Shown here in pieces: positions 1 through 64,000 of a DNA stretch of 64,000 nucleotides; positions within the stretch are counted from its first letter, which is position 1; each line of letters opens with the position of its first letter. The notes below the pieces were generated by a model, which made no database searches, was not told the origin of the DNA, and saw nothing but the letters and a program-made list of their open reading frames with translations. Made by a program: the position numbers and the translations under genes. This stretch comes from Lachnoclostridium sp. Marseille-P6806 (lineage in GTDB: Bacteria > Bacillota > Clostridia > Lachnospirales > Lachnospiraceae), in NCBI RefSeq assembly GCF_900625025.1, contig NZ_LR130574.1, forward strand, positions 124,001-188,000, given 5' to 3'.

Positions 1-190
1 TACGGTAGTCTCTGCCCGCTTTCTCAAGCCTCATCGAAACAGGCTCCAGAAGCCCTGCCGATACAATTCCCTTATCTGCATAGACAGCTGTTCTTTTTGC
101 GCCTTTCAGTACCTCCGGAATTCTGTCAAGGGCATTTTCACCGGCAAATACCATGCCCGGCATCTGCAATTCATATTTTGTCAGCAACAT
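1..190 (-). CDS. Iron-containing alcohol dehydrogenase, N-terminal part (cut by window edge)
   Basis: Only the first 63 codons are inside the window; the gene runs off the left edge. The translation begins MLLTKYELQMPGMVFAGENA and continues with a stretch that aligns in style with the N-terminal Rossmann domain of iron-dependent (type III) alcohol dehydrogenases: a GxNAL turn, then a beta strand with YADKGI. Members of this family reduce aldehydes or oxidise polyols with NAD(P) and a metal in the C-terminal domain, which is not visible here. An AGGAGGTAA ribosome binding site sits just before the ATG at 188-190. The start overlaps the end of the upstream kinase gene by 20 bases, so the two are translationally coupled. 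Assignment is from the N-terminus only. Confidence 0.7.
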   Translation of the reverse strand, partial: MLLTKYELQMPGMVFAGENALDRIPEVLKGAKRTAVYADKGIVSAGLLEPVSMRLEKAGRDYR

Positions 191-1448
191 TTACCTCCTC
201 CCGCTGCAGCAGCCAGTCTGCAAGCTCTGCCAGTATCGTTTCATGTCCCAATCCTCCCGACTTTGAAATCATCTGGAGCCGTCTCCCTTCCCATGCAAAA
301 ACAGAAAGAACAGTCCCCGGAAATATTTCCTCTACGGGAGTGAGTGATTCCACGCTCAGCTGCTCCAGAATTCCCAGAAGAGTATCTCCTCCGATAACCA
401 TAAGCGCAGCCTCCCGCTCTCCCATCAGAACCCTCACCACTTTTCCAAGAGAGGCCGGGATCCGCTTCTGCACCTCATGGGCAGACAGTCCCTTTTCTGA
501 CGCATACTGATCCGTAGCGGCTTTATCCGCGGAAGAACTTCCATCCACGATACATCTCGAATGCTTTCGATACTCGTCAAGCATCTCCTCCAGCTTTGAT
601 TTTCCAGCCTCCGTTTCCCAGTAATCAGACTCGATTTTTTCCTCTGCCGTGAGAGAAATACGACAAAAGCCATTCTGTTCCGCAGCCCGGAGCTGCGCCT
701 CCGTAACAGGGTTAAGGCTGCTGTTGATCACAAGAATTCTGCTCTCATATGCGGCAGCTCTCACCGCCTGCGCTTTCATTTGCAGCAGCTCCGGCAGAAC
801 AGCGGCAAATCCCGCACATCCGGCCATAATTTCAAGCTTCCCTGCCTCGTACAGCCCCTTGGCGATTTCCAGCTCTTCCGCCTCGCTTTGAGAATCATAT
901 ACACCGATTCCTGCCGGAACTTCCCGTTCCGGCTCACTGCCGGAGCAGAAGAGATGCACCGGAACATCACTCTGCAGACGGATAATCTCCGGTATGTACG
1001 AAACCGTAACCGGATCAAAAGGATCCCGTCCGAAAACGGATTCCGCCACCGGACACCCGTCTATATACTGAATTCCGTTCCGCGTGATACGGTTTGCCTT
1101 GGGAAAGGCCGGAATAAAAGGCAGGTAGCCTTTGCCCGACGCTTCCAGAAGCGCAGACAGCTCAGCGCCTATATTTCCGCGAAGCCCGGAATCTGTTTTT
1201 TTGTATATGCGGGGCACATGATGTTTCACTGCACAGCGCGTCAGCCGGTAAACAATATGATACGCATCCGCCGGACACATATGCCGGCTTCTGGTATTCA
1301 CAACCAGAATGCGCTCGCCGCCCTGAAAATCCTCCGGAACGATCTGATCGTTTATTTTTACAATTGTCCGGATTCCGGCAGAAGCAAACTGTACTCCTGT
1401 ATCCAGCGCACCGGTAAAATCATCCGCAATAACCAATAAATCAATCAT
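171..1448 (-). CDS. Four-carbon acid sugar kinase family protein (DUF1537)
   Basis: 425 residues, normal length for DUF1537 kinases, which phosphorylate four-carbon acid sugars such as threonate, erythronate or related compounds before dehydrogenation and decarboxylation. The N-terminus carries the family hallmark VIADDFTGALDTG, and residues 75-90 contain the KKTDSGLRGNIG substrate motif. The nucleotide-binding C-terminal half contains VIGGDTL and KSGGLG. The start at 1448 is chosen because GGGGAG lies four bases upstream and the protein then begins directly at the conserved motif; a longer frame upstream to 1559 has no such signal. It overlaps the downstream iron alcohol dehydrogenase gene and diverges from a PrpR-like regulator, a layout common for clostridial acid-sugar operons. 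The exact substrate is unknown. Confidence 0.88.
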   Translation of the reverse strand: MIDLLVIADDFTGALDTGVQFASAGIRTIVKINDQIVPEDFQGGERILVVNTRSRHMCPADAYHIVYRLTRCAVKHHVPRIYKKTDSGLRGNIGAELSALLEASGKGYLPFIPAFPKANRITRNGIQYIDGCPVAESVFGRDPFDPVTVSYIPEIIRLQSDVPVHLFCSGSEPEREVPAGIGVYDSQSEAEELEIAKGLYEAGKLEIMAGCAGFAAVLPELLQMKAQAVRAAAYESRILVINSSLNPVTEAQLRAAEQNGFCRISLTAEEKIESDYWETEAGKSKLEEMLDEYRKHSRCIVDGSSSADKAATDQYASEKGLSAHEVQKRIPASLGKVVRVLMGEREAALMVIGGDTLLGILEQLSVESLTPVEEIFPGTVLSVFAWEGRRLQMISKSGGLGHETILAELADWLLQREEVNVADKI

Positions 1449-1460
1449 ATTCTCCCCGTT

Positions 1461-1599
1461 TTGAAACAGTATTTTGAAACAGCATCTTTCCGATCCGCTC
1501 TTTCGTTTCATTATGAAATCCATTTTAGCAGAGCTTTCCTCTGTTTCAAACGATTGCATCGCATCTTTATGTTCAAATTTGAAACATTCCTATTGAAAC
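1461..1599. promoter_or_regulatory. Cluster of TTGAAAC boxes between kinase and PrpR-like regulator
   Basis: The 209-base divergent intergenic region contains TTGAAACA at 1461-1468 and 1474-1481, the reverse complement TGTTTCAAA at 1542-1550, TTTGAAACA at 1578-1586 and TTGAAAC at 1593-1599. It also holds two inverted repeats, TTTCA-TTA-TGAAA at 1506-1518 and the 12-base palindrome TTCAAATTTGAA at 1572-1583. These look like multiple binding sites for the adjacent regulator, which would place it over both promoters. The binding itself is inference. Confidence 0.55.
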
Positions 1600-1621
1600 C
1601 AAGCGATTTACTCTCTATAAT
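1593..1621 (+). promoter_or_regulatory. Sigma-70 type promoter of the PrpR-like regulator
   Basis: TTGAAA at 1593-1598, a 17-base spacer and TATAAT at 1616-1621. The -35 box is itself one of the repeated TTGAAAC boxes, so the regulator probably represses or tunes its own gene. The start codon follows 36 bases later behind AGGGGTG at 1641-1647. Confidence 0.7.
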
Positions 1622-1657
1622 TAAGATCAATACATATGACAGGGGTGAAACGGAAAT

Positions 1658-3451
1658 ATGAAAAAAGTGAGAGTGCTGGCCATTGCTCCCTATTCCGGAA
1701 TGACAGAAATGCTCAACCAGATCAAGCAGTCGAGAGACGATATAGACCTTACCATTCAGCAGGGAAATCTTCATGACGGACTGGATATTGCCCGCACTTT
1801 GCTGCGGCAAAATACCTATGACGTGGTAATTTCCAGAGGCGGAACCGCAGAGCTGTTAAAAAAGGAGCTGAATAATATTGTCATCGAGATTCCACTCTCC
1901 GTCTATGACATACTTCGCTGCATCAAAATGGCGCAAAACTATGGCGGAAAGTTCGCCATAGCCGGCTTCCGCGGAATCACAAGCAGCGCGCAGGTTCTCT
2001 GCGATCTTCTGCAAATAGATACAAAAATCGAGACCTTTCAGGATGAATCCGATGTTCTTCCTGTTTTGCAGAACATCAGAGAGGAGGGCTTCTCGCTGGT
2101 CGTATGCGATCAGATCGGTCAGATAACGGCACAATCCATCGGCCTGAACTCTATTTTCATACCATCCGGGCTGGAAAGCATTCATCAGGCCATTGCGGAA
2201 GCCGTTCACACAGTACATGCCAATTCCGTCGTTTACAGACAGATGGAAATTTTCAAATCCGCAATCATGGCGGACGAATGCTCACACATGATATTTGATA
2301 CCGCCGGAAATGTGATATTTTCCTCCATAAAAAAAATGTCGATTGAATCGCGGGTAAAAGAGCTGTACCACACGCATTTCAAAAACTCCGACAGCGAGGA
2401 GAGTCTTGGAATCGTCAGAAAAATCGGAGGGATCCCTTTTGAAATTCGCGTTAAATTCTTTTGGATTGATAACCAAAAGTATTCTTTCCTGAAAATAGCA
2501 GAGAAGAGAAATCTATACGGAGAAGAGGATCGCACGATCGCGGTATATAACAATATTCAGGATATTTCGCAGGCGGAAAGCATGGCGGGAAATAACAGCG
2601 CAAATCTCGTCGGAGAGCTCTATACTCTGATCGGAAAATATGCCTCTACCTCTTATCCAATCGTTATTACCGGAGAGTCCGGAACCGGAAAAGCAAAAGC
2701 CGCTGACCTCATCTATGCGGGCAGCGCCTCTCATATACATCCCTATTATGTCATTAACTGCAGATTGATGACGGATGCGAAATGGAATTCTCTGATGAAC
2801 GACGATTCCTCCCCTCTGGGAGAGAACAACATCACCATCAATTTCAAGGATATGCAGGAATTAAGCGATTCTCAGCTGTCCGAACTGTATGCGTTCATAA
2901 AAGATACGGCTTTATTGACGAGAGACCGGATTATTTTTTCTGTTCTTCTCCCGGGAGAGCGGTCAGATATGATCAGAGAAAAACTGATGAATCAGTTTTC
3001 ATGTCTTCTGCTGGCTTTGAAGCCTCTCCGGGAACGCACCGAAGACATCCCGGGCATTGCAACCATCTATCTGAATCAGCTTAATGATGCGCTCGGAAAG
3101 CAGATCATAGGCTTTCAGGCTCCGGCCATACAGCTTCTGCAGCAGTACACATGGCCGGATAATCTGAATCAGTTTCACAGAATCATGAAAGAACTCACAT
3201 CGATTACAGACGGGTATTATATTTCTGAAGCAGATGTAAAATACATCCTCGGTCAGGAAAAAGCGCACGCAGCAGGTTCCCTGCCTCTGCCCGACGCGGC
3301 AGCCCCGGTAGACCTCCATCAGCCCTTGGTTCAGATCGAAAAAGATGTCCTCAATTATGTCCTCCGACAGGAAAACATGAGCCGGGAAGCTGCGGCAAAG
3401 CGTCTGGGCATCAGCCGTACCACACTCTGGCGAATGCTGAAAAATCGTTAA
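1658..3451 (+). CDS. PrpR-type transcriptional regulator with a degenerate AAA+ domain
   Basis: 597 residues. Residues 1-185 resemble the PrpR N-terminal sensor domain, residues about 200-290 a PAS-like segment, residues 305-525 a sigma-54-activator AAA+ domain and residues 555-597 a Fis-type helix-turn-helix ending LGISRTTLWRMLKNR. Walker A is intact (GESGTGK, 339-345). The GAFTGA loop that contacts sigma-54 is not found, and the expected Walker B region reads NNITINFKDMQEL instead of a hydrophobic strand ending in DE. Known PrpR proteins activate sigma-54 promoters after binding 2-methylcitrate; this one more likely acts on sigma-70 promoters through DNA binding alone. It diverges from the DUF1537 kinase/alcohol dehydrogenase genes, its probable targets. 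Its base composition is AT-richer than the rest of the window. Confidence 0.8.
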   Translation: MKKVRVLAIAPYSGMTEMLNQIKQSRDDIDLTIQQGNLHDGLDIARTLLRQNTYDVVISRGGTAELLKKELNNIVIEIPLSVYDILRCIKMAQNYGGKFAIAGFRGITSSAQVLCDLLQIDTKIETFQDESDVLPVLQNIREEGFSLVVCDQIGQITAQSIGLNSIFIPSGLESIHQAIAEAVHTVHANSVVYRQMEIFKSAIMADECSHMIFDTAGNVIFSSIKKMSIESRVKELYHTHFKNSDSEESLGIVRKIGGIPFEIRVKFFWIDNQKYSFLKIAEKRNLYGEEDRTIAVYNNIQDISQAESMAGNNSANLVGELYTLIGKYASTSYPIVITGESGTGKAKAADLIYAGSASHIHPYYVINCRLMTDAKWNSLMNDDSSPLGENNITINFKDMQELSDSQLSELYAFIKDTALLTRDRIIFSVLLPGERSDMIREKLMNQFSCLLLALKPLRERTEDIPGIATIYLNQLNDALGKQIIGFQAPAIQLLQQYTWPDNLNQFHRIMKELTSITDGYYISEADVKYILGQEKAHAAGSLPLPDAAAPVDLHQPLVQIEKDVLNYVLRQENMSREAAAKRLGISRTTLWRMLKNR

Positions 3452-3539
3452 GAAAACGCTGAACCACGTTTTTTAAAGTGATTCGGTATTCATTTTCCTG
3501 TCAGAGACCTGAAATCTCTGAGAAATGATCGCTTTACCG

Positions 3540-4003
3540 ACGGGACGGACATTGGCTGCTGTTGCTGTGATCGTATGGACATAACCGCTTCCGGCGTCGG
3601 CTCCGGAATGGATCTTCATCCCGTAATACCACTGGTTACCCCCTTTTGTCTGATGCATTTCGGGATCGCGTTTGCCTTCCTTGTTCTTTGTTGAACTCGG
3701 GGGCGTTGATAATGGCTGTATCCACGATTGTTCCTCCATGCAGGATCCGTCCCGCTTTTTCAAGATGACGGGACTTCAGGAGGGTGGTGGCATCCGGTAT
3801 CTGTTCCTTATAAAAATCAGGGTGCATGAAAGATCTCATGGCGCAGCTGTCATAGATCGTATCTTCCATTGCTGCATCGGAAAGATTGAACCAGTTCTGC
3901 ATGAGATACATGCGGAGCATGCTCTCGATTCCCCTCGTGGGGCGCCCGCGCTTTCCGGAGGGATAGCAGGGCTCGATCAGGGCGATCCATTCTTTCCAAC
4001 CGT
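3540..4003 (-). mobile_element. IS5-family transposase remnant
   Basis: Two minus-strand frames together resemble the N-terminal half of IS5-type DDE transposases. The first (up to 4003) has WIALIEPCYP, MLRMYLMQNWFNLSDAAMED and IPDATTLLK; the second (from about 3710 down) has [19 protein letters not shown] and [20 protein letters not shown] frameshift separates them near 3700, roughly 18 residues are deleted after the RHLEKAG segment, the first 20 or so residues are missing, and nothing recognisable remains after TATAANV at about 3565, so the second and third catalytic acidic residues are gone. It cannot transpose. No clear terminal inverted repeats or target duplication were found. The upstream edge fuses directly to a copy of the wall-hydrolase 5' region. 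Confidence 0.85.
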
Positions 4004-4206
4004 ACTGGTGGCAAGGGCATTGACACCGGCCGAGCTGAATAACACAATCCGGGCTATTACTGCCGCCGTAATCCGCCCTGATCTTCCTCTCATCAATCTC
4101 ATCACCACCCCCACGCTGAAACATTTCACACATCTGCACAAAAATGGTCCATTTATGCGGTTTTCATAGAATACCAATAGAATTTCATGCTCTTTTTCCT
4201 CCCTTC
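3999..4206 (-). pseudogene. Truncated, promoterless copy of the SleB-like wall hydrolase 5' end
   Basis: The minus strand from 4102 encodes MRLMRGRSGRITAAVIA and then FSSAGVNALA, nearly identical to the first 30 residues of the intact wall hydrolase at 15160-15984. The similarity continues upstream into non-coding DNA: 3999-4143 matches 15892-16028, and 4147-4206 matches 16183-16243 (for example the shared CATTTATGC, TTTCATGCTCTTTT). The 154 bases in between, which carry the promoter of the intact gene, are absent here. The coding part ends at the IS5 fragment. It is the scar of a duplication followed by insertion and deletion. Confidence 0.85.
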
Positions 4207-4232
4207 CCTCTGGGAAATCGAGTAGAAGGGAC

Positions 4233-6272
4233 TTATTTTACAGCCTCTTGCTTTCTGAGAATCTTCACGTCATACGGTGCAAATGAAATGGTTTCTCCCG
4301 CAGCATAGGTTTTTCTTGCCACTATGTCCGTCACGGAAACCTTCAAAAGGAGCTGCTTTTTTTCCTCTTTATGGTTCAGGCAGAACCAGAAGTCACCCTT
4401 TTCGCTGCTGCGTCTGGTGATTTCCATCCTCTCCGGAGCTTCTTTCGTCAGCTCCCGCGCGCAGGATTCGATTCCGGCTTCTTCGCAGATCACTTTCATG
4501 AAGTCATGGTAGAACGCCGCATTGGATCTGGTTCCGATATAGTAGACCTGCCCTTTCCCGTAAGCATTGCGGGTCAGAACCGGTGTCCCCGCGTAAAAGT
4601 CGCTCTGATACTCTGCGAGTCCCTCTGCCTGCTCGCAGTGCGAAATTGCAAAGACATAGCGGCCCGGATACTCCGTTCCGTTCCAGACAAAGCGGTTTTC
4701 TTTCTCTTTCAGTGCATCAAACTCTTCCGTCCAGATCCCCGCCAGGCCGCGCAGCTCCCCCGGATAGCCGCCGCATACCACCTGATCGTTTTCATTGGCA
4801 ATGCCGCAGTACAAAGACAGAACCAGCGTACCTCCGTCCTGCACGAATTTCTCCAGAGACTCTTTCACTCCCGGCTTCACCATATACAGCTCCGGTGCGA
4901 TCACCAGCTGATAGCGGCCCAGATCCTCCTGCATTTCAATGACATCCACATCAATATTTGCAGCAAACAGGGGCCGGTAATACTGCAGCACCTCTTCCGG
5001 ATACTCGATATCAAGGGAGAGGCCTGACGAACCCTCGATCGCCCAACGATTGTTCCAGTCATACAGAATCGCCGTTTTTGGCTTCGCCATGCTGCCAAGA
5101 GTTGCGTCTCCAAGCTCCCGCAGCTCCGCGCCCAGCTGCATACACTCCCGAAACACCCGACTCTGGTCGCTGCCAACGTGCTGAATCACTGCTCCGTGGA
5201 ACTTCTCGCAGGAGGCCATACTCTGCCGCATCTGAAAGAACATCACCGTATCTGCGCCGTGCGCCACTGCCTGATAGCTGATGAGCCGCATCTCACCGGG
5301 ACGTTTCAAGGTTGCGCTGGGCAGCCAGTTGGACACGCTCGGCGTCTGCTCCATCAGGCAGAACGGAAGATCACGCTTCACGCCTCTCATCAAATCGTGC
5401 TTAAACGCGATGTCCGCCGGGCCCTCTGCCGCCTCCGGATAGTTGTCCCATGCGACAAAGTCCATATATTTTCCCCACTTCTGGTAGTCCAGTCCCGGGT
5501 ACAGCCCCATCAGATTGGTGGTGATCTGCGCGTCGGGGATCCACTTCCTGATCGCGTTGTATTCCGCCCGGAAGTTTTCCAGCATGCTGTCGGACATAAA
5601 TCGTTTGTAATCCAGCGTAATCCCGGGAAACATGCTTCTTCTCTCCTCGAAGTGCTCGCTCAGAAGGTTCGGAGCCACAATCTCCTCCCATTCATAGAAC
5701 GTATGTCCCCAGAAATGTGTATTCCATGCCTTGTTCACGGCCTCCAGGGAGCCGTACTTTTTCCGAAGCCACACGCGGAATGCGTTCTCGCAATTCTCAC
5801 AGTAGCAGGCTCCTCCGTACTCATTGCTGACATGCCAGGCCACAATATTCTTCTGACCCCTGTAATGCTCTGCAAGGCGGGAGGAAAGCTCTGCCGAGAA
5901 ATGCCGGAAAGCGCAGCTGTTCGGGCAGGAGTTATGACGTCCGCCGAATTTTCTCTTCATACCGTTAAATTCTGTGCGCAGGATTTCCGGATAGCGCCTG
6001 GCCATCCATGCGGGATGCGCACCGGTTGAGGTTGCCATACAGATGCTCATTCCGTTGTCCGTGACACACTTCACGGTCTCATCCAGCTCCAGGAAATCAT
6101 AAATCTCCTCCGAGGGCTGAATCATTGCCCAGTTGAAAACGTTGAGTGTCACAACGTCAATACCGGCCTCTTTCAGATATTTCATGTCCTGCTCACGAGT
6201 TTCTTCCGGCCACTGCTCCGGATTGTAATCCCCGCCGTACAGTATCTTTGTCACTTTAGAATTGCCGATCAT
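4233..6272 (-). CDS. GH42 beta-galactosidase
   Basis: 679 residues, usual length for GH42 retaining beta-galactosidases, which hydrolyse terminal beta-galactosides. The TIM barrel begins YGGDYNPEQWP near residue 12. The acid/base is Glu151 in WHVSNEYGG and the nucleophile Glu309 in CLMEQTPS. Four cysteines that form the structural zinc site of this family are present (Cys116 or Cys120, then Cys156, Cys158, Cys161). The middle trimerisation domain and C-terminal beta domain follow. There is no signal peptide, so it acts on imported oligosaccharides. The start at 6272 has GGGAGG upstream and overlaps the end of the GH5 gene by 17 bases; an upstream in-frame extension only reads antisense-like sequence inside GH5. 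It is the last gene of a histidine kinase-regulator-GH5-GH42 operon. Confidence 0.93.
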   Translation of the reverse strand: MIGNSKVTKILYGGDYNPEQWPEETREQDMKYLKEAGIDVVTLNVFNWAMIQPSEEIYDFLELDETVKCVTDNGMSICMATSTGAHPAWMARRYPEILRTEFNGMKRKFGGRHNSCPNSCAFRHFSAELSSRLAEHYRGQKNIVAWHVSNEYGGACYCENCENAFRVWLRKKYGSLEAVNKAWNTHFWGHTFYEWEEIVAPNLLSEHFEERRSMFPGITLDYKRFMSDSMLENFRAEYNAIRKWIPDAQITTNLMGLYPGLDYQKWGKYMDFVAWDNYPEAAEGPADIAFKHDLMRGVKRDLPFCLMEQTPSVSNWLPSATLKRPGEMRLISYQAVAHGADTVMFFQMRQSMASCEKFHGAVIQHVGSDQSRVFRECMQLGAELRELGDATLGSMAKPKTAILYDWNNRWAIEGSSGLSLDIEYPEEVLQYYRPLFAANIDVDVIEMQEDLGRYQLVIAPELYMVKPGVKESLEKFVQDGGTLVLSLYCGIANENDQVVCGGYPGELRGLAGIWTEEFDALKEKENRFVWNGTEYPGRYVFAISHCEQAEGLAEYQSDFYAGTPVLTRNAYGKGQVYYIGTRSNAAFYHDFMKVICEEAGIESCARELTKEAPERMEITRRSSEKGDFWFCLNHKEEKKQLLLKVSVTDIVARKTYAAGETISFAPYDVKILRKQEAVK

Positions 6273-7728
6273 AACTCCCTCCCTGTTGAAAGTGAAATTT
6301 TCGAAGCAACATTTCATACCCCTCGAAGCGTTCGCAGTTTTCAAACCGGAATGATTCCGGGAGACGAAGCATTTCCTCCGCATTGTGCTTCCGCAGAACC
6401 TTCTCCAGAAGGTGCTTCTTCTGGAGAAAGTACAGGATCGCGCGCTGGCGAAAAGAGAGTATGTAGCGCTCCTCCTTCGAGGCATCCGGAAAATACATGC
6501 CGCAGAATTCATTCACGGCTTTTTCTCCCCGCGCGGCATCTTCATCGTGATCCCACGTTTTGCCGAACTCCCCGGCAAGCTTCATCCAAAGAGACTCCTC
6601 TTTCGGATAAACCAGTCCCATGAACCGCGCATCCTTGTAGCTCCAGAGCGTAAAGGAAACCTGATATTTACGGCAAAGCCTTACCGTCTCCTGAAGGAGC
6701 GTCACCGTAAATTCCGGATTTTTCCAGTCCGTCTCATACCCGGCTTCTCCGCACAGAACCGGGCGGTCAAACCGTTCCCGGATGTTCAAAAGCGAAGTGA
6801 AAACATCCTCGAACACTTCTCTCCGCTTCGCCGGATCATAATCTTTCTGATACAATGCCGGTTCCCAAACCGTCGGATAATAATGAAACATCAATGCCGT
6901 CTTTGCATCCTTCACTTCACGGATGCAGTCGAATTCCATGGCAAAATGGTCACCCTCCAGGAACAGAATGTGATTCCCGTCATACCGCCGGATCTCCCTT
7001 GTCGTTTCCTCGTAAAAATCCTGAATCAAAGAGGTTCCCGTATCCGTTGACCGATCCGAAAACACACAGGGTTCATTCAAAAGATCATAGCCGAGAAGAT
7101 ACGGTTCTTCGCAATACCGCTCCGCAATTCTTCCCCAGAGCTCTGCCATCTGCCTCCGGAAGACCCCATAATGCCAGAACTGCGTGTGACCGGTGCTGTT
7201 GTCGCTGTGCCAGTCCGGATTCTGTCCTCCCGGCACGGCGTGAAGATCCGGCAGAATATAAATTTGATACTTTCTGCCGAAAGCAAGAAGCCGATCCAGA
7301 TATCGGAACCCCTCTTCTCGAAATGCATCCGGGTTTTCATCCTCCAGAAACAGACGATAGTTAAACGGCACCCGAAGAAGATTGATTCCCATATCTTTCA
7401 GATAGGCAAAGTCCTCCTCCGTCACAAACTCCAGAACAAATTTTTCAAAAAACTTCTGCGCCGTCTCCGCACCAAAGACCGCTCTAAAGCTGTCCCGCAT
7501 CTGGGAATCCGTGCAAGGCATTCCTACCATGAAATGTTCGATATTCAGCCAGGAACTGATACCGAGACCCTTGAACAGCACCGGCTTCCCGTCACATACA
7601 AATTCCTTCCCCCGTATTTCAATAAAACTTCCCATTTTCCTCCCGGCCCGTCTTTCCGCAATGAGCGGTCTTCTCCCTTCCCGGCTTTCCGCCGTCTGTT
7701 TTTCCGAAATGACCGGCGGCGAATCCAT
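6256..7728 (-). CDS. GH5-family glycoside hydrolase
   Basis: 490 residues from the GTG/ATG region at 7728, where GGGGAG lies five bases upstream; an alternative ATG at 7635 would start at MGSFIEIRG and matches the usual beginning of the fold better, so the start is unresolved. The barrel contains the GH5 acid/base in YDLLNEP (Glu219) and the nucleophile in LCGEAG (Glu328), plus LRVPFNYR and the histidine in DLHAVPGGQN. GH5 enzymes cut beta-1,4-glucans, mannans and related glycans or act as exo-glucosidases. There is no signal peptide, so the substrate is probably an imported oligosaccharide. It sits between the two-component genes and the GH42 gene, 23 bases after the regulator stop. Substrate specificity cannot be read from the sequence. 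Confidence 0.9.
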   Translation of the reverse strand: MDSPPVISEKQTAESREGRRPLIAERRAGRKMGSFIEIRGKEFVCDGKPVLFKGLGISSWLNIEHFMVGMPCTDSQMRDSFRAVFGAETAQKFFEKFVLEFVTEEDFAYLKDMGINLLRVPFNYRLFLEDENPDAFREEGFRYLDRLLAFGRKYQIYILPDLHAVPGGQNPDWHSDNSTGHTQFWHYGVFRRQMAELWGRIAERYCEEPYLLGYDLLNEPCVFSDRSTDTGTSLIQDFYEETTREIRRYDGNHILFLEGDHFAMEFDCIREVKDAKTALMFHYYPTVWEPALYQKDYDPAKRREVFEDVFTSLLNIRERFDRPVLCGEAGYETDWKNPEFTVTLLQETVRLCRKYQVSFTLWSYKDARFMGLVYPKEESLWMKLAGEFGKTWDHDEDAARGEKAVNEFCGMYFPDASKEERYILSFRQRAILYFLQKKHLLEKVLRKHNAEEMLRLPESFRFENCERFEGYEMLLRKFHFQQGGSYDRQF

Positions 7729-7751
7729 ACCGTCTCCCCGTTCAGAAAAAA

Positions 7752-8444
7752 TTACAGTTTCACTTTCTTAAAGATGAAATCATTCAGATTCATCTTGCTG
7801 ATCATGTCAATGACCTCGCCTATGGAGATCTTATCAAACTTCCGCAGAATGTTGTGAATCTGCGTTTTCACCGTGGACATTTCCACCTGACGCAGCTCAC
7901 ATATCTCTCTTCTGGACTTGCCTTCCAGAAGAAGCCCCAGAATTTCCAGCTCCGTGGTCGTCAGCGAAGAAACAAGATTCACAGCGTACAGAAAACTGGT
8001 CTCATAAGAGCGCACTCTCTTGAATTCCCCGAGAATCCGCGATGCAATCTCCGGCCTCAGCGGACAGTTGTTCTCATAGACATTGTGAATGCTCCTGATA
8101 ATTTCCTCCTGGCTCGCGTTCTTTAAGATATAGTCGCATACCCCCAACTGGAACGCTGTAAAGATAAGCTCGTCCTCTTCATACACCGTCAGGATAATGA
8201 TCCGCACTTCCGGATTCTCCTGCAGAATGCTTTGCGTCGCTCGGATCCCGGCATCCGGCGTCTCCATTTCAATGTCCATCAGGATGACATCCGGCTTCGT
8301 TTCCCTGGCTTGTTCCACGGCTTCCTCGCCGGATCCGACGACCGAGACCACCTTCAGATTTTCCGAAGCGTTGATGATTTTCACATACTTTCTCCGGATC
8401 GGTTCCATATCCTCTGCAATCAAAACTCTAATCTTCCTGTCCAT
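7752..8444 (-). CDS. NarL/LuxR-type response regulator
   Basis: 230 residues: a receiver domain (residues 1-125) with the acidic pair in IAEDME, the phosphorylated Asp in VILMDIEM, and the conserved Thr and Lys in ILTVYEED and ILKNAS; then a C-terminal helix-turn-helix of LuxR type with LTTTELEILGLLLEGKSRRE and STVKTQIHNILRKF. The start at 8444 lies seven bases after the histidine kinase stop and begins right at the receiver domain; upstream in-frame sequence overlaps the kinase. It is almost certainly phosphorylated by the adjacent kinase. The inverted repeat at 10095-10145 in the divergent intergenic region is its most likely target. Confidence 0.92.
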   Translation of the reverse strand: MDRKIRVLIAEDMEPIRRKYVKIINASENLKVVSVVGSGEEAVEQARETKPDVILMDIEMETPDAGIRATQSILQENPEVRIIILTVYEEDELIFTAFQLGVCDYILKNASQEEIIRSIHNVYENNCPLRPEIASRILGEFKRVRSYETSFLYAVNLVSSLTTTELEILGLLLEGKSRREICELRQVEMSTVKTQIHNILRKFDKISIGEVIDMISKMNLNDFIFKKVKL

Positions 8445-8451
8445 TTGTGCT

Positions 8452-9981
8452 CTATATCTCTCCCTCCTCCGCAGTGCCCGCGTTTTGCAAAATAGACGGC
8501 AGAACAATCCGAAATGTGGTTTCTTCGTGCTCTGTGCTTTCCACTTCAATTCTTCCGCCGTGCGTCGTAATAATCTTGTACGTCAGTCCCAGGCCAATTC
8601 CCCAGTGCTTCTTAATCGGAGCCGAAGAATAGAACGGTGTAAAGATTTTATTCATATTGACTGCCGAAATGCCCGCTCCGTTGTCCGTGATCGAAATCTG
8701 TACCCAGTTGTCGATAGAATAAATCCGAACGTTCAGAATACTGTTCCTGTCCGGGCACTTCTCCATCGCCTCCCGTGCATTCATCAGGATGTTGTGCACC
8801 GCCTGATCAAAATAAGCGCTATCGACCATAACCGCTGGAATTTTCTTTCCATATTCTGTCCGGATCTCGCAGTCCTTGAAGTCCGGTGCCATATGCTCCA
8901 GAATTTCATCCATAAGACAGCAGATATCCGTCCTTTTCAAGATAAGTTCCGACATCTTCGTGCTGTGGTGGATTTCATCCAGCCGCCGATACAGGTTGTC
9001 GCAGCGCTCCAGAATTTCTTTCTTGTCCTCTTCCTCCGCCTCTCCGACGTTCAACATTTCCACTTCCGCCTGAATTGCAAGAAGCTCATTCTTCATATAA
9101 TGGCAAAACGTCTTGGAGGTGGTATCCGCCGCATCAATCTGACGCCGGATGTTCAGTTCGTTTCTCTCCAGCTTCCTGCGATTTACAATGGAGTGCCCCA
9201 AAAAATATATGATGACAAAGGTCGCCAGCACCAGATAATACGGATAGAACCGGTAAACCAGATTGCTCCCGGAGAGAGGCACAGACCGGTAGGAGACAAA
9301 GCCTGCCAGCCTCGACACCTTGACGAAGCTCATCGGCGCGAACCAGAAGATGAATAGATACGCAATCGCAATACAGGCAAAGCAGAGGCTCTCTCCCCAC
9401 GCATAGTACCGGAAGAAATACGCCGGTGCCACCTTACAATTGATCCAGAACACTCTTCTCACCGCGTCAATAATCAGTCCGCAGTTCAGAATGCAGGTCA
9501 CCATATGGATGATCTTTCCTGTCTCTCCGAACATCGGAGCATCCAGTACTTTCGGATACAGGAGAAGATACAGCGTCTCCTGGACCTGCGGATCATAGAA
9601 CAGACACTGAATTCCCAGAAAGAGCACCAGCTGACGCCGAAATCTCCGGTTATTCCAAACCGCCGCATCCGACAGAAATGTCAGCGAGAACTGGACGAAA
9701 AGGTAAATGACCAGGAGAGCCGATGCATTCAGCCAACGGATCAGCCAGCCACGCGGCACTGCAGCAAACATCAGAGCCTTCCAGATCCCCTGCGGCAGGG
9801 AAAAATAATTGTTCACGACATTATAGTAATAGGCATCCCGGGCAATATAGGCCACCAGAGCAATGATTGCCATCGTAAAGGCCGCAAGTGCCCGGGACAG
9901 ATATTTATCGGATGCTTTCTTGTCTTTTCTCGTCATAAAGAAAAGGACAAGGACCAGAATGATCAGGATAAAATAAAACAT
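8452..9981 (-). CDS. Sensor histidine kinase
   Basis: 509 residues. About seven hydrophobic segments occupy residues 1-290, followed by a short linker and a kinase core: phosphoacceptor His in TFCHYMKNELLA, N box in HNILMNAREAM, G1 in DNGAGI and G2 in GIGLGLTY. The sensor part is a membrane-embedded bundle with no large extracellular domain, so it may sense through a partner. The start at 9981 is preceded by GGGGGGACAG and opens directly into the first membrane segment; the longer frame to 10098 would lack this signal. It is the first gene of the kinase-regulator-GH5-GH42 operon and diverges from a solute-binding lipoprotein that could act as its extracellular sensor. The ligand is unknown. 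Confidence 0.9.
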   Translation of the reverse strand: MFYFILIILVLVLFFMTRKDKKASDKYLSRALAAFTMAIIALVAYIARDAYYYNVVNNYFSLPQGIWKALMFAAVPRGWLIRWLNASALLVIYLFVQFSLTFLSDAAVWNNRRFRRQLVLFLGIQCLFYDPQVQETLYLLLYPKVLDAPMFGETGKIIHMVTCILNCGLIIDAVRRVFWINCKVAPAYFFRYYAWGESLCFACIAIAYLFIFWFAPMSFVKVSRLAGFVSYRSVPLSGSNLVYRFYPYYLVLATFVIIYFLGHSIVNRRKLERNELNIRRQIDAADTTSKTFCHYMKNELLAIQAEVEMLNVGEAEEEDKKEILERCDNLYRRLDEIHHSTKMSELILKRTDICCLMDEILEHMAPDFKDCEIRTEYGKKIPAVMVDSAYFDQAVHNILMNAREAMEKCPDRNSILNVRIYSIDNWVQISITDNGAGISAVNMNKIFTPFYSSAPIKKHWGIGLGLTYKIITTHGGRIEVESTEHEETTFRIVLPSILQNAGTAEEGEI

Positions 9982-10094
9982 CTGTCCCCCCACTGCTCTC
10001 TTCCGGCCGGGTATGTTCTGCGTCAGCGGCCCCATCCTTCCTATATCCCATCGGCTTCCCGTCAGGTATGCTATACTGTAACTGCTGTCCTCCC

Positions 10095-10145
10095 GCATAT
10101 TTTATCCCTGCCCTCTATCTGAAAGAATTCCCGAATAAAATATGC
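10095..10145. promoter_or_regulatory. Perfect inverted repeat in the kinase/binding-protein divergent region
   Basis: GCATATTTTAT at 10095-10105 and its exact reverse complement ATAAAATATGC at 10135-10145 are separated by 29 bases. Each arm contains an outward-facing TAAAAT that could serve as a -10 box, one for each divergent gene, while no convincing -35 boxes are present. This fits a regulator-dependent bidirectional promoter. Confidence 0.5.
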
Positions 10146-10195
10146 ATGCCGTTACTTGTTATTGTACCATTCTGCTGCCATGGAGGTTATTTCGC

Positions 10196-11527
10196 ATGAA
10201 GCGCCATTTGGTTGCATGCCCCCTCGTTTCCTGCTCCGGAATACGAATCCATCCCTTTCTGACCCCGATCTTGGGCGTTTCTCTGGCCGCAGCCGCTCTT
10301 CTTGGCGGCTGTTCTCCTGCACCGGAAATACAGCTTTCTTCTGCTCTCTCAGAGGAGCCGATTACTCTCAACGTCTGCGTGTGGGCCGATGAACTGACCT
10401 ATGTCACAGCCGCAGCGGATGCCTACAACGCTATTTCCAAAGATGTCGCGGTCCGCGTGCTTCCGCTGTCTAATGACGATTACGATCAGCATGTCGATGA
10501 TGTCCTGATAGATTCCGCTGTTTACGATCTTGTCGGTATCAAGGGAATTGCCAAGACGGTACAGCTGGCCAATAAGGATCTGATTCTCGATCTCACTGAT
10601 TATATCCGCGACAGCATTGCACGCAATACGATTGACACGACGGCGTACGGCAACATGTTCAACGACATCACCTACCAGGACCGTTATTACGCCATTCCAA
10701 CCCGCACGACCTGCTGGGCTCTTTTCTATAACAAGGAACTTTTTGATCAGGCAAATCTTCCTTACCCCGGCCAGATGACCTGGGCCGAGTATACCGACCT
10801 TGCACAGAAGCTGACCGATTCAAAGAACAATATCTATGGCGGATATTTTCTTCCCTGGATTCCCAATTGCATCGCCCTGCAGGGCGGCAGCTATCTGACC
10901 GACGATGACACCTCGCCTCTCCGCCAGTCTCTTCAGCTGCTGAATTCCCTTTACGCCACCTCACACATCAGCTACTACGAGATGGAGGATGTCGAAAACC
11001 CGCCGGAGAATGTCTACAATACCTTTGAAGACGGGCGGGTTGCCATGGTGCCGAATGGAGAATGGATGGTGAATCTCCTCCTTCAGGACGAGGCCGCCGG
11101 CAAATCCATTCCGGACTGGGACATTGCACCGATGCCCGTCAGCCCCGGTCAGGAGAATGGCTCCACCTGGGGCCAGTACCAGTATATGAGTATCTGCTCC
11201 TCGACGAAGCATCCGGTAGAGGCCTTTGATTTTCTTCTTTTCCTGTGCGGCAGGCCCGGGGCAGAAATTTATGCTAATCACGCCATCATCCCCGCCTACT
11301 CAGATGATCAGATCGCTGTCTCCTATCAAAAAGCTGCCGGTCACGATTCCGCACACTATTTCTTCGAATCCAAAAAGATGCAGGAACAGCTTCCCATCCC
11401 CGGTTATCAGGAAACCATCGAGATCTTTAATCGCGAAGCCAAGAGCTATTTTGCCGGGGAGCAGACGCTGGATGAAGCAATGGAGCATTTCGAAACGGAA
11501 CGTTCCGCGATCTTCGCCGCTCCCTAA
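10196..11527 (+). CDS. Orphan sugar-binding lipoprotein of ABC type
   Basis: 443 residues. The N-terminus has a signal peptide ending in the lipobox AALLGGC, so the mature protein is anchored outside the membrane. The body is a type 1 extracellular sugar-binding fold. It is a clear paralogue of the binding protein at 13645-14991: both have PTRTTCWAL and PGQMTW in the same places, and the C-terminal FDFL(L/K)(F/Y)LCG region. The start at 10196 has GGAGG nine bases upstream. No permease genes follow it; instead it is transcribed away from the histidine kinase. It may share the permeases of the 11545-14991 operon or present ligand to the kinase. Confidence 0.9.
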   Translation: MKRHLVACPLVSCSGIRIHPFLTPILGVSLAAAALLGGCSPAPEIQLSSALSEEPITLNVCVWADELTYVTAAADAYNAISKDVAVRVLPLSNDDYDQHVDDVLIDSAVYDLVGIKGIAKTVQLANKDLILDLTDYIRDSIARNTIDTTAYGNMFNDITYQDRYYAIPTRTTCWALFYNKELFDQANLPYPGQMTWAEYTDLAQKLTDSKNNIYGGYFLPWIPNCIALQGGSYLTDDDTSPLRQSLQLLNSLYATSHISYYEMEDVENPPENVYNTFEDGRVAMVPNGEWMVNLLLQDEAAGKSIPDWDIAPMPVSPGQENGSTWGQYQYMSICSSTKHPVEAFDFLLFLCGRPGAEIYANHAIIPAYSDDQIAVSYQKAAGHDSAHYFFESKKMQEQLPIPGYQETIEIFNREAKSYFAGEQTLDEAMEHFETERSAIFAAP

Positions 11528-11544
11528 AAGTTTATACGTCTTTC

Positions 11545-12396
11545 TCAGCCTTTCAGACCCGAGAAAGCAATGCCCTCGATCAGATACTTCTGTGCGCACA
11601 CGTACAGCATGATCATCGGAATCAGAGAGCAGACTGTTCCTGCCATGATCAGGCCATATTCCGTCTTGTACAGGGTGCGGAATGCCGCGAGCCCCAGCTG
11701 GATCGTCTTGATCTTGTCATCGTCCAGGTAGATCATGGGCGCCATGTAATCATTCCACATGAAGTTGAAAGTGAATACCGTCAGTGTTGCAAGTCCGGGC
11801 TTGCACAAAGGAAGGATAATCCTCCGATAATTCGAGAATTCGCTGCAGCCGTCCATTCTCGCGGCCTCGCAGAGCTCATCCGGAATTCCCAGCATAAACT
11901 GGCGAAGAAGAAACACGCCAAATGCGCTGAACAGATTCATGCAGATCAGGGACCATGGGCTGTTGTACAGTCTCAGCGTCTTGTTGACGATGAACTGCGG
12001 AATCATAATGGCATGCCAAGGGACCATCATCGTTGCAAGGTAAGCGAGAAACAGCTTATCTCGTCCAGGATAATTCAGCTTCGCGAAAGAGTACGCCGCC
12101 AGGGAACAGGTAAACAGCTGCCCCAGCGTAACGATCAGCGAGTAAACCAGTGTGTTCAAATAGTACCGGAGGAACGGAATCTCCGTCCAGACCTCCACAT
12201 AATTGGAGAAGCGGATCGGCTGCGGAATCCACCGGATCGGATACAGAAAAATTTCATTGTTATACTTAAACGAGGATGACAGCATCCAGACAAACGGAAT
12301 GATCATCGTAATACCAAAGATCAGAAGAACAATGGACAGAATCGCACTCCGCACCGGATGATAGTCTTTTTTCTTGATTACAGCTTCTTTTGCCAT
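11545..12396 (-). CDS. Carbohydrate ABC transporter permease, MalG type
   Basis: 283 residues with six predicted membrane segments and the cytoplasmic EAA loop (ELCEAARMDGCSEFSNYRRIILP) that docks to the ATPase. It forms the inner-membrane channel with the MalF-type protein encoded just upstream. The C-terminus ends in AFSGLKG, typical for the subfamily. No ATPase gene is in the operon, as is usual in Firmicutes where one MsmX-like ATPase serves many sugar importers. A 126-base gap to the upstream permease contains only small hairpins (for example TTTGC-GAA-GCAAA on the minus strand near 12460). Confidence 0.93.
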   Translation of the reverse strand: MAKEAVIKKKDYHPVRSAILSIVLLIFGITMIIPFVWMLSSSFKYNNEIFLYPIRWIPQPIRFSNYVEVWTEIPFLRYYLNTLVYSLIVTLGQLFTCSLAAYSFAKLNYPGRDKLFLAYLATMMVPWHAIMIPQFIVNKTLRLYNSPWSLICMNLFSAFGVFLLRQFMLGIPDELCEAARMDGCSEFSNYRRIILPLCKPGLATLTVFTFNFMWNDYMAPMIYLDDDKIKTIQLGLAAFRTLYKTEYGLIMAGTVCSLIPMIMLYVCAQKYLIEGIAFSGLKG

Positions 12397-12523
12397 AATT
12401 TTCTCTCTACCTTCTTCTATAGATTAAGCGGCATAATGATTATTCAGACAGTATCCTGGTTTGCTTCGCAAATCCTCAATATGAAACAGCCGTTCAGCGT
12501 CCGCTCTGCTGTTCCCATTGTTA

Positions 12524-13447
12524 TCACATGTATGTAACCCACTTTTTCTGTCCTCTGAACTGAATCAGCGTAATAACAAGAATGACGGCAAACAGGAAAT
12601 AAGCCATTGCAGATGCATATCCGTAGTGCATATACTGAAAACCCTCCTGATAGATCCGGTATACCAGTACGTTGGTTGCCCGTCCCGGGCCGCCCTCCGT
12701 CATGATTTGAATCAGATCGAAAACCTGGAAAGAAGAAATAACAGAAAGAATGGTAACCATGAACGTCGTGGGCGACAGGAGCGGGAGCGTAATGCTGAAG
12801 AACTTTCGGACCGGGCCGGCGCCGTCAACCTCTGCGGCTTCATAGAGCTGCTTCGGAATGCCCTGAAGTCCTGCAAGAATCATGACCATGTAATACCCGA
12901 CGCCTTTCCAAACAGCTACGATCATGACCGCCCAAAGTGCGAATTTCGTAGAAAGCAGCCACTTCGGAGGGTTGGCGGTTCCGGCGGCGCGAAGAACGTT
13001 GTTGATCGGCCCTACGGTCGGGTTGAACAGAAGCGTCCAGATGATGCCAACGGCAACCATGGAAGTAATGTACGGGAAGAAATACATGGTCTTAAACAGG
13101 CTGGAGCCTTTGATCCCTGTGTTCAACGCCACCGCAAGAAGCGTGGAGAGTATCAGCGTGACCGGAACAGTTATCAGCGTGTAGAGGAAATTGTTCTTCA
13201 CTGATACAATGAAATAGTCATCCTTGAACATATCGATGTAATTTTTAAATCCGACAAAATCCATCTTGGTGAAACCGTCATAGTTAGTAAGGGAAATGGC
13301 AAATCCCATCACGATCGGAATCATCATGAAAATAAAAAAACCTACAAAGTTCGGAAGAACAAAAAGATATCCGGAAATAATTTCTCTGCGTCTTGCTTTC
13401 GTAAATCCTTTCGACTTCGTTCTTTCTTTTTTCGGAGTGTCTTTCAT
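12524..13447 (-). CDS. Carbohydrate ABC transporter permease, MalF type
   Basis: 307 residues, six membrane segments after a basic N-terminus, with the EAA loop QLYEAAEVDGAGPVRKFFSITLP. It pairs with the MalG-type permease downstream and with the binding protein at 13645-14991. The start at 13447 (MKDTPKK) is preceded by AGGAAAGGTAAAT. The gap to the binding-protein gene holds a strong hairpin at 13541-13573 that probably sets the lower expression of the permeases relative to the binding protein. Confidence 0.93.
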   Translation of the reverse strand: MKDTPKKERTKSKGFTKARRREIISGYLFVLPNFVGFFIFMMIPIVMGFAISLTNYDGFTKMDFVGFKNYIDMFKDDYFIVSVKNNFLYTLITVPVTLILSTLLAVALNTGIKGSSLFKTMYFFPYITSMVAVGIIWTLLFNPTVGPINNVLRAAGTANPPKWLLSTKFALWAVMIVAVWKGVGYYMVMILAGLQGIPKQLYEAAEVDGAGPVRKFFSITLPLLSPTTFMVTILSVISSFQVFDLIQIMTEGGPGRATNVLVYRIYQEGFQYMHYGYASAMAYFLFAVILVITLIQFRGQKKWVTYM

Positions 13448-13540
13448 ATTTACCTTTCCTGTCGCCCGCGGCATTTATAGTGTTTGAGAAAAATGCCATC
13501 CGACATTTCTTCCAAAATCTGCCCTTCGCAGAAAAGAAAG

Positions 13541-13573
13541 GGACTTTTTCTCCGATTACCTGAGAAAAAGTCC
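13541..13573 (-). other. Intercistronic hairpin between binding protein and permease
   Basis: GGACTTTTTCTC at 13541-13552 and GAGAAAAAGTCC at 13562-13573 form a perfect 12-base-pair stem with a 9-base loop. On the minus strand it is followed by a pyrimidine-rich run (CTTTCTTTTC) rather than a pure U tract, so partial termination or protection of the upstream message is likely. Confidence 0.65.
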
Positions 13574-13644
13574 TTCGCCAGAGAATTTCATGCAGTCCTT
13601 TTCACTTTCGGAGCAATGATAACCGAACCGATTCCGCTCCAATC

Positions 13645-14991
13645 CTACTTCGAGCTTTCTGCACGAAGAGCATCCGCATGATCCTTGAAGTCCGCCATCG
13701 TGGCATCAATGTCCTGCTCACCCAGGAAATACAGCTGAGCCTGCTCATTGAACGCGTTCAAGAACTGATCATAACCTTCGGTATTCGGCTGCTCCTGAAT
13801 CTTCTTCGCATCGAAGAGAACCTGTACGGATTCCTTGCCGGAAGCGTCTTTCAAAGCCTGCGCTGCACTGTCGGTAGAGTATGCATGAATCATACCGGAG
13901 GAAGCGTAAACTTCTGCACCCTGCTCGCCGCAAAGATACTTCAGGAAATCGAATGCCTCATCGGGGTGCTTCGTGGAAGCGGTAATGCCTGCGAACTGGA
14001 ACTGGCCCCAGCTTGTTCCGTCCTCAACGCCTTCCGGAACCGGCATCGGAGCGACCTCCCAGTTGACATCGGTCTTACCCTCTGCCTGTGCCTGCATCAG
14101 CATGTTAACGCACCACTCACCGTTTGGAAGAAGAGCGACATGCCCGTTCTCGAACTCAGAGATGTAGTCATAGGTGCCGGAGGAAACATCCTCGTAGCTG
14201 TAATGAGATCCGTCGGAATACAAACTCTTCAACAACTCAATGGACTCCTGCAGATACTGCGTGTCCTCATCATTTGCGTAGGAGCCATGCTGTACCGCAT
14301 CGAATACATAGATCCACGGTACCCAATAGCCGGCCTTGATCGGTGTTCCATCCTCTGCCGTCTTACCGTTATAGAAATCTCTGAGCTTGTCTGCGTACTC
14401 CTTATACTCCGTCCATGTCATCTGGCCAGGCTCCTCGAGTCCTGCTTCCCTGATCAGATCTGCATTGTATAAAAGCGCCCAGCAGGTTGTCCTGGTCGGC
14501 ATGATGTAGTACTTTCCATTGTAAGTACTGTTTTCCCACATCTCGCCATACTTGCTGGTATCCAGCCCGCTGCCCGCGATTCTTTCGGTCAGATCCAGAA
14601 GTGCACCGCCTGCCGCATAGGTGGTTGCCTGTGCCATACCACGGATATCAACCAGGTCAACATCCGACTGGCCGGCCAGAAGAACCTTAAGCTTATCGTC
14701 ATAACTGTCACTCGGAATTGAGGTCAGCGTTACGTGAATCTTATCCTGAGAAGAGTTATACTGATCGACAACCTTGGAAATATAATTTTCCTCATCACTC
14801 CAGATATAGAAAGAAAGATCAACCGCGCCGTCTGCTGCCGTGGCGTCTGCATCCTTTGCCGCCGCAGAGCCGGAACCGGAAGCTGCTGCGGTGTCCCCCG
14901 ATGCGGAAGATCCGCAGCCTGCAAGTATGCCGCCTGCAAGTATGCCGGTCAACACCGCCGTCAGCACTCTCTTCATTGCCTTACTTTTCAT
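13645..14991 (-). CDS. Sugar-binding lipoprotein of ABC importer
   Basis: 448 residues. The signal peptide ends in the lipobox GGILAGC, followed by a Ser/Gly/Ala-rich linker and a type 1 sugar-binding fold. The start at 14991 has AAGGGGGT five bases upstream. It is first in the operon with the two permeases downstream and lies next to the kinase-GH5-GH42 operon, so its ligand is probably the same oligosaccharide that GH5 and GH42 degrade. The orphan binding protein at 10196-11527 is a paralogue. Confidence 0.93.
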   Translation of the reverse strand: MKSKAMKRVLTAVLTGILAGGILAGCGSSASGDTAAASGSGSAAAKDADATAADGAVDLSFYIWSDEENYISKVVDQYNSSQDKIHVTLTSIPSDSYDDKLKVLLAGQSDVDLVDIRGMAQATTYAAGGALLDLTERIAGSGLDTSKYGEMWENSTYNGKYYIMPTRTTCWALLYNADLIREAGLEEPGQMTWTEYKEYADKLRDFYNGKTAEDGTPIKAGYWVPWIYVFDAVQHGSYANDEDTQYLQESIELLKSLYSDGSHYSYEDVSSGTYDYISEFENGHVALLPNGEWCVNMLMQAQAEGKTDVNWEVAPMPVPEGVEDGTSWGQFQFAGITASTKHPDEAFDFLKYLCGEQGAEVYASSGMIHAYSTDSAAQALKDASGKESVQVLFDAKKIQEQPNTEGYDQFLNAFNEQAQLYFLGEQDIDATMADFKDHADALRAESSK

Positions 14992-15071
14992 AGCTACCCC
15001 CTTAAATAAAAAACACCTTATCCTTCTCAGAAACCATCTGACAGGGCAAGGATACGGCAGAATGCACGAGC

Positions 15072-15100
15072 TGAATAGGATGATCTTTTATAAACCTCAA
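15072..15100 (-). promoter_or_regulatory. Possible promoter of the first sugar importer operon
   Basis: On the minus strand TTGAGG (15095-15100), 17 bases and TATTCA (15072-15077), located just after the terminator of the wall hydrolase and 80 bases before the binding-protein start. Both boxes are weak. Confidence 0.35.
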
Positions 15101-15103
15101 AAG

Positions 15104-15137
15104 CCGCTTTCTGAAGTATTTTCCCTTCAGAAAGCGG
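15104..15137 (-). terminator. Rho-independent terminator after the wall hydrolase gene
   Basis: CCGCTTTCTGAA (15104-15115) and TTCAGAAAGCGG (15126-15137) form a perfect 12-base-pair stem; on the minus strand the stem is followed by CTTTTG. It lies 22 bases beyond the stop codon at 15160. Confidence 0.8.
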
Positions 15138-15159
15138 TAACCGAATGGCAGAGACGCAA

Positions 15160-15984
15160 TCAGAATCCGTAAAAGCAATGCGCGCCGATGACCTGTCCGC
15201 CGGAGATGCGCGCCTGACAGAAGAAAACTGCGTCTCCCACCGGCCGTGCGCCGGACACAGCTTCCCGCGCCGCCTCCATGCAGCTCTCCGGCACGCCGCC
15301 CCGCGCAACCAGTGATGCACACAGCCTTGCCGGAAGAAACTGTCCGGACTGCATGATCACCGCCTGCATAGCGTCCGGGAACCTTGTGCTGAGCATCCGG
15401 TTGATGACGACATTGCCAACCGCCACCTTTCCCTCGTAGGATTCCGTGTTGGCCTCATAGAAAATCAGCGCGCCGAGAAGCCGCACATCCTCCTCTGTGA
15501 TGCTGTCCATGATCTTCTGTCTCCGGCTGGCCGCCGCCTCTTCTTTCAGCCTCTTCTCCGCGGCCCTGCCTGCTGCTTCCGCAGCGGCTGCCGCCGCATC
15601 CGCCGCCGCGCTCTTCTCCACCGCATCCGCAGCGGCTGCCGCCGCATCCGTCACAACATTCAGCGCTACATTCTGCACGGCCGCCAGCATTTCCGTATCA
15701 ATCGAATCGCTGAGGAACAGTCTCTGCGCCTCCTGCACCGTCTCTGCGGCCGTCTGCGCCTCCGCCCCCAGCTTTTCCGCCTCTTTCTGCGCAAGCTCCG
15801 CTTCCATCTGCGCAGCCGCCGCACGGCCTGCTGCCTCACCCGCAAGCGCCTGCGCCGCATCCGCGGTCATCATTGTCATTTCCGTACCGGCGGCAAGGGT
15901 ATTGACACCGGCCGAGCTGAAGAACACAATCCCGGCCATGATCGCCGCCGTAATTCGCCCTGCTCTTCCTCTCATCAATCGCAT
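15160..15984 (-). CDS. SleB-type cell wall hydrolase, secreted
   Basis: 274 residues. A basic N-terminus and hydrophobic stretch (ITAAIMAGIVFFSS) form a signal peptide. Residues about 45-160 are alanine-rich with regular E/Q/R spacing, likely a long helical or coiled-coil spacer. The C-terminal 110 residues are a cell-wall hydrolase domain of the SleB/CwlJ family with the catalytic Glu in FYEANTE, VAVGNVVINRM and a C-terminal GAHCFYGF. Such enzymes act as lytic transglycosylases on peptidoglycan during germination or wall turnover. Of the start codons TTG(15990), ATG(15987) and ATG(15984), the last has GGAGG at the best distance (six bases). A partial duplicate of its 5' region lies at 3999-4206. 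Confidence 0.88.
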   Translation of the reverse strand: MRLMRGRAGRITAAIMAGIVFFSSAGVNTLAAGTEMTMMTADAAQALAGEAAGRAAAAQMEAELAQKEAEKLGAEAQTAAETVQEAQRLFLSDSIDTEMLAAVQNVALNVVTDAAAAAADAVEKSAAADAAAAAAEAAGRAAEKRLKEEAAASRRQKIMDSITEEDVRLLGALIFYEANTESYEGKVAVGNVVINRMLSTRFPDAMQAVIMQSGQFLPARLCASLVARGGVPESCMEAAREAVSGARPVGDAVFFCQARISGGQVIGAHCFYGF

Positions 15985-16243
15985 CATCAACCTCCAGGAT
16001 GAACTATTTCACACATCTGCGCAAAATTTATTAATATTGTTTTGCGTTTTGTTACAGACTTATTACGTTCGTCGAGGAGAGATTGTATTTTAACGTAATA
16101 TTTTTGTCAAGTTTTCTCCATTTTACCGCAGGGAATGTCCCCCACCATGGAAACTCCTTTTTCTTATCTTCCGAAAACAGCCCATTTATGCAGTTTTCAG
16201 AGAACACCAATAAAATTTCATGCTCTTTTCCCCTCCCTTTTCC
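15892..16243. repeat. Parent copy of the segment duplicated at 3999-4206
   Basis: 15892-16028 and 16183-16243 are the two blocks shared with the remnant near the IS5 fragment. The 525-base gap between the wall hydrolase and proC thus holds this segment, the promoter at 16082-16110, the proC terminator at 16249-16293 and a palindrome at 16321-16337; the rest (16340-16509) shows nothing recognisable. Confidence 0.8.
16082..16110 (-). promoter_or_regulatory. Sigma-70 type promoter of the wall hydrolase
   Basis: On the minus strand TTGACA-A (TTGACA read from 16110 to 16105), a 17-base spacer and TACAAT (16087 to 16082). It lies in the 154-base segment that the duplicate copy near 4145 lacks. Confidence 0.8.
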
Positions 16244-16248
16244 CTCCG

Positions 16249-16293
16249 AAAAAAAGAAACAGGATTGTACAATTTCCTGTACAATCCCGTTTC
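16249..16293 (-). terminator. Rho-independent terminator for the dnaE-pfkA-trmH-proC transcription unit
   Basis: GAAACAGGATTGTACA (16256-16271) pairs with TGTACAATCCCGTTTC (16278-16293) around a six-base loop; the only irregular pair is G-U on the minus strand, and seven T follow on that strand (A run 16249-16255). This polarity shows it ends minus-strand transcripts coming from proC. Confidence 0.85.
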
Positions 16294-16320
16294 CCCGTTT
16301 ACTTTGGAAAACCTCTCAAG

Positions 16321-16337
16321 TCCGCTGATTCAGCGGA
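16321..16337. promoter_or_regulatory. Short perfect palindrome downstream of proC
   Basis: TCCGCTGA-T-TCAGCGGA at 16321-16337. The one-base centre makes it a poor hairpin and a better candidate for a dimeric protein site. Nothing nearby identifies the protein. Confidence 0.35.
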
Positions 16338-16509
16338 TCAGACGCTTCTCCTCCGTCATTTTTTCTCTTTTTTCAAAGCAGGCAGACTCGCACGTCTCCA
16401 GAAGCCGTTCGGGGTCGATGGAAAAATCTGCCGTTTTCGTTTCCGGTTTCCTTAAACGCCTTATATATAGCGGATATTATTTCTTTATCTACGATTTCGT
16501 TTCCTTTTT

Positions 16510-17307
16510 TCACAGCTTTTTCGATTTCTCGATGGCTGCGCCGACGGCCTGCATAACCGCCCCGCGGAACGCATTCTTCTCCAGCGTCTCGACACCCTCG
16601 ATGGTCGTGCCCCCGGGGGAGCAGACCATATCCTTCAGCTCGCCGGGCGTCTTGCCGGATTCCAGCATGAGCCGGGCCGCACCAAGGACCGTCTGCGCCG
16701 CGAAGCGGTAGCTCTGCGCTCTGGGAAGCCCGCCCTTTACCCCTGCGTCCGCCAGAGCCTCAATAAACAGGAATACAAAGGCCGGCGAGGAACCGTTGAC
16801 GCCGCCTGCCGTGTCCATAAGCTGCTCCGGTACAAGCTCCGCCATCCCGCAGCAGCTCCCGATCAGGCGGAGAACCAGCCCGAGCTCCTCCTCCGTCACA
16901 TTTTCATTGCGGCAGACCGCGGCGCAGCCCTCGCCCACAAGAGCCGGCGTATTGGGCATGCACCGCACGATCTTCACCGGGCCGGGAAAGGCCTCCGAGA
17001 GCCACTTCGTCGTCTTCCCCGCCGCCACGCTGACGATCAGCGTTCGCTCGGTCACCGCATTCCGGATATCCTCCAGCACGACCGGGAGGTACTGCGGCTT
17101 GACCGCCAGAAACAGGATATCGGCCTCCGCGGCGATCTGCGCATTGGACTCCGAGGTCCGGATGCCGAAATCCGCCTCCATTCTCCGGCGGGTCTCCGCG
17201 GTCGCCGCCGAGCCCGTGATGTCCTCCGGCGCCACGGCCTTTTCTTTCAGAATTCCCCCGATCAGCGCCCTTGCCATGTTGCCCAGTCCGATAAATCCGA
17301 TTACCAT
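16510..17307 (-). CDS. proC: Pyrroline-5-carboxylate reductase
   Basis: 265 residues, normal length. It reduces pyrroline-5-carboxylate to proline with NAD(P)H, the last step of proline synthesis. The N-terminal Rossmann motif is GFIGLGNMARALIGG (residues 4-18), the central region has VKPQYLPVVL and RCMPNTPALVGEG, and the C-terminal dimerisation domain contains the signature GVNGSSPAFVFLF and SPGGTTIEGV. The start at 17307 has GGAGG five bases upstream. It is the last gene of the dnaE-pfkA-trmH-like-proC series and a strong terminator lies beyond it at 16249-16293. Confidence 0.96.
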   Translation of the reverse strand: MVIGFIGLGNMARALIGGILKEKAVAPEDITGSAATAETRRRMEADFGIRTSESNAQIAAEADILFLAVKPQYLPVVLEDIRNAVTERTLIVSVAAGKTTKWLSEAFPGPVKIVRCMPNTPALVGEGCAAVCRNENVTEEELGLVLRLIGSCCGMAELVPEQLMDTAGGVNGSSPAFVFLFIEALADAGVKGGLPRAQSYRFAAQTVLGAARLMLESGKTPGELKDMVCSPGGTTIEGVETLEKNAFRGAVMQAVGAAIEKSKKL

Positions 17308-17356
17308 GATTTCCTCCCTTGTTTCGTTCCCTGCGGCACCGCAGGAAAAATTCCGC

Positions 17357-17444
17357 GCAGGCAGATTTAACGCTGCCATTCGCCTCCCCGCCGCTGCCGT
17401 GCAGGCGGATTTAACACTGCCGTTCGCCTCCCCGCCGCTGCCGC
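17357..17444. repeat. 44-bp tandem duplication at the 3' end of the trmH-like gene
   Basis: 17357-17400 and 17401-17444 are 44-base direct repeats differing at four positions. The second copy contains the last codons and stop of the rRNA methyltransferase gene; the first lies just behind the stop and fills most of the space before proC. Confidence 0.9.
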
Positions 17445-18217
17445 GCCGCCTCGTACAGCAATATGCCCGCCGCCATCGCTGCATTGAGCGATTCGATCTT
17501 TCCCTGCATGGGGATTCTCAGCCTCTGCCGCGCCGCGGCCGCCGTTTCTTCGCGAAGGCCGCTCCCCTCGTTGCCGATAAGAAACGCCGTTCCTTTCCTA
17601 TAAGAAAGCACATCATAGGACGCCGCGCCGGACATCTGTGCCGCGCAGGTCATAATGCCCTGCCGGTGCAGCTCGCTGAGCGCTGCGGAGAGATCCCCGG
17701 TGTAGAAAAACGGCATACGGAAGACGGAGCTCATCGTCGCCCGCACGGCCTTGGGATTCGTCACGTCCGCGGTCCCGCGGCTCATCAGTATGCCCGTCGC
17801 CCCGGCCGCCTCCGCCGTACGGAACATGGTTCCCAGGTTTCCCGGGTCCTGCACATCCTCGAGAACAAGGAGAAGCGGCTCCTCTCCGTCCGCTCCGAGA
17901 AGCCCTGCCAGACTGTGCTCCGGCATTCTCACGACGCAGAGCACGCCCTGCGGGGTCTGCGTATCCGAGACGCGGAGCAGCGCCTCGTCCCCAATGAGAG
18001 TGTACCCCGTCCGCGCCAGCTTTTCACGGTTTGCGAGATCTCCGGCAAAGCTCTCCGTACAGTATATTTCCGAAAGAAATTCCTCCGGCGTGTCGAGAAA
18101 GAGGCGCCGGCCCTCGATCACAAAGGCGCGCTCCTCTCTGCGCGTCTTTGCCCTCTGCTGCAAGGCCGCAACCCGTTTCAGACGCGGATTCGATGCGGCG
18201 GTGATTTTTTCCTGCAT
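17411..18217 (-). CDS. TrmH/SpoU-family RNA 2'-O-methyltransferase
   Basis: 268 residues. Residues 1-100 are a SpoU substrate-binding domain (SNPRLKRVAAL near the start), and residues 110-268 the SPOUT methyltransferase fold with motif 1 VLEDVQDPGNLGTMFRTAEA, motif 2 LIGNEGSGL and motif 3 RIPMQGKIESLNAAMAAGI. These enzymes use S-adenosylmethionine to methylate ribose 2'-OH in rRNA or tRNA; the target here is most likely 23S rRNA, by family. The start at 18217 is chosen over 18223 because GGGGG then has a six-base spacing; that ribosome binding site abuts the edge of the structured repeat at 18225. Its C-terminal codons lie in a 44-base tandem duplication. Confidence 0.92.
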   Translation of the reverse strand: MQEKITAASNPRLKRVAALQQRAKTRREERAFVIEGRRLFLDTPEEFLSEIYCTESFAGDLANREKLARTGYTLIGDEALLRVSDTQTPQGVLCVVRMPEHSLAGLLGADGEEPLLLVLEDVQDPGNLGTMFRTAEAAGATGILMSRGTADVTNPKAVRATMSSVFRMPFFYTGDLSAALSELHRQGIMTCAAQMSGAASYDVLSYRKGTAFLIGNEGSGLREETAAAARQRLRIPMQGKIESLNAAMAAGILLYEAARQRRGGERQC

Positions 18218-18224
18218 GATCATC

Positions 18225-18402
18225 CCCCATGCCGAAGCACTTTAGTGCGAGGCACGCGCCCCAAAATCTGCGCAGGCGGTTTTGGGGCTGCGATCAGGGC
18301 TATTTGGGCTTCGGCACAAATAGCCGTGTGTAAAAATCAGCGCATCAGCGTGATTTTTCACACTATCCCCCATACCGAAGCACTTTGTGCGAGGCACGCG
18401 CC
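18225..18402. repeat. Structured intergenic repeat, copy 1 (full copy plus a partial head)
   Basis: A full ~145-base element (18225-18370) and a 36-base partial copy of its head (18367-18402) fill the gap between pfkA and the trmH-like gene. It contains several hairpins: GCAC-TTTA-GTGC (18237-18248), CCCCAAAA/TTTTGGGG (around 18258-18287), CTATTTG/CAAATAG (18300-18323) and GTGTG(T)AAAAATCA/TGATTTTTCACAC (18326-18363); GCCGAAGC near one end can also pair with GCTTCGGC at 18308. A second copy lies at 42749-42887. Loop sequences and one base pair differ between copies, but pairing is kept. Confidence 0.85.
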
Positions 18403-18410
18403 GCTTTCCG

Positions 18411-19385
18411 TCACCGGCTCAGCGCCTGACTGATCTCAAACTGGTACTCCGGAATTTCCTTTGTCATCGTGAGAGCCTCCTCCATATCGAAGTCCTGAAA
18501 TTTTCCGTCCCGATAGCCGATGACACGGTTCGTCCCTCCCGCCGCCAGAATATCCGCCGCAAAGGCGCCCATAATGGAGGCGTAGAAACGGTCCTTGCAG
18601 CTTGGCGAACCGCCGCGCTGCATGTAGCCGAGAATGGTCGCCCGCGTCTCAATCCCCGTGGCCGCCTCGATGCGGCGCGCCATGGAGGTCGAATGACCGA
18701 TCCCCTCGGCATTGATGATGATGTGGTGCTTCTTGCCGTGCTTGCGGTTGGAAATGATGTTATCGATGATCCGCTGCTCGTTGTAATCGTATTTTTCCGG
18801 CAGAAGAATGTCCTCCGCGCCGTTCGCCACGCCGCACCACAGCGCGATATAGCCAGCGTTCCGTCCCATGACCTCGATGATGGAGCAGCGCTCATGAGAG
18901 GACGAGGTATCGCGCACCTTATCGATCGCCTGCATCGCCGTATTGACCGCCGTGTCGAAGCCGATCGTATAATCCGTGCAGGCAATGTCAAGATCGATGG
19001 TGCCGGGCAGACCGATCGTATTGATTCCCTGTCTCGCGAGCGCCTGCGCTCCGCGGTAGGAGCCGTCGCCGCCGATGACGACCATCCCGTCGATCCCGTG
19101 CTTCCGGCAGATCTCCGCTCCCTTTTCCTGCCCCTCCGCCGTGCGGAACTCCGAGCAGCGGGCAGTGCCGAGTATCGTCCCGCCCCGCTGGATGATATCC
19201 GAGACGCTGTGCTTGTCCATATCCACGATCTCTTCGTTCAGAAGCCCCATGTAGCCGCGCTGTATGCCCTTGACCTTAAGGCCGTTTCCGATCGCGCGCC
19301 GCACCGCGGCGCGGATGGCCGCGTTCATGCCGGGCGCGTCGCCCCCGCTGGTCAGAATCCCTATCGTCCTTACTTCCTTTGCCAT
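18411..19385 (-). CDS. pfkA: ATP-dependent 6-phosphofructokinase
   Basis: 324 residues, typical bacterial length. It phosphorylates fructose 6-phosphate to fructose 1,6-bisphosphate in glycolysis. Visible motifs: TSGGDAPGMNA (ATP site), GGDGSYRGA (the Gly after GGD marks the ATP-using type), GLPGTID with catalytic Asp, VMGRNAGYIA and LGYMQRGG. One departure: the usual Asn between the two conserved Asp of TIDND is Leu here (TIDLD). The start at 19385 has GGAGG six bases upstream. It follows dnaE by 64 bases, an arrangement conserved in many Firmicutes. The structured repeat occupies the gap to the next gene. Confidence 0.96.
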   Translation of the reverse strand: MAKEVRTIGILTSGGDAPGMNAAIRAAVRRAIGNGLKVKGIQRGYMGLLNEEIVDMDKHSVSDIIQRGGTILGTARCSEFRTAEGQEKGAEICRKHGIDGMVVIGGDGSYRGAQALARQGINTIGLPGTIDLDIACTDYTIGFDTAVNTAMQAIDKVRDTSSSHERCSIIEVMGRNAGYIALWCGVANGAEDILLPEKYDYNEQRIIDNIISNRKHGKKHHIIINAEGIGHSTSMARRIEAATGIETRATILGYMQRGGSPSCKDRFYASIMGAFAADILAAGGTNRVIGYRDGKFQDFDMEEALTMTKEIPEYQFEISQALSR

Positions 19386-19449
19386 AACCATCCTCCACAC
19401 CGAATGACGCTGCGCCGCTTTCTGCGGCTGCCATAATCATAGCGCACTC

Positions 19450-22400
19450 TCACCGAAAGATCACGTTTTCCTTTCCAAAGCACTCTCCGAGCTCCGCAAG
19501 AAGTTCGTCCGTAACGCGGACGCCGAAGCCCGGCGGAAGCGTCTTCATCATCCTCGGCTGATCCACATAGACTGTGACCTTGTCCGGCCCGCCGTGATCC
19601 CCGACGAATCGCATCAGCGCCTCTTCCCCCTCCCGGTACTCCTCCATGGTGGCAAAGCGCACCCAGAGCTTTCTGGGGATCCCGTCAAAGGGCGTGATCT
19701 GCTGACAGACGAGCTTCCCCTCTTTTTCCTCCTCCACCTGCACCTTGCCGCAGATGAACACCTTGCCGTCCTCGGTGAGGAGCCCCGAAAACTTCTCGTA
19801 ATCGCGTGGGAAGACGATGACCTCCACCGAGCCGGTCAGGTCCTCGAGCTGCAGAAAGCACATGATCTGGTCCCGCTTCGTGTACTTGACCCGCTTGTCC
19901 GCGATCATCCCTCCGATCGTCACGATCTCGCCGTCTTTCACCTCGGTCTGCCCGCTCTCCTCGTCGATCGCAAAATCAGAGGCGCGCTTCGTCACATGGG
20001 CTTTCCAGAGCCCCTCGTAGTCCTCCATGGGGTGCCCCGTGATATAAACTCCCAGAACCTCTTTCTCGAAGCCCAGCCGCATCTCCTTTGTATACTCGCC
20101 CACATCCGGCATGGCGACGCTCAGCTTCTCTCTCGTCTCCTCCGGCGCAAAATCAAACAGGCTCATCTGCCCGGCAAAATCATTTTTTTTCGAGGCCTGC
20201 AGGCTGTCCGCGATCTGCGCATAGACGCTCATCATCTGTCTCCGCGTATGACCGAAGCAGTCAAAAGCGCCCGCCTTGATGAAATTCTCGACCGCCCGCT
20301 TGTTGACCTCGTTCCCCGCGGCGTTCATGCGGGTCAGAAAATCCTGCAGATCACGGAAAGGGCCGAAGCGCTCCCGATCCTGCACCACCGCGTCGATCAC
20401 ATTCCGCCCGACGCCCTTGACCGCCGTCAGCGCATAGCGGATCGTGCCGTCCCCCGCCGAAAAGCCCGCTTCTCCCACATTGATGTCCGGCGGAAGAATA
20501 CGGATACCCATGGAGCGGGCGGACAGAATATAGCCCGCGAGCTTCGCCGGAAAATCAACCACCGAGGTCATGAGGGCCGCCATGAACTCCGCGGGGAAAT
20601 AGTATTTGAGCCACGCCGTCTCATAGGTAACGACCGCGTAGCAGGCGGCGTGCGACTTATTGAACGCGTATTTTGCAAAGTCGATCATCGTGTCGTAAAT
20701 ATGATTCGCCGCCTCCTCCGGAATGCCGCGGGCGACGCAGCCCGGCACCCCCTGCTCCGGATTGCCGCTGATGAAGTTCTGCCGCTCCTCCTCCATGACC
20801 GACTGCTTCTTCTTGCTCATCGCGCGACGGACCAGATCGCTCCGCCCCAGCGTATAGCCGCCCAGCTCCCGGACGATCTGCATCACCTGCTCCTGATAGA
20901 CGATGCAGCCGTAGGTCGTCTCCAGAATCGGCGCGAGCTCTTTGGTTTCGTATCGTATCTCACCCTGATTCTTTTTGCCGGCGATATACTTCGGGATAAA
21001 ATCCATCGGCCCCGGTCGGTACAGGGCGATTCCCGCAATGATATCCTCGAAGCTTCCGGGCCGGAGCTCTTTCATGAAGCTCTGCATCCCGCCGCTCTCA
21101 AGCTGGAACACGCCCTCGGTCCGGCCGGTCGCAATCGAGGCGTAGACCTCCTCATCGTCGTCGCCGATCGCGTCGATGTCGATCTTCTCCACGCCGGGAT
21201 AGCGCCTCCGGAACGCCGCGAGGCGGGCGGAAAGACGCTCCGGCGGGAGCTCCCTTGTCCGGGCGAGGCTCCGGTCCGCGAACAACGCCGCGTTCTGGAT
21301 CACCGTGAGCGTGCGGAGCCCCAGAAAGTCCATTTTGAGAAGCCCCAGATGCTCAATCGTCGTCATGGTGAACTGCGTCGTCATCGAACCGTCCTGCGCG
21401 CGAGAAAGCGGCACGAGCTCCTCGGCGGGCTGCGAGCAGATCACGACGCCGGCGGCATGCACGCTGGTGTGCCGGGGCAGACCCTCCAGCCGAAGGCTCA
21501 TGTCCACAAGGCGCTTTACTTTATCGTCCTCCTCATACGCCTTTTTCATCTCCGGATTCATTTTCAGCGCATCCGTCAGCGTGATTCCGAGCTCATTCGG
21601 AACCATCTTGGCAATTGTGTCGCAGAAGCTGTACGGCAGGTCCATGACGCGGCCGACATCCCGGAGCACGCCCTTGGCGAGCATGGTTCCGAACGTGACG
21701 ATCTGCACCACCTTGTCCCGGCCGTACTTCTCCGTGACATAGTCGATGACCTCCTGCCTCCGCTCAAAGTCGAAATCCACGTCGATATCGGGCATCGAGA
21801 CGCGCTCCGGATTGAGGAAGCGCTCAAAGAGAAGCTGATAGCGTATCGGATCGAGATTCGTGATATGGAGACAGTAGGAAACCACCGAGCCCGCAGCGGA
21901 GCCTCTGCCGGGGCCGACGCTGATGCCGTGCTCTCTCGCATAGTTGATGTAGTCCCATACGATCAGAAAATAATCGACATACCCCATGCTCCGGATCACA
22001 TCCAGCTCATAGGCAAGGCGCTTTCTCACCTCGCCGCCCTGCGCCTCGTCCTCCGGATAGCGCTCCTCCATGCCGTCCTCGCAGAGCTTGTTCAGGTAGC
22101 TCCACGAATCGTAGCCCTCCGGAACCTCGTAATGCGGGAGTTTCGTCTGCCCGAATTCAAAGCTCACGCAGCACCTGTCGGCGATCCTCTGCGTGTTTTC
22201 AAGCGCCTCCGCCGCATACGGGAAGACGCTTCGCATCTCCGCCTCGCTCTTTACGTAGAACTGCCCGCCGGGATAACGCATGCGGTCCTTATCCTCGAGC
22301 TTTTTCCCGGTCTGAATGCACAGAAGAATATCGTGCGCCTCCGCGTCGTCCGCATTGGTGTAGTGACAGTCGTTCGTCACGATCAGCGGGATGTGAAGTT

Positions 22401-22986
22401 CCCGGCTCATCCGCAGGAGCGCCGCGTTGACGGTCTGCTGATCCGGATAGCCGTGATCCTGCAGCTCGAGGAAAAAATTCCCTTCCCCGAAGCAGTCCCG
22501 GTATTTCTTCGCCGCCTCTTCTGCCGCCGGGATATTGCCGCGGACGATATTCCTCGCTACCTCGCCCGCGAGACAGGCTGAGGACGCGATCAGCCCCTCA
22601 TGATTCTCGCGGAGCAGCTCCATATCGACGCGGGGACGGTAATAAAAGCCCTCGGAAAAGGAACGGCTGACGATCTTCATCAGATTTTGGTAGCCCTGAT
22701 TGTTCTCCGCCAAAAGGATCAGATGATAGTAGCGGTCCTCTCCGCCGGTCTGCTCCCTGTCGAAGCGTGAATTCGGCGCGACATAGACCTCGCAGCCGAT
22801 GATCGGCCGGATGCCCTCCTCAATGCAGGCATTGTAAAAATCGATCACGCCGTACATGACGCCGTGATCGGTAATCGCCGCCGCGTTCATGCCGAGCTCC
22901 CTGACCCGCTTCACGTACTCCCGGATCTTGTTGGAGCCGTCAAGGAGAGAATATTCTGTATGGGTATGAAGATGAACAAATGACAT
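19450..22986 (-). CDS. dnaE: DNA polymerase III alpha subunit (DnaE type)
   Basis: 1178 residues. Order of domains: N-terminal PHP domain with FVHLHTHTEYSLLDG, the catalytic C-family polymerase core with GPGRGSAAGSVVSYCL and PDIDVDFDFERR (the catalytic Asp cluster), the finger/tandem helix-hairpin-helix region, and a C-terminal OB fold (VTIGGMIADKR). It elongates DNA in replication; in low-GC Gram-positives the DnaE type extends RNA primers before handing over to PolC. The start at 22986 has GAGGAG five bases upstream. It is transcribed toward pfkA and diverges from an antiporter gene. Confidence 0.97.
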   Translation of the reverse strand: MSFVHLHTHTEYSLLDGSNKIREYVKRVRELGMNAAAITDHGVMYGVIDFYNACIEEGIRPIIGCEVYVAPNSRFDREQTGGEDRYYHLILLAENNQGYQNLMKIVSRSFSEGFYYRPRVDMELLRENHEGLIASSACLAGEVARNIVRGNIPAAEEAAKKYRDCFGEGNFFLELQDHGYPDQQTVNAALLRMSRELHIPLIVTNDCHYTNADDAEAHDILLCIQTGKKLEDKDRMRYPGGQFYVKSEAEMRSVFPYAAEALENTQRIADRCCVSFEFGQTKLPHYEVPEGYDSWSYLNKLCEDGMEERYPEDEAQGGEVRKRLAYELDVIRSMGYVDYFLIVWDYINYAREHGISVGPGRGSAAGSVVSYCLHITNLDPIRYQLLFERFLNPERVSMPDIDVDFDFERRQEVIDYVTEKYGRDKVVQIVTFGTMLAKGVLRDVGRVMDLPYSFCDTIAKMVPNELGITLTDALKMNPEMKKAYEEDDKVKRLVDMSLRLEGLPRHTSVHAAGVVICSQPAEELVPLSRAQDGSMTTQFTMTTIEHLGLLKMDFLGLRTLTVIQNAALFADRSLARTRELPPERLSARLAAFRRRYPGVEKIDIDAIGDDDEEVYASIATGRTEGVFQLESGGMQSFMKELRPGSFEDIIAGIALYRPGPMDFIPKYIAGKKNQGEIRYETKELAPILETTYGCIVYQEQVMQIVRELGGYTLGRSDLVRRAMSKKKQSVMEEERQNFISGNPEQGVPGCVARGIPEEAANHIYDTMIDFAKYAFNKSHAACYAVVTYETAWLKYYFPAEFMAALMTSVVDFPAKLAGYILSARSMGIRILPPDINVGEAGFSAGDGTIRYALTAVKGVGRNVIDAVVQDRERFGPFRDLQDFLTRMNAAGNEVNKRAVENFIKAGAFDCFGHTRRQMMSVYAQIADSLQASKKNDFAGQMSLFDFAPEETREKLSVAMPDVGEYTKEMRLGFEKEVLGVYITGHPMEDYEGLWKAHVTKRASDFAIDEESGQTEVKDGEIVTIGGMIADKRVKYTKRDQIMCFLQLEDLTGSVEVIVFPRDYEKFSGLLTEDGKVFICGKVQVEEEKEGKLVCQQITPFDGIPRKLWVRFATMEEYREGEEALMRFVGDHGGPDKVTVYVDQPRMMKTLPPGFGVRVTDELLAELGECFGKENVIFR

Positions 22987-23162
22987 AACTGCTCCTCAGG
23001 AAAAATCCGCCTCTGCTCTCTGCCTTATTTTACCAATCCGCATCTTAAAATGATGAAGATATTTATGAAAATTTGATTTTCCGGCCAAAAATTGCAAAAA
23101 TAGTCTCAGTCCCGCTCTCTGCGGGCCTGTATGCGTTCACTGCTTCGCCCGGAGAATCCCTT

Positions 23163-24767
23163 ATGACGAATCTGCTGCTTCTGGCCTCTGTTGTGATCTT
23201 TGCCTGCGTGCTCCTGCACCGCCTCTCCGCCCGGCTGGGGATTCCCATGCTGCTGGCTTTCATCGTACTGGGTATGCTGTTCGGCAGCGACGGTATTTTC
23301 AAGATCCCCTTTGAAAACTATTCGTTCGCCGAAAACGTCTGCTCGTTCGCGCTCATTTTCATCATGTTCTACGGCGGCTTCGGCACAAGCTGGAGGCAGG
23401 CCCGTCCCTCAGCGGGAAAAGCGGCGCTGCTCTCGACGCTGGGCGTCCTGTTCACCGCGCTCCTCACCGGCGCGTTCTGCCATCTGGTGCTGCGCCTTGA
23501 CTGGCTGCCCTCTCTCCTTGGCGGTGCGGTGGTAAGCTCGACCGACGCGGCCTCGGTATTCTCCATCCTCCGGTACCGGCGGCTGGGCCTTAAGGAAAAC
23601 ACAGCCTCTCTCCTCGAACTGGAAAGCGGAAGCAACGATCCGATGTCCTACATGCTGACGGTGGCTTTCATCGCCATGATAAACGGACAGGCGGGGCCGG
23701 AGTCCATGTTCCGCCTCCTTTTCCTCCAGCTTGTTCTCGGCGCGGCGGTCGGCTTTGCCGCGGCGTTTTTTGCCCTGTTTCTGCTGCACCATATCCGCTT
23801 TGATGCGGCAGGCTTCGACATGGTATTCGTGGCCGGCGCGGCCATCGCTTCCTACGCCGCCGCAGCCGCCATCGAAGGAAACGGGTATCTCGCAACCTAC
23901 ATCACCGGGATCGTGCTGGGCAACCGCCGGCTGCGGAACAAAAAAGAGCTCGTCCATTTCTTCGACGGGCTCACCGCGCTCATGCAGATGCTTCTGTTTT
24001 TCCTGCTGGGTCTTCTCTCCGCGCCCGCAAGGCTCCCCGCCTTTGCCGGTCAGGCGATACTGATCTTCCTCTTCCTGACCTTTCTTGCGCGTCCCGCCGC
24101 CGTCTTCACCCTGCTCGCGCCGTTTGGCTGCCGGCCGCGGCAGATACTTCTCATCTCTTTTGCGGGACTTCGGGGCGCAGCGTCCATCGTGTTCGCCATC
24201 CTTGCCGTGCAGGGAACCTCGCTGGGCGACACCGTGTTTCACATCACCTTCTTCATCGTCCTGCTCTCCATCCTGCTGCAAGGCTCACTCCTGCCATGGG
24301 CGGCGAACCACCTCGGAATGGTGGACAGCGACAATGACGTCATGAAGACCTTTACCGATTACAGCGAGGACATGCCGGTGCAGTTCATTGAATTTTCGAT
24401 TCCGGAGCAGCATGTCTGGGCCGGGAAAACGCTCCGGGAGATCGAGCTCCCCCCGGGCACGCTGGCCGTCCTCTCCGAGAGGAACGGCAGCTCCCGCGTG
24501 CCGAACGGGGACACCGTGCTCTGTCCCGGGGACCGCATCGTTCTGGGCGCCGCAAAGCCCGGAGAGCAGAGCCGCGTTCTCCTCTCAGAGCAGGTAATCC
24601 GGAAAAACAGCGAATACATCGGCAAGCCTCTCTCCGCGCTGCCAAAGGAAGAAAACTGTCTCGTCATTCTGATCGAGCGCGGCATGGAAACCATCATCCC
24701 CGGAGGAGATGTCCGGCTCCGGGAGGGAGACATTCTTGTCCTGAACCGCGGCGGGGAAAAGGACTGA
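23163..24767 (+). CDS. K+(Na+)/H+ antiporter, CPA1 NhaP2/CvrA type
   Basis: 534 residues. About twelve membrane segments span residues 1-385, with the cation-exchanger signatures SSTDAASVFSIL and LESGSNDPMSYML (the Asp residues that carry ions and protons) and ISFAGLRGAASIVFA. Residues about 405-530 are a cytoplasmic RCK/TrkA-C module in two halves, each ending in a GD(I/R)(L/I)VL-type turn, which binds nucleotides or other ligands and gates transport in the NhaP2/CvrA group. The start at 23163 (MTNLLLL) has GGAG eight bases upstream and opens at the first membrane segment; the longer frame to 23073 adds a non-conserved stretch. It diverges from dnaE and converges on ispD with 22 bases between stops. 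Confidence 0.92.
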   Translation: MTNLLLLASVVIFACVLLHRLSARLGIPMLLAFIVLGMLFGSDGIFKIPFENYSFAENVCSFALIFIMFYGGFGTSWRQARPSAGKAALLSTLGVLFTALLTGAFCHLVLRLDWLPSLLGGAVVSSTDAASVFSILRYRRLGLKENTASLLELESGSNDPMSYMLTVAFIAMINGQAGPESMFRLLFLQLVLGAAVGFAAAFFALFLLHHIRFDAAGFDMVFVAGAAIASYAAAAAIEGNGYLATYITGIVLGNRRLRNKKELVHFFDGLTALMQMLLFFLLGLLSAPARLPAFAGQAILIFLFLTFLARPAAVFTLLAPFGCRPRQILLISFAGLRGAASIVFAILAVQGTSLGDTVFHITFFIVLLSILLQGSLLPWAANHLGMVDSDNDVMKTFTDYSEDMPVQFIEFSIPEQHVWAGKTLREIELPPGTLAVLSERNGSSRVPNGDTVLCPGDRIVLGAAKPGEQSRVLLSEQVIRKNSEYIGKPLSALPKEENCLVILIERGMETIIPGGDVRLREGDILVLNRGGEKD

Positions 24768-24789
24768 GCCGCCATTCATTTCCTACCGT

Positions 24790-25593
24790 TCAGCGCCGGC
24801 TTTCCCGCAGAAACGCCTCCCCGATGATCAGATCCTCGGGCGTCGTGAGCTTGATGTTCCGGTAGTCCGCCTCAACCATATGCACCGGCGCTTCCCCGGC
24901 ATACTCCACGACCATAGCATCGTCCGTGATCTTCATGCCTCCGGGGAGCGCCGCACCGCTCCCGAGAACACGCTCGTAGGCCCGCACGGCCAGATCATAC
25001 GCGAAGCACTGGGGCGTCTGCACCATCCACACGCCCTGCCGGTCGGGCGTCGCCCGGACAATGCCGTTTTCATCCGTGAGCTTCACCGTATCCTTGGACG
25101 GCATCCCCGCGACGGCGGTATCATAGCGGAGTACCGTCTCGTACAGCCGCAGAAGAACGCTCTCCGTAAGAAACGGCCTCGCACCGTCATGGATAAACAC
25201 ATAATCGCAGGGCCACGAGACGGACTGCAGCCCGCTGTACACGGAATGGCAGCGCTCCGCCCCGCCCGCCGCAAATGCGCGGAGCTTTGAGGCGGGGACA
25301 GGCGGCAGGGCTCCGCCCTTTTCTTTCCGTCGGTTCTCATTTCCGCCGCGCAGCGCCGGAGCCCTGTCCTCCCGCAGTCGGACCGCGGGAAGCACATGCT
25401 CCCTGATATAGCTCTCCTCGCCCTCCGGCACCACGACGACGATGTCCGTGATCACCGCGCTGTTTTCAAGCGTCTCCATGGGCCACGCGAGCACCGGCCG
25501 CCCGCCGAGCTGCATGTACTGCTTGCGCACGCCGCTGTTCATGCGGGAGCCCTTTCCCGCCGCCAGCAGAATTGCCGTTACCCGCTTTTTCAT
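24790..25593 (-). CDS. ispD: 2-C-methyl-D-erythritol 4-phosphate cytidylyltransferase
   Basis: 267 residues; the usual length is 225-240. It joins CTP and methylerythritol 4-phosphate in the non-mevalonate isoprenoid pathway. Motifs: [11 protein letters not shown] (nucleotide binding), [48 protein letters not shown] and the C-terminal TTPEDL. An insertion of about 25 residues, rich in Arg, Lys and Pro, sits between residues 72 and 105, just before the AGGxER motif. It overlaps the tsaD stop by four bases (ATGA), so it is the last gene of the tsa operon. Confidence 0.95.
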
Positions 25594-26648
25594 TCCACTC
25601 CCCCGCGCCGGAGCGCCGATACCCGCTCCCCGAGCTGGAGATTCGGAACCGCGTTCAGGTCATAGCCGCTCCGCACTCCCCTGCGGTATTCGTAGTAGGC
25701 CGCACTCCCGATCATCGCCGCGTTATCCGTGCACAGGACGGGTGGCGGACAGAAGAAGTCAATCCCGCATTCCCCGCAGGCCGCCCGGAGCTGTCTGCGC
25801 AGCGCGCTGTTTGATGCGACGCCCCCCGCCAGTGCGAGACGCCGGAAGCCGTACTGCTCCGCCGCCTCCATGGCGTGCCCGACGAGCACATCCACCACGG
25901 CCTGCTGGAAAGAGGCCGCCACATCGTTCACCCTAATCGCTTCGCCCTTCACATCCATCTGATTCAGATAATTGAGCACCGCGGATTTGATCCCGCTGAA
26001 CGTAAAATCATAGGCGGAGTCCGCGACTCTTCCCCTCGGAAAATGAATCGCCTCCGGATTCCCGAGCTTCGCCGCCTGATCGATCTTCGGCCCGCCGGGA
26101 TAGCCCAGTCCAATGGCGCGCGCCACCTTGTCAAAGGCCTCGCCGGCCGCGTCGTCCCGGGTGCGGCCGAGAATTTCATACTCCCCGTAGTCGCTCACGC
26201 GCACCAGATGCGTGTGCCCCCCGGAGACCACAAGGCAGGCAAATGGCGGCTCCAGCTCCGGGAACGCAATGAAATTCGCGCTGATATGTCCCTCGATATG
26301 GTGCACCCCGATGAGCGGAAGCCCGGTTCCGAACGCCAGTGCTTTCGCTGCCGACACACCGATCAGAAGAGCTCCGACAAGCCCCGGCCCGCAGGTGACG
26401 GCAATCGCATCGAGCTGCGCAAAGCTCCGGTCCGCCTCCTCCATGGCCCGGCGGATCACCTGATTGATCCGCTCCGTGTGCCTGCGCGAGGCGATCTCGG
26501 GCACAACACCTCCGTACAGCGTATGGATGTCGATCTGGGACGAAATCTCGTTCGAGAGCACCGTTCGTCCGTTCACGACGACCGACGCCGCCGTCTCATC
26601 GCAGGAGGACTCTATGGCAAGAATGGTAATATCTTTCTGTTCCGACAA
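25590..26648 (-). CDS. tsaD: tRNA N6-adenosine threonylcarbamoyltransferase
   Basis: 352 residues, normal length. It transfers the threonylcarbamoyl group to A37 of ANN-decoding tRNAs. The ASKHA fold begins with [15 protein letters not shown]; the metal-binding histidines are in VHHIEGH (about residue 115), followed by [16 protein letters not shown] and the C-terminal [12 protein letters not shown] and TDNAAMIG. The start codon is TTG at 26646-26648, decided by AAGGAG seven bases upstream; no ATG with a comparable signal is near. Its partners TsaB and TsaE are encoded upstream in the same direction. Confidence 0.96.
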
Positions 26649-26757
26649 AACTCAACTCCTTAATGAATCCAGAACTTCTATTGAATCAGCCCGCTGAAAG
26701 CACGCGCTTTCCCTGGTGCCGCGCCGTCAAAAGGCACGGGTCCGCCCCTCCGCGGCG

Positions 26758-27690
26758 TCACGTCTCCTCAAAATGAAGCTCCGCGCTCTTTCCGTCCTTT
26801 CCCGGATACGCCGCAGGGAAAATCTTTTTCACCTCCGGCATAAATTCCTCGGGCCGCACGAGCGAGGGGCTGTAATGGGTGAGCCAAAGCTCCCGCACCT
26901 TTGCTTTCCGCGCAAGCTCGGCCGCCTCCAGAAAGGTCATGTGCTTGTGCTCTTTCGCTTTCGCGGTCTTATCCGCCTCTCCGTACATCCCCTCGCAGAT
27001 GAACAGATCCGATCCGGCGGCATTGCGGACAATCGCTTCGCAGGGCCGCGTATCCGTCGTATAGCTGACCTTGAGGCCTTTTCGAGGCGGACCGAGTACC
27101 ATGTCCGGCGTGAGGACTCTTCCGTCCTCTGCACAGATTTCCTCTCCTCTCTGCAGGCGGTTCCAGAACATTTTCGGAATATTCAGGCTCTCCGCGCGGG
27201 CCACATCAAATTGACCGTTTCGGTCAATTTGTATAAAATAGCCGTAGCATAGAACGTTGTGATTCACGCGGAACGCATGGATGTGAAAATCGCGGAAATC
27301 GCGCCTCTCCGGAAAGCGAATCGTCTCTTCATTGCCCGAGAGCTCATGAAAGCGAAGCGCAAAGGGGAGCTCGGGCGCAATGACCCGGAGCGAATTTACC
27401 ACGCGTTCCAGTCCTTTCGGGCCGATCAGCAGAAGCGGCTCCGTCCTCTCCGCGTTCCCCATCGAGAGAAGAAGCCCCGGCAGGCCGCTGATATGGTCGG
27501 CGTGATAATGCGTAAAGCAGACGACGTCGATCGGCTTCGGACTCCAGCCTTTCTTCTTCATGGCGATCTGGGTTCCCTCGCCGCAGTCAATCAGCAGACT
27601 GATTCCATTGTACCGGACCATCAGTGAGGTCAGCCAGCGATAGGGCAGCGGCATCATGCCTCCGGTTCCGAGCAGACAAATATCGAGCAT
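26758..27690 (-). CDS. rnz: Ribonuclease Z
   Basis: 310 residues, the short bacterial form. It trims the 3' trailer of tRNA precursors. The metallo-beta-lactamase motif HxHxDH is present as FTHYHADHISG near residue 63, further metal ligands are in FRVNHNVLCYGY and TTDTRP, and WLTHYSP carries the last histidine. The start at 27690 (MLDICLLG) has GGAG six bases upstream. It lies between the tsaB/rimI fusion (22 bases upstream) and tsaD, so tRNA maturation genes are grouped. The 109 bases between it and tsaD contain small G+C-rich hairpins such as AAAGC-GCGT-GCTTT. Confidence 0.95.
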   Translation of the reverse strand: MLDICLLGTGGMMPLPYRWLTSLMVRYNGISLLIDCGEGTQIAMKKKGWSPKPIDVVCFTHYHADHISGLPGLLLSMGNAERTEPLLLIGPKGLERVVNSLRVIAPELPFALRFHELSGNEETIRFPERRDFRDFHIHAFRVNHNVLCYGYFIQIDRNGQFDVARAESLNIPKMFWNRLQRGEEICAEDGRVLTPDMVLGPPRKGLKVSYTTDTRPCEAIVRNAAGSDLFICEGMYGEADKTAKAKEHKHMTFLEAAELARKAKVRELWLTHYSPSLVRPEEFMPEVKKIFPAAYPGKDGKSAELHFEET

Positions 27691-27711
27691 TCCGTTCTCC
27701 ATTTCCAAAAA

Positions 27712-29079
27712 TTATCGAAGCCACTGAATCAGCGCGTCCTCCGCAGGCTCCGAATAAAATCCCGGCCGCACCCCCTCGGTGCGAAAGCCGATCCCCTCAT
27801 ACAGTGCGATCGCCGGCGCATTCCCGGCCCTGACCTCGAGCGTGAACGCCGTGATCCCGTTCTGCCTCCCGTCCCGGATGAGACGCTCCAGCATCCGACG
27901 TGCCATCCCCTGTCTGCGAAAGTCCGGATGCACCGCAACATTTGTGATCTCTCCGTCCCCGCCGAGCTTCCTCACGCCGCAGACCCCCACGACCGTCTCC
28001 GTCTCTCCTGCGGGCTTCTCTCCCGCCTCCCGGCCGGACGGCAGTTTCCCGGACGGCAGCTTTTCGGACCGCAGCTTCCCGGACGGCTCTGAAACGACCG
28101 CTACATAATAACTCGCATAGGAAAGCCCCAGCGACGCCCGGTATTCCTCCGCGGACCACGGCTCTGCGGAGCAGAGGCTCTCGAGCGCCGCCGCCTGCAC
28201 GACATCCCGCTCTTCCATCGGACGTACAGAAATCGGCCGCACGGAAACCGGACACACGGTAATGCCGGGCGTCTTTTGTCTGCGCACGACCTGCGACGTG
28301 TCGATTCCCGCCGCGCGCTCCCGCTCCGCCTGTGACAGGCGCAGATATTCGGGACGGAAGCTGTCGGGATCGACGAAGCACGTCTCGCCCTGCTCCCGAT
28401 AAAACTGCATGGCGAGCGCGGCCGTCGACGCGGCCCTCTGCCGCGCAAGATGCGGAGGCGCATAAAAGTGCGGCACCGTCATGAGCTCCCGAAGACGCTC
28501 CCGGTAAACCGGCGCGCCGTCCCCGAGGAAGATCACCTCTCGCCCCAAGGCATTCAGCGCCGCCGCCGTCTCCTCGACGGACACGGCGCACTGCGGGCGG
28601 AGCACACGCAGGAGGAGCGCCGCCTCCCGCGAAGTTTCCTCCTGCGAAGCCTCCTCCCGTGCCGTCTCCTCCCGCGGATTCTCCGTTCTTACAAATTCAT
28701 AAAAGCCGGTGTAAACCTGACTGCGCCGGGCATCCATCAGCGGACAGATCACCCGGTTCTCCGTGCCGTAAAGATTATAGGCGAGGGAATCCGCGGTCGG
28801 AACCGGGATGAGCGGCTTTGCGAGCGCGAGGCCCAGCCCCTTTGCCGTGGCCGCACCGATGCGGATTCCGGTAAAGGAGCCGGGCCCTCCGGTCAGCGCA
28901 ATCGCGTCGATCGACGAGAGTTCGAGGCCGCACATGCTGCGAATCTCATCCAGCATCGGCACAAGGCTCTGCGAATGTGTCTTTTTGTACTGTACATTGT
29001 AATCTGCGGTCAGCGTGTCTCCGTCGAGCAGAGCGACGCCGCAGACCTGACCTGACGTTTCAATGGAAAGAAGCTTCAT
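27712..29079 (-). CDS. tsaB: TsaB-RimI fusion: t6A biosynthesis protein and N-alpha-acetyltransferase
   Basis: 455 residues with two domains. Residues 1-275 are TsaB, the non-catalytic partner that scaffolds TsaD and TsaE for t6A synthesis (LLSIETSGQVCGVAL, ALTGGPGSFTGIRIG, VPTADSLAYN, DARRSQVYTGFY). Residues about 290-455 are a GNAT domain of the RimI type (RPMEERDV, SAEPWSAEEY, ITNVAVHPDFRRQGMARRML, EVRAGNAPAIALYEGIGF), which acetylates the N-terminal Ala of ribosomal protein S18. Two low-complexity insertions are visible: a Glu/Thr/Ala run near residue 135 and a Ser-Gly-Lys-Leu repeat near residue 350 inside the GNAT domain. Fusions of these neighbours are known. It starts inside the tsaE stop (ATGA). 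Confidence 0.93.
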   Translation of the reverse strand: MKLLSIETSGQVCGVALLDGDTLTADYNVQYKKTHSQSLVPMLDEIRSMCGLELSSIDAIALTGGPGSFTGIRIGAATAKGLGLALAKPLIPVPTADSLAYNLYGTENRVICPLMDARRSQVYTGFYEFVRTENPREETAREEASQEETSREAALLLRVLRPQCAVSVEETAAALNALGREVIFLGDGAPVYRERLRELMTVPHFYAPPHLARQRAASTAALAMQFYREQGETCFVDPDSFRPEYLRLSQAERERAAGIDTSQVVRRQKTPGITVCPVSVRPISVRPMEERDVVQAAALESLCSAEPWSAEEYRASLGLSYASYYVAVVSEPSGKLRSEKLPSGKLPSGREAGEKPAGETETVVGVCGVRKLGGDGEITNVAVHPDFRRQGMARRMLERLIRDGRQNGITAFTLEVRAGNAPAIALYEGIGFRTEGVRPGFYSEPAEDALIQWLR

Positions 29080-29540
29080 GAATATCTTTCTCCGATCGTG
29101 ATTCTCCGATAGGAAAATCCCTTTTCAAGATCCTTTTCGATGCGGATCGTCCGCGTGTTCTCCGGCAGAAGCTCCGCGATGAGATTCGCCCACTCGATCA
29201 GGCAGACGCCCTCTCCGCCGGCGTACTCGTCAAAGCCGATCTCGAACATCTCCTCCGGATCCGCAATCCGGTACACATCAAAGTGATACAGGGGGATGCG
29301 CCCCTCCTCGTAGATCTGCAGGATCGTGAACGTCGGCGAGTTCACCGGCTCCGTTATGCCGAGGCCCGCGGCAAAGCCCTGCGTGAATACGGTTTTGCCG
29401 ACGCCCAGATCGCCCTCGAGCGCATAGACCTCTCCCGGCGCCGCAAGGAGTCCTAGCTCCCGTCCGATCGCATAGCTTTCCTCCGCGGAAAAGGACTCCC
29501 GCACCGCTTCGGAATTCGATTCCGCTGCTCCCATTCCCAT
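29076..29540 (-). CDS. tsaE: tRNA threonylcarbamoyladenosine biosynthesis ATPase
   Basis: 154 residues. P-loop ATPase that drives the TsaB-TsaD complex cycle during t6A formation. Walker A is EGDLGVGKTVFTQG at about residue 42, followed by VNSPTFTILQIY, the acidic HFDVYRI and LIEWANLI. Its end overlaps the start of the TsaB-RimI gene by four bases. The ATG at 29540 has a GGAGG fourteen bases away, so the ATG at 29534 is an alternative. Confidence 0.94.
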   Translation of the reverse strand: MGMGAAESNSEAVRESFSAEESYAIGRELGLLAAPGEVYALEGDLGVGKTVFTQGFAAGLGITEPVNSPTFTILQIYEEGRIPLYHFDVYRIADPEEMFEIGFDEYAGGEGVCLIEWANLIAELLPENTRTIRIEKDLEKGFSYRRITIGERYS

Positions 29541-29581
29541 CGCCGCTTCTTTTTCCTCCTGCTCTCCGAACTGATTTCATA

Positions 29582-31003
29582 TCAGTATAACACAAATACC
29601 GCGCAGGGCTCCCGCCGGATCAGGAGCCGGAAATCCCCGTCGTGCTCCAGCGCATGATACAGCGCCGGCTCCAGATTTTCATTCACCACAAGGTAATCAA
29701 AATCATAGCGGTCCAGAAAATCCCTGTAATACAGTTCCCCTGAGGAGAGCTGCGCATATTCGTGAAAAATATCCGCCCGGCCGTTCACCGATTTCAGAAA
29801 TACCTCGGCCCGGCCGTCGATATAGGGGCGGAAGCCCCGGTATTCCGCATAGCTCCCGGTGTTGAAGTCGGCATAAATGACCGCTCCGCTCTCTGCCTCC
29901 TCCGCAAGCACGTCAATAATCTGTTCGTTTTCCCGAAGCTGGCGGACGTCCTTTTCCGACGCGCTACATCCGCTCAGCAGGGCCCCCGCCAGAATGACGG
30001 GCAGCGCCGGGAGCAGGTTCCACCGGAGCCGGAGCCTGCGGTCCCGAAGAAGAACCGCCGCCGTAAAGCCGCCAAACTGTGTAAAGAACATGATGTTCCG
30101 CTGCGCGGTCAGAGCGAACAGGAAAAATCCCGCCAGAATCATGTAATACCGCGGCGGCATTTTCCGGTTCCCGATGCACAGGGCCAGCGTCACAAGGAGC
30201 GTCCCGAGCAGCCAGTCATAATCGTGAAAGGTGGTCGGATTCAGCTCAGAAATCAGGCGCGTCATATCCGCATCGCCGTAGGACCGGAAAATATAGAACA
30301 CGGACCACGCGCCGTAGGGATTCAGAAACAGCGCTCCGAAAGAGAGGAGTCCCGCCCCCGCAAGCGGCAGCTTTCTTCTGATGTGAAAGAAGAGTTTTCC
30401 GTTCTCCGCGGAAAAGTCAGCCAGATACGGAAGAAGAACCAGAAAAAAGCCGGGCCAGAGCGTCGAATGCACCCCCATCTCGAGCCATGCGAGCAGCGGA
30501 AGCCGCAGAAGCCCCCGGACTCTCCCCATTTTCATATACTGCTCCAGACAGTACAGCTCCGCCGTGAGAATAAGGATTGTGACGGTCTGCGGCCGAAGCA
30601 GGAAAAAGCGAAGCCCGAGCAGGGTGATCACCGCCGCGGCCGCCATGGAAATCTGCCGGTTCCCGCTCGTCAGGGCGCAGAGCCGGTACTGAAGCGCAAA
30701 AATCGCCGCGACGACCAGCCCGAGGCTAAGGCGCAGCCCCCATATTCCCGCGCTCTCATACAGATGATAGAGCGCCGCGCAGGAAAGCCACTTTTCCACC
30801 GAGAAGCGAAACCCCTCGTGCATCGAAAGCGGATCGGCATGGGGAAAACCGTTCTCCAAAACCCAGCGCCAGTGCGCCAGCATAAAATAGTCGTCGCCCA
30901 GAAGATACGCCCTGCCAGCCGCCGTCAGAATGCCGATTCCCGCAAGTCCCGCAAAAAACAGCGCGGTCCTCCGATCGCTGCCCCGGCTGATGTTCTGAAT
31001 CAT
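29582..31003 (-). CDS. Polytopic membrane protein, possible GT-C-like fold
   Basis: 473 residues. Around ten hydrophobic segments fill residues 15-370, followed by a soluble extracytoplasmic C-terminal part of about 100 residues (ADFNTGSYAEYRGFRPYIDGRAEVF and VVNENLEPALYHAL). The pattern of an acidic residue after the first membrane segment (LGDDYFML), and a C-terminal domain with a NTGSY/DGRAE motif, is seen in membrane proteins related to GT-C glycosyltransferases. The function is unknown. The start at 31003 (MIQNISRG) has GGGGGAGAGG upstream. It follows the TadG-like gene by 108 bases in the same direction and may be a late member of that operon or separate. Confidence 0.6.
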   Translation of the reverse strand: MIQNISRGSDRRTALFFAGLAGIGILTAAGRAYLLGDDYFMLAHWRWVLENGFPHADPLSMHEGFRFSVEKWLSCAALYHLYESAGIWGLRLSLGLVVAAIFALQYRLCALTSGNRQISMAAAAVITLLGLRFFLLRPQTVTILILTAELYCLEQYMKMGRVRGLLRLPLLAWLEMGVHSTLWPGFFLVLLPYLADFSAENGKLFFHIRRKLPLAGAGLLSFGALFLNPYGAWSVFYIFRSYGDADMTRLISELNPTTFHDYDWLLGTLLVTLALCIGNRKMPPRYYMILAGFFLFALTAQRNIMFFTQFGGFTAAVLLRDRRLRLRWNLLPALPVILAGALLSGCSASEKDVRQLRENEQIIDVLAEEAESGAVIYADFNTGSYAEYRGFRPYIDGRAEVFLKSVNGRADIFHEYAQLSSGELYYRDFLDRYDFDYLVVNENLEPALYHALEHDGDFRLLIRREPCAVFVLY

Positions 31004-31111
31004 TTCCTCTCCCCCTGTTCTGCGGATCACATTTCTCTCCGAAAAAACACAGCCGCGGGCGATCGGCATATCCATCGCCCACGGCCGTTCCGTTCCCCGT
31101 CTTCTTTCCGT

Positions 31112-32770
31112 TTATTGTATGATGCGGACAAACTTTTTCGCCTTATTGGTCTGTGCCGCCTTGGTCGACTCCTGCCAGTTGTCCGACGCGTCGATGGACC
31201 AGTTCCCGTTCATGGTGATCGTTCCGTTCGAGAGAACGCCGCCGACAATCGTTCCCCCGTTGTTGAGCTGCAGATGCTTCCCCGGGTTCAGCACAATGAC
31301 CGCTCCCCGCAGCACCGTGCCCTCTCCCCAGTTTCCGACCGTGATGTTGCCGTTCAGACTGACGAGGCAGGCTCCCGAGCCGGAAACCTGCACCGGACTG
31401 TTCATCGTGATATCGCCCTCGACCAGCATGCAGCCGTCGTACGGAACATCCACGCCCCCCATGTTGACGGTGATGGAGCCCGGAAAATAGATGGGCATGT
31501 TCTTTGCCGAATTTCCGCCCTGCTCCAGACAGTAATCGAGAAATTCCTGAAGATTCGCACCCTGATGGAACTCATAGTTCATTCCGTTCCGGACAATGTG
31601 AGCCTCCCATGAATTCCCGTGGTAGAGGTCCTGAAGATATGCGTTGTAATAATCGTCCTCGAGTCGGACCGCCTTGTCTTTCAGCTCATAGAGCTTATCC
31701 CACTTCCATGTATAGTTGTTGTGAACAATTTTCTCGACCGGATCCGTCTCCGTATCCTCCACAAAGTTCACCGCGGCTCCCGTGGACGTCTTGCTGCCGT
31801 TTTTGACATAGTCCTCGACCGCGCCCCTCTGATAAAAGGTGCCGTCCACCGCCGTATATGCGCCGCCGTTAAATGAGATCTTCGTATTGGAGCGGACATC
31901 TCCTCCGATTGCTGCTCCCGGCTCGTTGAAGAGGATACTGCCCGACGAGCGCACCGAGCCGTCGACCTGTACCTTTCCGAGAAAGGAGGAGCCGTTGGAA
32001 TAGACGCTCCCGGTGATCTTTCCACCGGACGTATTCCAGCTGAAATTCCCGTTGCTCTCCACGCCGCCGTTGACCGTCACCGGCGTCGTCACCTCGGTTC
32101 CTCCTCCGGAGAACAGCGTGCCGTTGATCGTCATCACGCCGCTCGGCTTGACGGTGAGCTTGCCGTCCGCACTGACCGAACCGTTCAGCGTCGCCGGAGA
32201 GGTGACCGTCACATTGCCGCCGCAGTTGATGCCGCCGGACACCACCGGATTGCCCCCGTAGCCTTTCCACTCAAAATCCTTTCGCGATTCAATGGCTCCG
32301 TTGACGGCGTAGGGATTCTCCGTATTGGTATTCTCCTGAATCTCCAGCGCCGCGACCGCTGTCACCCGGATGAGCGTCGTGTCCTTGCCCGATAGAAGCG
32401 TCGAAAAATAATTGTCCGTCGGACGTTCAATCGTCACCGTGACCTTGGAGCCCGATACCCCCGGCGTTCCGTCGACCGACATGGTAAGCTGCCCGTCCAT
32501 CAGCGTCAGACCATTTTCAGACGCCGCCTCATAGGCCGATTCCCTCGCCTCTTCGGAGGTCTTTCCGTTTTTCAGCAGCATACTGGCCGCCATCAGGGCC
32601 GCGGAGTCCGCCGCATTCTGGTACCGGCGCTCCTCGGAGAACCACATCCCCTCGTCGATGCTGACCGCGGCAAAGCCGATCAGCACGACAATGATCAGTG
32701 CGACAAATACCGCCGCGACGCCGCGCTCCGAACCATCCTCATGAAACAAAGACCATACTCTCTTTTTCAT
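31112..32770 (-). CDS. TadG-like pilus locus protein with beta-helix-like C-terminus
   Basis: 552 residues. Residues 10-60 are a TadG-type N-terminus: a basic start, one membrane segment (VAAVFVALIIVVLIGFAAVSID) and RRYQNAADSAALMAA, the motif shared by Tad pseudopilin-like proteins. Residues 60-150 form a small beta-rich domain. From about residue 150 to 310 the sequence repeats short G/N/S-rich strands (NGSVSADG, NGTLFSGGG, GGVESNGNF, GSVYSNGS), and again at 430-535; this resembles bactofilin or right-handed beta-helix folds. It probably projects from the membrane outside the cell. The ATG at 32770 is used here; a GTG at 32782 is possible. Either start overlaps the upstream coiled-coil gene by at least 32 bases. 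Confidence 0.8.
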   Translation of the reverse strand: MKKRVWSLFHEDGSERGVAAVFVALIIVVLIGFAAVSIDEGMWFSEERRYQNAADSAALMAASMLLKNGKTSEEARESAYEAASENGLTLMDGQLTMSVDGTPGVSGSKVTVTIERPTDNYFSTLLSGKDTTLIRVTAVAALEIQENTNTENPYAVNGAIESRKDFEWKGYGGNPVVSGGINCGGNVTVTSPATLNGSVSADGKLTVKPSGVMTINGTLFSGGGTEVTTPVTVNGGVESNGNFSWNTSGGKITGSVYSNGSSFLGKVQVDGSVRSSGSILFNEPGAAIGGDVRSNTKISFNGGAYTAVDGTFYQRGAVEDYVKNGSKTSTGAAVNFVEDTETDPVEKIVHNNYTWKWDKLYELKDKAVRLEDDYYNAYLQDLYHGNSWEAHIVRNGMNYEFHQGANLQEFLDYCLEQGGNSAKNMPIYFPGSITVNMGGVDVPYDGCMLVEGDITMNSPVQVSGSGACLVSLNGNITVGNWGEGTVLRGAVIVLNPGKHLQLNNGGTIVGGVLSNGTITMNGNWSIDASDNWQESTKAAQTNKAKKFVRIIQ

Positions 32771-33974
32771 CGCCCGCCTCACGCTTCGCCTGTCCCGCAG
32801 ACGTCTCCTCTTCTTTCCGGCGCAGCTCGCTGAGCTTCCGGATCATCCCGAGCTTGTCCTCATACATCTCTTTCATTTCCCGCTCCAGCATGGAGATATA
32901 GGATTTGTCCTGCTTTGACGCCGCCGTCATCTGTTCTGCGGCGACAGAGAGCATCGAGTTTTCCTCCCGGAGATTTTCATTCTTCTCCGTGAGCACCCGT
33001 ATTCTGTCATCCGACAGCTTCTGCTCCGCCGCAAGCGCCGTCATCTGTCCCCGGGCCTCCTCGAGCAGCGCGCGAAGCTTCTTCATCTCGTCCGCCGACA
33101 TGGCGTCCTCGTAATCCCGCGCCTTTTTCGAGAAAAGGCTGACTCTGGAACGAAGAAACTCGATGGCGGAATCCTTTTCCCTCGCCTCGCTGTCCGCTTT
33201 CATGCGCACGCTGTCAAAGCGGCTCTGCACCAGCCCGAGCTCTGTCCTGAGAGAGAACAGCTCCTCCTGCAGCGTCCGGATCTCCGTGTCTTTCTCCCTG
33301 ACGGCCTCCTCAAGCTGCCGCGATGCCGCATGCTCTCTCTCAAGCAGCTCGGTGAAGCGCAGGTTCTGCGGGTTCTCTGCCGGCTTCTCCCGCTCCCGCT
33401 TCTCCTGCTCCTGTTTCTCCTCTTCGCCATGCCACACAAAGAACGGCTCTGCGCCGTCCGTCCGTGCCTCCCGAAGCGCCGCTCCGGCCTCTTTTGACGC
33501 GGTGCTCTGCGCCGCGCTCTCCTCCGCGCTCCGGCGAAGGCTCTCGTTCTCCTCACGGAGCGCCTCATATTCGCGCCGCGCCGCCTCTGCCTGCTCTTTC
33601 AGCCCTGGCACCTGTTTCGCCTCCTCCGAGAGCTCGTCCCAGTCCTTGACGAGCTGATTGTACTTGCGGATTGACAGCTCATTGTCCTCCGACAGCGAAC
33701 GGTTTCTTGTCCGGAGCTCGTCGATGATGTGATTCAACGACGCCTCCTTATCCGCCTGCCCCTGCACCAGCGTCTGGAGATACGCTTTCACCGCGCGCTT
33801 GTCATAGCCGAACAGCGCCGTCCGGAACGAGCTCACGTCATGCATAACGGAATATTTTACGCCCGCATCCGCATTTTCCCGGGAAAGCTCCGCGGCAGGC
33901 AGAGCCGTTCCGGGAGATGCTGTCGCCGCCGAAATATTTTCTTCCTGTCTGTTTTTCTTTTTTCCGAATCTCAC
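32739..33974 (-). CDS. Coiled-coil protein with DivIVA-like N-terminal motif
   Basis: 411 residues, no signal peptide or membrane segment. Residues 48-68 (FRTALFGYDKRAVKAYLQTL) match the DivIVA/GpsB pattern GYD...V..YL, which in DivIVA targets curved membranes. The rest is long coiled coil rich in E, R, K, A and L, interrupted by a proline-containing stretch near residues 180-205 (FFVWHGEEEK). A GTG start at 33974 has GGAGG five bases upstream. It sits inside the Tad pilus operon between DUF192 and TadG-like genes. A role in localising the pilus machine or linking it to the cell pole is inference. Confidence 0.75.
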   Translation of the reverse strand: MRFGKKKNRQEENISAATASPGTALPAAELSRENADAGVKYSVMHDVSSFRTALFGYDKRAVKAYLQTLVQGQADKEASLNHIIDELRTRNRSLSEDNELSIRKYNQLVKDWDELSEEAKQVPGLKEQAEAARREYEALREENESLRRSAEESAAQSTASKEAGAALREARTDGAEPFFVWHGEEEKQEQEKREREKPAENPQNLRFTELLEREHAASRQLEEAVREKDTEIRTLQEELFSLRTELGLVQSRFDSVRMKADSEAREKDSAIEFLRSRVSLFSKKARDYEDAMSADEMKKLRALLEEARGQMTALAAEQKLSDDRIRVLTEKNENLREENSMLSVAAEQMTAASKQDKSYISMLEREMKEMYEDKLGMIRKLSELRRKEEETSAGQAKREAGDEKESMVFVS

Positions 33975-33995
33975 AGAAACCTCCGTTATCCCGCT

Positions 33996-34319
33996 TTACT
34001 GCACCCTGCGCAGCGCCTCGCCCGCACGGATGCCGCGCGCCTCTCCGGCATTCAGCTCCAACACGCTTTTTGTTCCTCTCACCATGCGCCCGATACGCCA
34101 CGGGCGTACCGTTTCACTGTACAGCACCCGGTTCCCGGCATCAAGATATATCACATCGATTGTGAAACGCATGAAGCAGCAGTGAATGGAGGAGCATGGT
34201 CTCATCCACAGCCCCGTTCCCTCCGGCAGCTCTCTCCTGCCCATCAGCCCGAGGAAGCGGCTGAAAAACGTATCCGCTGTCCGGATATCAAAGACGGCCT
34301 CATCAAATTTCATTCTCAT
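33996..34319 (-). CDS. DUF192 protein
   Basis: 107 residues, complete for DUF192: an N-terminal FFSRFLGLMGRRELPEGTGLWMRPCSSIHCCFMRF-type core (conserved Gly, Leu-Met and the Cys/His-Thr/Cys-Phe-Met motif) followed by IDVIYLDAGNRV and the C-terminal ELNAGEARGIRAGE. The biochemical function of the family is not established. No signal peptide is present. The start at 34319 has GGAG six bases upstream. Related small proteins are often found in Tad loci of Clostridia and Actinobacteria. Confidence 0.85.
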   Translation of the reverse strand: MRMKFDEAVFDIRTADTFFSRFLGLMGRRELPEGTGLWMRPCSSIHCCFMRFTIDVIYLDAGNRVLYSETVRPWRIGRMVRGTKSVLELNAGEARGIRAGEALRRVQ

Positions 34320-34367
34320 TCCATACTCCGCTCCTGATATTCCGGCGGCAGGCCCATCCAGGGACCA

Positions 34368-35312
34368 TTACAGCCCGCCGATCAGATTCATTGCGGCCGG
34401 CCCCATCAGAACAATGAACAATACGGGGAAAATAAACAGGACCATCGGGATCAGCATCTTGATGGACGCCTTGGCCGCTTTCGCCTTGACGTCCGCCACA
34501 TGCGCATTGCGGGCCGCAACCGCCTGCGTCCTCAGCATGTTGCTGAGGGGAATGCCCATTTCCATCGCCTGCACGACCGCCGCCGAGAAATTCGTGACCG
34601 CCCGGCAATGGCAGCGCGACGCCATATCCTTGAACGCATCCTTGCGCTGCCTGCCCAGCCCCAGCTCCTTGACAAGCACCGTAAGCTCGTCAACAATCGG
34701 GCCGTCCATGGAGCTTGTGATATATTCCAGCGCCTGATCGAAGCCCATGCCGGCATCCACTGAAATCGAGAGGAGGTCGAGCACATCCGGAAGCTGAATT
34801 TCCATCCGCGCCTGCCGCAGCGTAATGCGCGAGCTGACCACAAAGCGAAGTATGATGGTGGGGGCAAGAACCGCCGCCAGCACGGCCAGCATGCCCAGCA
34901 TGGGATCCTGCAGCCATGCCGTCATGGAAAAAAACATCCCGAAGATCCCGCAAAGGAGCGTGAGCATGAAGCGGAGGAAATGGAACGCCGACGGCGTCAG
35001 GGCAATGCCGGCGCTGTACAGCTGGGCCGCGAGCTGCTTCTCGGCCTTTTCGCTGCGCTGCGTGCGCGCCCTGCGCGAGTTTCTCTCCGCGTAGGCGCCG
35101 AGGCGGTTCTGCATTTTCCGCAGCAGGCTGTTCTCACTCCGGTATCTGGTCCGGAGCGTATCGATATCCCGGTCCGCAATCTGCGCAATTCTTCTGCGGT
35201 ACAGCATATAGCGCGAAAGACGCGGGCCGACAAAGGCATATATGAGAAGATAGACGCTGAGTCCTCCCGCGGCCGCCGCGAGGCAGCCCAGCTCTGCATT
35301 GGATACCGGCAT
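34368..35312 (-). CDS. tadC: Tad pilus inner-membrane platform protein TadC
   Basis: 314 residues of the type II secretion F family. One membrane segment near residue 15, two around residues 120-165 and one at the C-terminus (LIPMVLFIFPVLFIVLMGPA); between them lies the F domain with LPDVLDLLSISVDAGMGFDQAL and EMGIPLSNMLRTQA. It forms the membrane platform for pilus extrusion together with TadB, whose gene ends 24 bases upstream. The start at 35312 has GGAGGGGAATC before the ATG. Confidence 0.93.
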   Translation of the reverse strand: MPVSNAELGCLAAAAGGLSVYLLIYAFVGPRLSRYMLYRRRIAQIADRDIDTLRTRYRSENSLLRKMQNRLGAYAERNSRRARTQRSEKAEKQLAAQLYSAGIALTPSAFHFLRFMLTLLCGIFGMFFSMTAWLQDPMLGMLAVLAAVLAPTIILRFVVSSRITLRQARMEIQLPDVLDLLSISVDAGMGFDQALEYITSSMDGPIVDELTVLVKELGLGRQRKDAFKDMASRCHCRAVTNFSAAVVQAMEMGIPLSNMLRTQAVAARNAHVADVKAKAAKASIKMLIPMVLFIFPVLFIVLMGPAAMNLIGGL

Positions 35313-35336
35313 GATTCCCCTCCGCAAAAGGCCGCT

Positions 35337-36299
35337 TTACAGCCTGACATCCGTGATTTTGTTCATCATCATAAAGCCCGTGATCTCCATGATTGCCGCG
35401 ACTGCCAGGAGCTTCTGGCCGGTGCTGCTGTACAGGAGCTGCCCGATGTAATCCGGATTCCGGATTGCGAGGAAAATAAGAAGAACGATCGGAAGTCCTC
35501 CGATGATCAGCGCGGACATCTTCCCCTGCGCCGACAGCGCGCGGACCTCCTGCCGTATCTTGATCCGGGTCTTGACCGTCTCGCTGATGGTCTGCAGAAC
35601 ATCCGAAAGATTGCCGCCGGTTCTCTGTGCGATTTCCAGCGCGGAGATCAGCATCTTCAGATCCTCATTCCGCACTCTGTCGTACATGTGCAGCAGTGCG
35701 TCATGCTGCGAGGTGCCGTAATCCATCTCCGCGAGAGCCTTGGCAAACTCTATGGAAATCGGCGGCGTCATATCTTTTGTGATGGCCCGTATGGACTGCT
35801 GAAAGGAAAAGCCCGAGCGCAGGCCGTTGCAGATCGTCAGCAGGGCATCTCCGAGCTGCGCGCCGAACTGCTCCATCCGCTCCGCCTGCTTCTTTTTGAA
35901 AATGACAACCGGAATGAGGAAGCCGGCGCTCCCCGCGCCGACCGCCACAATGGTTCTTCCCGTAAGGACAAAGGCAAGAAGTACGGGCAGAGCCACCGCC
36001 GCAATCCAGAGAACCAGAAATTCGCTCGCCGACACCGGAAGATCCGCTGATTCGATCTCGCTCTCGAACTTTTTCGACACTTTCAGAAATTTCCGGTTCC
36101 GCTGCTTGCCCTGCCGTTCTTTCATCGTTTTGGCAAAGAGGGCGCCGCGGTCCCTCTCGGCATACAGCTCTTTCACCATCTTCTTCACGCGGACGCGGTC
36201 GGGACGATAGAGCAGGGAGAACACGATGAGCCCCGCGGTCAGCGCGCTCATCGCCACAAGCGCCGCAATATAAATGCTGAATGTCATTCCGCTCTGCAC
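35337..36299 (-). CDS. tadB: Tad pilus inner-membrane platform protein TadB
   Basis: 320 residues, type II secretion F family. An N-terminal membrane segment, a basic cytoplasmic stretch, two segments near residues 95-130, the F domain (QLGDALLTICNGLRSGFSFQQSI and IAQRTGGNLSDVLQTISETV) and a C-terminal pair of segments. GTG at 36299 is taken as start because AGGAGG lies directly upstream at good spacing; the internal ATG at 36287 lacks this. It works with TadC and is driven by the CpaF ATPase encoded 66 bases upstream. Confidence 0.93.
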   Translation of the reverse strand: MQSGMTFSIYIAALVAMSALTAGLIVFSLLYRPDRVRVKKMVKELYAERDRGALFAKTMKERQGKQRNRKFLKVSKKFESEIESADLPVSASEFLVLWIAAVALPVLLAFVLTGRTIVAVGAGSAGFLIPVVIFKKKQAERMEQFGAQLGDALLTICNGLRSGFSFQQSIRAITKDMTPPISIEFAKALAEMDYGTSQHDALLHMYDRVRNEDLKMLISALEIAQRTGGNLSDVLQTISETVKTRIKIRQEVRALSAQGKMSALIIGGLPIVLLIFLAIRNPDYIGQLLYSSTGQKLLAVAAIMEITGFMMMNKITDVRL

Positions 36300-36365
36300 C
36301 GTCTCCTCCTGATACAGTCTGTATTCCCGCCGCTTCTCTCTCCGTGAGCACGTTTTCCCCGCGGC

Positions 36366-37778
36366 CTACGCCTCCGCGGAAAACCAGTCGTCCGTGACCA
36401 TGCAGCCGGACAGCTTCAGCTTCTCGATGCAGGTCGGACGGATGCCCGTGGGAACAAATTCTCCGACGATCCTCCCGTTCTCATCCGTCCCGGACTGGCG
36501 GAAACGGAAAATATCCTGCATGACGATCTCCGTGCCCTCCATCCCGGTGATCTCAGAGATCGACGTGATCTTTCTCGAGCCGTCCCGGAGACGCGCCTGC
36601 TGCACCACAATATTGATCGCAGAGGCGATCTGTCCCCGGATCGCCTTTTCCGGCAGATCCATGCCCGCCATCATGACCATGGTCTCCAATCTCGCCATCA
36701 TATCGCGGGGACTGTTGGCGTGGCCGGTCGTAAGAGAGCCATCATGGCCGGTATTCATGGCCTGCAGCATATCGAGGGCCTCGCCGCCGCGGCACTCGCC
36801 GACGATAATCCGGTCGGGGCGCATACGCAGCGCATTAACCACCAGATCCTTGATCGCCACCCGGCCCTTTCCCTCGATGTTGGCCGGCCGGGATTCGAGC
36901 CGCACCACGTGAATCTGCTGAAGCTGCAGCTCCGCGGCGTCCTCGATCGTCACGATGCGCTCCTTATCGGGAATATACGCGGAGAGCACGCCGAGCAGCG
37001 TCGTCTTGCCAGAGCCGGTTCCCCCGGAGACGATGACGTTGAGCTTTCCCTTGACGCAGGCCTCGAGAAACAGCATCATACGCGGCGAGGCCGAGCCCCA
37101 CGCAATGAGATCCTGCGCACTGATCCGATTTGTCGGAAACTTTCGGATCGTAATGGTCGGTCCGTTCAGCGCCAGCGGCGGGATGATCGCATTCACACGC
37201 GAGCCGTCCTGAAGACGCGCGTCCACCATCGGAGAGGACTCGTCGATGTGCCTGCCGAGCGGAGAAACAATGCGGTCAAGGATCAGCAGCTCATGGGCGG
37301 TGTCCTTGAATTTCGCGCCCGACAGGTGCAGAATTCCTCTCTCCTCGACATAGATCTGATACGGCCCGTTGACCATGATCTCCGAGATATTCTGATCTTT
37401 CAGCAGACGGTCCAGAGGTCCCAGACCGATGATTTCCGAGACGACATCCTCCACCACATCGCTCTGATCCACTTTCGGAATGGGGTATTCCCCCCGGATC
37501 AGCAGATTTTCCACCGTGGTCCGGACAAATTCGATCTTGTCCTTCGCCACGTTGCTGTCATAGTTCTCATTCAGATAGGTGACCGACTCCGCCTGGAGCT
37601 TCGCTTTCAGCGCGATATACCGATCCGCTGGCTCCTGCGTCTCCTCCTGCAGAAGCTGCGGGGGCTCCGGACTTCCCGCCGCCTGCGGCGAGGCGATCTG
37701 CTCCGCCACCGAATTTCTGACCTTCTGTTCATTTAACAGCTCAAGAAGTCCTGCCATCCTGCCTGTTCCTTCCGTCAC
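36366..37778 (-). CDS. tadA: Tad pilus assembly ATPase TadA/CpaF
   Basis: 470 residues, type II/IV secretion ATPase of the CpaF family. Residues 45-130 are the N-terminal domain, then [23 protein letters not shown] [17 protein letters not shown], the Walker [13 protein letters not shown] near residue 250, the Asp box [10 protein letters not shown], Walker [16 protein letters not shown], the His box [15 protein letters not shown] and [13 protein letters not shown]. It powers extension and possibly retraction of the pilus. The GTG start at 37778 overlaps the stop of the CpaE-like gene (GTGA); an ATG at 37757 is an alternative. Confidence 0.96.
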
Positions 37779-39019
37779 TTTCTCCGGCCGTCTTTTTTCG
37801 CGGAAAGTGTCATTTTATTAAACTTCGCATATTCCCGGCTCACTTCCTTGGGGGACATGTCCCAGATGTCGAAATCGTCCACCTTGGCGACCGTGTAGGC
37901 TGCAATATTCCGGAATATTTTTGCGATCGCATTGTGGGGATAGCTGACGACGACCGGCACACCCCGGTTCACCGCATTCGACATCGGCCGGTAATCCGAG
38001 CCGATCGCCGCGATGATACGGCAGTCAAGAATCTTGTGAACATCCCGCAGGGAAATGATGTCGTATTTGGAATAGCGGTTCACAATGGCGCAGGCCTTGC
38101 CCTTCATCCCGAGGATATTGATGATGTTTGCCGCCAGCTTTGCGCTCCGCAGCACGTTGAGCTGGAGGGAGGTCACGAGGTAGATGCGGTTCATCCGGCC
38201 GAAGAGCTTCGTATGGAAGACGTTCATCCCGCCCGGCAGGTCGATCAGAATATAATCATAATAGACCTTGAGGGTATCGAATATCCCGATGACGCGGTCG
38301 ACGGACACCGTCTCCGCGTACTCCGGGCTTTTGGGCGCCGCCAGCACATGCACCCCCGACGGAGCGATCTCCATATAGGTCTCGATATCGTTGATGCTGG
38401 GTGCCCCGTAATCCGAGACAAGATCCGCAATGCTCTTTTTGGGCGTGATGTCCATATACGCGCACACATCGCCGAACTCCAGATCGAGGTCGAGAACCGC
38501 CACGTTTTTCTCCTCCGCGGCCAGCGTAATGGCGAGATTCACGACCACGGTCGTGCTGCCGACGCCGGCCTTCGGGCTGTATATGCCGATCACCGTGGAG
38601 CTGTCGAGCACCGTGTTTTTCCGCGTGCCGAGGTACCCGATCCGCGCCGTCTCAGCCTCTATGATCCGCCCGAGCTCCGCAAGAAATGCGCGGGCGTTCT
38701 GCGGATATTCTCCCGCGTAGCGGACCCCGCAGCTGATGCACTCCTCATACTGGGCGCTGTCCAGCGTCTCCGAAAAGACAAGCGTGACCACACGGGGCTT
38801 ATAGACATAGATGCGCTTTGCCAGCAGAATAAGATCCTTGTCGCCGCCCGCAAGCGCAACGATCACCACATCCGGGTTCAGCGAGTCTATCTGCTCCAGC
38901 GCCGTCTTTTCATTCTGCGCCGTGCCGAGGATATCCAGCTCGTCCGCGAGCTGCGCGGCAAGAGCTCCCACCCGGCGGATCGCATCTTCATATTTTCCTA
39001 CTACGAGAACACCTGTCAT
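37775..39019 (-). CDS. cpaE: Tad pilus localisation ATPase TadZ/CpaE
   Basis: 414 residues. Residues 1-125 are a receiver-like domain without a clear phosphoacceptor set (VVIVALAG replaces the usual Asp), residues 135-390 a MinD/ParA-type ATPase with a deviant Walker A (SPKAGVGSTTVVVNLA), LDLDLEFGDV and DYILIDLPGG. In related systems this protein marks the pole or site of pilus assembly. The ATG at 39019 has GGAG seven bases upstream. Gene end and CpaF start overlap by four bases. Confidence 0.93.
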   Translation of the reverse strand: MTGVLVVGKYEDAIRRVGALAAQLADELDILGTAQNEKTALEQIDSLNPDVVIVALAGGDKDLILLAKRIYVYKPRVVTLVFSETLDSAQYEECISCGVRYAGEYPQNARAFLAELGRIIEAETARIGYLGTRKNTVLDSSTVIGIYSPKAGVGSTTVVVNLAITLAAEEKNVAVLDLDLEFGDVCAYMDITPKKSIADLVSDYGAPSINDIETYMEIAPSGVHVLAAPKSPEYAETVSVDRVIGIFDTLKVYYDYILIDLPGGMNVFHTKLFGRMNRIYLVTSLQLNVLRSAKLAANIINILGMKGKACAIVNRYSKYDIISLRDVHKILDCRIIAAIGSDYRPMSNAVNRGVPVVVSYPHNAIAKIFRNIAAYTVAKVDDFDIWDMSPKEVSREYAKFNKMTLSAKKDGRRK

Positions 39020-39047
39020 CAGTCTGCTCCTGTCGCTGCGCCGCCTC

Positions 39048-39794
39048 TTACATTTCGTCCATGGACTTTGCCGTAAACTCCGTGTGCTCCGGATTTCCGG
39101 TCTCCCCGGGCGAACGGAGCGTCAGCACAACGCTGCCGTTCTGGGAATCCCAGACGATTGCCTGCGCCAGCTCCGGCGACACAAACATGGTCACCGTCGT
39201 ATAGGCCACCTCCTGCGAGGAGGACGTCTCGCCCGTCTCCGACTCCTCCGTCTGCCTCACAATCGAGCGGTCAAGCGCTGCGATCTCAATGTTCTCCGCG
39301 ATGTATTTCGTGACCGATTCGCTCGAGGAGGCGCCGTTCTCGCCCGGAATCTCCCGCGAATAGGTAGACAGAATATCCACATGGTCACCGACCTGCAGAA
39401 GCCCCGCCACCGACGACGTATCGCTGATGGAAATGGTCACCGTCCGCATTCCCGCGGGAACCTTGTAGGAAAAGGAGTTCACCGCACTGCTCCCCTGATC
39501 GACGACCCGGTTCAGCAGCACCTGCTCCCCCGCGTAGATCTCCACATCCGCAAACTTGCCGACGACCTCCGCCGCATCCCGCGCCGCGTTCATCAGGAGC
39601 TCGCTGTCCGTGGTCTGCGACGTCGAGAGCATGTCCGAGGTGATCCTCGTCCCTGCCGGAATGTTGTACGCCGCTTTCACCACCGTCACGGCGACCGGCT
39701 TTTCCGCCTCATTCTGCTGAATGTAGTAAAACGCCATCAGCGCGGTAACCAGGGCGCAGAACAGCGCCAGAATCTTCACACGTGCCGTATCCAC
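39048..39794 (-). CDS. cpaB: Tad pilus protein CpaB/RcpC
   Basis: 248 residues: one N-terminal membrane segment (ILALFCALVTALMAFYYI), then an SAF domain (NIPAGTRITSDML, AGEQVLLNRVV) and the CpaB C-terminal beta domain (RTVTISISDTSSVAGLLQVGDHVDIL). In Gram-negatives it touches the secretin; here, with no secretin gene, it probably stabilises the pilus base or contacts the wall. The start codon is GTG at 39794 behind GGGAGGGAG. Confidence 0.9.
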   Translation of the reverse strand: MDTARVKILALFCALVTALMAFYYIQQNEAEKPVAVTVVKAAYNIPAGTRITSDMLSTSQTTDSELLMNAARDAAEVVGKFADVEIYAGEQVLLNRVVDQGSSAVNSFSYKVPAGMRTVTISISDTSSVAGLLQVGDHVDILSTYSREIPGENGASSSESVTKYIAENIEIAALDRSIVRQTEESETGETSSSQEVAYTTVTMFVSPELAQAIVWDSQNGSVVLTLRSPGETGNPEHTEFTAKSMDEM

Positions 39795-39809
39795 AGGCTC
39801 CCTCCCCGA

Positions 39810-40190
39810 TCAGTTCGCATAAGGCTCGACCGGCATGGCCGCCTGCGCCTTGATCGTAACGGTATTGCTTCCGGTGATGACCCCTGTGAAGCCCGTCATA
39901 TAGCTGATCTGCTCCTCCATTTTGATCACCGCATAATCTCCGTTATTGTTGAAATATGTCATCGTCGGCGTGCCGTTTAAGGCGTGCGAATTCATATACC
40001 CCTCCGCCTGATCGCGCACATTGGAATCCTGCGCGTGTATCGCCGCATAGCGGGCGGTTTCCCCACAGATATTCGTCAGCTCATTCTTGCAGGAAAGTAT
40101 CCATCCGAAATCAATGATCGCGCACAGAAGCGCAAGAAGAAACGGCAGAACGAGAGCGAACTCGACCATCGCCTGCCCGTTCTCCCTCAT
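39810..40190 (-). CDS. tadE: TadE-like pseudopilin
   Basis: 126 residues. The N-terminus MRENGQAMVEFALVLPFLLALL has the prepilin-peptidase site pattern (Gly, then five residues to Glu) followed by a hydrophobic helix, and the rest is a small Gly/Asn/Thr-rich domain. TadE-type minor pseudopilins are processed by the same peptidase as Flp and are needed for pilus assembly. AAGGAG lies eight bases before the ATG at 40190; upstream in-frame sequence lacks family features. Confidence 0.9.
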   Translation of the reverse strand: MRENGQAMVEFALVLPFLLALLCAIIDFGWILSCKNELTNICGETARYAAIHAQDSNVRDQAEGYMNSHALNGTPTMTYFNNNGDYAVIKMEEQISYMTGFTGVITGSNTVTIKAQAAMPVEPYAN

Positions 40191-40307
40191 GCCCTCCGCT
40201 CCTTGCTTTTCTCCGCTGCGGCCGTGGCCGCCGCGCTTTGTTCCCCGATGAAAGCGTTTCACCCTTTTATGCGCTCCCCCGCCTGTATCTGTTCCCGGTC
40301 TCACCGT

Positions 40308-40478
40308 CTATTTCATGGCCTCGGACACCGCGAGCAATGTCGAAGCGGTGCGGACGGAATGCGCCTGTCCCAGCGCGGAAAGCCCCGCGACAGCCGCGAG
40401 CGCCGCCAGCGCCAGAATCACAGCATATTCCGCCATCGACTGTCCCCGCTCCCCTCTCATGCCGCTATATATCCGCAC
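40308..40478 (-). CDS. Second Flp-type pilin
   Basis: 56 residues. The short leader ends in RG, followed by QSMAEY and a hydrophobic Ala/Leu helix (AVILALAALAAVAGLSALG). The processing pattern Gly-QSMAE-Tyr fits Flp prepilins cut by TadV. A GTG start at 40478 is chosen since AGGGGGAG stands five bases upstream; ATG codons at 40496 and 40460 lack this. It differs from the first pilin in its C-terminal segment and may be a minor pilin. Confidence 0.8.
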   Translation of the reverse strand: MRIYSGMRGERGQSMAEYAVILALAALAAVAGLSALGQAHSVRTASTLLAVSEAMK

Positions 40479-40615
40479 ACTCTCTCCCCCTGTCATTCCC
40501 GTTCAGACAAAGAAAGGCACGAAGACAAGCTTCATGCCCCCTCTGCGCGCCCGAGTCCCGCTCACGCCGCATGACAACAATATACGGTTCACGGGAGCAC
40601 AGGCTGTTCTGCTTC

Positions 40616-40771
40616 TTACTTCAGATCATTCTCAACATTCGTGATCTTCGTGTTGAGACTGGTGCCCAGCAGTCTGAACGCCGCGATTGCCGCAACGGCG
40701 ACCAGCGCAAGGATCAGGCCGTACTCGACCATTCCCTGTCCGGATTCCTCGTCAAAAAGGAATTTCTTCAT
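40616..40771 (-). CDS. flp: Flp pilin (main structural subunit)
   Basis: 51 residues, too short to stand out in a length-based scan. The leader MKKFLFDEESG is followed by QGMVEYGLI and the hydrophobic helix LALVAVAAIAAFRLLG, then a short polar tail (TKITNVENDLK). This is the classical Flp pilin layout with cleavage after the Gly and Glu at +5, Tyr at +6. GGAGG lies nine bases before the ATG at 40769-40771. It is placed directly after the prepilin peptidase gene. Confidence 0.92.
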   Translation of the reverse strand: MKKFLFDEESGQGMVEYGLILALVAVAAIAAFRLLGTSLNTKITNVENDLK

Positions 40772-40808
40772 GGTATGCATCCTCCTTTCTCATAAGAATC
40801 GCTGTATG

Positions 40809-41462
40809 CTAAAATGCCGGATACGGCACGTACAGCCAGCAGATCCCCGCCATCATTCCAAAGCCAATGAACGGGCCGAACGCAATCAGGGACTTCAGCG
40901 TAATCCTGCGCATAAGAAGCATGGGAACGATATACAGGAGCATCGCGAGAACCATCCCTCCCAGCATACCGATGATGCGCGCCGACAGAGTGAACAGAAA
41001 AGCGCTGACCGAGAGAAACTTGATGTCCCCTGCGCCGAAATAATTATGGAAATGGAGGAGCGCCGTAAAGCTCAGCATGAACGCACACATAAAGAGCATG
41101 CTGAGGATGCTGTACGGGATATTGACCCACGGCTCCCGCCGGTTGCGGATCAGAATTCCCAGAGACAGAAGCAGCATCGGGAACAGACAGAGGTTCGGGA
41201 TGATCCTGCACCGGGCATCCACAACAATGGTGACCGCCGACAAGAGAAGTATCAGTCCGTAAAGGCAGAATGTGACGAGGTCCGCCTCCATCGCCGCGAC
41301 AACGGCGGACGACGCGAGGAGCCCTGCCGCCGAGAGCAGATATGCCGCGAGTTTCTTGTTTCTCCCGCACAGATCGCTCTTTTTCTTGTATTTCATGAGG
41401 GCATCCGGCAGAAGCATGAGCAGAAGCAGCTCTGCAAGGATAACCGCTATTCTGATAGGCAT
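40809..41462 (-). CDS. tadV: Prepilin peptidase TadV/CpaA (A24 family)
   Basis: 217 residues, six or so membrane segments. The two catalytic Asp residues of the A24 aspartic peptidases are visible: VDARCRIIPN near residue 83 and FGAGDIKFL near residue 145. It removes the leader from Flp pilins and TadE. It is the first gene of the pilus operon; a promoter is seen at 41697-41726 and a structured leader of about 230 bases lies between. Confidence 0.93.
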   Translation of the reverse strand: MPIRIAVILAELLLLMLLPDALMKYKKKSDLCGRNKKLAAYLLSAAGLLASSAVVAAMEADLVTFCLYGLILLLSAVTIVVDARCRIIPNLCLFPMLLLSLGILIRNRREPWVNIPYSILSMLFMCAFMLSFTALLHFHNYFGAGDIKFLSVSAFLFTLSARIIGMLGGMVLAMLLYIVPMLLMRRITLKSLIAFGPFIGFGMMAGICWLYVPYPAF

Positions 41463-41839
41463 GGCCTGTTCCCTGTCTCTATCTTTACGTTTTCTTAATC
41501 GTTTTCAGGGCGGTCCGCAAAAAACTTCCAAAGCATCTGCGGAATCCCGGCCGCCTGGAGACACGTACCCTGCCCCGGGACGCAGCCAATTACCGGCGCA
41601 CAGCCGGCCGCCGGTGTATAAAAAAAGATTGCCGCAGTGTCCGATCCTGCCGCCCTCTGTGCCGAAAACAGAGCAATATTTGAATGATACAGTTGTATTA
41701 TACTATATCGTTTACGTTTTGTCCAATTTTCTGTTGCAAAAATATGCTTTTTTGATGATTATGCCTGCATTTTTATATATTAAAACGTTTTTCTCTTAAA
41801 TACTATTGCCAGCGGCAGTTCACTCCCGACTGTTTTTCT
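41463..41839 (-). promoter_or_regulatory. Leader region and promoter of the Tad pilus operon
   Basis: 377 bases without a gene. A promoter reads on the minus strand as TTGGAC (41721-41726), 18 bases, TATAAT (41697-41702). The transcript would carry a leader of about 230 bases with several predicted hairpins: CUCUGU/ACAGAG near 41655-41675, a CCGGC-rich stem near 41590-41620, and a long imperfect stem near 41495-41550 (CAGGCGG and CCGCA pairing with UGCGG and CCGCCCUG). No known riboswitch consensus was recognised. A region rich in A+T (41690-41800) lies upstream of the promoter. Confidence 0.6.
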
Positions 41840-42718
41840 TCAACGTTTTCGGTTATTGTCGCAGGAATCAGGCGCGGCCGTCCTGTCCCGGACAATGCGC
41901 CGGAGGCTCGCGCGCCACGCCCAGCCAAGAAGACAGTACAGCGCCGCCGGGACGCGGAGCCCTGCCACCTCACGATAGAGTCTCCAGATGCGCTTCACCG
42001 CCGTCCACTTATTCGACGAGAGAGACTGCCCCGCCGGACGGCGGTAGACCACCAGCAGCTCGTCCAGACCACGGGCCGCAACCCCTGTCTTCAGAATATT
42101 CCACCATGTTGCCGTATCCTCGGAGCCGATGCACGGCATATGCAGGAGCTCACGGTCCAGCTTCTCCGTATCCAGAAGCACCGTGGAGGTGAAAATAACC
42201 GTGCGGCTGAGCGCCTCCCGATACGAGAGTGTCGGCGGCACATGCACAGCTCTCCCCGTCGGAACGGCGTTTTCGTCTCCGAACTGATAGGAGCAGAACA
42301 CAAAGGCCGCGTCCTGCTCCTGCATAAAGCGAAGCTCCCGCTCGAGCTTCTCCGGCCGCCACAGATCGTCGGCGTCAAGGAACGCGACATATCTGCCGGA
42401 AGCGGCGTCGACTCCGGTGTTTCTTGCTGCCGCGGCCCCCTCATTACGTTTTTTGCGTATCAGGCGGATCACCCCGCGGGCGTCCCCCCCGCCGGAGCCC
42501 GCCGGCGTGCTTCCCGCATCCTCCGAAAGCGCCTGCCACTCTTTTTTATCACGCTCATGCGCCGTGATCTCCTCGCCGATCAGTGCCGCGCTCCCGTCCG
42601 ACGAGCCATCGTCCACAAGAATCAGCTCCCAGTCGGTAAAGCTCTGCATCCGCACGGCGCGGATTGTCTCCCGGAGATAGCGCTCTGCATTGTATACCGG
42701 AACAATAATACTGATCAT
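41840..42718 (-). CDS. Family 2 glycosyltransferase
   Basis: 292 residues. GT-A fold with the N-terminal ISIIVPVYNAERYLRETI, the acidic ELILVDDGSSDGS, and the metal-binding VAFLDADDLW near residue 115. A C-terminal tail with basic residues could attach to the membrane. It transfers a sugar to a cell-surface glycan or a teichoic-acid-type acceptor; donor and acceptor are unknown. It is a single gene with a leader containing copy 2 of the structured repeat. It faces the Tad operon in the same direction but the Tad promoter lies beyond its stop. Confidence 0.93.
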   Translation of the reverse strand: MISIIVPVYNAERYLRETIRAVRMQSFTDWELILVDDGSSDGSAALIGEEITAHERDKKEWQALSEDAGSTPAGSGGGDARGVIRLIRKKRNEGAAAARNTGVDAASGRYVAFLDADDLWRPEKLERELRFMQEQDAAFVFCSYQFGDENAVPTGRAVHVPPTLSYREALSRTVIFTSTVLLDTEKLDRELLHMPCIGSEDTATWWNILKTGVAARGLDELLVVYRRPAGQSLSSNKWTAVKRIWRLYREVAGLRVPAALYCLLGWAWRASLRRIVRDRTAAPDSCDNNRKR

Positions 42719-42748
42719 AGCTTCTCACTTCTTCTTTGCATTAATCAC

Positions 42749-42887
42749 CATGCCGAAGCGCCCTCAGCGAGGCGCGCGGCGCAAAATCCGCGCAGACGGT
42801 TTTGCGGCTGCGATCAAAGGCTATTTGGGCTTCGGCACAAATAGCGTGTGCCAAATCTCTGCGCCGGCGTGATGTTTCACACTCCCC
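42749..42887. repeat. Structured intergenic repeat, copy 2
   Basis: 139 bases matching copy 1 at 18225-18370 in the same orientation. CTATTTGGGCTTCGGCACAAATAG is identical in both. The GCAAAA/TTTTGC stem (42780-42805) replaces CCAAAA/TTTTGG of copy 1, a compensatory change, and GCGCC/GGCGC (42758-42775) replaces GCAC/GTGC. The GTGTG...CACAC stem is kept with a changed inner part. It lies in the probable leader of the glycosyltransferase message. Confidence 0.85.
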
Positions 42888-42914
42888 CAAAAGGCAGCTC
42901 CGGCTTCTCAGGCA

Positions 42915-42923
42915 ATTATAGCA
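42915..42923 (-). promoter_or_regulatory. Extended -10 promoter of the glycosyltransferase
   Basis: On the minus strand TGCTATAAT (42923 to 42915), an extended -10 element; no good -35 box precedes it. Transcripts starting near 42908 would include the whole repeat copy 2 before reaching the glycosyltransferase start at 42718. Confidence 0.5.
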
Positions 42924-42949
42924 AATTCTCCGCCCCGGAATATGCGATT

Positions 42950-45900
42950 TTACTCTCCGTCCTTTCCGACCGCGGCTGTTCTGTACACAAATTTCACCGA
43001 GTTTTCACTGACGCCGTCCTCATCCCTGCGCGGAATGGCTCCGGTAAAGCTGGTATATTCCTTTCCCGCATCCGATACGGCCTCCCAGCGCTCAAGAACT
43101 GCGGCCGCCTCATCGCCGAAAAGCTCCGTCACCCGGCGGATCCCCTCCTCATTATAGCGCCGGAGTCCGTCGAGCAGCGTCTTTGTCCCGTCGTCCAGTC
43201 CCTGTGCGCCTGCAGACAGCCGCTCTATTCCCTCGAGCAGCGTCTTTGCGCCGGCATCCAGCGTCGCCGCCCCGTCACGGAGCGAATATGCGCCGTCCTG
43301 CAAAGTCTCCGTCCCGTCAAGAAGCGGCGTTACGCCGCCCGCGAGCTCCGCTGCGCCGGAGGAAAGTCTGTCGGCTCCCGAGCAGAGCTCCGATGCGCCG
43401 TCTGCGAGCTTTCCCGCGCCGTCCGCGGCCTGACTGGCCCCGCCGCGAAGCTCCGATGCCCCATTCTTAAGCTGCAGACTTCCGTTCTTTACCTCATTCA
43501 CTCCCCGGTCAAGCTGTACTGCGCCGTCCGAGAGAGCGGAGGTTCCCGCTTTCAGACGGGCGCTCCCCTCAGAGAGCTGTGATGTTCCGTCCAGAAGCTG
43601 CGATGCACCCGACGCGAGAACTCCTCCCCCTTGCTCCAACGCCGCTGCTCCGGTATGAAGCGCAGCCGCCGCCTCACAGAGACTCTGCCCGGAGCCTCCG
43701 CCGTTCACCGCGCGGTTCAGCGCCGCAGCGCCCGCCGAGAGCTGATCTGCACCGGATTCCATGGCGGACAGCTTCTGTGCAAGGGATTTCATCCCGCCCG
43801 CAGTCTGCTGTGCAAGTCCATATGCCGAAGCCGCTCCTGCTCCCGGATTCTCCGGCAGAGTACCCGCAGAGGAAAGCTGCTCCTGCAGCTGCTCCAGCTG
43901 AGAAACCAGAGCCGAGGCTGCCTCCTCATCCGCCTGCGCTCCGGCAAGCGCCTGCACAGCGCTCTCATACTCCGCAAGCGCGGCGTCCAGAGCTTTTGTA
44001 TCAACGGTGCGGGCATAACGCTTTATCACCGCTGCGGCCGGCGCCGTGCTGCTTCCCGCTCCCGCAGAGCCTCCGGATTCCATATTGTCCTCCGCTCCGG
44101 CACCTTCTCCTATTCCGGCATTCTCTCCTGTTCTTGTTCCGGAATCTGCCTGTGCCGCAGAGTCTGCTGATGATCCGGAACCTGCCTGTGCCGCAGCGCC
44201 TGCCTGCGTCCCGGAATCTGCCTCTTCCCCGGAACGTTCTGCCGCTTCGGAGTGCTCTGCCGTCTCATCAATAAAAATCTCCGGACTTTCCGGAACCTCT
44301 CCTGTCTCCGTGCTCTCGCTCTCCACCGGCTCTGCCGCCGCAGAAACCGCCGCCCTTGCCTGCTTCACCCGCTCTTCTCCCGCCGTCACAGCGCTCTGTG
44401 CGGCAGAGTGCTCGTCCCGCGCGCGGGAAAGCGCCGCTGAAATCATCTTCTGCATGGCATCCCTGCTGTCCGCAAGGCTCTTCCTGCCGCTCTCCTCCTG
44501 CGCAAGAAGCGTGCAAAGCTGTTCCGAAGCGCTCTGGAGCTGTGCGGCGCCGGAGGCAGCCGCCGTAAGCCCCTGCTTAAGCCCCATACCCGAAGAGCCG
44601 CTCCCGTCGCTGTCAAGCCCTGAGGACAGGGCCTGCGCGGCCTCGCTCAGATTCATGGCCGCACCGCCGCCCGTTCCGTTCACCGCATCGTCAAGCGCCG
44701 CCGCGCCGGCTGCAAGCTGTCCGATTCCGCTCTGAAACACGGGGAGCTGCTTCATCATGCTCTGCGTCCCGGCGGAAAGTCTGGCCGCACCGTCCCTCAG
44801 ATTCTCCGCGCCGGCATCCAGTTCCTTTGATTTTGCCGCCAGCGTCCCGGAGCCCTCCGCCAGCGCAGAGGCTCCGGCCGAAAGGCGGTCTGTCCCTCCG
44901 GCGAGCTCTGCCGCGCCGCTCTGCAGTTTTCCCGTTCCGTCGCGGAGAGACGCCGCCCCCGACGACAGCCTCCCGACGCCGTCCGTCAGATCGGATGCGC
45001 CCGAAGCAAGCTCCCCTGCTCCGTTCCCGAGCTGCTGCATGCCGTCCGACAGCCTGTCCGTCCCGTCCGCGAGACGCTTCGCGCCGTCAAGGAGCGAGCC
45101 CGTGCCGTCTGTGAGCTTCGATCCCCCGTCCGTCAGCTCTGCGGCTCCCGATGCGAGCTCCGTGGAGCCCTCCGAAAGCGATGCGCCGCCCTCCGTGAGG
45201 CGGTCGATGCCGCTTTGCAGCTCCTCCATCTGGTCTGTCAGCTTCCCGGCGTCAAGAGCATCCCCGAAATCCATACCGGAGAGATAGTCTGTGGTCGCCA
45301 TGGTCAGCGTCATGTCGAGCGCAAAATCCTCAGCATCCGCCTCCACTTCCACATACTCAGGGATATGGATCTCATCCAGCTTTTTTCTTGCCTCCGCATC
45401 CTGCACGCCCGCTCTCATATCCTCCCAGTCAAGCGATTCGCGAAGTCCCGGAAGCGCCATGCCGACCACAATGCTGTTTTCTCCCTCCGACATCACCTTT
45501 CCATTGGTCACGCGGATATTGCTGAAATGGGAGGCGGGCAGCACCAGACCGCTGAGCATGGCAAAGGGCAGCGCGATCTCCTCTCTTTTTCCGCCGATCA
45601 CCACCTCCGTCTTCGCATGGTTCACATAGTCGAAGCGGATGCGGACATGACCGCTCTTCCCCGCAAGCTCTTCCGGAGCGATTTCCTCTCCGTCCAGATA
45701 ATAGCGGAGCTTCACCTCAACGGGGAGCTCCTTGTCCGTCGTTCCCTGATAATAGACATCCGCATGTTCCGTGTCCCATGTAATGGTTCCGTCGCCGTTC
45801 TCCGTATAATCCCCGTAGCCGTTCACATTCGTGATGTCGCGAAGCTCGGTCCTGTCCTCAAGGGACGGCTGTCCGCCGGGGTTCCTCAGCCAGTCGCTGA

Positions 45901-46153
45901 CGATCACCTTTCCGTTTTTCCCTCGCGCGTCCGCAATGACATACACCGTCTCCTCCTTGCCGTCCGTGCTGCTGTGCGAGGGGAGCTCTCCCGTCATCGC
46001 CGTACGCAGAATACCGTCTCCCGCCTCGCTCACGGCGCCGGCCTCTCCCGCCGCACCGCATCCGGCCGCCGAAAAAGCCAGCGTCACCGCGAGCAGTGTG
46101 CAAAGAACCTTTATTTTTTTCTCTTTCCCGATTACAAGATTCCAGCGTTTCAT
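42950..46153 (-). CDS. Long heptad-repeat lipoprotein partnering an MMPL transporter
   Basis: 1067 residues. The N-terminus has a signal sequence with a lipobox-like AFSAAGC. Residues 60-290 are a beta-rich region (YVIADARGKNGKVIVSDW, VKLRYYLDGEEI). From about 300 to 480 and 820 to 1010 run two blocks of regular seven-residue repeats of the type xxLxxGA (for example LASGAAELTDG, LSSGAAELAGG), as in YhgE/Pip-like proteins; they should form long helical rods. Between the blocks are Ala-rich coiled coil and a Ser/Gly/Glu-rich linker (about 625-700). ATG at 46153 shares one base with the stop of the transporter (TGATG) and has AGGAGG five bases upstream, so the two are coupled. Probably an extracytoplasmic accessory to the pump. 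Confidence 0.82.
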   Translation of the reverse strand: MKRWNLVIGKEKKIKVLCTLLAVTLAFSAAGCGAAGEAGAVSEAGDGILRTAMTGELPSHSSTDGKEETVYVIADARGKNGKVIVSDWLRNPGGQPSLEDRTELRDITNVNGYGDYTENGDGTITWDTEHADVYYQGTTDKELPVEVKLRYYLDGEEIAPEELAGKSGHVRIRFDYVNHAKTEVVIGGKREEIALPFAMLSGLVLPASHFSNIRVTNGKVMSEGENSIVVGMALPGLRESLDWEDMRAGVQDAEARKKLDEIHIPEYVEVEADAEDFALDMTLTMATTDYLSGMDFGDALDAGKLTDQMEELQSGIDRLTEGGASLSEGSTELASGAAELTDGGSKLTDGTGSLLDGAKRLADGTDRLSDGMQQLGNGAGELASGASDLTDGVGRLSSGAASLRDGTGKLQSGAAELAGGTDRLSAGASALAEGSGTLAAKSKELDAGAENLRDGAARLSAGTQSMMKQLPVFQSGIGQLAAGAAALDDAVNGTGGGAAMNLSEAAQALSSGLDSDGSGSSGMGLKQGLTAAASGAAQLQSASEQLCTLLAQEESGRKSLADSRDAMQKMISAALSRARDEHSAAQSAVTAGEERVKQARAAVSAAAEPVESESTETGEVPESPEIFIDETAEHSEAAERSGEEADSGTQAGAAAQAGSGSSADSAAQADSGTRTGENAGIGEGAGAEDNMESGGSAGAGSSTAPAAAVIKRYARTVDTKALDAALAEYESAVQALAGAQADEEAASALVSQLEQLQEQLSSAGTLPENPGAGAASAYGLAQQTAGGMKSLAQKLSAMESGADQLSAGAAALNRAVNGGGSGQSLCEAAAALHTGAAALEQGGGVLASGASQLLDGTSQLSEGSARLKAGTSALSDGAVQLDRGVNEVKNGSLQLKNGASELRGGASQAADGAGKLADGASELCSGADRLSSGAAELAGGVTPLLDGTETLQDGAYSLRDGAATLDAGAKTLLEGIERLSAGAQGLDDGTKTLLDGLRRYNEEGIRRVTELFGDEAAAVLERWEAVSDAGKEYTSFTGAIPRRDEDGVSENSVKFVYRTAAVGKDGE

Positions 46154-48219
46154 CATTTCCTCCTTTGCATTGTCGTTTTCAGAATCAGCGGATCGAACGC
46201 ATACAGGCAGGCCGGCAGCACAAAGACGACGATCAGCATACTGATGAGCGCGCCCCTCGCCATCAGCACACAGAGCGCCCGGATCATATCGATGTCGGAG
46301 TAGATTCCCACGCCGATGGTCGCGGCAAAAAAGCTGAGAGCACTCACGAAAATCGACTTGGCCGAGGTGAAATCCGCGATGCGGACCGCCTCAAAGCGCT
46401 CCTTTCCGCTCTGCCTCTCCCGCAGATACCGGGTCGTGAGCAGAATCGCATAATCCACCGTCGACCCGAGCTGCACCGTCCCGATCACGATATTGGCGAT
46501 AAAGGGGAGCGTCGTTCCCGTATAGTACGGGATCGCCATGTTGGCGAGGATCCCGGCCTCAATGACCGCCACCAGCAGAAAGGGAAGCGAGATCGAGCGG
46601 AACACCAGCAGAATAATCAAAAAGATAATCCCGATAGAGGCCGCCGAAACCGCTGTGAAATCACGGTTTGTGATCTTGATGAGATCGTTGGTGCCGGGCG
46701 CCTCCCCGATCAGCATCGAGCTGCTGTCGCAGGCTTTGGCGATGGCCTCAAGCTGCTCACACTGTCTGCCCGCCTCTTCGCTCGCAACCGGATACTCGGA
46801 ACCGATCAGAAGAAGCTGCCATCGGTCATTCTCCAGACTGTCCCGAATCGAATCGGGAATCATCTCCCTCGGGAGCCCCGCTCCCTTGAGCGTGCCGAGG
46901 CCGAGAACATATTTCACGCCGTCCACCTGCCGCATTTGTTTCGCGAGGCTCTGCACCTCCCGGTCCGGGACATCCGCGTTCAGCATCAGCATGTGGTTTG
47001 TGCTCATGTCAAAATCTTCCCGGAGCTTCTCATTGGAAACGATGCTGTCCAGAGAGCGCGGAAGCGACTGATCCAGATTGTAGTAGACGCGGATATGCCG
47101 GTTTCCGTAAACGGAGGGGATCAGCGACAGCAGCGCCAGCGCGAGAAACAGCCCGCGGTACCGGAGCGCAAATTTCCCGATCCCGCGGAACTCGGGAATA
47201 AGCGGCCGGTGCTTTGTTTTCCGCAGCATTCCGTCAAAGACCAGTATCAGCGACGGAAGCACGGTCACACAGCTCACGACGCCGAAGATCACGCCCTTTG
47301 CCATAACGATGCCCAGATCCATTCCCAGCGTGAAGCTCATGAAGCACAGAGCAATGAAACCGGCGACCGTGGTGACGGAGCTCCCGACCACAGACGAAAA
47401 GGTCGCCCCGATCGCATCCGTCATTGCCTCTTCCCTCGTTTTTCCTCTTTCCAGCTCTTCCTCGTAGCTGTGCCAGAGGAAAATGGAGTAGTCCATCGTG
47501 ACCCCGAGCTGCAGCACGGCGGCCAGCGCTTTCGTCACATAGGAAATCGAGCCCAGGAACCAGTTCGTTCCCAGATTATAGATAATCGCCATCCCGATGC
47601 TGACGAGAAAGAGGATCGGCGCAAAAAAGGAATCCATGGAGAGCATCAACACCGCCAGCGCAAACACCACGGCCAGCACCACGTAGACCGGAGCCTCCCG
47701 GTCCGACAGATCCTGCGTGTCCACCACCACCGGCGTCATGCCGGCGATGAAGCACTTCTCACCGCAGATGCGCCGGATATCCCTGACGGCCTGCATGGTC
47801 GCCTCCGAGGAGCTCGTGTCATCATACAGAATAAACATCATCTTTGCATCGGCGTCCGGGTTATCAAACGTTTTGCGGATCTCCTCCGGAAGCAGCTCCA
47901 TCGGCACGGACAGGTCGAGAAAGCTGTCGTACCAGAGCACATTTTTCACATGCTCCACCGTCTCGATTTCCGCCTTGAGATCGGCTGTCTGCTTCGCGCT
48001 CATCCCCTCCACCACGATCTCCGAAAAAGCGCCCACGCCGAACTGCTCCGTCAGAATATCCTGTCCCTTCATCGTGTCGATGTTCTGCGGAAGATAAGAG
48101 AGCATATCGTAATTGATTTTCGTCCGCGAGTACATGACGGCAGACGGCACAAGCAAAAAAACCGCAAGTGCCAGAATCATGTACCGGAAGCGGACAACAG
48201 CAGCTGATAAACGATGCAA
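46153..48219 (-). CDS. MMPL/RND-family transporter
   Basis: 688 residues with the two-fold layout of small Gram-positive RND/MMPL proteins: one membrane segment near residue 15, an extracytoplasmic loop, five segments (residues about 190-330, with FMSFTLGMDLGIVMAKGVIFG), then the second half with a loop and segments at about 545-680 (GTVQLGSTVDYAILLTTRY carries the conserved Asp-Tyr pair, mirrored by LGVTMDYSIFLWHSY in the first half). These proteins export lipids or drugs by proton motive force. A TTG start at 48219 is indicated by AGGAGG six bases upstream. It is controlled by the divergent TetR gene. Confidence 0.92.
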   Translation of the reverse strand: MHRLSAAVVRFRYMILALAVFLLVPSAVMYSRTKINYDMLSYLPQNIDTMKGQDILTEQFGVGAFSEIVVEGMSAKQTADLKAEIETVEHVKNVLWYDSFLDLSVPMELLPEEIRKTFDNPDADAKMMFILYDDTSSSEATMQAVRDIRRICGEKCFIAGMTPVVVDTQDLSDREAPVYVVLAVVFALAVLMLSMDSFFAPILFLVSIGMAIIYNLGTNWFLGSISYVTKALAAVLQLGVTMDYSIFLWHSYEEELERGKTREEAMTDAIGATFSSVVGSSVTTVAGFIALCFMSFTLGMDLGIVMAKGVIFGVVSCVTVLPSLILVFDGMLRKTKHRPLIPEFRGIGKFALRYRGLFLALALLSLIPSVYGNRHIRVYYNLDQSLPRSLDSIVSNEKLREDFDMSTNHMLMLNADVPDREVQSLAKQMRQVDGVKYVLGLGTLKGAGLPREMIPDSIRDSLENDRWQLLLIGSEYPVASEEAGRQCEQLEAIAKACDSSSMLIGEAPGTNDLIKITNRDFTAVSAASIGIIFLIILLVFRSISLPFLLVAVIEAGILANMAIPYYTGTTLPFIANIVIGTVQLGSTVDYAILLTTRYLRERQSGKERFEAVRIADFTSAKSIFVSALSFFAATIGVGIYSDIDMIRALCVLMARGALISMLIVVFVLPACLYAFDPLILKTTMQRRK

Positions 48220-48248
48220 AATACACCTCCTGATTCCTTTTTTAAAAA

Positions 48249-48308
48249 TGACTATCGGTCAATTATTTAATGCAGTGTCGGTTATAGCACATAAATGACC
48301 GTTGGTCA
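48249..48308. promoter_or_regulatory. Two TetR operators
   Basis: TGACTATCGGTCA (48249-48261) and TGACCGTTGGTCA (48296-48308), each followed by ATTATTT, form a pair of near-identical half-palindromic sites 47 bases apart. The second is a perfect inverted repeat TGACC-N3-GGTCA and overlaps the -35 box of the transporter promoter; the first lies downstream of its start point. Confidence 0.75.
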
Positions 48309-48309
48309 A
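48281..48309 (-). promoter_or_regulatory. Promoter of the MMPL transporter operon
   Basis: On the minus strand TTGACC (48304-48309), 17 bases, TATAAC (48281-48286). The -35 box is embedded in the operator. Confidence 0.75.
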
Positions 48310-48327
48310 TTATTTTTTCGCGAAGAC

Positions 48328-48356
48328 TTGCCTCCCCTCTGTTTTGCACCTATAAT
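48328..48356 (+). promoter_or_regulatory. Promoter of the TetR gene
   Basis: TTGCCT (48328-48333), 17 bases, TATAAT (48351-48356), 58 bases before the start codon. The operators lie just upstream of its -35 box. Confidence 0.65.
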
Positions 48357-48413
48357 CAGGGAAAAAGAACGCGCCGCCGATCACCGCACGGCTGCGTCAG
48401 AACGGGGACTCCT

Positions 48414-49055
48414 ATGGCGATCAGACTGAGCGGAAAGGCCGAACAGAATAAAAAAGCAAAAAAAGACGCCCTCCTCAACGCAGCGTTTGAGCTGTTTACG
48501 AGGCAGGGCATCAACAAGACCTCCATCTCCGATATTTCATCCCGGGCAAAGGTCGCAAAGGGGACATTCTATCTCTATTTTTCGGACAAATATGATCTCC
48601 GGAACTTTCTCATCGCACACAAGGCCGGCCAGATTTTCCGCACCGCCAAGGAGCACATGCTGAAAGCGCGGGCCCTGCCGGGAGGAGCGGCGGCCTCTGT
48701 GGAGGACCGTATCGTCTTTCTCGCCTCCGACATCATCGACCAGTTTTCCGCCGATCCCTCGCTGATGCGCTTCATCTCCAAAAACTTAAGCTGGGGCATC
48801 TTCAAGCATGAGCTGGCGGTGTCCTCCGATCCGGAGGCCGTCGATTTCCGCGCCGTGTTCGAGGACGCCTTTGAGCAGTCCGAAGTGAGCTACGCCGACC
48901 CCGAGGTCATGATCTTCATGATCATCGAGCTGATCAGCTCCACCAGCTACAGCGCCATTCTCTATCAGGAGCCGATGGACATTCATGAATTAAAGCCCTA
49001 TCTCCTGCGCGCCGTGCGCGATATCGTACGCGGTCATCAGCAAGACGGCATCTGA
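48414..49055 (+). CDS. TetR-family regulator of the MMPL operon
   Basis: 213 residues. The N-terminal helix-turn-helix is ALLNAAFELFTRQGINKTSISDISSRAKVAKGTFYLYF in the standard position (residues 18-58), with the YLYFSDKYDL ending typical of the family. The remaining 150 residues are the ligand-binding helical domain without recognisable ligand residues. GGGGA is six bases before the ATG. It diverges from the transporter operon, and two TGACC-N3-GGTCA-type operators lie between, so it should repress both units until a ligand binds. Confidence 0.92.
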   Translation: MAIRLSGKAEQNKKAKKDALLNAAFELFTRQGINKTSISDISSRAKVAKGTFYLYFSDKYDLRNFLIAHKAGQIFRTAKEHMLKARALPGGAAASVEDRIVFLASDIIDQFSADPSLMRFISKNLSWGIFKHELAVSSDPEAVDFRAVFEDAFEQSEVSYADPEVMIFMIIELISSTSYSAILYQEPMDIHELKPYLLRAVRDIVRGHQQDGI

Positions 49056-49058
49056 CCG

Positions 49059-49814
49059 TCACACTTCTTGCCGCGCTTCCGGCTTTTCTCTCTCCTTTTT
49101 CTCGAGTCTTTCAAGAATCCGGTCCCTCTTCACGAGCACCAGCGCAATCACAGCGAGCTGAATCGCTATTGCCGCCACGCCGTACGCATATTTTCCCTCA
49201 AGAAGGAAGCGTCCTGTCAGACAGGACGACAGGATCGGAAGAAAGCAGCCCGCCGCCACCGCCTCGGCAAACTGCGCGAAATGGATTCTCGACTCGGCCG
49301 CCAGATAAGGCACGAAGCCGTTGGGCACGCCGGGAACCAGACAGGCAATCATGATGACGAAGCCCGGCTGCGTGGAATTCAGCCTGTCCATGAGCCATGC
49401 TGCCCGGCGTCCGGAACGGAAGCGCCCGGGCGTGCGGCCATGCATGCGTCTTGCGAAGAAAAACACTGCCATATTGGCAGACCAGTAGCCGGAAAAGCAG
49501 ATGAGGAAGCCCTCGAGCCAGCCATAGATGGCGCCCGCCGCAATCTGGATCGGCGTTCCCGGAAAGAATATGCTCACTACCTGAAAAAAGGCCAGCACAA
49601 AAACGCTGAGCATGCCCGTCCATTTTCCCTCCGCCTCAAGATAGGCGGCGATCCGCTCGCTGTCCCCGTGCCGGAGCAGCGGGATCAGCTCCGGAAGCAG
49701 CTTCCCGAACGCATGCCAGAGGAGCCACGCCGCCGCAAAAAGTCCCGCTGTAACGGCGACCGCCCGCAGGAGGCCGCGTATTTTTCCTGTGTGCACCGCG
49801 CCGTTCTCTCTCAT
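49059..49814 (-). CDS. TVP38/TMEM64 (VTT-domain) membrane protein
   Basis: 251 residues with five or six membrane segments. The VTT core is visible as FFPGTPIQIAAGAIYGWLEGFLIC and RLNSTQPGFVIMIACLVPGVPNGFVPYLAA, the two re-entrant motifs of the DedA/TVP38 superfamily, whose members include lipid scramblase- and flippase-like proteins. The C-terminus is basic (KRDRILERLEKKEREK). It converges on the TetR gene with a three-base gap and is read in the same direction as murT-gatD, starting 44 bases after the gatD stop. Confidence 0.88.
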   Translation of the reverse strand: MRENGAVHTGKIRGLLRAVAVTAGLFAAAWLLWHAFGKLLPELIPLLRHGDSERIAAYLEAEGKWTGMLSVFVLAFFQVVSIFFPGTPIQIAAGAIYGWLEGFLICFSGYWSANMAVFFFARRMHGRTPGRFRSGRRAAWLMDRLNSTQPGFVIMIACLVPGVPNGFVPYLAAESRIHFAQFAEAVAAGCFLPILSSCLTGRFLLEGKYAYGVAAIAIQLAVIALVLVKRDRILERLEKKEREKPEARQEV

Positions 49815-49858
49815 ATTTCACCATCTATTCTCTTTCATATATCGCCGTTTATTCTCTT

Positions 49859-50599
49859 TCATATGTCGCCGTTCATAATTTTTGCGAGGACCGAGTCGTG
49901 CGCCAGCCTCTCAAAGCGGTCATCCAAAGGCTCCAGCTCCGCCCGCCCGTATTTTCTCTCCAGCGCGCTGGAAAGAATCGCATCGCACAACTCCGGATTC
50001 TTCGGCAGCACCGGGCCGTGGCTGTACGTCCCGAAGACGTTCCGGCTCCGGCATCCCTCCGTGCCGTCCTCTCCGTTATTTCCGCAGCCTTTCAGCACCG
50101 TCCCCAGCGGCCTTACCCCCTCACCGAGATACGTCCGTCCGCTGTGATTCTCAAAGCCCACAACGACGCTGCCGCCCGACTCTTCGCTCAGACGGAACGC
50201 GTAGTTGTCGATCATGCGCCGATCCGCTCCCACGGTATGAAAATTCACCGCGCCGAGAAAATCACAGCGCACCCCCTCGCGAGTCTCATAGTAGTGTCCC
50301 ATCATCTGGTAGCCGCCGCAGATCGCAAGAAAGGTCTTCCCGTCCTCCACTGCCGCGCGGATCTCCTGTCCCTTTCCGGAGGCGAGGTCCGCGAGCAGCA
50401 CCTCCTGCTCGAAGTCCTGCCCGCCGCCGATGAAAAAGAGATCGAAGCGGTCAAGCGCCGTCCTCTCCCCGATCCGCAGAGGCGTCGTCGTGACCCCGAT
50501 GCCGCGCCGGCGAAGCCGCTCCTCCATGCAGAGAATATTCCCCCGGTCACCGTATAAATTCAGCACCTCCGGATAGAGGTGACATAATCTGAGTTCCAT
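49859..50599 (-). CDS. gatD: Lipid II isoglutaminyl synthase, glutamine amidotransferase subunit
   Basis: 246 residues, class I glutamine amidotransferase of the CobB/CobQ type. The nucleophile Cys is in LAICGGYQMMG (about residue 94), with FIGGGQDFEQE before it and the catalytic His in FGTYSHGPVLPKN. It supplies ammonia to MurT for amidation of the D-glutamate in lipid II, which supports cross-linking of the wall. The gene follows murT by 66 bases. Confidence 0.95.
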   Translation of the reverse strand: MELRLCHLYPEVLNLYGDRGNILCMEERLRRRGIGVTTTPLRIGERTALDRFDLFFIGGGQDFEQEVLLADLASGKGQEIRAAVEDGKTFLAICGGYQMMGHYYETREGVRCDFLGAVNFHTVGADRRMIDNYAFRLSEESGGSVVVGFENHSGRTYLGEGVRPLGTVLKGCGNNGEDGTEGCRSRNVFGTYSHGPVLPKNPELCDAILSSALERKYGRAELEPLDDRFERLAHDSVLAKIMNGDI

Positions 50600-50665
50600 C
50601 CATTCCTCCCGCCGGCCCGCTTACGAAGCACCCCGCAAAGACATTTCCTCTTCTGCGGCCGGCGA

Positions 50666-52042
50666 CTATTTCTCCCAGAACGCTTTCGCACCGGTCGCCT
50701 CGCTGAGCACGGCACGGAGTGAAAGCATGGCCGTGTAATTCGGCATCACAAAAACGGGGCGCTGACTCTCCCGCATCATGGCGAGGAGCTTTACGTTGTC
50801 TTTTTCGAGAACAATCCTTTCTTCCGGTACGCCTGCGTATTTCAGACGAAGCTGCATATCCTCCGCCCGGTCGCCGGAAACATAGACCTGCCGAAGCCGC
50901 GGATCCGCCGCAAAGCGCTCGTACTCCGCATCCCATATCCATGAGATATCATGTCCGTCCGCCGTCCGGTCATTGAGGCACAGCACCAGCGTGTAGTCCT
51001 CCGGAAGTCCTGTAAGAAAGCCGATGGTCTGCGTGCAGCCCGCCGGATTCTTCACAAGGATCATCTGCACCGGTTCCTTTCCCGGATAAAAGGTCTCCAT
51101 GCGCCCGAAGCTGCTGTGCACGCCGGAAAGAGCCCCGATCGCCGCAGGTGCGCTCTCCCCCAGAGCCAGGCAGGCTGCCACTGCGGCCGCCGCATTATAT
51201 ACGTTGTAAATCGCGGGGAGAGGGATGCGCGCGGGATAGTTCTGTCCCCCGACCGAAATGCAGAATTCTGTCCCGGAGGCGTCCATGCGGCTTACTGAGC
51301 GCACAGATACCTCGGGCGGTCTGCGGCGGTAACCGCATGACGGACAGTAGAAATCGCCGAGATGCGCATAGGTATAAAAATGATAGCGATACGGCGCTCC
51401 GCAGCAAATACAGTGCGCCGCATCCGAGACGGCGCGGGGCTCCTGCCCTCCGAACGGCATATCCAGTCCGAAGTACACGACCCGGTTCGGCACATCCAGA
51501 GCCAGCGACGAGACAAGGGAATCCCCGGAATTAAGACAGAGCGTGCTCTCCGGAACGCTCTCCACGCCGCGCCTGATCTGCTCCAGCGTGTGCATGACCT
51601 CGCCGTAGCGGTCCAGCTGATCCCGGAACAGGTTGGTGACGACAATGACTCTCGGACGGATGAGCGGCACAACCTGCTTGAGGGCGCCCTCGTCGCACTC
51701 GATGACGGCAAAGCGCTTCCCCGGTCTCCCCCGCCAGTCCGCCGCACAGCAGAACTCCGCCGTCACGCCGGAGAGAAGATTCGCGCCGGATTTATTCGCG
51801 AGCACATCCTTCCCCGCTGCTGCGAGCGCCGTTTCAATCATATTCGAGGTCGTTGTTTTGCCGTTGGTGCCGGTGACGACCGCGATCTCCATTCCGCGGG
51901 CCGTCTCCGCCAAAATATTTTTCTGAAACTTCATGGCAGCCTTGCCCGGAAGCGCCGTTCCGCCGCCGCGCTTCGTAATGCGGAGCAGCGAGCGGACGAG
52001 CTTGCAGGAGGCCACAGCCAAAACTGTCTGCAATTTTTTCAC
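50666..52042 (-). CDS. murT: Lipid II isoglutaminyl synthase, MurT subunit
   Basis: 458 residues. Mur-ligase central domain with VVTGTNGKTTTSNMIETAL near residue 55 and NLFRDQLDRYGE, an inserted zinc ribbon of four cysteines (ICCGAPYRYH and FYCPSCGYR, about 212-240), and the C-terminal DUF1727 domain (VKNPAGCTQTI, NDRTADGHDISWIWD with the catalytic Asp). It activates the glutamate carboxyl of lipid II with ATP for amidation by GatD. The start is GTG at 52040-52042 with GAGG seven bases upstream. A promoter and a hairpin precede it. Confidence 0.95.
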   Translation of the reverse strand: MKKLQTVLAVASCKLVRSLLRITKRGGGTALPGKAAMKFQKNILAETARGMEIAVVTGTNGKTTTSNMIETALAAAGKDVLANKSGANLLSGVTAEFCCAADWRGRPGKRFAVIECDEGALKQVVPLIRPRVIVVTNLFRDQLDRYGEVMHTLEQIRRGVESVPESTLCLNSGDSLVSSLALDVPNRVVYFGLDMPFGGQEPRAVSDAAHCICCGAPYRYHFYTYAHLGDFYCPSCGYRRRPPEVSVRSVSRMDASGTEFCISVGGQNYPARIPLPAIYNVYNAAAAVAACLALGESAPAAIGALSGVHSSFGRMETFYPGKEPVQMILVKNPAGCTQTIGFLTGLPEDYTLVLCLNDRTADGHDISWIWDAEYERFAADPRLRQVYVSGDRAEDMQLRLKYAGVPEERIVLEKDNVKLLAMMRESQRPVFVMPNYTAMLSLRAVLSEATGAKAFWEK

Positions 52043-52055
52043 AAATCAACCTCAT

Positions 52056-52094
52056 AAAAGGATGCGGCGCCCTGACAGGCAGAGCGCCGCATCC
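52056..52094 (-). terminator. Hairpin between GH20-like gene and murT
   Basis: GGATGCGGCGC (52060-52070) and GCGCCGCATCC (52084-52094) form a perfect 11-base-pair stem; on the minus strand TTTTATG follows. It can end transcripts of the lacZ/GH20 operon but it also lies downstream of the murT promoter at 52111-52139, so it would be part of the murT leader. Confidence 0.7.
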
Positions 52095-52110
52095 ATCAGA
52101 ACTATCGTTT

Positions 52111-52139
52111 ATCATAACAGTAAAACGCACGATTCGCAA
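52111..52139 (-). promoter_or_regulatory. Promoter of murT-gatD
   Basis: On the minus strand TTGCGA (52134-52139), 17 bases, TATGAT (52111-52116). The predicted start is about 10 bases before the hairpin at 52060-52094. Confidence 0.65.
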
Positions 52140-52172
52140 TTTCGGCCGCAGCAGAGCTTCTCCCCTGCCGCT

Positions 52173-53576
52173 TCATCCATGCGCCGCCAGCCCCGGGTCA
52201 CCCGCACTGCGGGGATACCGCCTGCGGGAAAGTGCGGTACAGCCCTCATACCGCGCAAAGAAACTGTCATTATCCCGCGAGCTCTCCAGCGTCCACGCCG
52301 TCTCCGCAAGCGCCGGCAGGCTCGGATAGAGCAGCTGTCCCGCCGTTTCCAGATCAGGGATGTTCTCCGTCCAGAGCAGCCCTTCCAGTCCCTTAACCTG
52401 CTTCGCCTGTTCTTCATTCAGAAAATCCGGAACCGGGCCGCGCCTCAGAACCTCCCACGCATCGAAGTCACCATGGGGTCGGTTCAAATGACAAAACGAT
52501 ATATCGGAATTGATGATCTCTCCGCCCCGACCGGCAAATTCGGCAAGCTCCTCCTGCCCGCCGGAGCACAGCTGAACGATGAACTGCTTCGGTGAAAACG
52601 CACCGCCCCGAAGCGCCTCATTCCAGATCACGGGCCGCATGCCCCGCGCACGGAGACAGGCGCCGACACGCCCCACATACCAGCTCTGCAGCGCATCCTC
52701 ATCGAAAAGTCCCAGCTCCGCCATCCTCTGGCGGCAGTACGGGCACGCGCGCCACTGACTCTTTATTTCTGCATTTCCGCCAATATGAATTTCCTTCGCC
52801 GAAAAAAGCTCCGTGATCTCGTCGAGAACATCCATGAGAAAATCAAAGCATTCCTCTCTCCCGGCGCAGATCAGGTTCTCAAAGATGCCCCCTCCTGCCG
52901 CAACCGGGATCGAAAAACCTGTACAGCCGAGCTCTGGGTAAGCCGCAACAGCTGCGGTCGCGTGCCCCGGGATCCCGATCCCGGGGATGACCGCAACATT
53001 TCTCTCCGCGGCGAAACGCAGGAGCCGGCGTATCTGCGTCTTTGTGTAGAAGCCCCGGTATTCTGTATCCCCGGCTCCTCCCGTCCCTGTCTCTCCGTTT
53101 CCCCGGGAGGATTCCCCTCCGCTCCGCACCGATCCGATCTCATGGAGGCGCGGATATCTTCTGCTCTCTATGCGCCAGCCCTGATCATCCGCAAGATGCC
53201 AGTGGAAGCGGTTCAGCTTGAAAAAGGCCGCCGCGTCGATCAGCGTCATGACATCCGGCTCGGAAAAAAAGTGGCGCACACTGTCCAGCATGAAGCCCCG
53301 TTGCGGAAACCGCGGTGCATCCTCGATCCGGATACAGGGAATTTCGCCCGGAAACTGCACGCGGAGCTGCTCCAGCGTCCGCTCCGCATAGAAAAGACCG
53401 GGAGCCTCTCCCCGCATGACGATCTTCGACGGGGACAGCTCCAGAAAATAGGCCTCTGCGCCTCCGGGGAGAGATACGTTCTCCCGGTATATCCGCGCAT
53501 CCGGGGAGCAGCTCCCCGTGCCGGCAAATACCACCCGCACCGGCTTCGGAACCAGGTTCAGCGTAATATCTCTCAT
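52173..53576 (-). CDS. GH20-like protein with lost catalytic residues
   Basis: 467 residues, GH20 beta-hexosaminidase fold: GH20b-like N-terminal domain (1-85), then PRFPQRGFMLDSVRHFF, NRFHWHLADDQGWRIE and the TIM barrel. Active members use a neighbouring Asp-Glu pair in HxGGDE; here residues 264-270 read HIGGNAE, so Asp is Asn and Glu is Ala, with a Glu one residue later. The upstream PEIDMPGH motif is also changed to PGIGIPGH (197-204). Other substrate-binding residues such as WHLADDQ remain. There is no signal peptide. The start at 53576 has GGAG seven bases upstream. It is last in the importer-lacZ operon. It may be a glycan-binding or regulatory protein, or an enzyme with an altered mechanism. 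Confidence 0.85.
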   Translation of the reverse strand: MRDITLNLVPKPVRVVFAGTGSCSPDARIYRENVSLPGGAEAYFLELSPSKIVMRGEAPGLFYAERTLEQLRVQFPGEIPCIRIEDAPRFPQRGFMLDSVRHFFSEPDVMTLIDAAAFFKLNRFHWHLADDQGWRIESRRYPRLHEIGSVRSGGESSRGNGETGTGGAGDTEYRGFYTKTQIRRLLRFAAERNVAVIPGIGIPGHATAAVAAYPELGCTGFSIPVAAGGGIFENLICAGREECFDFLMDVLDEITELFSAKEIHIGGNAEIKSQWRACPYCRQRMAELGLFDEDALQSWYVGRVGACLRARGMRPVIWNEALRGGAFSPKQFIVQLCSGGQEELAEFAGRGGEIINSDISFCHLNRPHGDFDAWEVLRRGPVPDFLNEEQAKQVKGLEGLLWTENIPDLETAGQLLYPSLPALAETAWTLESSRDNDSFFARYEGCTALSRRRYPRSAGDPGLAAHG

Positions 53577-53645
53577 GATAAATCTCCATGACGGAACAAT
53601 CCGGGAGCTGCGAACCAACTTCCGCCCCGCAGCCCCCTTTTCTGC

Positions 53646-56600
53646 TCAGATTCCGCGGAACATGAACGCAAAGTGCAGAGCCTGTCCCGCAGGCAGCAGA
53701 TACTCCTCATGCGTCCGCGCCCCCCAGCTGTCGTCGCCGGCAATTCCCATCTGCATCATGGCACAGCGGACAACCGTGTGAAACACCCGCGGCAGCTCAT
53801 AGGAATGGTGCGCCTCCTCAAGCTGCTCCGGCGTGTAGGGAATCGCGGAAAATTCCATACTGTCTCCCGCAAAAAACATTCCCCTCCCTCGGCGATCCGT
53901 CACCTTCGCCCAGCGGACGCCGGTACGGTTTCCTGTCTCCTGAGGGACGAGATAGGGCTCCATGTTCTCCTGAGCCGTGCGGGTGAAAATGCCAAGCCTC
54001 GCACCGTGGTTCCGGTCACAGTAATTTTCTTCCGGTCCAAGACCATACCACGTCACGCGATCATAATCCGCATTGAGACGGAACTGAAAGCCGAATGACG
54101 GCATCGGAGGAAGCCCAGGTGCCGGCTCGCAGTCTATCGAAACCCGCACCGCGCCGTCGCCGGTCACCCGATAGGTGATGTAGGCGACACTCCGGGGCGC
54201 GCTCTCCAGAAACACACGGAACGCAACGTCCACATAGCTGTCCGTTTGCACAAGCTTCGGATAGTCTCCGTACTTCAGATATTTTTCAAACTCACCTGCA
54301 TACTCTGCCGGGACCGGACCCTGATAGAGGCTCGCCAGCTTCCACACACCGTACCTGGCCGCCATGCGGTTGCCTGCATCATTGTCTGTCGGCGCCCGCC
54401 AGAAATCCGGCCTCGGGACAAACTCGATCAGTTCCCTCCCGCCATAGCGGTAGGAAACGATGCCGTTCTGATTTCTGCCAAAAAGCACGGAGAAGTTTTC
54501 TCCCCGGACACCGATGTTCAGAACGCCGTTCACAACCGTAAGAGAGCCGCCGTCTCCTGCCTCCTGCACGCCGGAATAGCAGCTCTCTCTCTCCGGGGTT
54601 TCCCGCAGCACCTCCGCCAAGGCCTCCTCTGCTCCGGTTCCCACCGTGTAGACTCCCTGTCCGAACGCCAGCTCATAGCCGGCCTCTGCCCACGGCGTGC
54701 TCTCCCGCAGGCGAAACGAAACCGTCACCGCATATTCCCCATCTGCGGTCTGCACCGGGAACGGCAGCGGATAGCTCTCCTCCGAGAGCGGCGGAACATG
54801 CGTCGCAAGCGGTGCGCGGCGGATCACCCGCCCGTTTCGTTCCAGCGTCGCAACGCAGTCAAAGCGATCGGTGCCGACAAAGAGATTCTTGTTAATGATA
54901 CGCACGGAGCTGTTTTCAACCTCAGCGCATATGCTCTGATAATTGAATTTCACCTCCTGCATCTTGGCATAGGGACGCCTCTGCGAATTCACGATGCCGT
55001 TCCCCGAGAAGTTATAATCGGTCGGCCGCTCTCCGCAGTCCCCGCCGTATGCCTGGAACTCCTCTCCGTAGCGGTTCCTGCGCCGTACCGCCTGATCAAT
55101 AAAATCCCAGATGAAGCCGCCCTGATAGCGGGGCTCCCGTTCCTCCAGCTCGATATATCTGTGCATCGCGCCGTTCGAATTCCCCATGGAGTGCGTGTAC
55201 TCACAGAGTATCAGGGGACGATCGGTGTGCTCGCGCAGAAACGCTTCGATCTTCGGAACCGGCGTATACATTTGGGAATACATATCGGACATCTCAGGAT
55301 GGCGGGGATCATGGTCAATCCCCTCGTTGTGCACAAGACGATCCGGATCCTGTTCCCGGAAAAAATCCGCCATCGCCGAAATGACGGTTCCTCCGTAGGA
55401 TTCATTGCCGCAGGACCAAATTACGATGGCCGGGTGGTTCTTATCCCTCTGGTAACAGGAATTGACACGGTCAAGCAGCATATCCATATATTCCGGCCGG
55501 TCCCCGGGGACGATCTCCGCCTCCGTGATTCGCCCCCGCATCATCGCATCCCAGGAACCGTGGCTCTCCATGTTGCTCTCCGCAATCATATAGAGGCCGT
55601 ATTCGTCGCAGAGCCTGTAGATCATCGAAGCGTCCGGATAATGACAGGTGCGCACTGCGTTGATATTATTGCGCTTCATCGTGATAATGTCCGAGATCAC
55701 GTCCTCCCGCACCACCGCACGTCCACGGTCGCAGGAAAACTCATGCCGGTTCACGCCGCGGAATACAATTCTCTTTCCATTGATGCACATGAGACCGTTC
55801 TTCATTTCAAAGCGGCGGAAGCCGACCTTTTCCCGGATCACTTCGGTCTGCGCACCTCCGCTGTCGCTGATGGCAAGCGTCAGCTCATAGAGATACGGCT
55901 CCTCGGCACTCCAGCGAAACGGTTCTTTCACCTCCAGGGCAATGCGCGTCTCCGTGCTCCCCTCCGCGACGACCGTTCCCTCCGCATCGCGCAGCGTGTA
56001 AGCGCATTTCCCGGGGCGGTTTCCGTAATCAAGCGTCACCTCAAGCCTGCCGTCACGGTAATGTTCATCCAGAAGCGCCCGGATACGCAGATCATAGACG
56101 TCCGCCGCCGGCCTCGTGAACAGGTAGACCTCACGGAAAATGCCGGAAAAGCGATAAAAATCCTGATCCTCCAGCCAGCTCGACGCCGTCCATTTGAACA
56201 CCCGGACGGCGAGCTTGTTTCTCCCGGTCCGGATGTAGGACGTCAGGTCAAATTCGGAGGGCGTGAAGCTGTCCTCGCTGTAGCCGACATACTCTCCGTT
56301 CAGCCAGAGAGCAAAGCCGCTCTCCACCCCCTGAAACGAAATGAATACGGGCCCGCTGCCGAAGCTCTCCGGAACCTCGAAATACCGGACATAGCTGCCG
56401 ACCGGATTGAAGCGCTCCGGAATCTGTCCCGGCACGATGTCCTCGCTCCCGTCCCACGGATACTGAACGTTGATATAGGCCGGGACATCGTAGCCCTCCA
56501 TCTGCATGTGAGCGGGCACACGGATGCTGTCCCAGCCGCTGCAGTCAAAACTGTCTTTCTCAAAGCCCCGGATCGCAGACACCGGGTTCGGCGCGTAGGA

Positions 56601-56771
56601 AAACCGCCAAAGACCGTTCAGCGAATACCGGAAGCTCCCTTCTTTCCCCTCGCCTTCCCCAGGCAGAAGCGCCTCATGGTCCGAATGGGCCGGCAGAACA
56701 TTCTGCTTATAGACCCGCGGATCTCTCACTATGTTGAAATCAAAAGTCTGCTTTATCATGTTCAAATCCAT
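53646..56771 (-). CDS. lacZ: GH2 beta-galactosidase
   Basis: 1041 residues, the full LacZ length. Order: N-terminal sugar-binding domain (NGLWRFSY, WLNGEYVGYSEDSFTPSEFD), immunoglobulin-like domain, TIM barrel with the acid/base Glu in WSCGNES and the nucleophile in LILCEYTHSMGN, and the C-terminal beta-sandwich domains (LGPEENYCDRN near the end). FRGVNRHEF carries a conserved metal/substrate region. No signal peptide, so it works in the cytoplasm on imported galactosides. The ATG at 56771 has GGGGAG almost adjacent; ATG at 56759 is a possible alternative. It follows the MalG-type permease by 43 bases in the operon. Confidence 0.94.
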   Translation of the reverse strand: MDLNMIKQTFDFNIVRDPRVYKQNVLPAHSDHEALLPGEGEGKEGSFRYSLNGLWRFSYAPNPVSAIRGFEKDSFDCSGWDSIRVPAHMQMEGYDVPAYINVQYPWDGSEDIVPGQIPERFNPVGSYVRYFEVPESFGSGPVFISFQGVESGFALWLNGEYVGYSEDSFTPSEFDLTSYIRTGRNKLAVRVFKWTASSWLEDQDFYRFSGIFREVYLFTRPAADVYDLRIRALLDEHYRDGRLEVTLDYGNRPGKCAYTLRDAEGTVVAEGSTETRIALEVKEPFRWSAEEPYLYELTLAISDSGGAQTEVIREKVGFRRFEMKNGLMCINGKRIVFRGVNRHEFSCDRGRAVVREDVISDIITMKRNNINAVRTCHYPDASMIYRLCDEYGLYMIAESNMESHGSWDAMMRGRITEAEIVPGDRPEYMDMLLDRVNSCYQRDKNHPAIVIWSCGNESYGGTVISAMADFFREQDPDRLVHNEGIDHDPRHPEMSDMYSQMYTPVPKIEAFLREHTDRPLILCEYTHSMGNSNGAMHRYIELEEREPRYQGGFIWDFIDQAVRRRNRYGEEFQAYGGDCGERPTDYNFSGNGIVNSQRRPYAKMQEVKFNYQSICAEVENSSVRIINKNLFVGTDRFDCVATLERNGRVIRRAPLATHVPPLSEESYPLPFPVQTADGEYAVTVSFRLRESTPWAEAGYELAFGQGVYTVGTGAEEALAEVLRETPERESCYSGVQEAGDGGSLTVVNGVLNIGVRGENFSVLFGRNQNGIVSYRYGGRELIEFVPRPDFWRAPTDNDAGNRMAARYGVWKLASLYQGPVPAEYAGEFEKYLKYGDYPKLVQTDSYVDVAFRVFLESAPRSVAYITYRVTGDGAVRVSIDCEPAPGLPPMPSFGFQFRLNADYDRVTWYGLGPEENYCDRNHGARLGIFTRTAQENMEPYLVPQETGNRTGVRWAKVTDRRGRGMFFAGDSMEFSAIPYTPEQLEEAHHSYELPRVFHTVVRCAMMQMGIAGDDSWGARTHEEYLLPAGQALHFAFMFRGI

Positions 56772-56814
56772 ACTCCCCGCCGCGCTCTTCGCGGCATCTG
56801 CGCCTGCCCGGGCG

Positions 56815-57633
56815 TCAGCCCTTTACCGCGCCCATGATTCCGTTTGTGAAGCTCTTCTGCAGTCCGAAGAAAATAATCGCCGTCGGGAGTGTGCAGATCA
56901 GAACTCCGAGCATCAGCATACCATAATCCACAGTATACCCTCCCAGCAGGTTTGCCACCAGCATCGGCATCGTAGTCGAATTGTTATCCTGAAAAATTAC
57001 CTTCGGCCACATATAGCTGTTCCACGAGTTCATAAACGTGACCGTGACGGCCGCTCCGTAGGTCGCCTTCATTGTCGGCACGAACATGCGCAGAAAGATC
57101 CCTGTCTCCGAGAGCCCGTCCACGCGGGACGCCTCGATGATCTCCACCGGAAAGCTCCGCGCCGCCTGCCGGAACATCATGATGAGGAACGGCGTCGCTA
57201 CGGAGGGAAGCACGAAGGCCATGTAGCGGTTGACCATGTGCCAGCCCGAGAACATGCGGAACAGAGGAATCATAATCGCCACAAAGGGGAGCATCATCGC
57301 GAGAAGAAGCACCGAAAACAGAGCGTCCTTTGCCCGATCATGATAAATCTCAAAGCCATAGCCCGCGACAGAGCAGACCGCCATGGCGAGAAAGGTCTGC
57401 ACGATGGCATTGCGGAACGAATTGATCAACGCCCGGAAGAGATCCTGCTGCAACAGAATCGAGCGGAAGTTTTCCGCGAGATACAGACCGGGAAGCATGC
57501 GCCCCCTGACGACGTCAAGACTGTTGTTCGTGGCCGACGACGCCATCCAGTAAAGCGGAAAAACACAGACCGCCGAAATGACGATCAGAAACAGATATAC
57601 CGCTGCTTTTTGCCCCTTAGTCACGCTTATCAC
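56815..57633 (-). CDS. Carbohydrate ABC transporter permease, MalG type (lacZ operon)
   Basis: 272 residues, six membrane segments and the EAA loop FPVEIIEASRVDGLSETGIFLRMFVP. It ends GIMGAVKG, typical for MalG relatives. Start codons GTG at 57633 and GTG at 57624 are both possible; either overlaps the end of the MalF-type gene. It forms the channel for the importer whose cargo probably feeds the GH2 enzyme. Confidence 0.93.
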   Translation of the reverse strand: MISVTKGQKAAVYLFLIVISAVCVFPLYWMASSATNNSLDVVRGRMLPGLYLAENFRSILLQQDLFRALINSFRNAIVQTFLAMAVCSVAGYGFEIYHDRAKDALFSVLLLAMMLPFVAIMIPLFRMFSGWHMVNRYMAFVLPSVATPFLIMMFRQAARSFPVEIIEASRVDGLSETGIFLRMFVPTMKATYGAAVTVTFMNSWNSYMWPKVIFQDNNSTTMPMLVANLLGGYTVDYGMLMLGVLICTLPTAIIFFGLQKSFTNGIMGAVKG

Positions 57634-58501
57634 CCACTTTCATCTGAATAAACGACAGGACGGCAATCATCACCAGAATCACGACCGACACCGCCGCCGC
57701 ATAGCTGAAATTCGGACTCTGTACAAAGGAGGTGTTGTAAATATAGTGCGACATGGTCATGGTTTCCCGGCCCGGGCCGCCGTTTGTCAGGTTCACCGAC
57801 TCGTCGAAAAGCTGAAGCGTCCCGCTGATGGACATGATCGCCGTCATGAGTATCGTCGGCCGCAGAAGAGGCACCGTAATATGGCGGAACGAGGCGAACA
57901 CCGAGGCTCCGTCGATCTTGGCCGACTCATAGAGCGCATAGTCGATGCTCTGCATCCCCGCAAGGTAAAAAACCATGTTGTAGCCGGTCCAGCGCCAGAC
58001 GAGCGCAATGATGATCACGGCCCGGGCCGCCGTGCCGCTTTGAAACCAGCCCACCGGCGCCATGCCGACGCCGCGGAGCATCGTGTTCACAAAGCCGTCG
58101 TTGGCGAACATCGAGCGAAAAATCATCGAGTAGGAGACCAGCGAGGTCGCGCAGGGAAGAAAAATCATCGTGCGGAACAGACCGCGGAAGCGCAGACTCC
58201 GGTTGTTCAGAACAGACGCCAGTATCAGCGCCAGCAGCAGCATGATCGGAACCTGAATGATAAGATAGACGAACGTATTTCTCATCGTCTGAAAGAACAC
58301 CCGATCCTTGAGTATCCGTGTATAGTTTGCAAAGCCGTTCCAGCTCAGATTCTGCCCTACGCCCCTGTGGAGCGACAGAATGAACGCCTGCAGCATCGGG
58401 TAAAAGCTGAACAGGAAGATAAACGCCGTCGCCGGGATCACAAAAAACCAGCCGGTCAGCAGCTTCTTTTTCTGTAAGGTAAGACCCTTTTTCCGATTCA
58501 T
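57617..58501 (-). CDS. Carbohydrate ABC transporter permease, MalF type (lacZ operon)
   Basis: 294 residues with six membrane segments and the EAA loop YALYESAKIDGASVFASFRHITVP. The start at 58501 (MNRKKG) has GGAGG four bases upstream. A large GC-rich hairpin at 58521-58566 separates it from the binding-protein gene, as in the first importer operon. Confidence 0.93.
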   Translation of the reverse strand: MNRKKGLTLQKKKLLTGWFFVIPATAFIFLFSFYPMLQAFILSLHRGVGQNLSWNGFANYTRILKDRVFFQTMRNTFVYLIIQVPIMLLLALILASVLNNRSLRFRGLFRTMIFLPCATSLVSYSMIFRSMFANDGFVNTMLRGVGMAPVGWFQSGTAARAVIIIALVWRWTGYNMVFYLAGMQSIDYALYESAKIDGASVFASFRHITVPLLRPTILMTAIMSISGTLQLFDESVNLTNGGPGRETMTMSHYIYNTSFVQSPNFSYAAAVSVVILVMIAVLSFIQMKVGDKRD

Positions 58502-58520
58502 GGAACCTCCGCTTTCCAAA

Positions 58521-58566
58521 ACAGGAGCCCAGCGCTGCGCGCCTGCGCGCGCAGATAAGCTCCTGT
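58521..58566 (-). other. Nested hairpin between binding protein and permease (lacZ operon)
   Basis: ACAGGAGC (58521-58528) pairs with GCTCCTGT (58559-58566), and inside it CTGCGCGC (58535-58542) pairs with GCGCGCAG (58547-58554). No T run follows on the minus strand, so stabilisation of the upstream message is more likely than full termination. Confidence 0.6.
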
Positions 58567-58603
58567 CCCCATGATCTGTGTCGTTTTTGCGGACAGCCGG
58601 TTC

Positions 58604-59980
58604 TCAGCCGCCCATATTGAACTCTACGGTATCCTGCGCCGTCTGCAGCTCGGCCTCGAGATCCGCGCCGCTCTGGATCACATTGGAGAGGGCCACGCCG
58701 ACCGCGTCGCGGGCGTCGTAGTAATATGCCCCGGTGATGTTGGACGGAACCTTTCCCGCAAAGTCGATGATCTTGCTGTAAATCGCATCGCCGCCGAAGA
58801 AGTCCTGCGGCTTGCTGTAAACATCCGAATCGCCCGCCGGCAGATAGGTCGCGATAGCGCCGGAGGAGGGAAGGATAGCCTCATAGAACTCTACGTTGGA
58901 GCCGAACGTTCCGTTAAGGAAATCGATCGCCAGCTCCTTATTTTTCGTCGCCGTGCAGACAGCCCACGAGGAGCCGCCGTTGTTGGAGTAATTGACCGCT
59001 CCGGTCACTCCGTCCAGGCGCGGCATATTGGTGATTGCCCACTTTCCGGACTGATCCGTCGCCGCCGTGATGGAGCCGATGATCCAGCAGCCGTTCACAA
59101 CGCCGGATACCGTCCCGTTCTGTATGGAAGCGATATACTGATCCCAGTCCGTCACCTCCACGAGGACGCCCGCCTCCACCATCTGGCGATAGTAGTCCAG
59201 CGCTTTCAGAAGCTGTTCGTTGCCCACGATATTGACCGTTCCGTCCTCCTTGAAGAGAGACGCCCCGCAGGACTGCAGCATCTCCATAATAAGATCGGGC
59301 GAGCCGGACTGCGAGGTAATCAGCGGGTTGCCGGTCGCCTCCTTGACCTTTTTGCCGAGCTCAATATACTGATCCCATGTGATATCGGTGAAATCGTCGA
59401 CACTCAGCCCGGCCTGCTCCAGATAATCCGTCCGGTACGCCGCGATGACCGCGCCGTTGTCAAAGGGCACGCCGTAATTCTTTCCGTCCTTTGTGGAGTA
59501 AGCGCGCTTGCCCTCTCCGAATTTGGAGAAATCGATGCCGGAATCCGTGAGGTCCGTGAAAACCTCCGGGAAGTTCGTCATGTACTTCTGATAGGAGTTG
59601 TCCTGCATGAGGAAAATATCCGGCAGCGTGGAGAGATCGCCCGAGGAGGCCGCCGTCGTGATCTTCGTCTCGATATCGTCCGAGAGCACCTCGACCACAT
59701 TCAGCTTGAAGTCCGGGTGATCTTTCTGATAGAACTTCTCCGCCTCTTTCATCGCATAGATATTAAACGCAGGATCCCACGTCCACACCGTCAGGGAATT
59801 GGCGTCCGCGCTGGCGCCCGCCGTCTCCTCCGCCACGCTCTCCTCTGTCTCCGCGGCCGCAGTGTCTTCCGGTGCGGCGGATGCCGGCGCCGTTCCTCCT
59901 GCTCCGGCACTGCCGCAGCCTGCAAGCGCCGATGCCGCCATCACGCCCGCCAGAACGGCCGCTGCTATTTTTCTGTTCAT
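58604..59980 (-). CDS. Sugar-binding lipoprotein (lacZ operon)
   Basis: 458 residues. Signal peptide with lipobox ASALAGC, an Ala/Glu/Thr linker of about 40 residues, then a type 1 solute-binding fold (LTVWTWDPAFNIYAMKEAEKF, GKNYGVPFDNGAVIAAYRTD). The start at 59980 is chosen because AAGGAGG lies six bases upstream; ATGs at 60010 and 60031 have none. First gene of the importer-lacZ-GH20 operon. The ligand is inferred to be a galactoside or hexosamine-containing oligosaccharide. Confidence 0.93.
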   Translation of the reverse strand: MNRKIAAAVLAGVMAASALAGCGSAGAGGTAPASAAPEDTAAAETEESVAEETAGASADANSLTVWTWDPAFNIYAMKEAEKFYQKDHPDFKLNVVEVLSDDIETKITTAASSGDLSTLPDIFLMQDNSYQKYMTNFPEVFTDLTDSGIDFSKFGEGKRAYSTKDGKNYGVPFDNGAVIAAYRTDYLEQAGLSVDDFTDITWDQYIELGKKVKEATGNPLITSQSGSPDLIMEMLQSCGASLFKEDGTVNIVGNEQLLKALDYYRQMVEAGVLVEVTDWDQYIASIQNGTVSGVVNGCWIIGSITAATDQSGKWAITNMPRLDGVTGAVNYSNNGGSSWAVCTATKNKELAIDFLNGTFGSNVEFYEAILPSSGAIATYLPAGDSDVYSKPQDFFGGDAIYSKIIDFAGKVPSNITGAYYYDARDAVGVALSNVIQSGADLEAELQTAQDTVEFNMGG

Positions 59981-60061
59981 CGCTGTCCTCCTTGAAAATG
60001 TTTTGTTCATTTCCGTTCCCTGGAGCGTCATGTTGTTCCGGCTATTTTTTATATTTTAGCT

Positions 60062-60123
60062 GCTTTTTCGCTCCGCTTTTTATGAACTATGTATATTTTA
60101 TATCACATGGAAAGCGAAAAAGC
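60062..60123. promoter_or_regulatory. Inverted repeat around the probable promoter of the lacZ importer operon
   Basis: GCTTTTTCGCT (60062-60072) and AGCGAAAAAGC (60113-60123) are perfect 11-base inverted repeats around 40 A+T-rich bases. On the minus strand the enclosed part contains TGATATAAA (60105 to 60097), an extended -10 element without a good -35. TTTATGAAC occurs at 60078-60086 and again at 60130-60138. The 214-base gap to the third importer operon has no terminator that I can see. Confidence 0.45.
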
Positions 60124-60194
60124 TTGCATTTATGAACATATTATGATTATTTTCAACCATATATTAACTGCCTGCGATAATACCGCCTGCTCCG

Positions 60195-61628
60195 TCACCG
60201 ATCCGCCAGCGCGGCTTTCATTGCCGCATCCTCCTCTTCTCCGATCTGCTTTCCGTCCTTCTCCAGACCGAACAGCTCCGTCATGCAGTGTTTGTGCACC
60301 TCCGTGACCGAAGCCGGCAGATACTGATCGTACCAGAGCTGAACATTCGATGCGTTGAAGAAAACATCCGCAAACGTCTTCATATTGGGATCGTCCACCT
60401 GATCCGCAAAGCCTTCTATGGACGGGATGGTGGCATTTTCCATCTGCTTTTTATTGTAGATGTCATCATTGTAATACTGTGTCGCAAGAACATAGCAGGC
60501 CTCAAGCTTCTCCTGGTCCACGGAGCCGTCAGATTTCCAGCAGTTGAAAGAAAAACCGTTTCCGATCGCCGTTCCCACCTCGACATTCTGCGGAACGCCC
60601 TTTGCTTCCGCCTCGGCATCCTTCGGGAAAGGCATGACGCCGATGTTCGCCTCATACCACTCCTTGTTATCGGTCGCAATGGATCTGCACTGCCACGACC
60701 CCTGCAGCATCATGGCGCAGGTATTGTCATACAGAAGCTGTCTGTCCTGTCCGTCGTCCGTGCTCAGGCTGTTGACGCCGTCCGGAAAGTACCCCTTTTT
60801 CACCCAGTCCTGAATCTTATCGGACGCCCAGATAAACGCCTCAGAGGTAAAGCTCCCCCCGTTTTCCTGCATATAGGCCGCATTGAACTCATCATTGCCG
60901 GAATGACGCGCCACCAGATACATATAGTACATAGAACCGGTCCACTGCGAAGCATTTGCCAGAGAAAACGGCGTGTAGCCGGCGTCTTTCAGTGTCTGGC
61001 AGACCTTCTCCAGCTCATCTATGGTCTCCGGCGCCTTATCGATTCCGACATTCTCGAAAATTGTTTTGTTGTAGAAAATTCCGCAGCCCGAGAGCCCTCC
61101 ATACGGGATGGCGAGGAGCTTTCCGTCATAAGACGCCTGCGCCGCGGCGGCATCGATAAACGCGGGATGGTCGTACGTGTTATACAGCTCCGTCAAATCG
61201 TTGACAAAGCCGGATCGATAATACTCCGCCATCGGTCCGCCGCCCCAGTGCATGTACATATCCGGCGCCTGCCCGGAGGACATGGCGACAACCAGCTGCT
61301 GCTTGTAGTTGTCGTTCTGCATGTGCGTCTGCTCGACGGTGATGTTCGGATAATCCTTCATAAAGCGCTGCACGGCGTCCTCCTGAATGTCCTTCGTAGG
61401 AGATTCCGTCGCGATATCCCAGAGCTTGATGGTCAGCGGCGCTTCCGTAAGCCTGGGGAGATTCTTTCCGTCCGTCGCTTTCCCGGATGTCTCTGCGGTT
61501 TCCGCGCCCGCCTCCGCCGGAGCGGCCTCCCCGCTCCCGCCGGAACCCGTTCCGGACGCTCCGCAGCCCGCCAGCAGGGCTCCGGCAGTCACAACAGCAA
61601 GAACAGCAGACAACAATCTTTTTTTCAT
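60195..61628 (-). CDS. Sugar-binding lipoprotein of the third importer operon
   Basis: 477 residues. Signal peptide with lipobox AGALLAGC, Gly/Ser/Ala/Glu-rich linker, and a type 1 binding fold (LTIKLWDIATESP, MYMHWGGGPMAEYY, IPYGGLSGCGIFYN). AAAGGA lies a few bases before the ATG at 61628. Unlike the other two operons, here the binding protein is the last gene. No enzymes lie beside it, so the ligand is undefined. Confidence 0.92.
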   Translation of the reverse strand: MKKRLLSAVLAVVTAGALLAGCGASGTGSGGSGEAAPAEAGAETAETSGKATDGKNLPRLTEAPLTIKLWDIATESPTKDIQEDAVQRFMKDYPNITVEQTHMQNDNYKQQLVVAMSSGQAPDMYMHWGGGPMAEYYRSGFVNDLTELYNTYDHPAFIDAAAAQASYDGKLLAIPYGGLSGCGIFYNKTIFENVGIDKAPETIDELEKVCQTLKDAGYTPFSLANASQWTGSMYYMYLVARHSGNDEFNAAYMQENGGSFTSEAFIWASDKIQDWVKKGYFPDGVNSLSTDDGQDRQLLYDNTCAMMLQGSWQCRSIATDNKEWYEANIGVMPFPKDAEAEAKGVPQNVEVGTAIGNGFSFNCWKSDGSVDQEKLEACYVLATQYYNDDIYNKKQMENATIPSIEGFADQVDDPNMKTFADVFFNASNVQLWYDQYLPASVTEVHKHCMTELFGLEKDGKQIGEEEDAAMKAALADR

Positions 61629-61713
61629 AGCTTCCTTTCCGCCCACCGTTCCTGGGCAGGCACTGCGGGAAGAACACCGCGGACCGCAGCGTCTCCGACC
61701 GCTGTTATATGGT

Positions 61714-62580
61714 TTACCCCTTGACCGCCCCGGCCATCATCCCCTTGACCAGCTTGTCCTGAAAGATGATGAAAAGGATGATCATCGGCAGCGCCGAGAG
61801 CGTCAGAACCGCCAGAATCAGAGGAATATCCAGAGAATGCTCTCCCTTGAACTGGCCGAGCGCCAGAGGAAGCGTCTTATTGCCAGGAGACTGAATCAGC
61901 GTGTTGGCAAAGGCAAATTCATTCCACATGGACACACCGTTGTAAATAGCCAGCGTGGAAAGCCCCGATTTCGACAGTGGCAGAATGATCTTTGAAAAAT
62001 TCTGATACCGGTTGCAGCCGTCGATCTGGGCCGATTCCTCCAGCTCTCTCGGAATGGTCATCATAAAAGCGGTCAGAATGAACACCGCCATGGGGAGCGC
62101 AAAGGTGACGTATGGGCCGATCAGCGCTCCCAGCGTGTCGTAGAGTCCGACATCCGTAGTCATCTTGAAAATCGGAATCAGCGTCACATGCATCGGCACC
62201 GACATCATCGCCACAATGCCGGCATAAATCAACGGCCGGAGCCGGAACTGCATCCGCGACAGCGGGTAGGCCGCCATCGAGGCGATCGCAAGCATCAGCA
62301 GCAGAGATACCGCCACCACAATGACGCTTCGCAGAAAATATCCGAAGAAGCCATTCCGGATCACCTCGGTATAATTGGTAAAAATCCACGGCTCCGGCAG
62401 ATGAAACACTCCCTGGGAGAGCATGTCAAACTGCTTCCGGAAAGAATTCAGCACCATGAATACGAACGGCGAAAGCGTCAGAATCACCTGCAGAAAGGCA
62501 AAGAAAAACGCGATTCCCCAGCCGATCCGCAGCCTGCCCTTATGCCCTTTCTGCTCCTTGTCTCTTTCTCTGCCGGCCAT
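61714..62580 (-). CDS. Carbohydrate ABC transporter permease, MalG type (third operon)
   Basis: 288 residues, six membrane segments, EAA loop RELEESAQIDGCNRYQNFSKIILP and C-terminus MMAGAVKG. The ATG at 62580 overlaps the stop of the MalF-type gene (TGATG), so translation is coupled. Confidence 0.93.
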   Translation of the reverse strand: MAGRERDKEQKGHKGRLRIGWGIAFFFAFLQVILTLSPFVFMVLNSFRKQFDMLSQGVFHLPEPWIFTNYTEVIRNGFFGYFLRSVIVVAVSLLLMLAIASMAAYPLSRMQFRLRPLIYAGIVAMMSVPMHVTLIPIFKMTTDVGLYDTLGALIGPYVTFALPMAVFILTAFMMTIPRELEESAQIDGCNRYQNFSKIILPLSKSGLSTLAIYNGVSMWNEFAFANTLIQSPGNKTLPLALGQFKGEHSLDIPLILAVLTLSALPMIILFIIFQDKLVKGMMAGAVKG

Positions 62581-63497
62581 CAGTAATCCCCTTTCCACGT
62601 GAAAATTTTCTGGAACAGCAGCGCTATGGCTGTGATCAGAATGAACATTCCGGCCGCCGCGCACGAGCCGTAGCCCATGTTGAACTGCTGAAAGGAGAGC
62701 TTATACATGTAGGTGGCCATAAGCTCCGTCCCATTGACCGGTCCTCCCTGCGTCATGTTCCAGATGAGGTCGAAGTATTTCAGTGAGCCGATCAGGGACA
62801 TGGTGCAGGCCGTCCTGAAAATCGGTGCAAGCAGTGGTATGGCGACTCTCCGGACATACTGCCCTCTGGTCGCGCCGTCGATGACCGCCGCCTCATAGAG
62901 ACTGACGTCAATATTCCCGTAACCCGCGATGAAGTACACCATATAGAATGGAGTGAACTGCCACGCCATGACCGCAATGATCGTCAGCAGAGCGTTGGGA
63001 TTCTGCCCGAGAAGATCGACATTCGTCCTCGTCCCCTTAAAGAGCGTCGCCAGCGACGAAATGATCCCGCCGTTTGTGGCAAGCGCGTAGGTGAACAGGA
63101 ATGCGATGGCCACCGAGCTCATGAGATTCGGAAGAAACCAGATGATCTTGAAGATGTTCAGCTTTCTCCCGCCCGCGTCCAGAAAGGTGGCCAGCAGCAT
63201 GCCGATCGGAATCTGAATCAGAATCGAGAATGCCATCACGATGAGGTTGTGCAGAAACGACTTCCAGAACAGTGCATCCCGGATGAGGCTCTTCCAGTTC
63301 TGCAGCCCGATGAAAATCCTGTCAGAGGAAATGCCATTCCATTTATACAGGCTGATGTCAAAGGTCTCGATCACCGGATAAATGATGAATATGGCAATCA
63401 GCAGAAGCGCCGGCGCCAGGAAAAACGCCGCCGCGCCCGCCGTGCTCCTTGCCCTTTCCCTTGCAAGGCCTCCTGTTCCCGTTCTCTCTCCCGACAC
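62580..63497 (-). CDS. Carbohydrate ABC transporter permease, MalF type (third operon)
   Basis: 305 residues, six membrane segments, EAA loop VSLYEAAVIDGATRGQYVRRVAIP. GTG at 63497 is the likely start because AGGAGG lies five bases upstream. It is the first gene of the operon; a consensus promoter lies about 105 bases upstream. Confidence 0.93.
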   Translation of the reverse strand: MSGERTGTGGLARERARSTAGAAAFFLAPALLLIAIFIIYPVIETFDISLYKWNGISSDRIFIGLQNWKSLIRDALFWKSFLHNLIVMAFSILIQIPIGMLLATFLDAGGRKLNIFKIIWFLPNLMSSVAIAFLFTYALATNGGIISSLATLFKGTRTNVDLLGQNPNALLTIIAVMAWQFTPFYMVYFIAGYGNIDVSLYEAAVIDGATRGQYVRRVAIPLLAPIFRTACTMSLIGSLKYFDLIWNMTQGGPVNGTELMATYMYKLSFQQFNMGYGSCAAAGMFILITAIALLFQKIFTWKGDY

Positions 63498-63602
63498 ACA
63501 GACCTCCTCTCCCGACTCCCCGTCTGCGCCGCGTTTCCTGTACTCTTCGACTTTTTCTGTTTTCCATCAATATGCTGAGCAGAAAGGGTATGCATATAAA
63601 TC

Positions 63603-63631
63603 ATATTATGCAAATTTTTATTCTGTGTCAA
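63603..63631 (-). promoter_or_regulatory. Consensus promoter of the third importer operon
   Basis: On the minus strand TTGACA (63626-63631), 17 bases, TAATAT (63603-63608). The 312 bases between 63498 and 63809 hold this promoter, an A+T-rich stretch upstream and the terminator at 63752-63781; nothing else is apparent. Confidence 0.85.
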
Positions 63632-63751
63632 TTCAAAGCCATAAACACTTCACAATTCATCTGTTTCATTTCAACCTGTTTTAATCATTTTTCACAAAAT
63701 CCGCCGCTTCGGCCCCTCGGCAGCGCGCCTCCCAGCCCCCTTGCGGCACGC

Positions 63752-63781
63752 AAAAAACCGGCAGAGACACATCTCTGCCGG
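63752..63781 (-). terminator. Rho-independent terminator of the ferredoxin-reductase-like gene
   Basis: CCGGCAGAGA (63758-63767) and TCTCTGCCGG (63772-63781) form a perfect 10-base-pair stem with a 4-base loop, followed on the minus strand by six T. Confidence 0.9.
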
Positions 63782-63809
63782 CCCCGGTTCTCCATCCGCC
63801 TGCCGCGGC

Positions 63810-64000
63810 TCAATATCCCATGAAGTTGTCCGTGAGAAGATTTTCCTTTTCTATCCCCAGCTCTCCGAGAAGCTTTGTAAAAAAGCTGTTCATTCCGGGA
63901 GACCCGGCGATCAGATACTCCGCCGCATTTCCATGCTCCGCGGCATACGTTTTCACACGGTTCGTAAATTCATCCTGATCCGAGAACAGGCGGATTTCCA
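63810..64000 (-). CDS. C-terminal part of a ferredoxin-reductase-like oxidoreductase (cut by window edge)
   Basis: Only the last 63 codons are inside the window. The translation has EYLIAGSPGMNSFF followed by a helix ending LGELGIEKENLLTDNFMGY and a TGA stop at 63810-63812. This matches the NAD-binding C-terminus of ferredoxin-NADP reductase-type flavoproteins, where a (S/G)P(x)M motif contacts the nicotinamide and an aromatic residue closes the chain. The FAD domain is outside the window, so the electron partner is unknown. A strong terminator follows. Confidence 0.7.
   Translation of the reverse strand, partial: EIRLFSDQDEFTNRVKTYAAEHGNAAEYLIAGSPGMNSFFTKLLGELGIEKENLLTDNFMGY

Follow-up and report, generated by a model that had tools for sequence, protein, structure and literature searches.

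Among the small mobile repeats described in bacteria, the closest in kind to the element analyzed here is YPAL/RU-2 of Yersinia, a 168 bp repeat described as mobile and as flanked by target duplications that vary from 3 to 26 bp (Delihas 2007, PMC2229807). The two are alike in being short, in containing internal inverted repeats, in not being A+T-rich and in duplications that, where seen, are variable, although the YPAL/RU-2 targets as presented in that account span or adjoin regions of dyad symmetry, which differs from the placement beside Shine-Dalgarno (SD) sequences and start codons seen here (PMC2229807). The short palindromic copies of REP/BIME sequences with RAYT (TnpA-REP) have been suggested to be non-autonomous mobile elements (PMC2817692, PMC8266576, PMC3733652), and the likeness to our element extends to the presence of more than 100 short hairpin copies per genome. 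REPs, however, are given as palindromes of 20–40 bp (PMC3733652), whereas the element here is about 140 nt long with four hairpins and a long-range helix, is associated with the SD, and resides in a genome in which no RAYT was found. A trait of the REP/RAYT (IS200/IS605-like) systems that is present is the combination of hairpins without terminal inverted repeats and insertion that is strand-specific and adjoins one constant type of word.

MITEs such as Correia, RUP and ERIC are also small and non-autonomous, and Correia elements are described as lying predominantly immediately upstream of genes; most MITEs in these accounts carry terminal inverted repeats and TA-type ends, whereas inverted ends were not found here (PMC10969869, PMC2229807). 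The words 'ribosome' and 'Shine' are absent from the main text of the 2024 MITE review (PMC10969869). The TAACTGA repeats of Beggiatoaceae, with about 169 sets in one genome, are described as mostly forward and upstream of start codons, the adjoining genes showing no pattern of function; they share position only with the element here, being heptamers in short arrays with little SD character (PMC4679880). In a survey of the open-access literature by title and start of abstract, with subscription papers mostly outside it, no SD-targeted element was found. The element behaves like a small non-autonomous repeat, with a distinctive apparent target.

Copies of the element in the window

The window is the whole stretch of DNA analyzed, 64,000 nt in length. 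A first-pass annotation had recorded a long hairpin element at two places in it, and this observation is confirmed and is larger than described: both are full copies, matched by R1, a covariance model derived from 21 aligned copies (alignment A1, from which 10 of 31 copies were omitted because of inserts or truncation). The features are listed in Table 1. In the sense of the downstream gene the element consists of hairpin 1 (GTGTGAAAAATCA..TGATTTTTCACAC), hairpin 2 (GGCTATTTG..CAAATAGCC), hairpin 3 (GCCGCAAAA..TTTTGCGGC) and hairpin 4 (CGTGCC..GGCATG), followed by an SD sequence, over a length of about 140 nt.

Table 1. Coordinates of the two full copies, the remnant and the adjacent genes in the window.
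Feature	Position	Strand	Basis
Copy 1, full element	18223..18363	minus (gene sense 18363 -> 18223)	covariance model R1, 152.9 bits
Copy 1 hairpin 1, left end, begins GTGTGAAAAATCA	18326..18363	minus	alignment A1 and pair counts
Copy 1 hairpin 2	18299..18325	minus	alignment, pair counts, cross-species helix test
Copy 1 hairpin 3, bears the C-G/G-C swap	18258..18288	minus	alignment columns 77-108
Copy 1 hairpin 4 (CGTGCC..GGCATG)	18228..18256	minus	alignment columns 110-138
Copy 1 right end, SD-like GGGGGA	18223..18228	minus	sequence; other copies arranged alike
Remnant, right end (hairpin 4 and GGGGGAT) of an earlier copy	18365..18402	minus	direct repeats
Gene downstream of copy 1, SpoU rRNA methylase family	17411..18223	minus	ORF list; PF00588, 131.3 bits
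Copy 2, full element	42744..42882	minus	R1, 119.3 bits
Copy 2 hairpin 1	42846..42882	minus	alignment A1
Copy 2 hairpin 2	42819..42845	minus	alignment A1
Copy 2 hairpin 3	42778..42808	minus	alignment A1
Copy 2 hairpin 4	42749..42776	minus	alignment A1
Copy 2 right end, SD-like GGTGAT then TAATG	42744..42749	minus	sequence
Gene downstream of copy 2, glycosyl transferase family 2	41840..42718	minus	ORF list; PF00535, 118.1 bits

The gene upstream of copy 1 is a Pfam phosphofructokinase match (the pfkA of the first-pass annotation), and the remnant sits close behind its stop, where it supplies the left-flank SD of copy 1 and gives a weak partial R1 match at 18371–18428 (23.9 bits, E 0.0029). The partial third copy reported behind pfkA is thus present, although it is the right end of an element (hairpin 4 and SD) and not a head. 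The span to 18402 that had been assigned to copy 1 includes the remnant. There are two possible starts, at 18223 and 18217, after the GGGGGA of copy 1. The GGTGAT of copy 2 is followed by an 8-codon frame (42715–42741, minus strand, by eye) whose stop TGA overlaps the downstream ATG at 42718, and through which copy 2 may drive a coupled leader peptide.

Structure and covariation

The same four hairpins noted in the two window copies are all present in the 21-copy alignment, in which 93.9% of cells are paired, and they are supported by covariation. Double changes occur at 13 of 50 pairs, with 29 doubly changed cells compared with 9.7 in shuffles, a number reached by 0 of 500; selection for structure, as proposed from two copies, is supported. 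The C-G/G-C swap in hairpin 3 (columns 80/105) also withstands the larger sample, copy 1 being the sole copy of 21 with CG, while 19 have GC and one is without a standard pair. The change from GCAC/GTGC to GCGCC/GGCGC, by contrast, had been read as a swap within one homologous stem, but copy 2 forms a different register there (by eye); this is the weakest helix, the inner helix of hairpin 4, with 76.2% of cells paired. RNA folding of a sister copy (L003) gives −71.4 kcal/mol compared with −43.3 for shuffles (z −7.7). Individual folds of 41 copies from 15 other genomes mostly recover hairpins 1–3, though the letters are largely different, and in them hairpin 4 is often weak or displaced by long-range pairing.

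RNAalifold favored pairing of the hairpin-2 loop (TGCCGAAGC, which in copy 1 can pair in this way) with the 3′ arm of hairpin 4 (GCTTCGGCA). With fixed windows and 61 copies from 16 genomes, 21 of them from one genome and 40 from relatives (of 41, a tandem duplicate being omitted), the weighted complementarity has a mean of 22.1 within copies and 15.9 across genomes, and the highest of 200 permutations is 18.2. Examples of the paired segments are CCGAAGC/GCTTCGG, CCTGAGC/GCTCAGG, GTCGAAGCGC/GCGCTTCGAC and ACTGAGCGC/GCGCTCAGT, and several divergent copies score low (e.g. in G001, G005 and G006). The higher complementarity within copies across species therefore supports a pseudoknot or an alternative state, and it is this cross-species comparison that supplies the support: within the own genome, where the helix varies too little, covariation of the helix does not go beyond shuffles (127 of 500 reach it). 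At L203:3090–3227 (minus strand) the hairpin-2 loop TGCTCAGGCA is, by eye, the reverse complement of its siblings' TGCCTGAGCA, as if flipped.

The left end of the element is paired, and reads GTGTG in some species and GAGTG, GATTG or GTTTG in others. Group II introns have an invariant 5′ GUGYG and a domain V; a group II intron fragment was rejected on account of the varying, paired left end and the finding of no intron family by Rfam in the window or at six element loci. Terminal inverted repeats are not present beyond chance, judging by the longest exact complement between the first 25 and last 25 nt (means of 4.5 for the 21 A1 copies and 4.1 for 13 G114 copies, against shuffled values of 4.0 and 3.9). 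No Rfam family exceeds its gathering score in the window, and at six element loci of several species the best overlapping match is AS-pc01, with 31.5 bits against a gathering score of 79. A known riboswitch was rejected on the same lack of a match over gathering, on the mixed downstream genes, and on the absence of an R1 match in 58 relatives' ylxR/lepA loci. In G033 a Clostridiales-1 RNA (RF01699, 113 bits) lies near an element (L204:1719–1886, minus strand).

Some copies contain a second structured module of about 85 nt (..AATGCTGTCAGGTnnAGGGACGGCACGAGCCGC..), situated within hairpin 3 in L016, L019, L024 and L029 and within hairpin 1 in L022, L027 and L030 (all in the own genome, G000). All 10 of the pattern matches to this module in 40 stretches and the window adjoin element sequence.

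Position and orientation relative to gene starts

The main feature of the element was missed in the first-pass annotation, namely that it lies at the Ribosome Binding Site (RBS), terminating on the right in an SD of its own and bordered on the left by sequence that is SD-like. For 51 of 62 own-genome copies, the interval from −4 to +30 nt relative to the right end includes the start codon of an ORF of at least 50 aa (ATG in 47), compared with 13 of 62 in a mirror control at the opposite end that considered ATG only. The 62 copies are those remaining from 80 places of at least 40.4 bits when 18 without flanks are excluded; at least three of the 51 carry an internal insert, and the start match may be fortuitous there, while in six of the 11 copies without a start by this rule the right end is wrongly placed by the model because of an internal insert. 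A second count, with a home-made gene finder, covers 38 copies, of which 36 share their strand with the gene next downstream, such that the shared orientation originally seen in the two window copies is both correct and general. The same gene finder locates a start no more than 20 nt from the right end in 19 of 38 copies, and from the opposite end in one of 38; its choice of starts gives SDs a bonus, whereas the 62-copy ORF count is made without one. A control at random positions (0.35–0.36) is inflated by in-frame starts inside genes, and the position claim therefore rests on the ORF-start and gene-strand counts.

The one-sided orientation could have had a replication-strand cause, 572 of 674 genes being on the majority strand, but this was rejected. 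The L011 gene and both aspartate carbamoyltransferase genes lie on the minority strand, and so do the copies at them; it is thus the genes that orientation follows. The family as a whole is thus unlike the many randomly oriented copies without covariation that were expected of a simple mobile repeat, because its copies covary and their orientation follows the gene.

SD-like words are found on both sides of the element. The right end is itself an SD, reading GGTGAT, GGAGGAT or GGGGAT in the own genome and GGAGGAT, GGTGAT, GGGGAT or AAAGG over the sublineages. On the left, an SD-like 4-mer is present in the 13 nt adjoining the element in 76 of 97 copies (30 of 44 own copies of at least 80 bits, and 46 of 53 relatives' copies) and not in the other 21; at random positions the frequencies are 0.29 (own) and 0.22 (relatives). 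The arrangement is most regular in G114, where each of the 13 extracted copies is bordered by GGAGG on either side and followed by an ATG 4–5 nt after the model's right end. In a set of 20 copies that were read, two (L308 and L309) are left-truncated.

The 24 downstream genes that were read have mixed functions, with Pfam matches to SpoU methylase, YlxR, SRP54-type GTPase, Clp/AAA and others; further targets are presumably lepA, a MATE gene and the gene for an Ech subunit. Copies L003, L030, L004 and L027 precede genes for the aspartate carbamoyltransferase catalytic and regulatory chains, a phosphoribosyltransferase (which we take to be pyrE) and an arginine repressor, a small cluster of pyrimidine/arginine genes among otherwise mixed targets.

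Family size and distribution

There are 116 R1 matches (E <= 0.01) in the 3.126-Mb own genome (96.7% complete), some of which are pieces of one copy. BLAST comparison of copy 1 against this genome yields at least 51 pieces, with 40 of 172 candidates scored, and among the matches scored the copies are 79–98% alike to copy 1. The element is matched in 25 of 41 genomes of the genus and, at a stricter threshold, in seven of 246 genomes of the order, the own genome being included in both counts; R1 has limited power on divergent copies and may miss them, and the genomes surveyed are drafts. In G114, 30 matches reach at least 90% identity across 112 or more of 152 query bases (eight are at contig starts and possibly counted twice), which we read as a recent burst of the element. 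A pattern search identified six stretches of named records (three Lachnospiraceae MAGs, one titled roe-deer rumen, and Lachnospiraceae bacterium NK3A20), and these also end in SD-like words directly before ATG.

Empty sites, junctions and derivative forms

By R1, the element is present at ylxR and lepA in the own genome and at none of 58 relatives' loci for these genes; the model search included all 60 loci, although by eye two of 29 relatives' ylxR regions and one of 29 lepA regions are unreadable. Closer comparisons are provided by sister species, in which nine G033 sites were checked in G047 and two G003 sites in G013, some of the loci compared running to contig ends. Nine of these 11 sites are without the element in the sister species, and most of the empty sites read SD-spacer-ATG. 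Six are clean (L203a, L206, L207, L210, L212 and L213), L203b and L205 have additional small-indel differences in the flanks, and the L135 site is empty in G013; the empty forms of L210 and L135 are without a textbook SD. L208 is filled in both species, with R1 finding the element at the L208 site only, and at the L222 site, filled in G003, G013 has only a short hairpin resembling hairpin 1. This G013 counterpart (L224) is a single hairpin between SD words, perhaps a minimal form or a scar. Three further sites are filled in both species.

Filled and empty forms can be compared at the junctions. The empty L206 site is CATGGAGGCATACATG and the filled form is CATGGAGGCAA, element, AGGCAAACATG, with AGGCAA common to both flanks; L213 has AGGGAA on both flanks where the sister reads AGGAAA. 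Both look like short target duplications. Similarity between left and right flanks is in excess for G033/G047 (3 of 500 permutations reach it) and not in G000 (425 of 500), where a general target duplication is therefore unsupported. Read by eye, clean pairs (L206, L207, L212 and L213 among them) differ by no more than one base in the spacing of SD and ATG.

Three genes in G114 have a shortened element whose hairpin-2 loop runs straight into the 3′ arm of hairpin 4; either this form is itself mobile or one and the same deletion arose more than once. The left-only and right-only pieces in this genome look, from the junctions read, like a short deletion form plus fragments. No autonomous copy was seen among the matches looked at. 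Tandem copies do occur, including the remnant and copy 1 in the window. In G010, the leader of a Clp/AAA orthologue (L270; cf. L017) has by eye two tandem, very different element-like units, one of which is matched by R1, and this gene start may have been targeted repeatedly.

The mobilizing enzyme

The first-pass annotation had likened the element to REPs and MITEs, and had suggested looking for a RAYT-type transposase. The mobility implicit in that comparison is upheld by the many copies, the patchy spread and the empty sites, while a RAYT partner is not, such that the interpretation overall is partly supported. There is no match to the Y1 transposase family PF01797 in the own genome, and although PF01797 is present in 28 of 41 genus genomes it does not track the element: G006, G033, G043, G047 and G052 carry the element without PF01797, and G012, G013, G031, G032, G035, G041, G045, G049 and G051 have Y1 matches yet no element match. 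Among 24 loci around Y1 genes, only one contains the element, nearly 10 kb away. With no link in the own genome, the genus or the 24 neighborhoods, RAYT/Y1 was rejected as the mobilizer, and no mobilizing enzyme was found. Fourteen of these loci (L129–L142), from several species of the same genus, have PF01797 matches in long open frames (roughly 200–360 aa) that are perhaps RAYT-like; the single element nearly 10 kb off is among them.

A proposed mechanism and its alternatives

We consider it likely that the element is a non-autonomous mobile repeat that targets and regenerates RBSs, inserting 3′ of the SD in the sense strand only. A copy would enter a few bases 3′ of the SD of a gene, leaving the order native SD, hairpins 1–4, new SD, start codon. 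Because the element brings an SD at its right end, the gene would keep an SD at the normal distance despite a folded leader of about 140 nt, and each landing would regenerate both a usable RBS and a new target. Head-to-tail stacking would then be possible, since the new SD is again a target, and the tandem copies, including the remnant and copy 1, fit this proposal. The basis for it lies in features of the genomes themselves: copy number, structure, covariation, orientation, the SD-like words on both sides and the element-free sister sites. We infer from these that the SD is the recognized target, rather than selection alone removing other insertions, and that the fold may be needed for movement; translation of the downstream gene is probably preserved.

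The strong conserved fold beside the SD, and an alternative helix that overlaps hairpin 4, are also what would be expected of a cis-regulatory RNA (riboswitch- or thermosensor-like) that exposes or hides the SD in a regulon of about a hundred genes, with the helix between hairpin-2 loop and hairpin-4 arm as its alternative state. In one copy the MFE structure pairs AUCGC with GGUGAU, and the pyrimidine and arginine genes are among the targets. We nonetheless regard this as improbable: the remaining downstream genes are mixed, relatives' orthologues of ylxR and lepA are without the element, the own copies are closely alike among the matches scored, most tested sites are empty in sister species, G114 has had its burst, and no Rfam family reaches gathering score at these elements. 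Moreover, predicted accessibility of the SD shows no consistent shift between filled and empty forms in six pairs, and sequestration of the SD is unsupported. The element is best read as a mobile repeat rather than a gene-specific riboswitch; regulation by it is possible but not needed.

How a mobile repeat would come to lie at gene starts can also be accounted for in other ways. Untargeted insertion followed by selection, with survivors only where a usable RBS remains, draws on the SD carried by the element and on the harm that insertions in coding DNA would do, but we think it unlikely given that copies cluster a few nucleotides from start codons and do not fill intergenic space, and that the left flank is usually SD-like as well. 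In a REP- or IS200/IS605-like process, a Y1 (HUH) transposase would cut the element as a folded single strand, cleaving at the native SD on the left and at the element's own terminal SD on the right. Such a process would account for an orientation that is constant with respect to the target word, for the lack of terminal inverted repeats, for the hairpins close to the two ends, and for the similar words at the two junctions; the distribution of PF01797 set out above, in particular its absence from the own genome and from five element-carrying relatives, the nine Y1-bearing genomes without an element match, and the one element at 24 Y1 loci, makes this doubtful. Movement as a SINE-like retro-element, the structured leader RNA being reverse transcribed and guided to target SDs by the micro-homology of its own SD at the 3′ end, agrees with copies in sense within presumably transcribed leaders, with a covarying structure and a 3′ end that resembles the target, and with junction duplications that, where seen, are short and variable. 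The wobble counts, however (G.U 23, A.C 25), do not single out the sense RNA strand, and we consider this route distinctly unlikely.

Returning to the RBS-targeted mobile repeat, the element could, more tentatively, represent a new class of mobile element that recognizes the SD itself. Such a unit, pseudoknotted and with several hairpins, would move as RNA or as single-stranded DNA through a not-yet-recognized enzyme. Regeneration of the RBS at every landing would allow even essential genes to be colonized, and about a hundred genes would be wired to one shared leader. We offer this as a possibility somewhat short of an even chance.

Implications

About a hundred copies appear to jump in one direction into RBSs, in a host that is a relative of rumen Lachnospiraceae. 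An insertion so close to a start codon ought ordinarily to disrupt expression. If the proposal is correct, an element that lands on the RBS and supplies a substitute would show by what means housekeeping genes (lepA, ylxR, an SRP-type GTPase and a Clp ATPase) can come to carry a repeat in their leaders, would provide a natural experiment in how much folded 5′ leader translation tolerates, and would point to a mobilizing enzyme with specificity for gene starts. Strong covariation in a leader can stem from a mobile element, and does not by itself imply a riboswitch.
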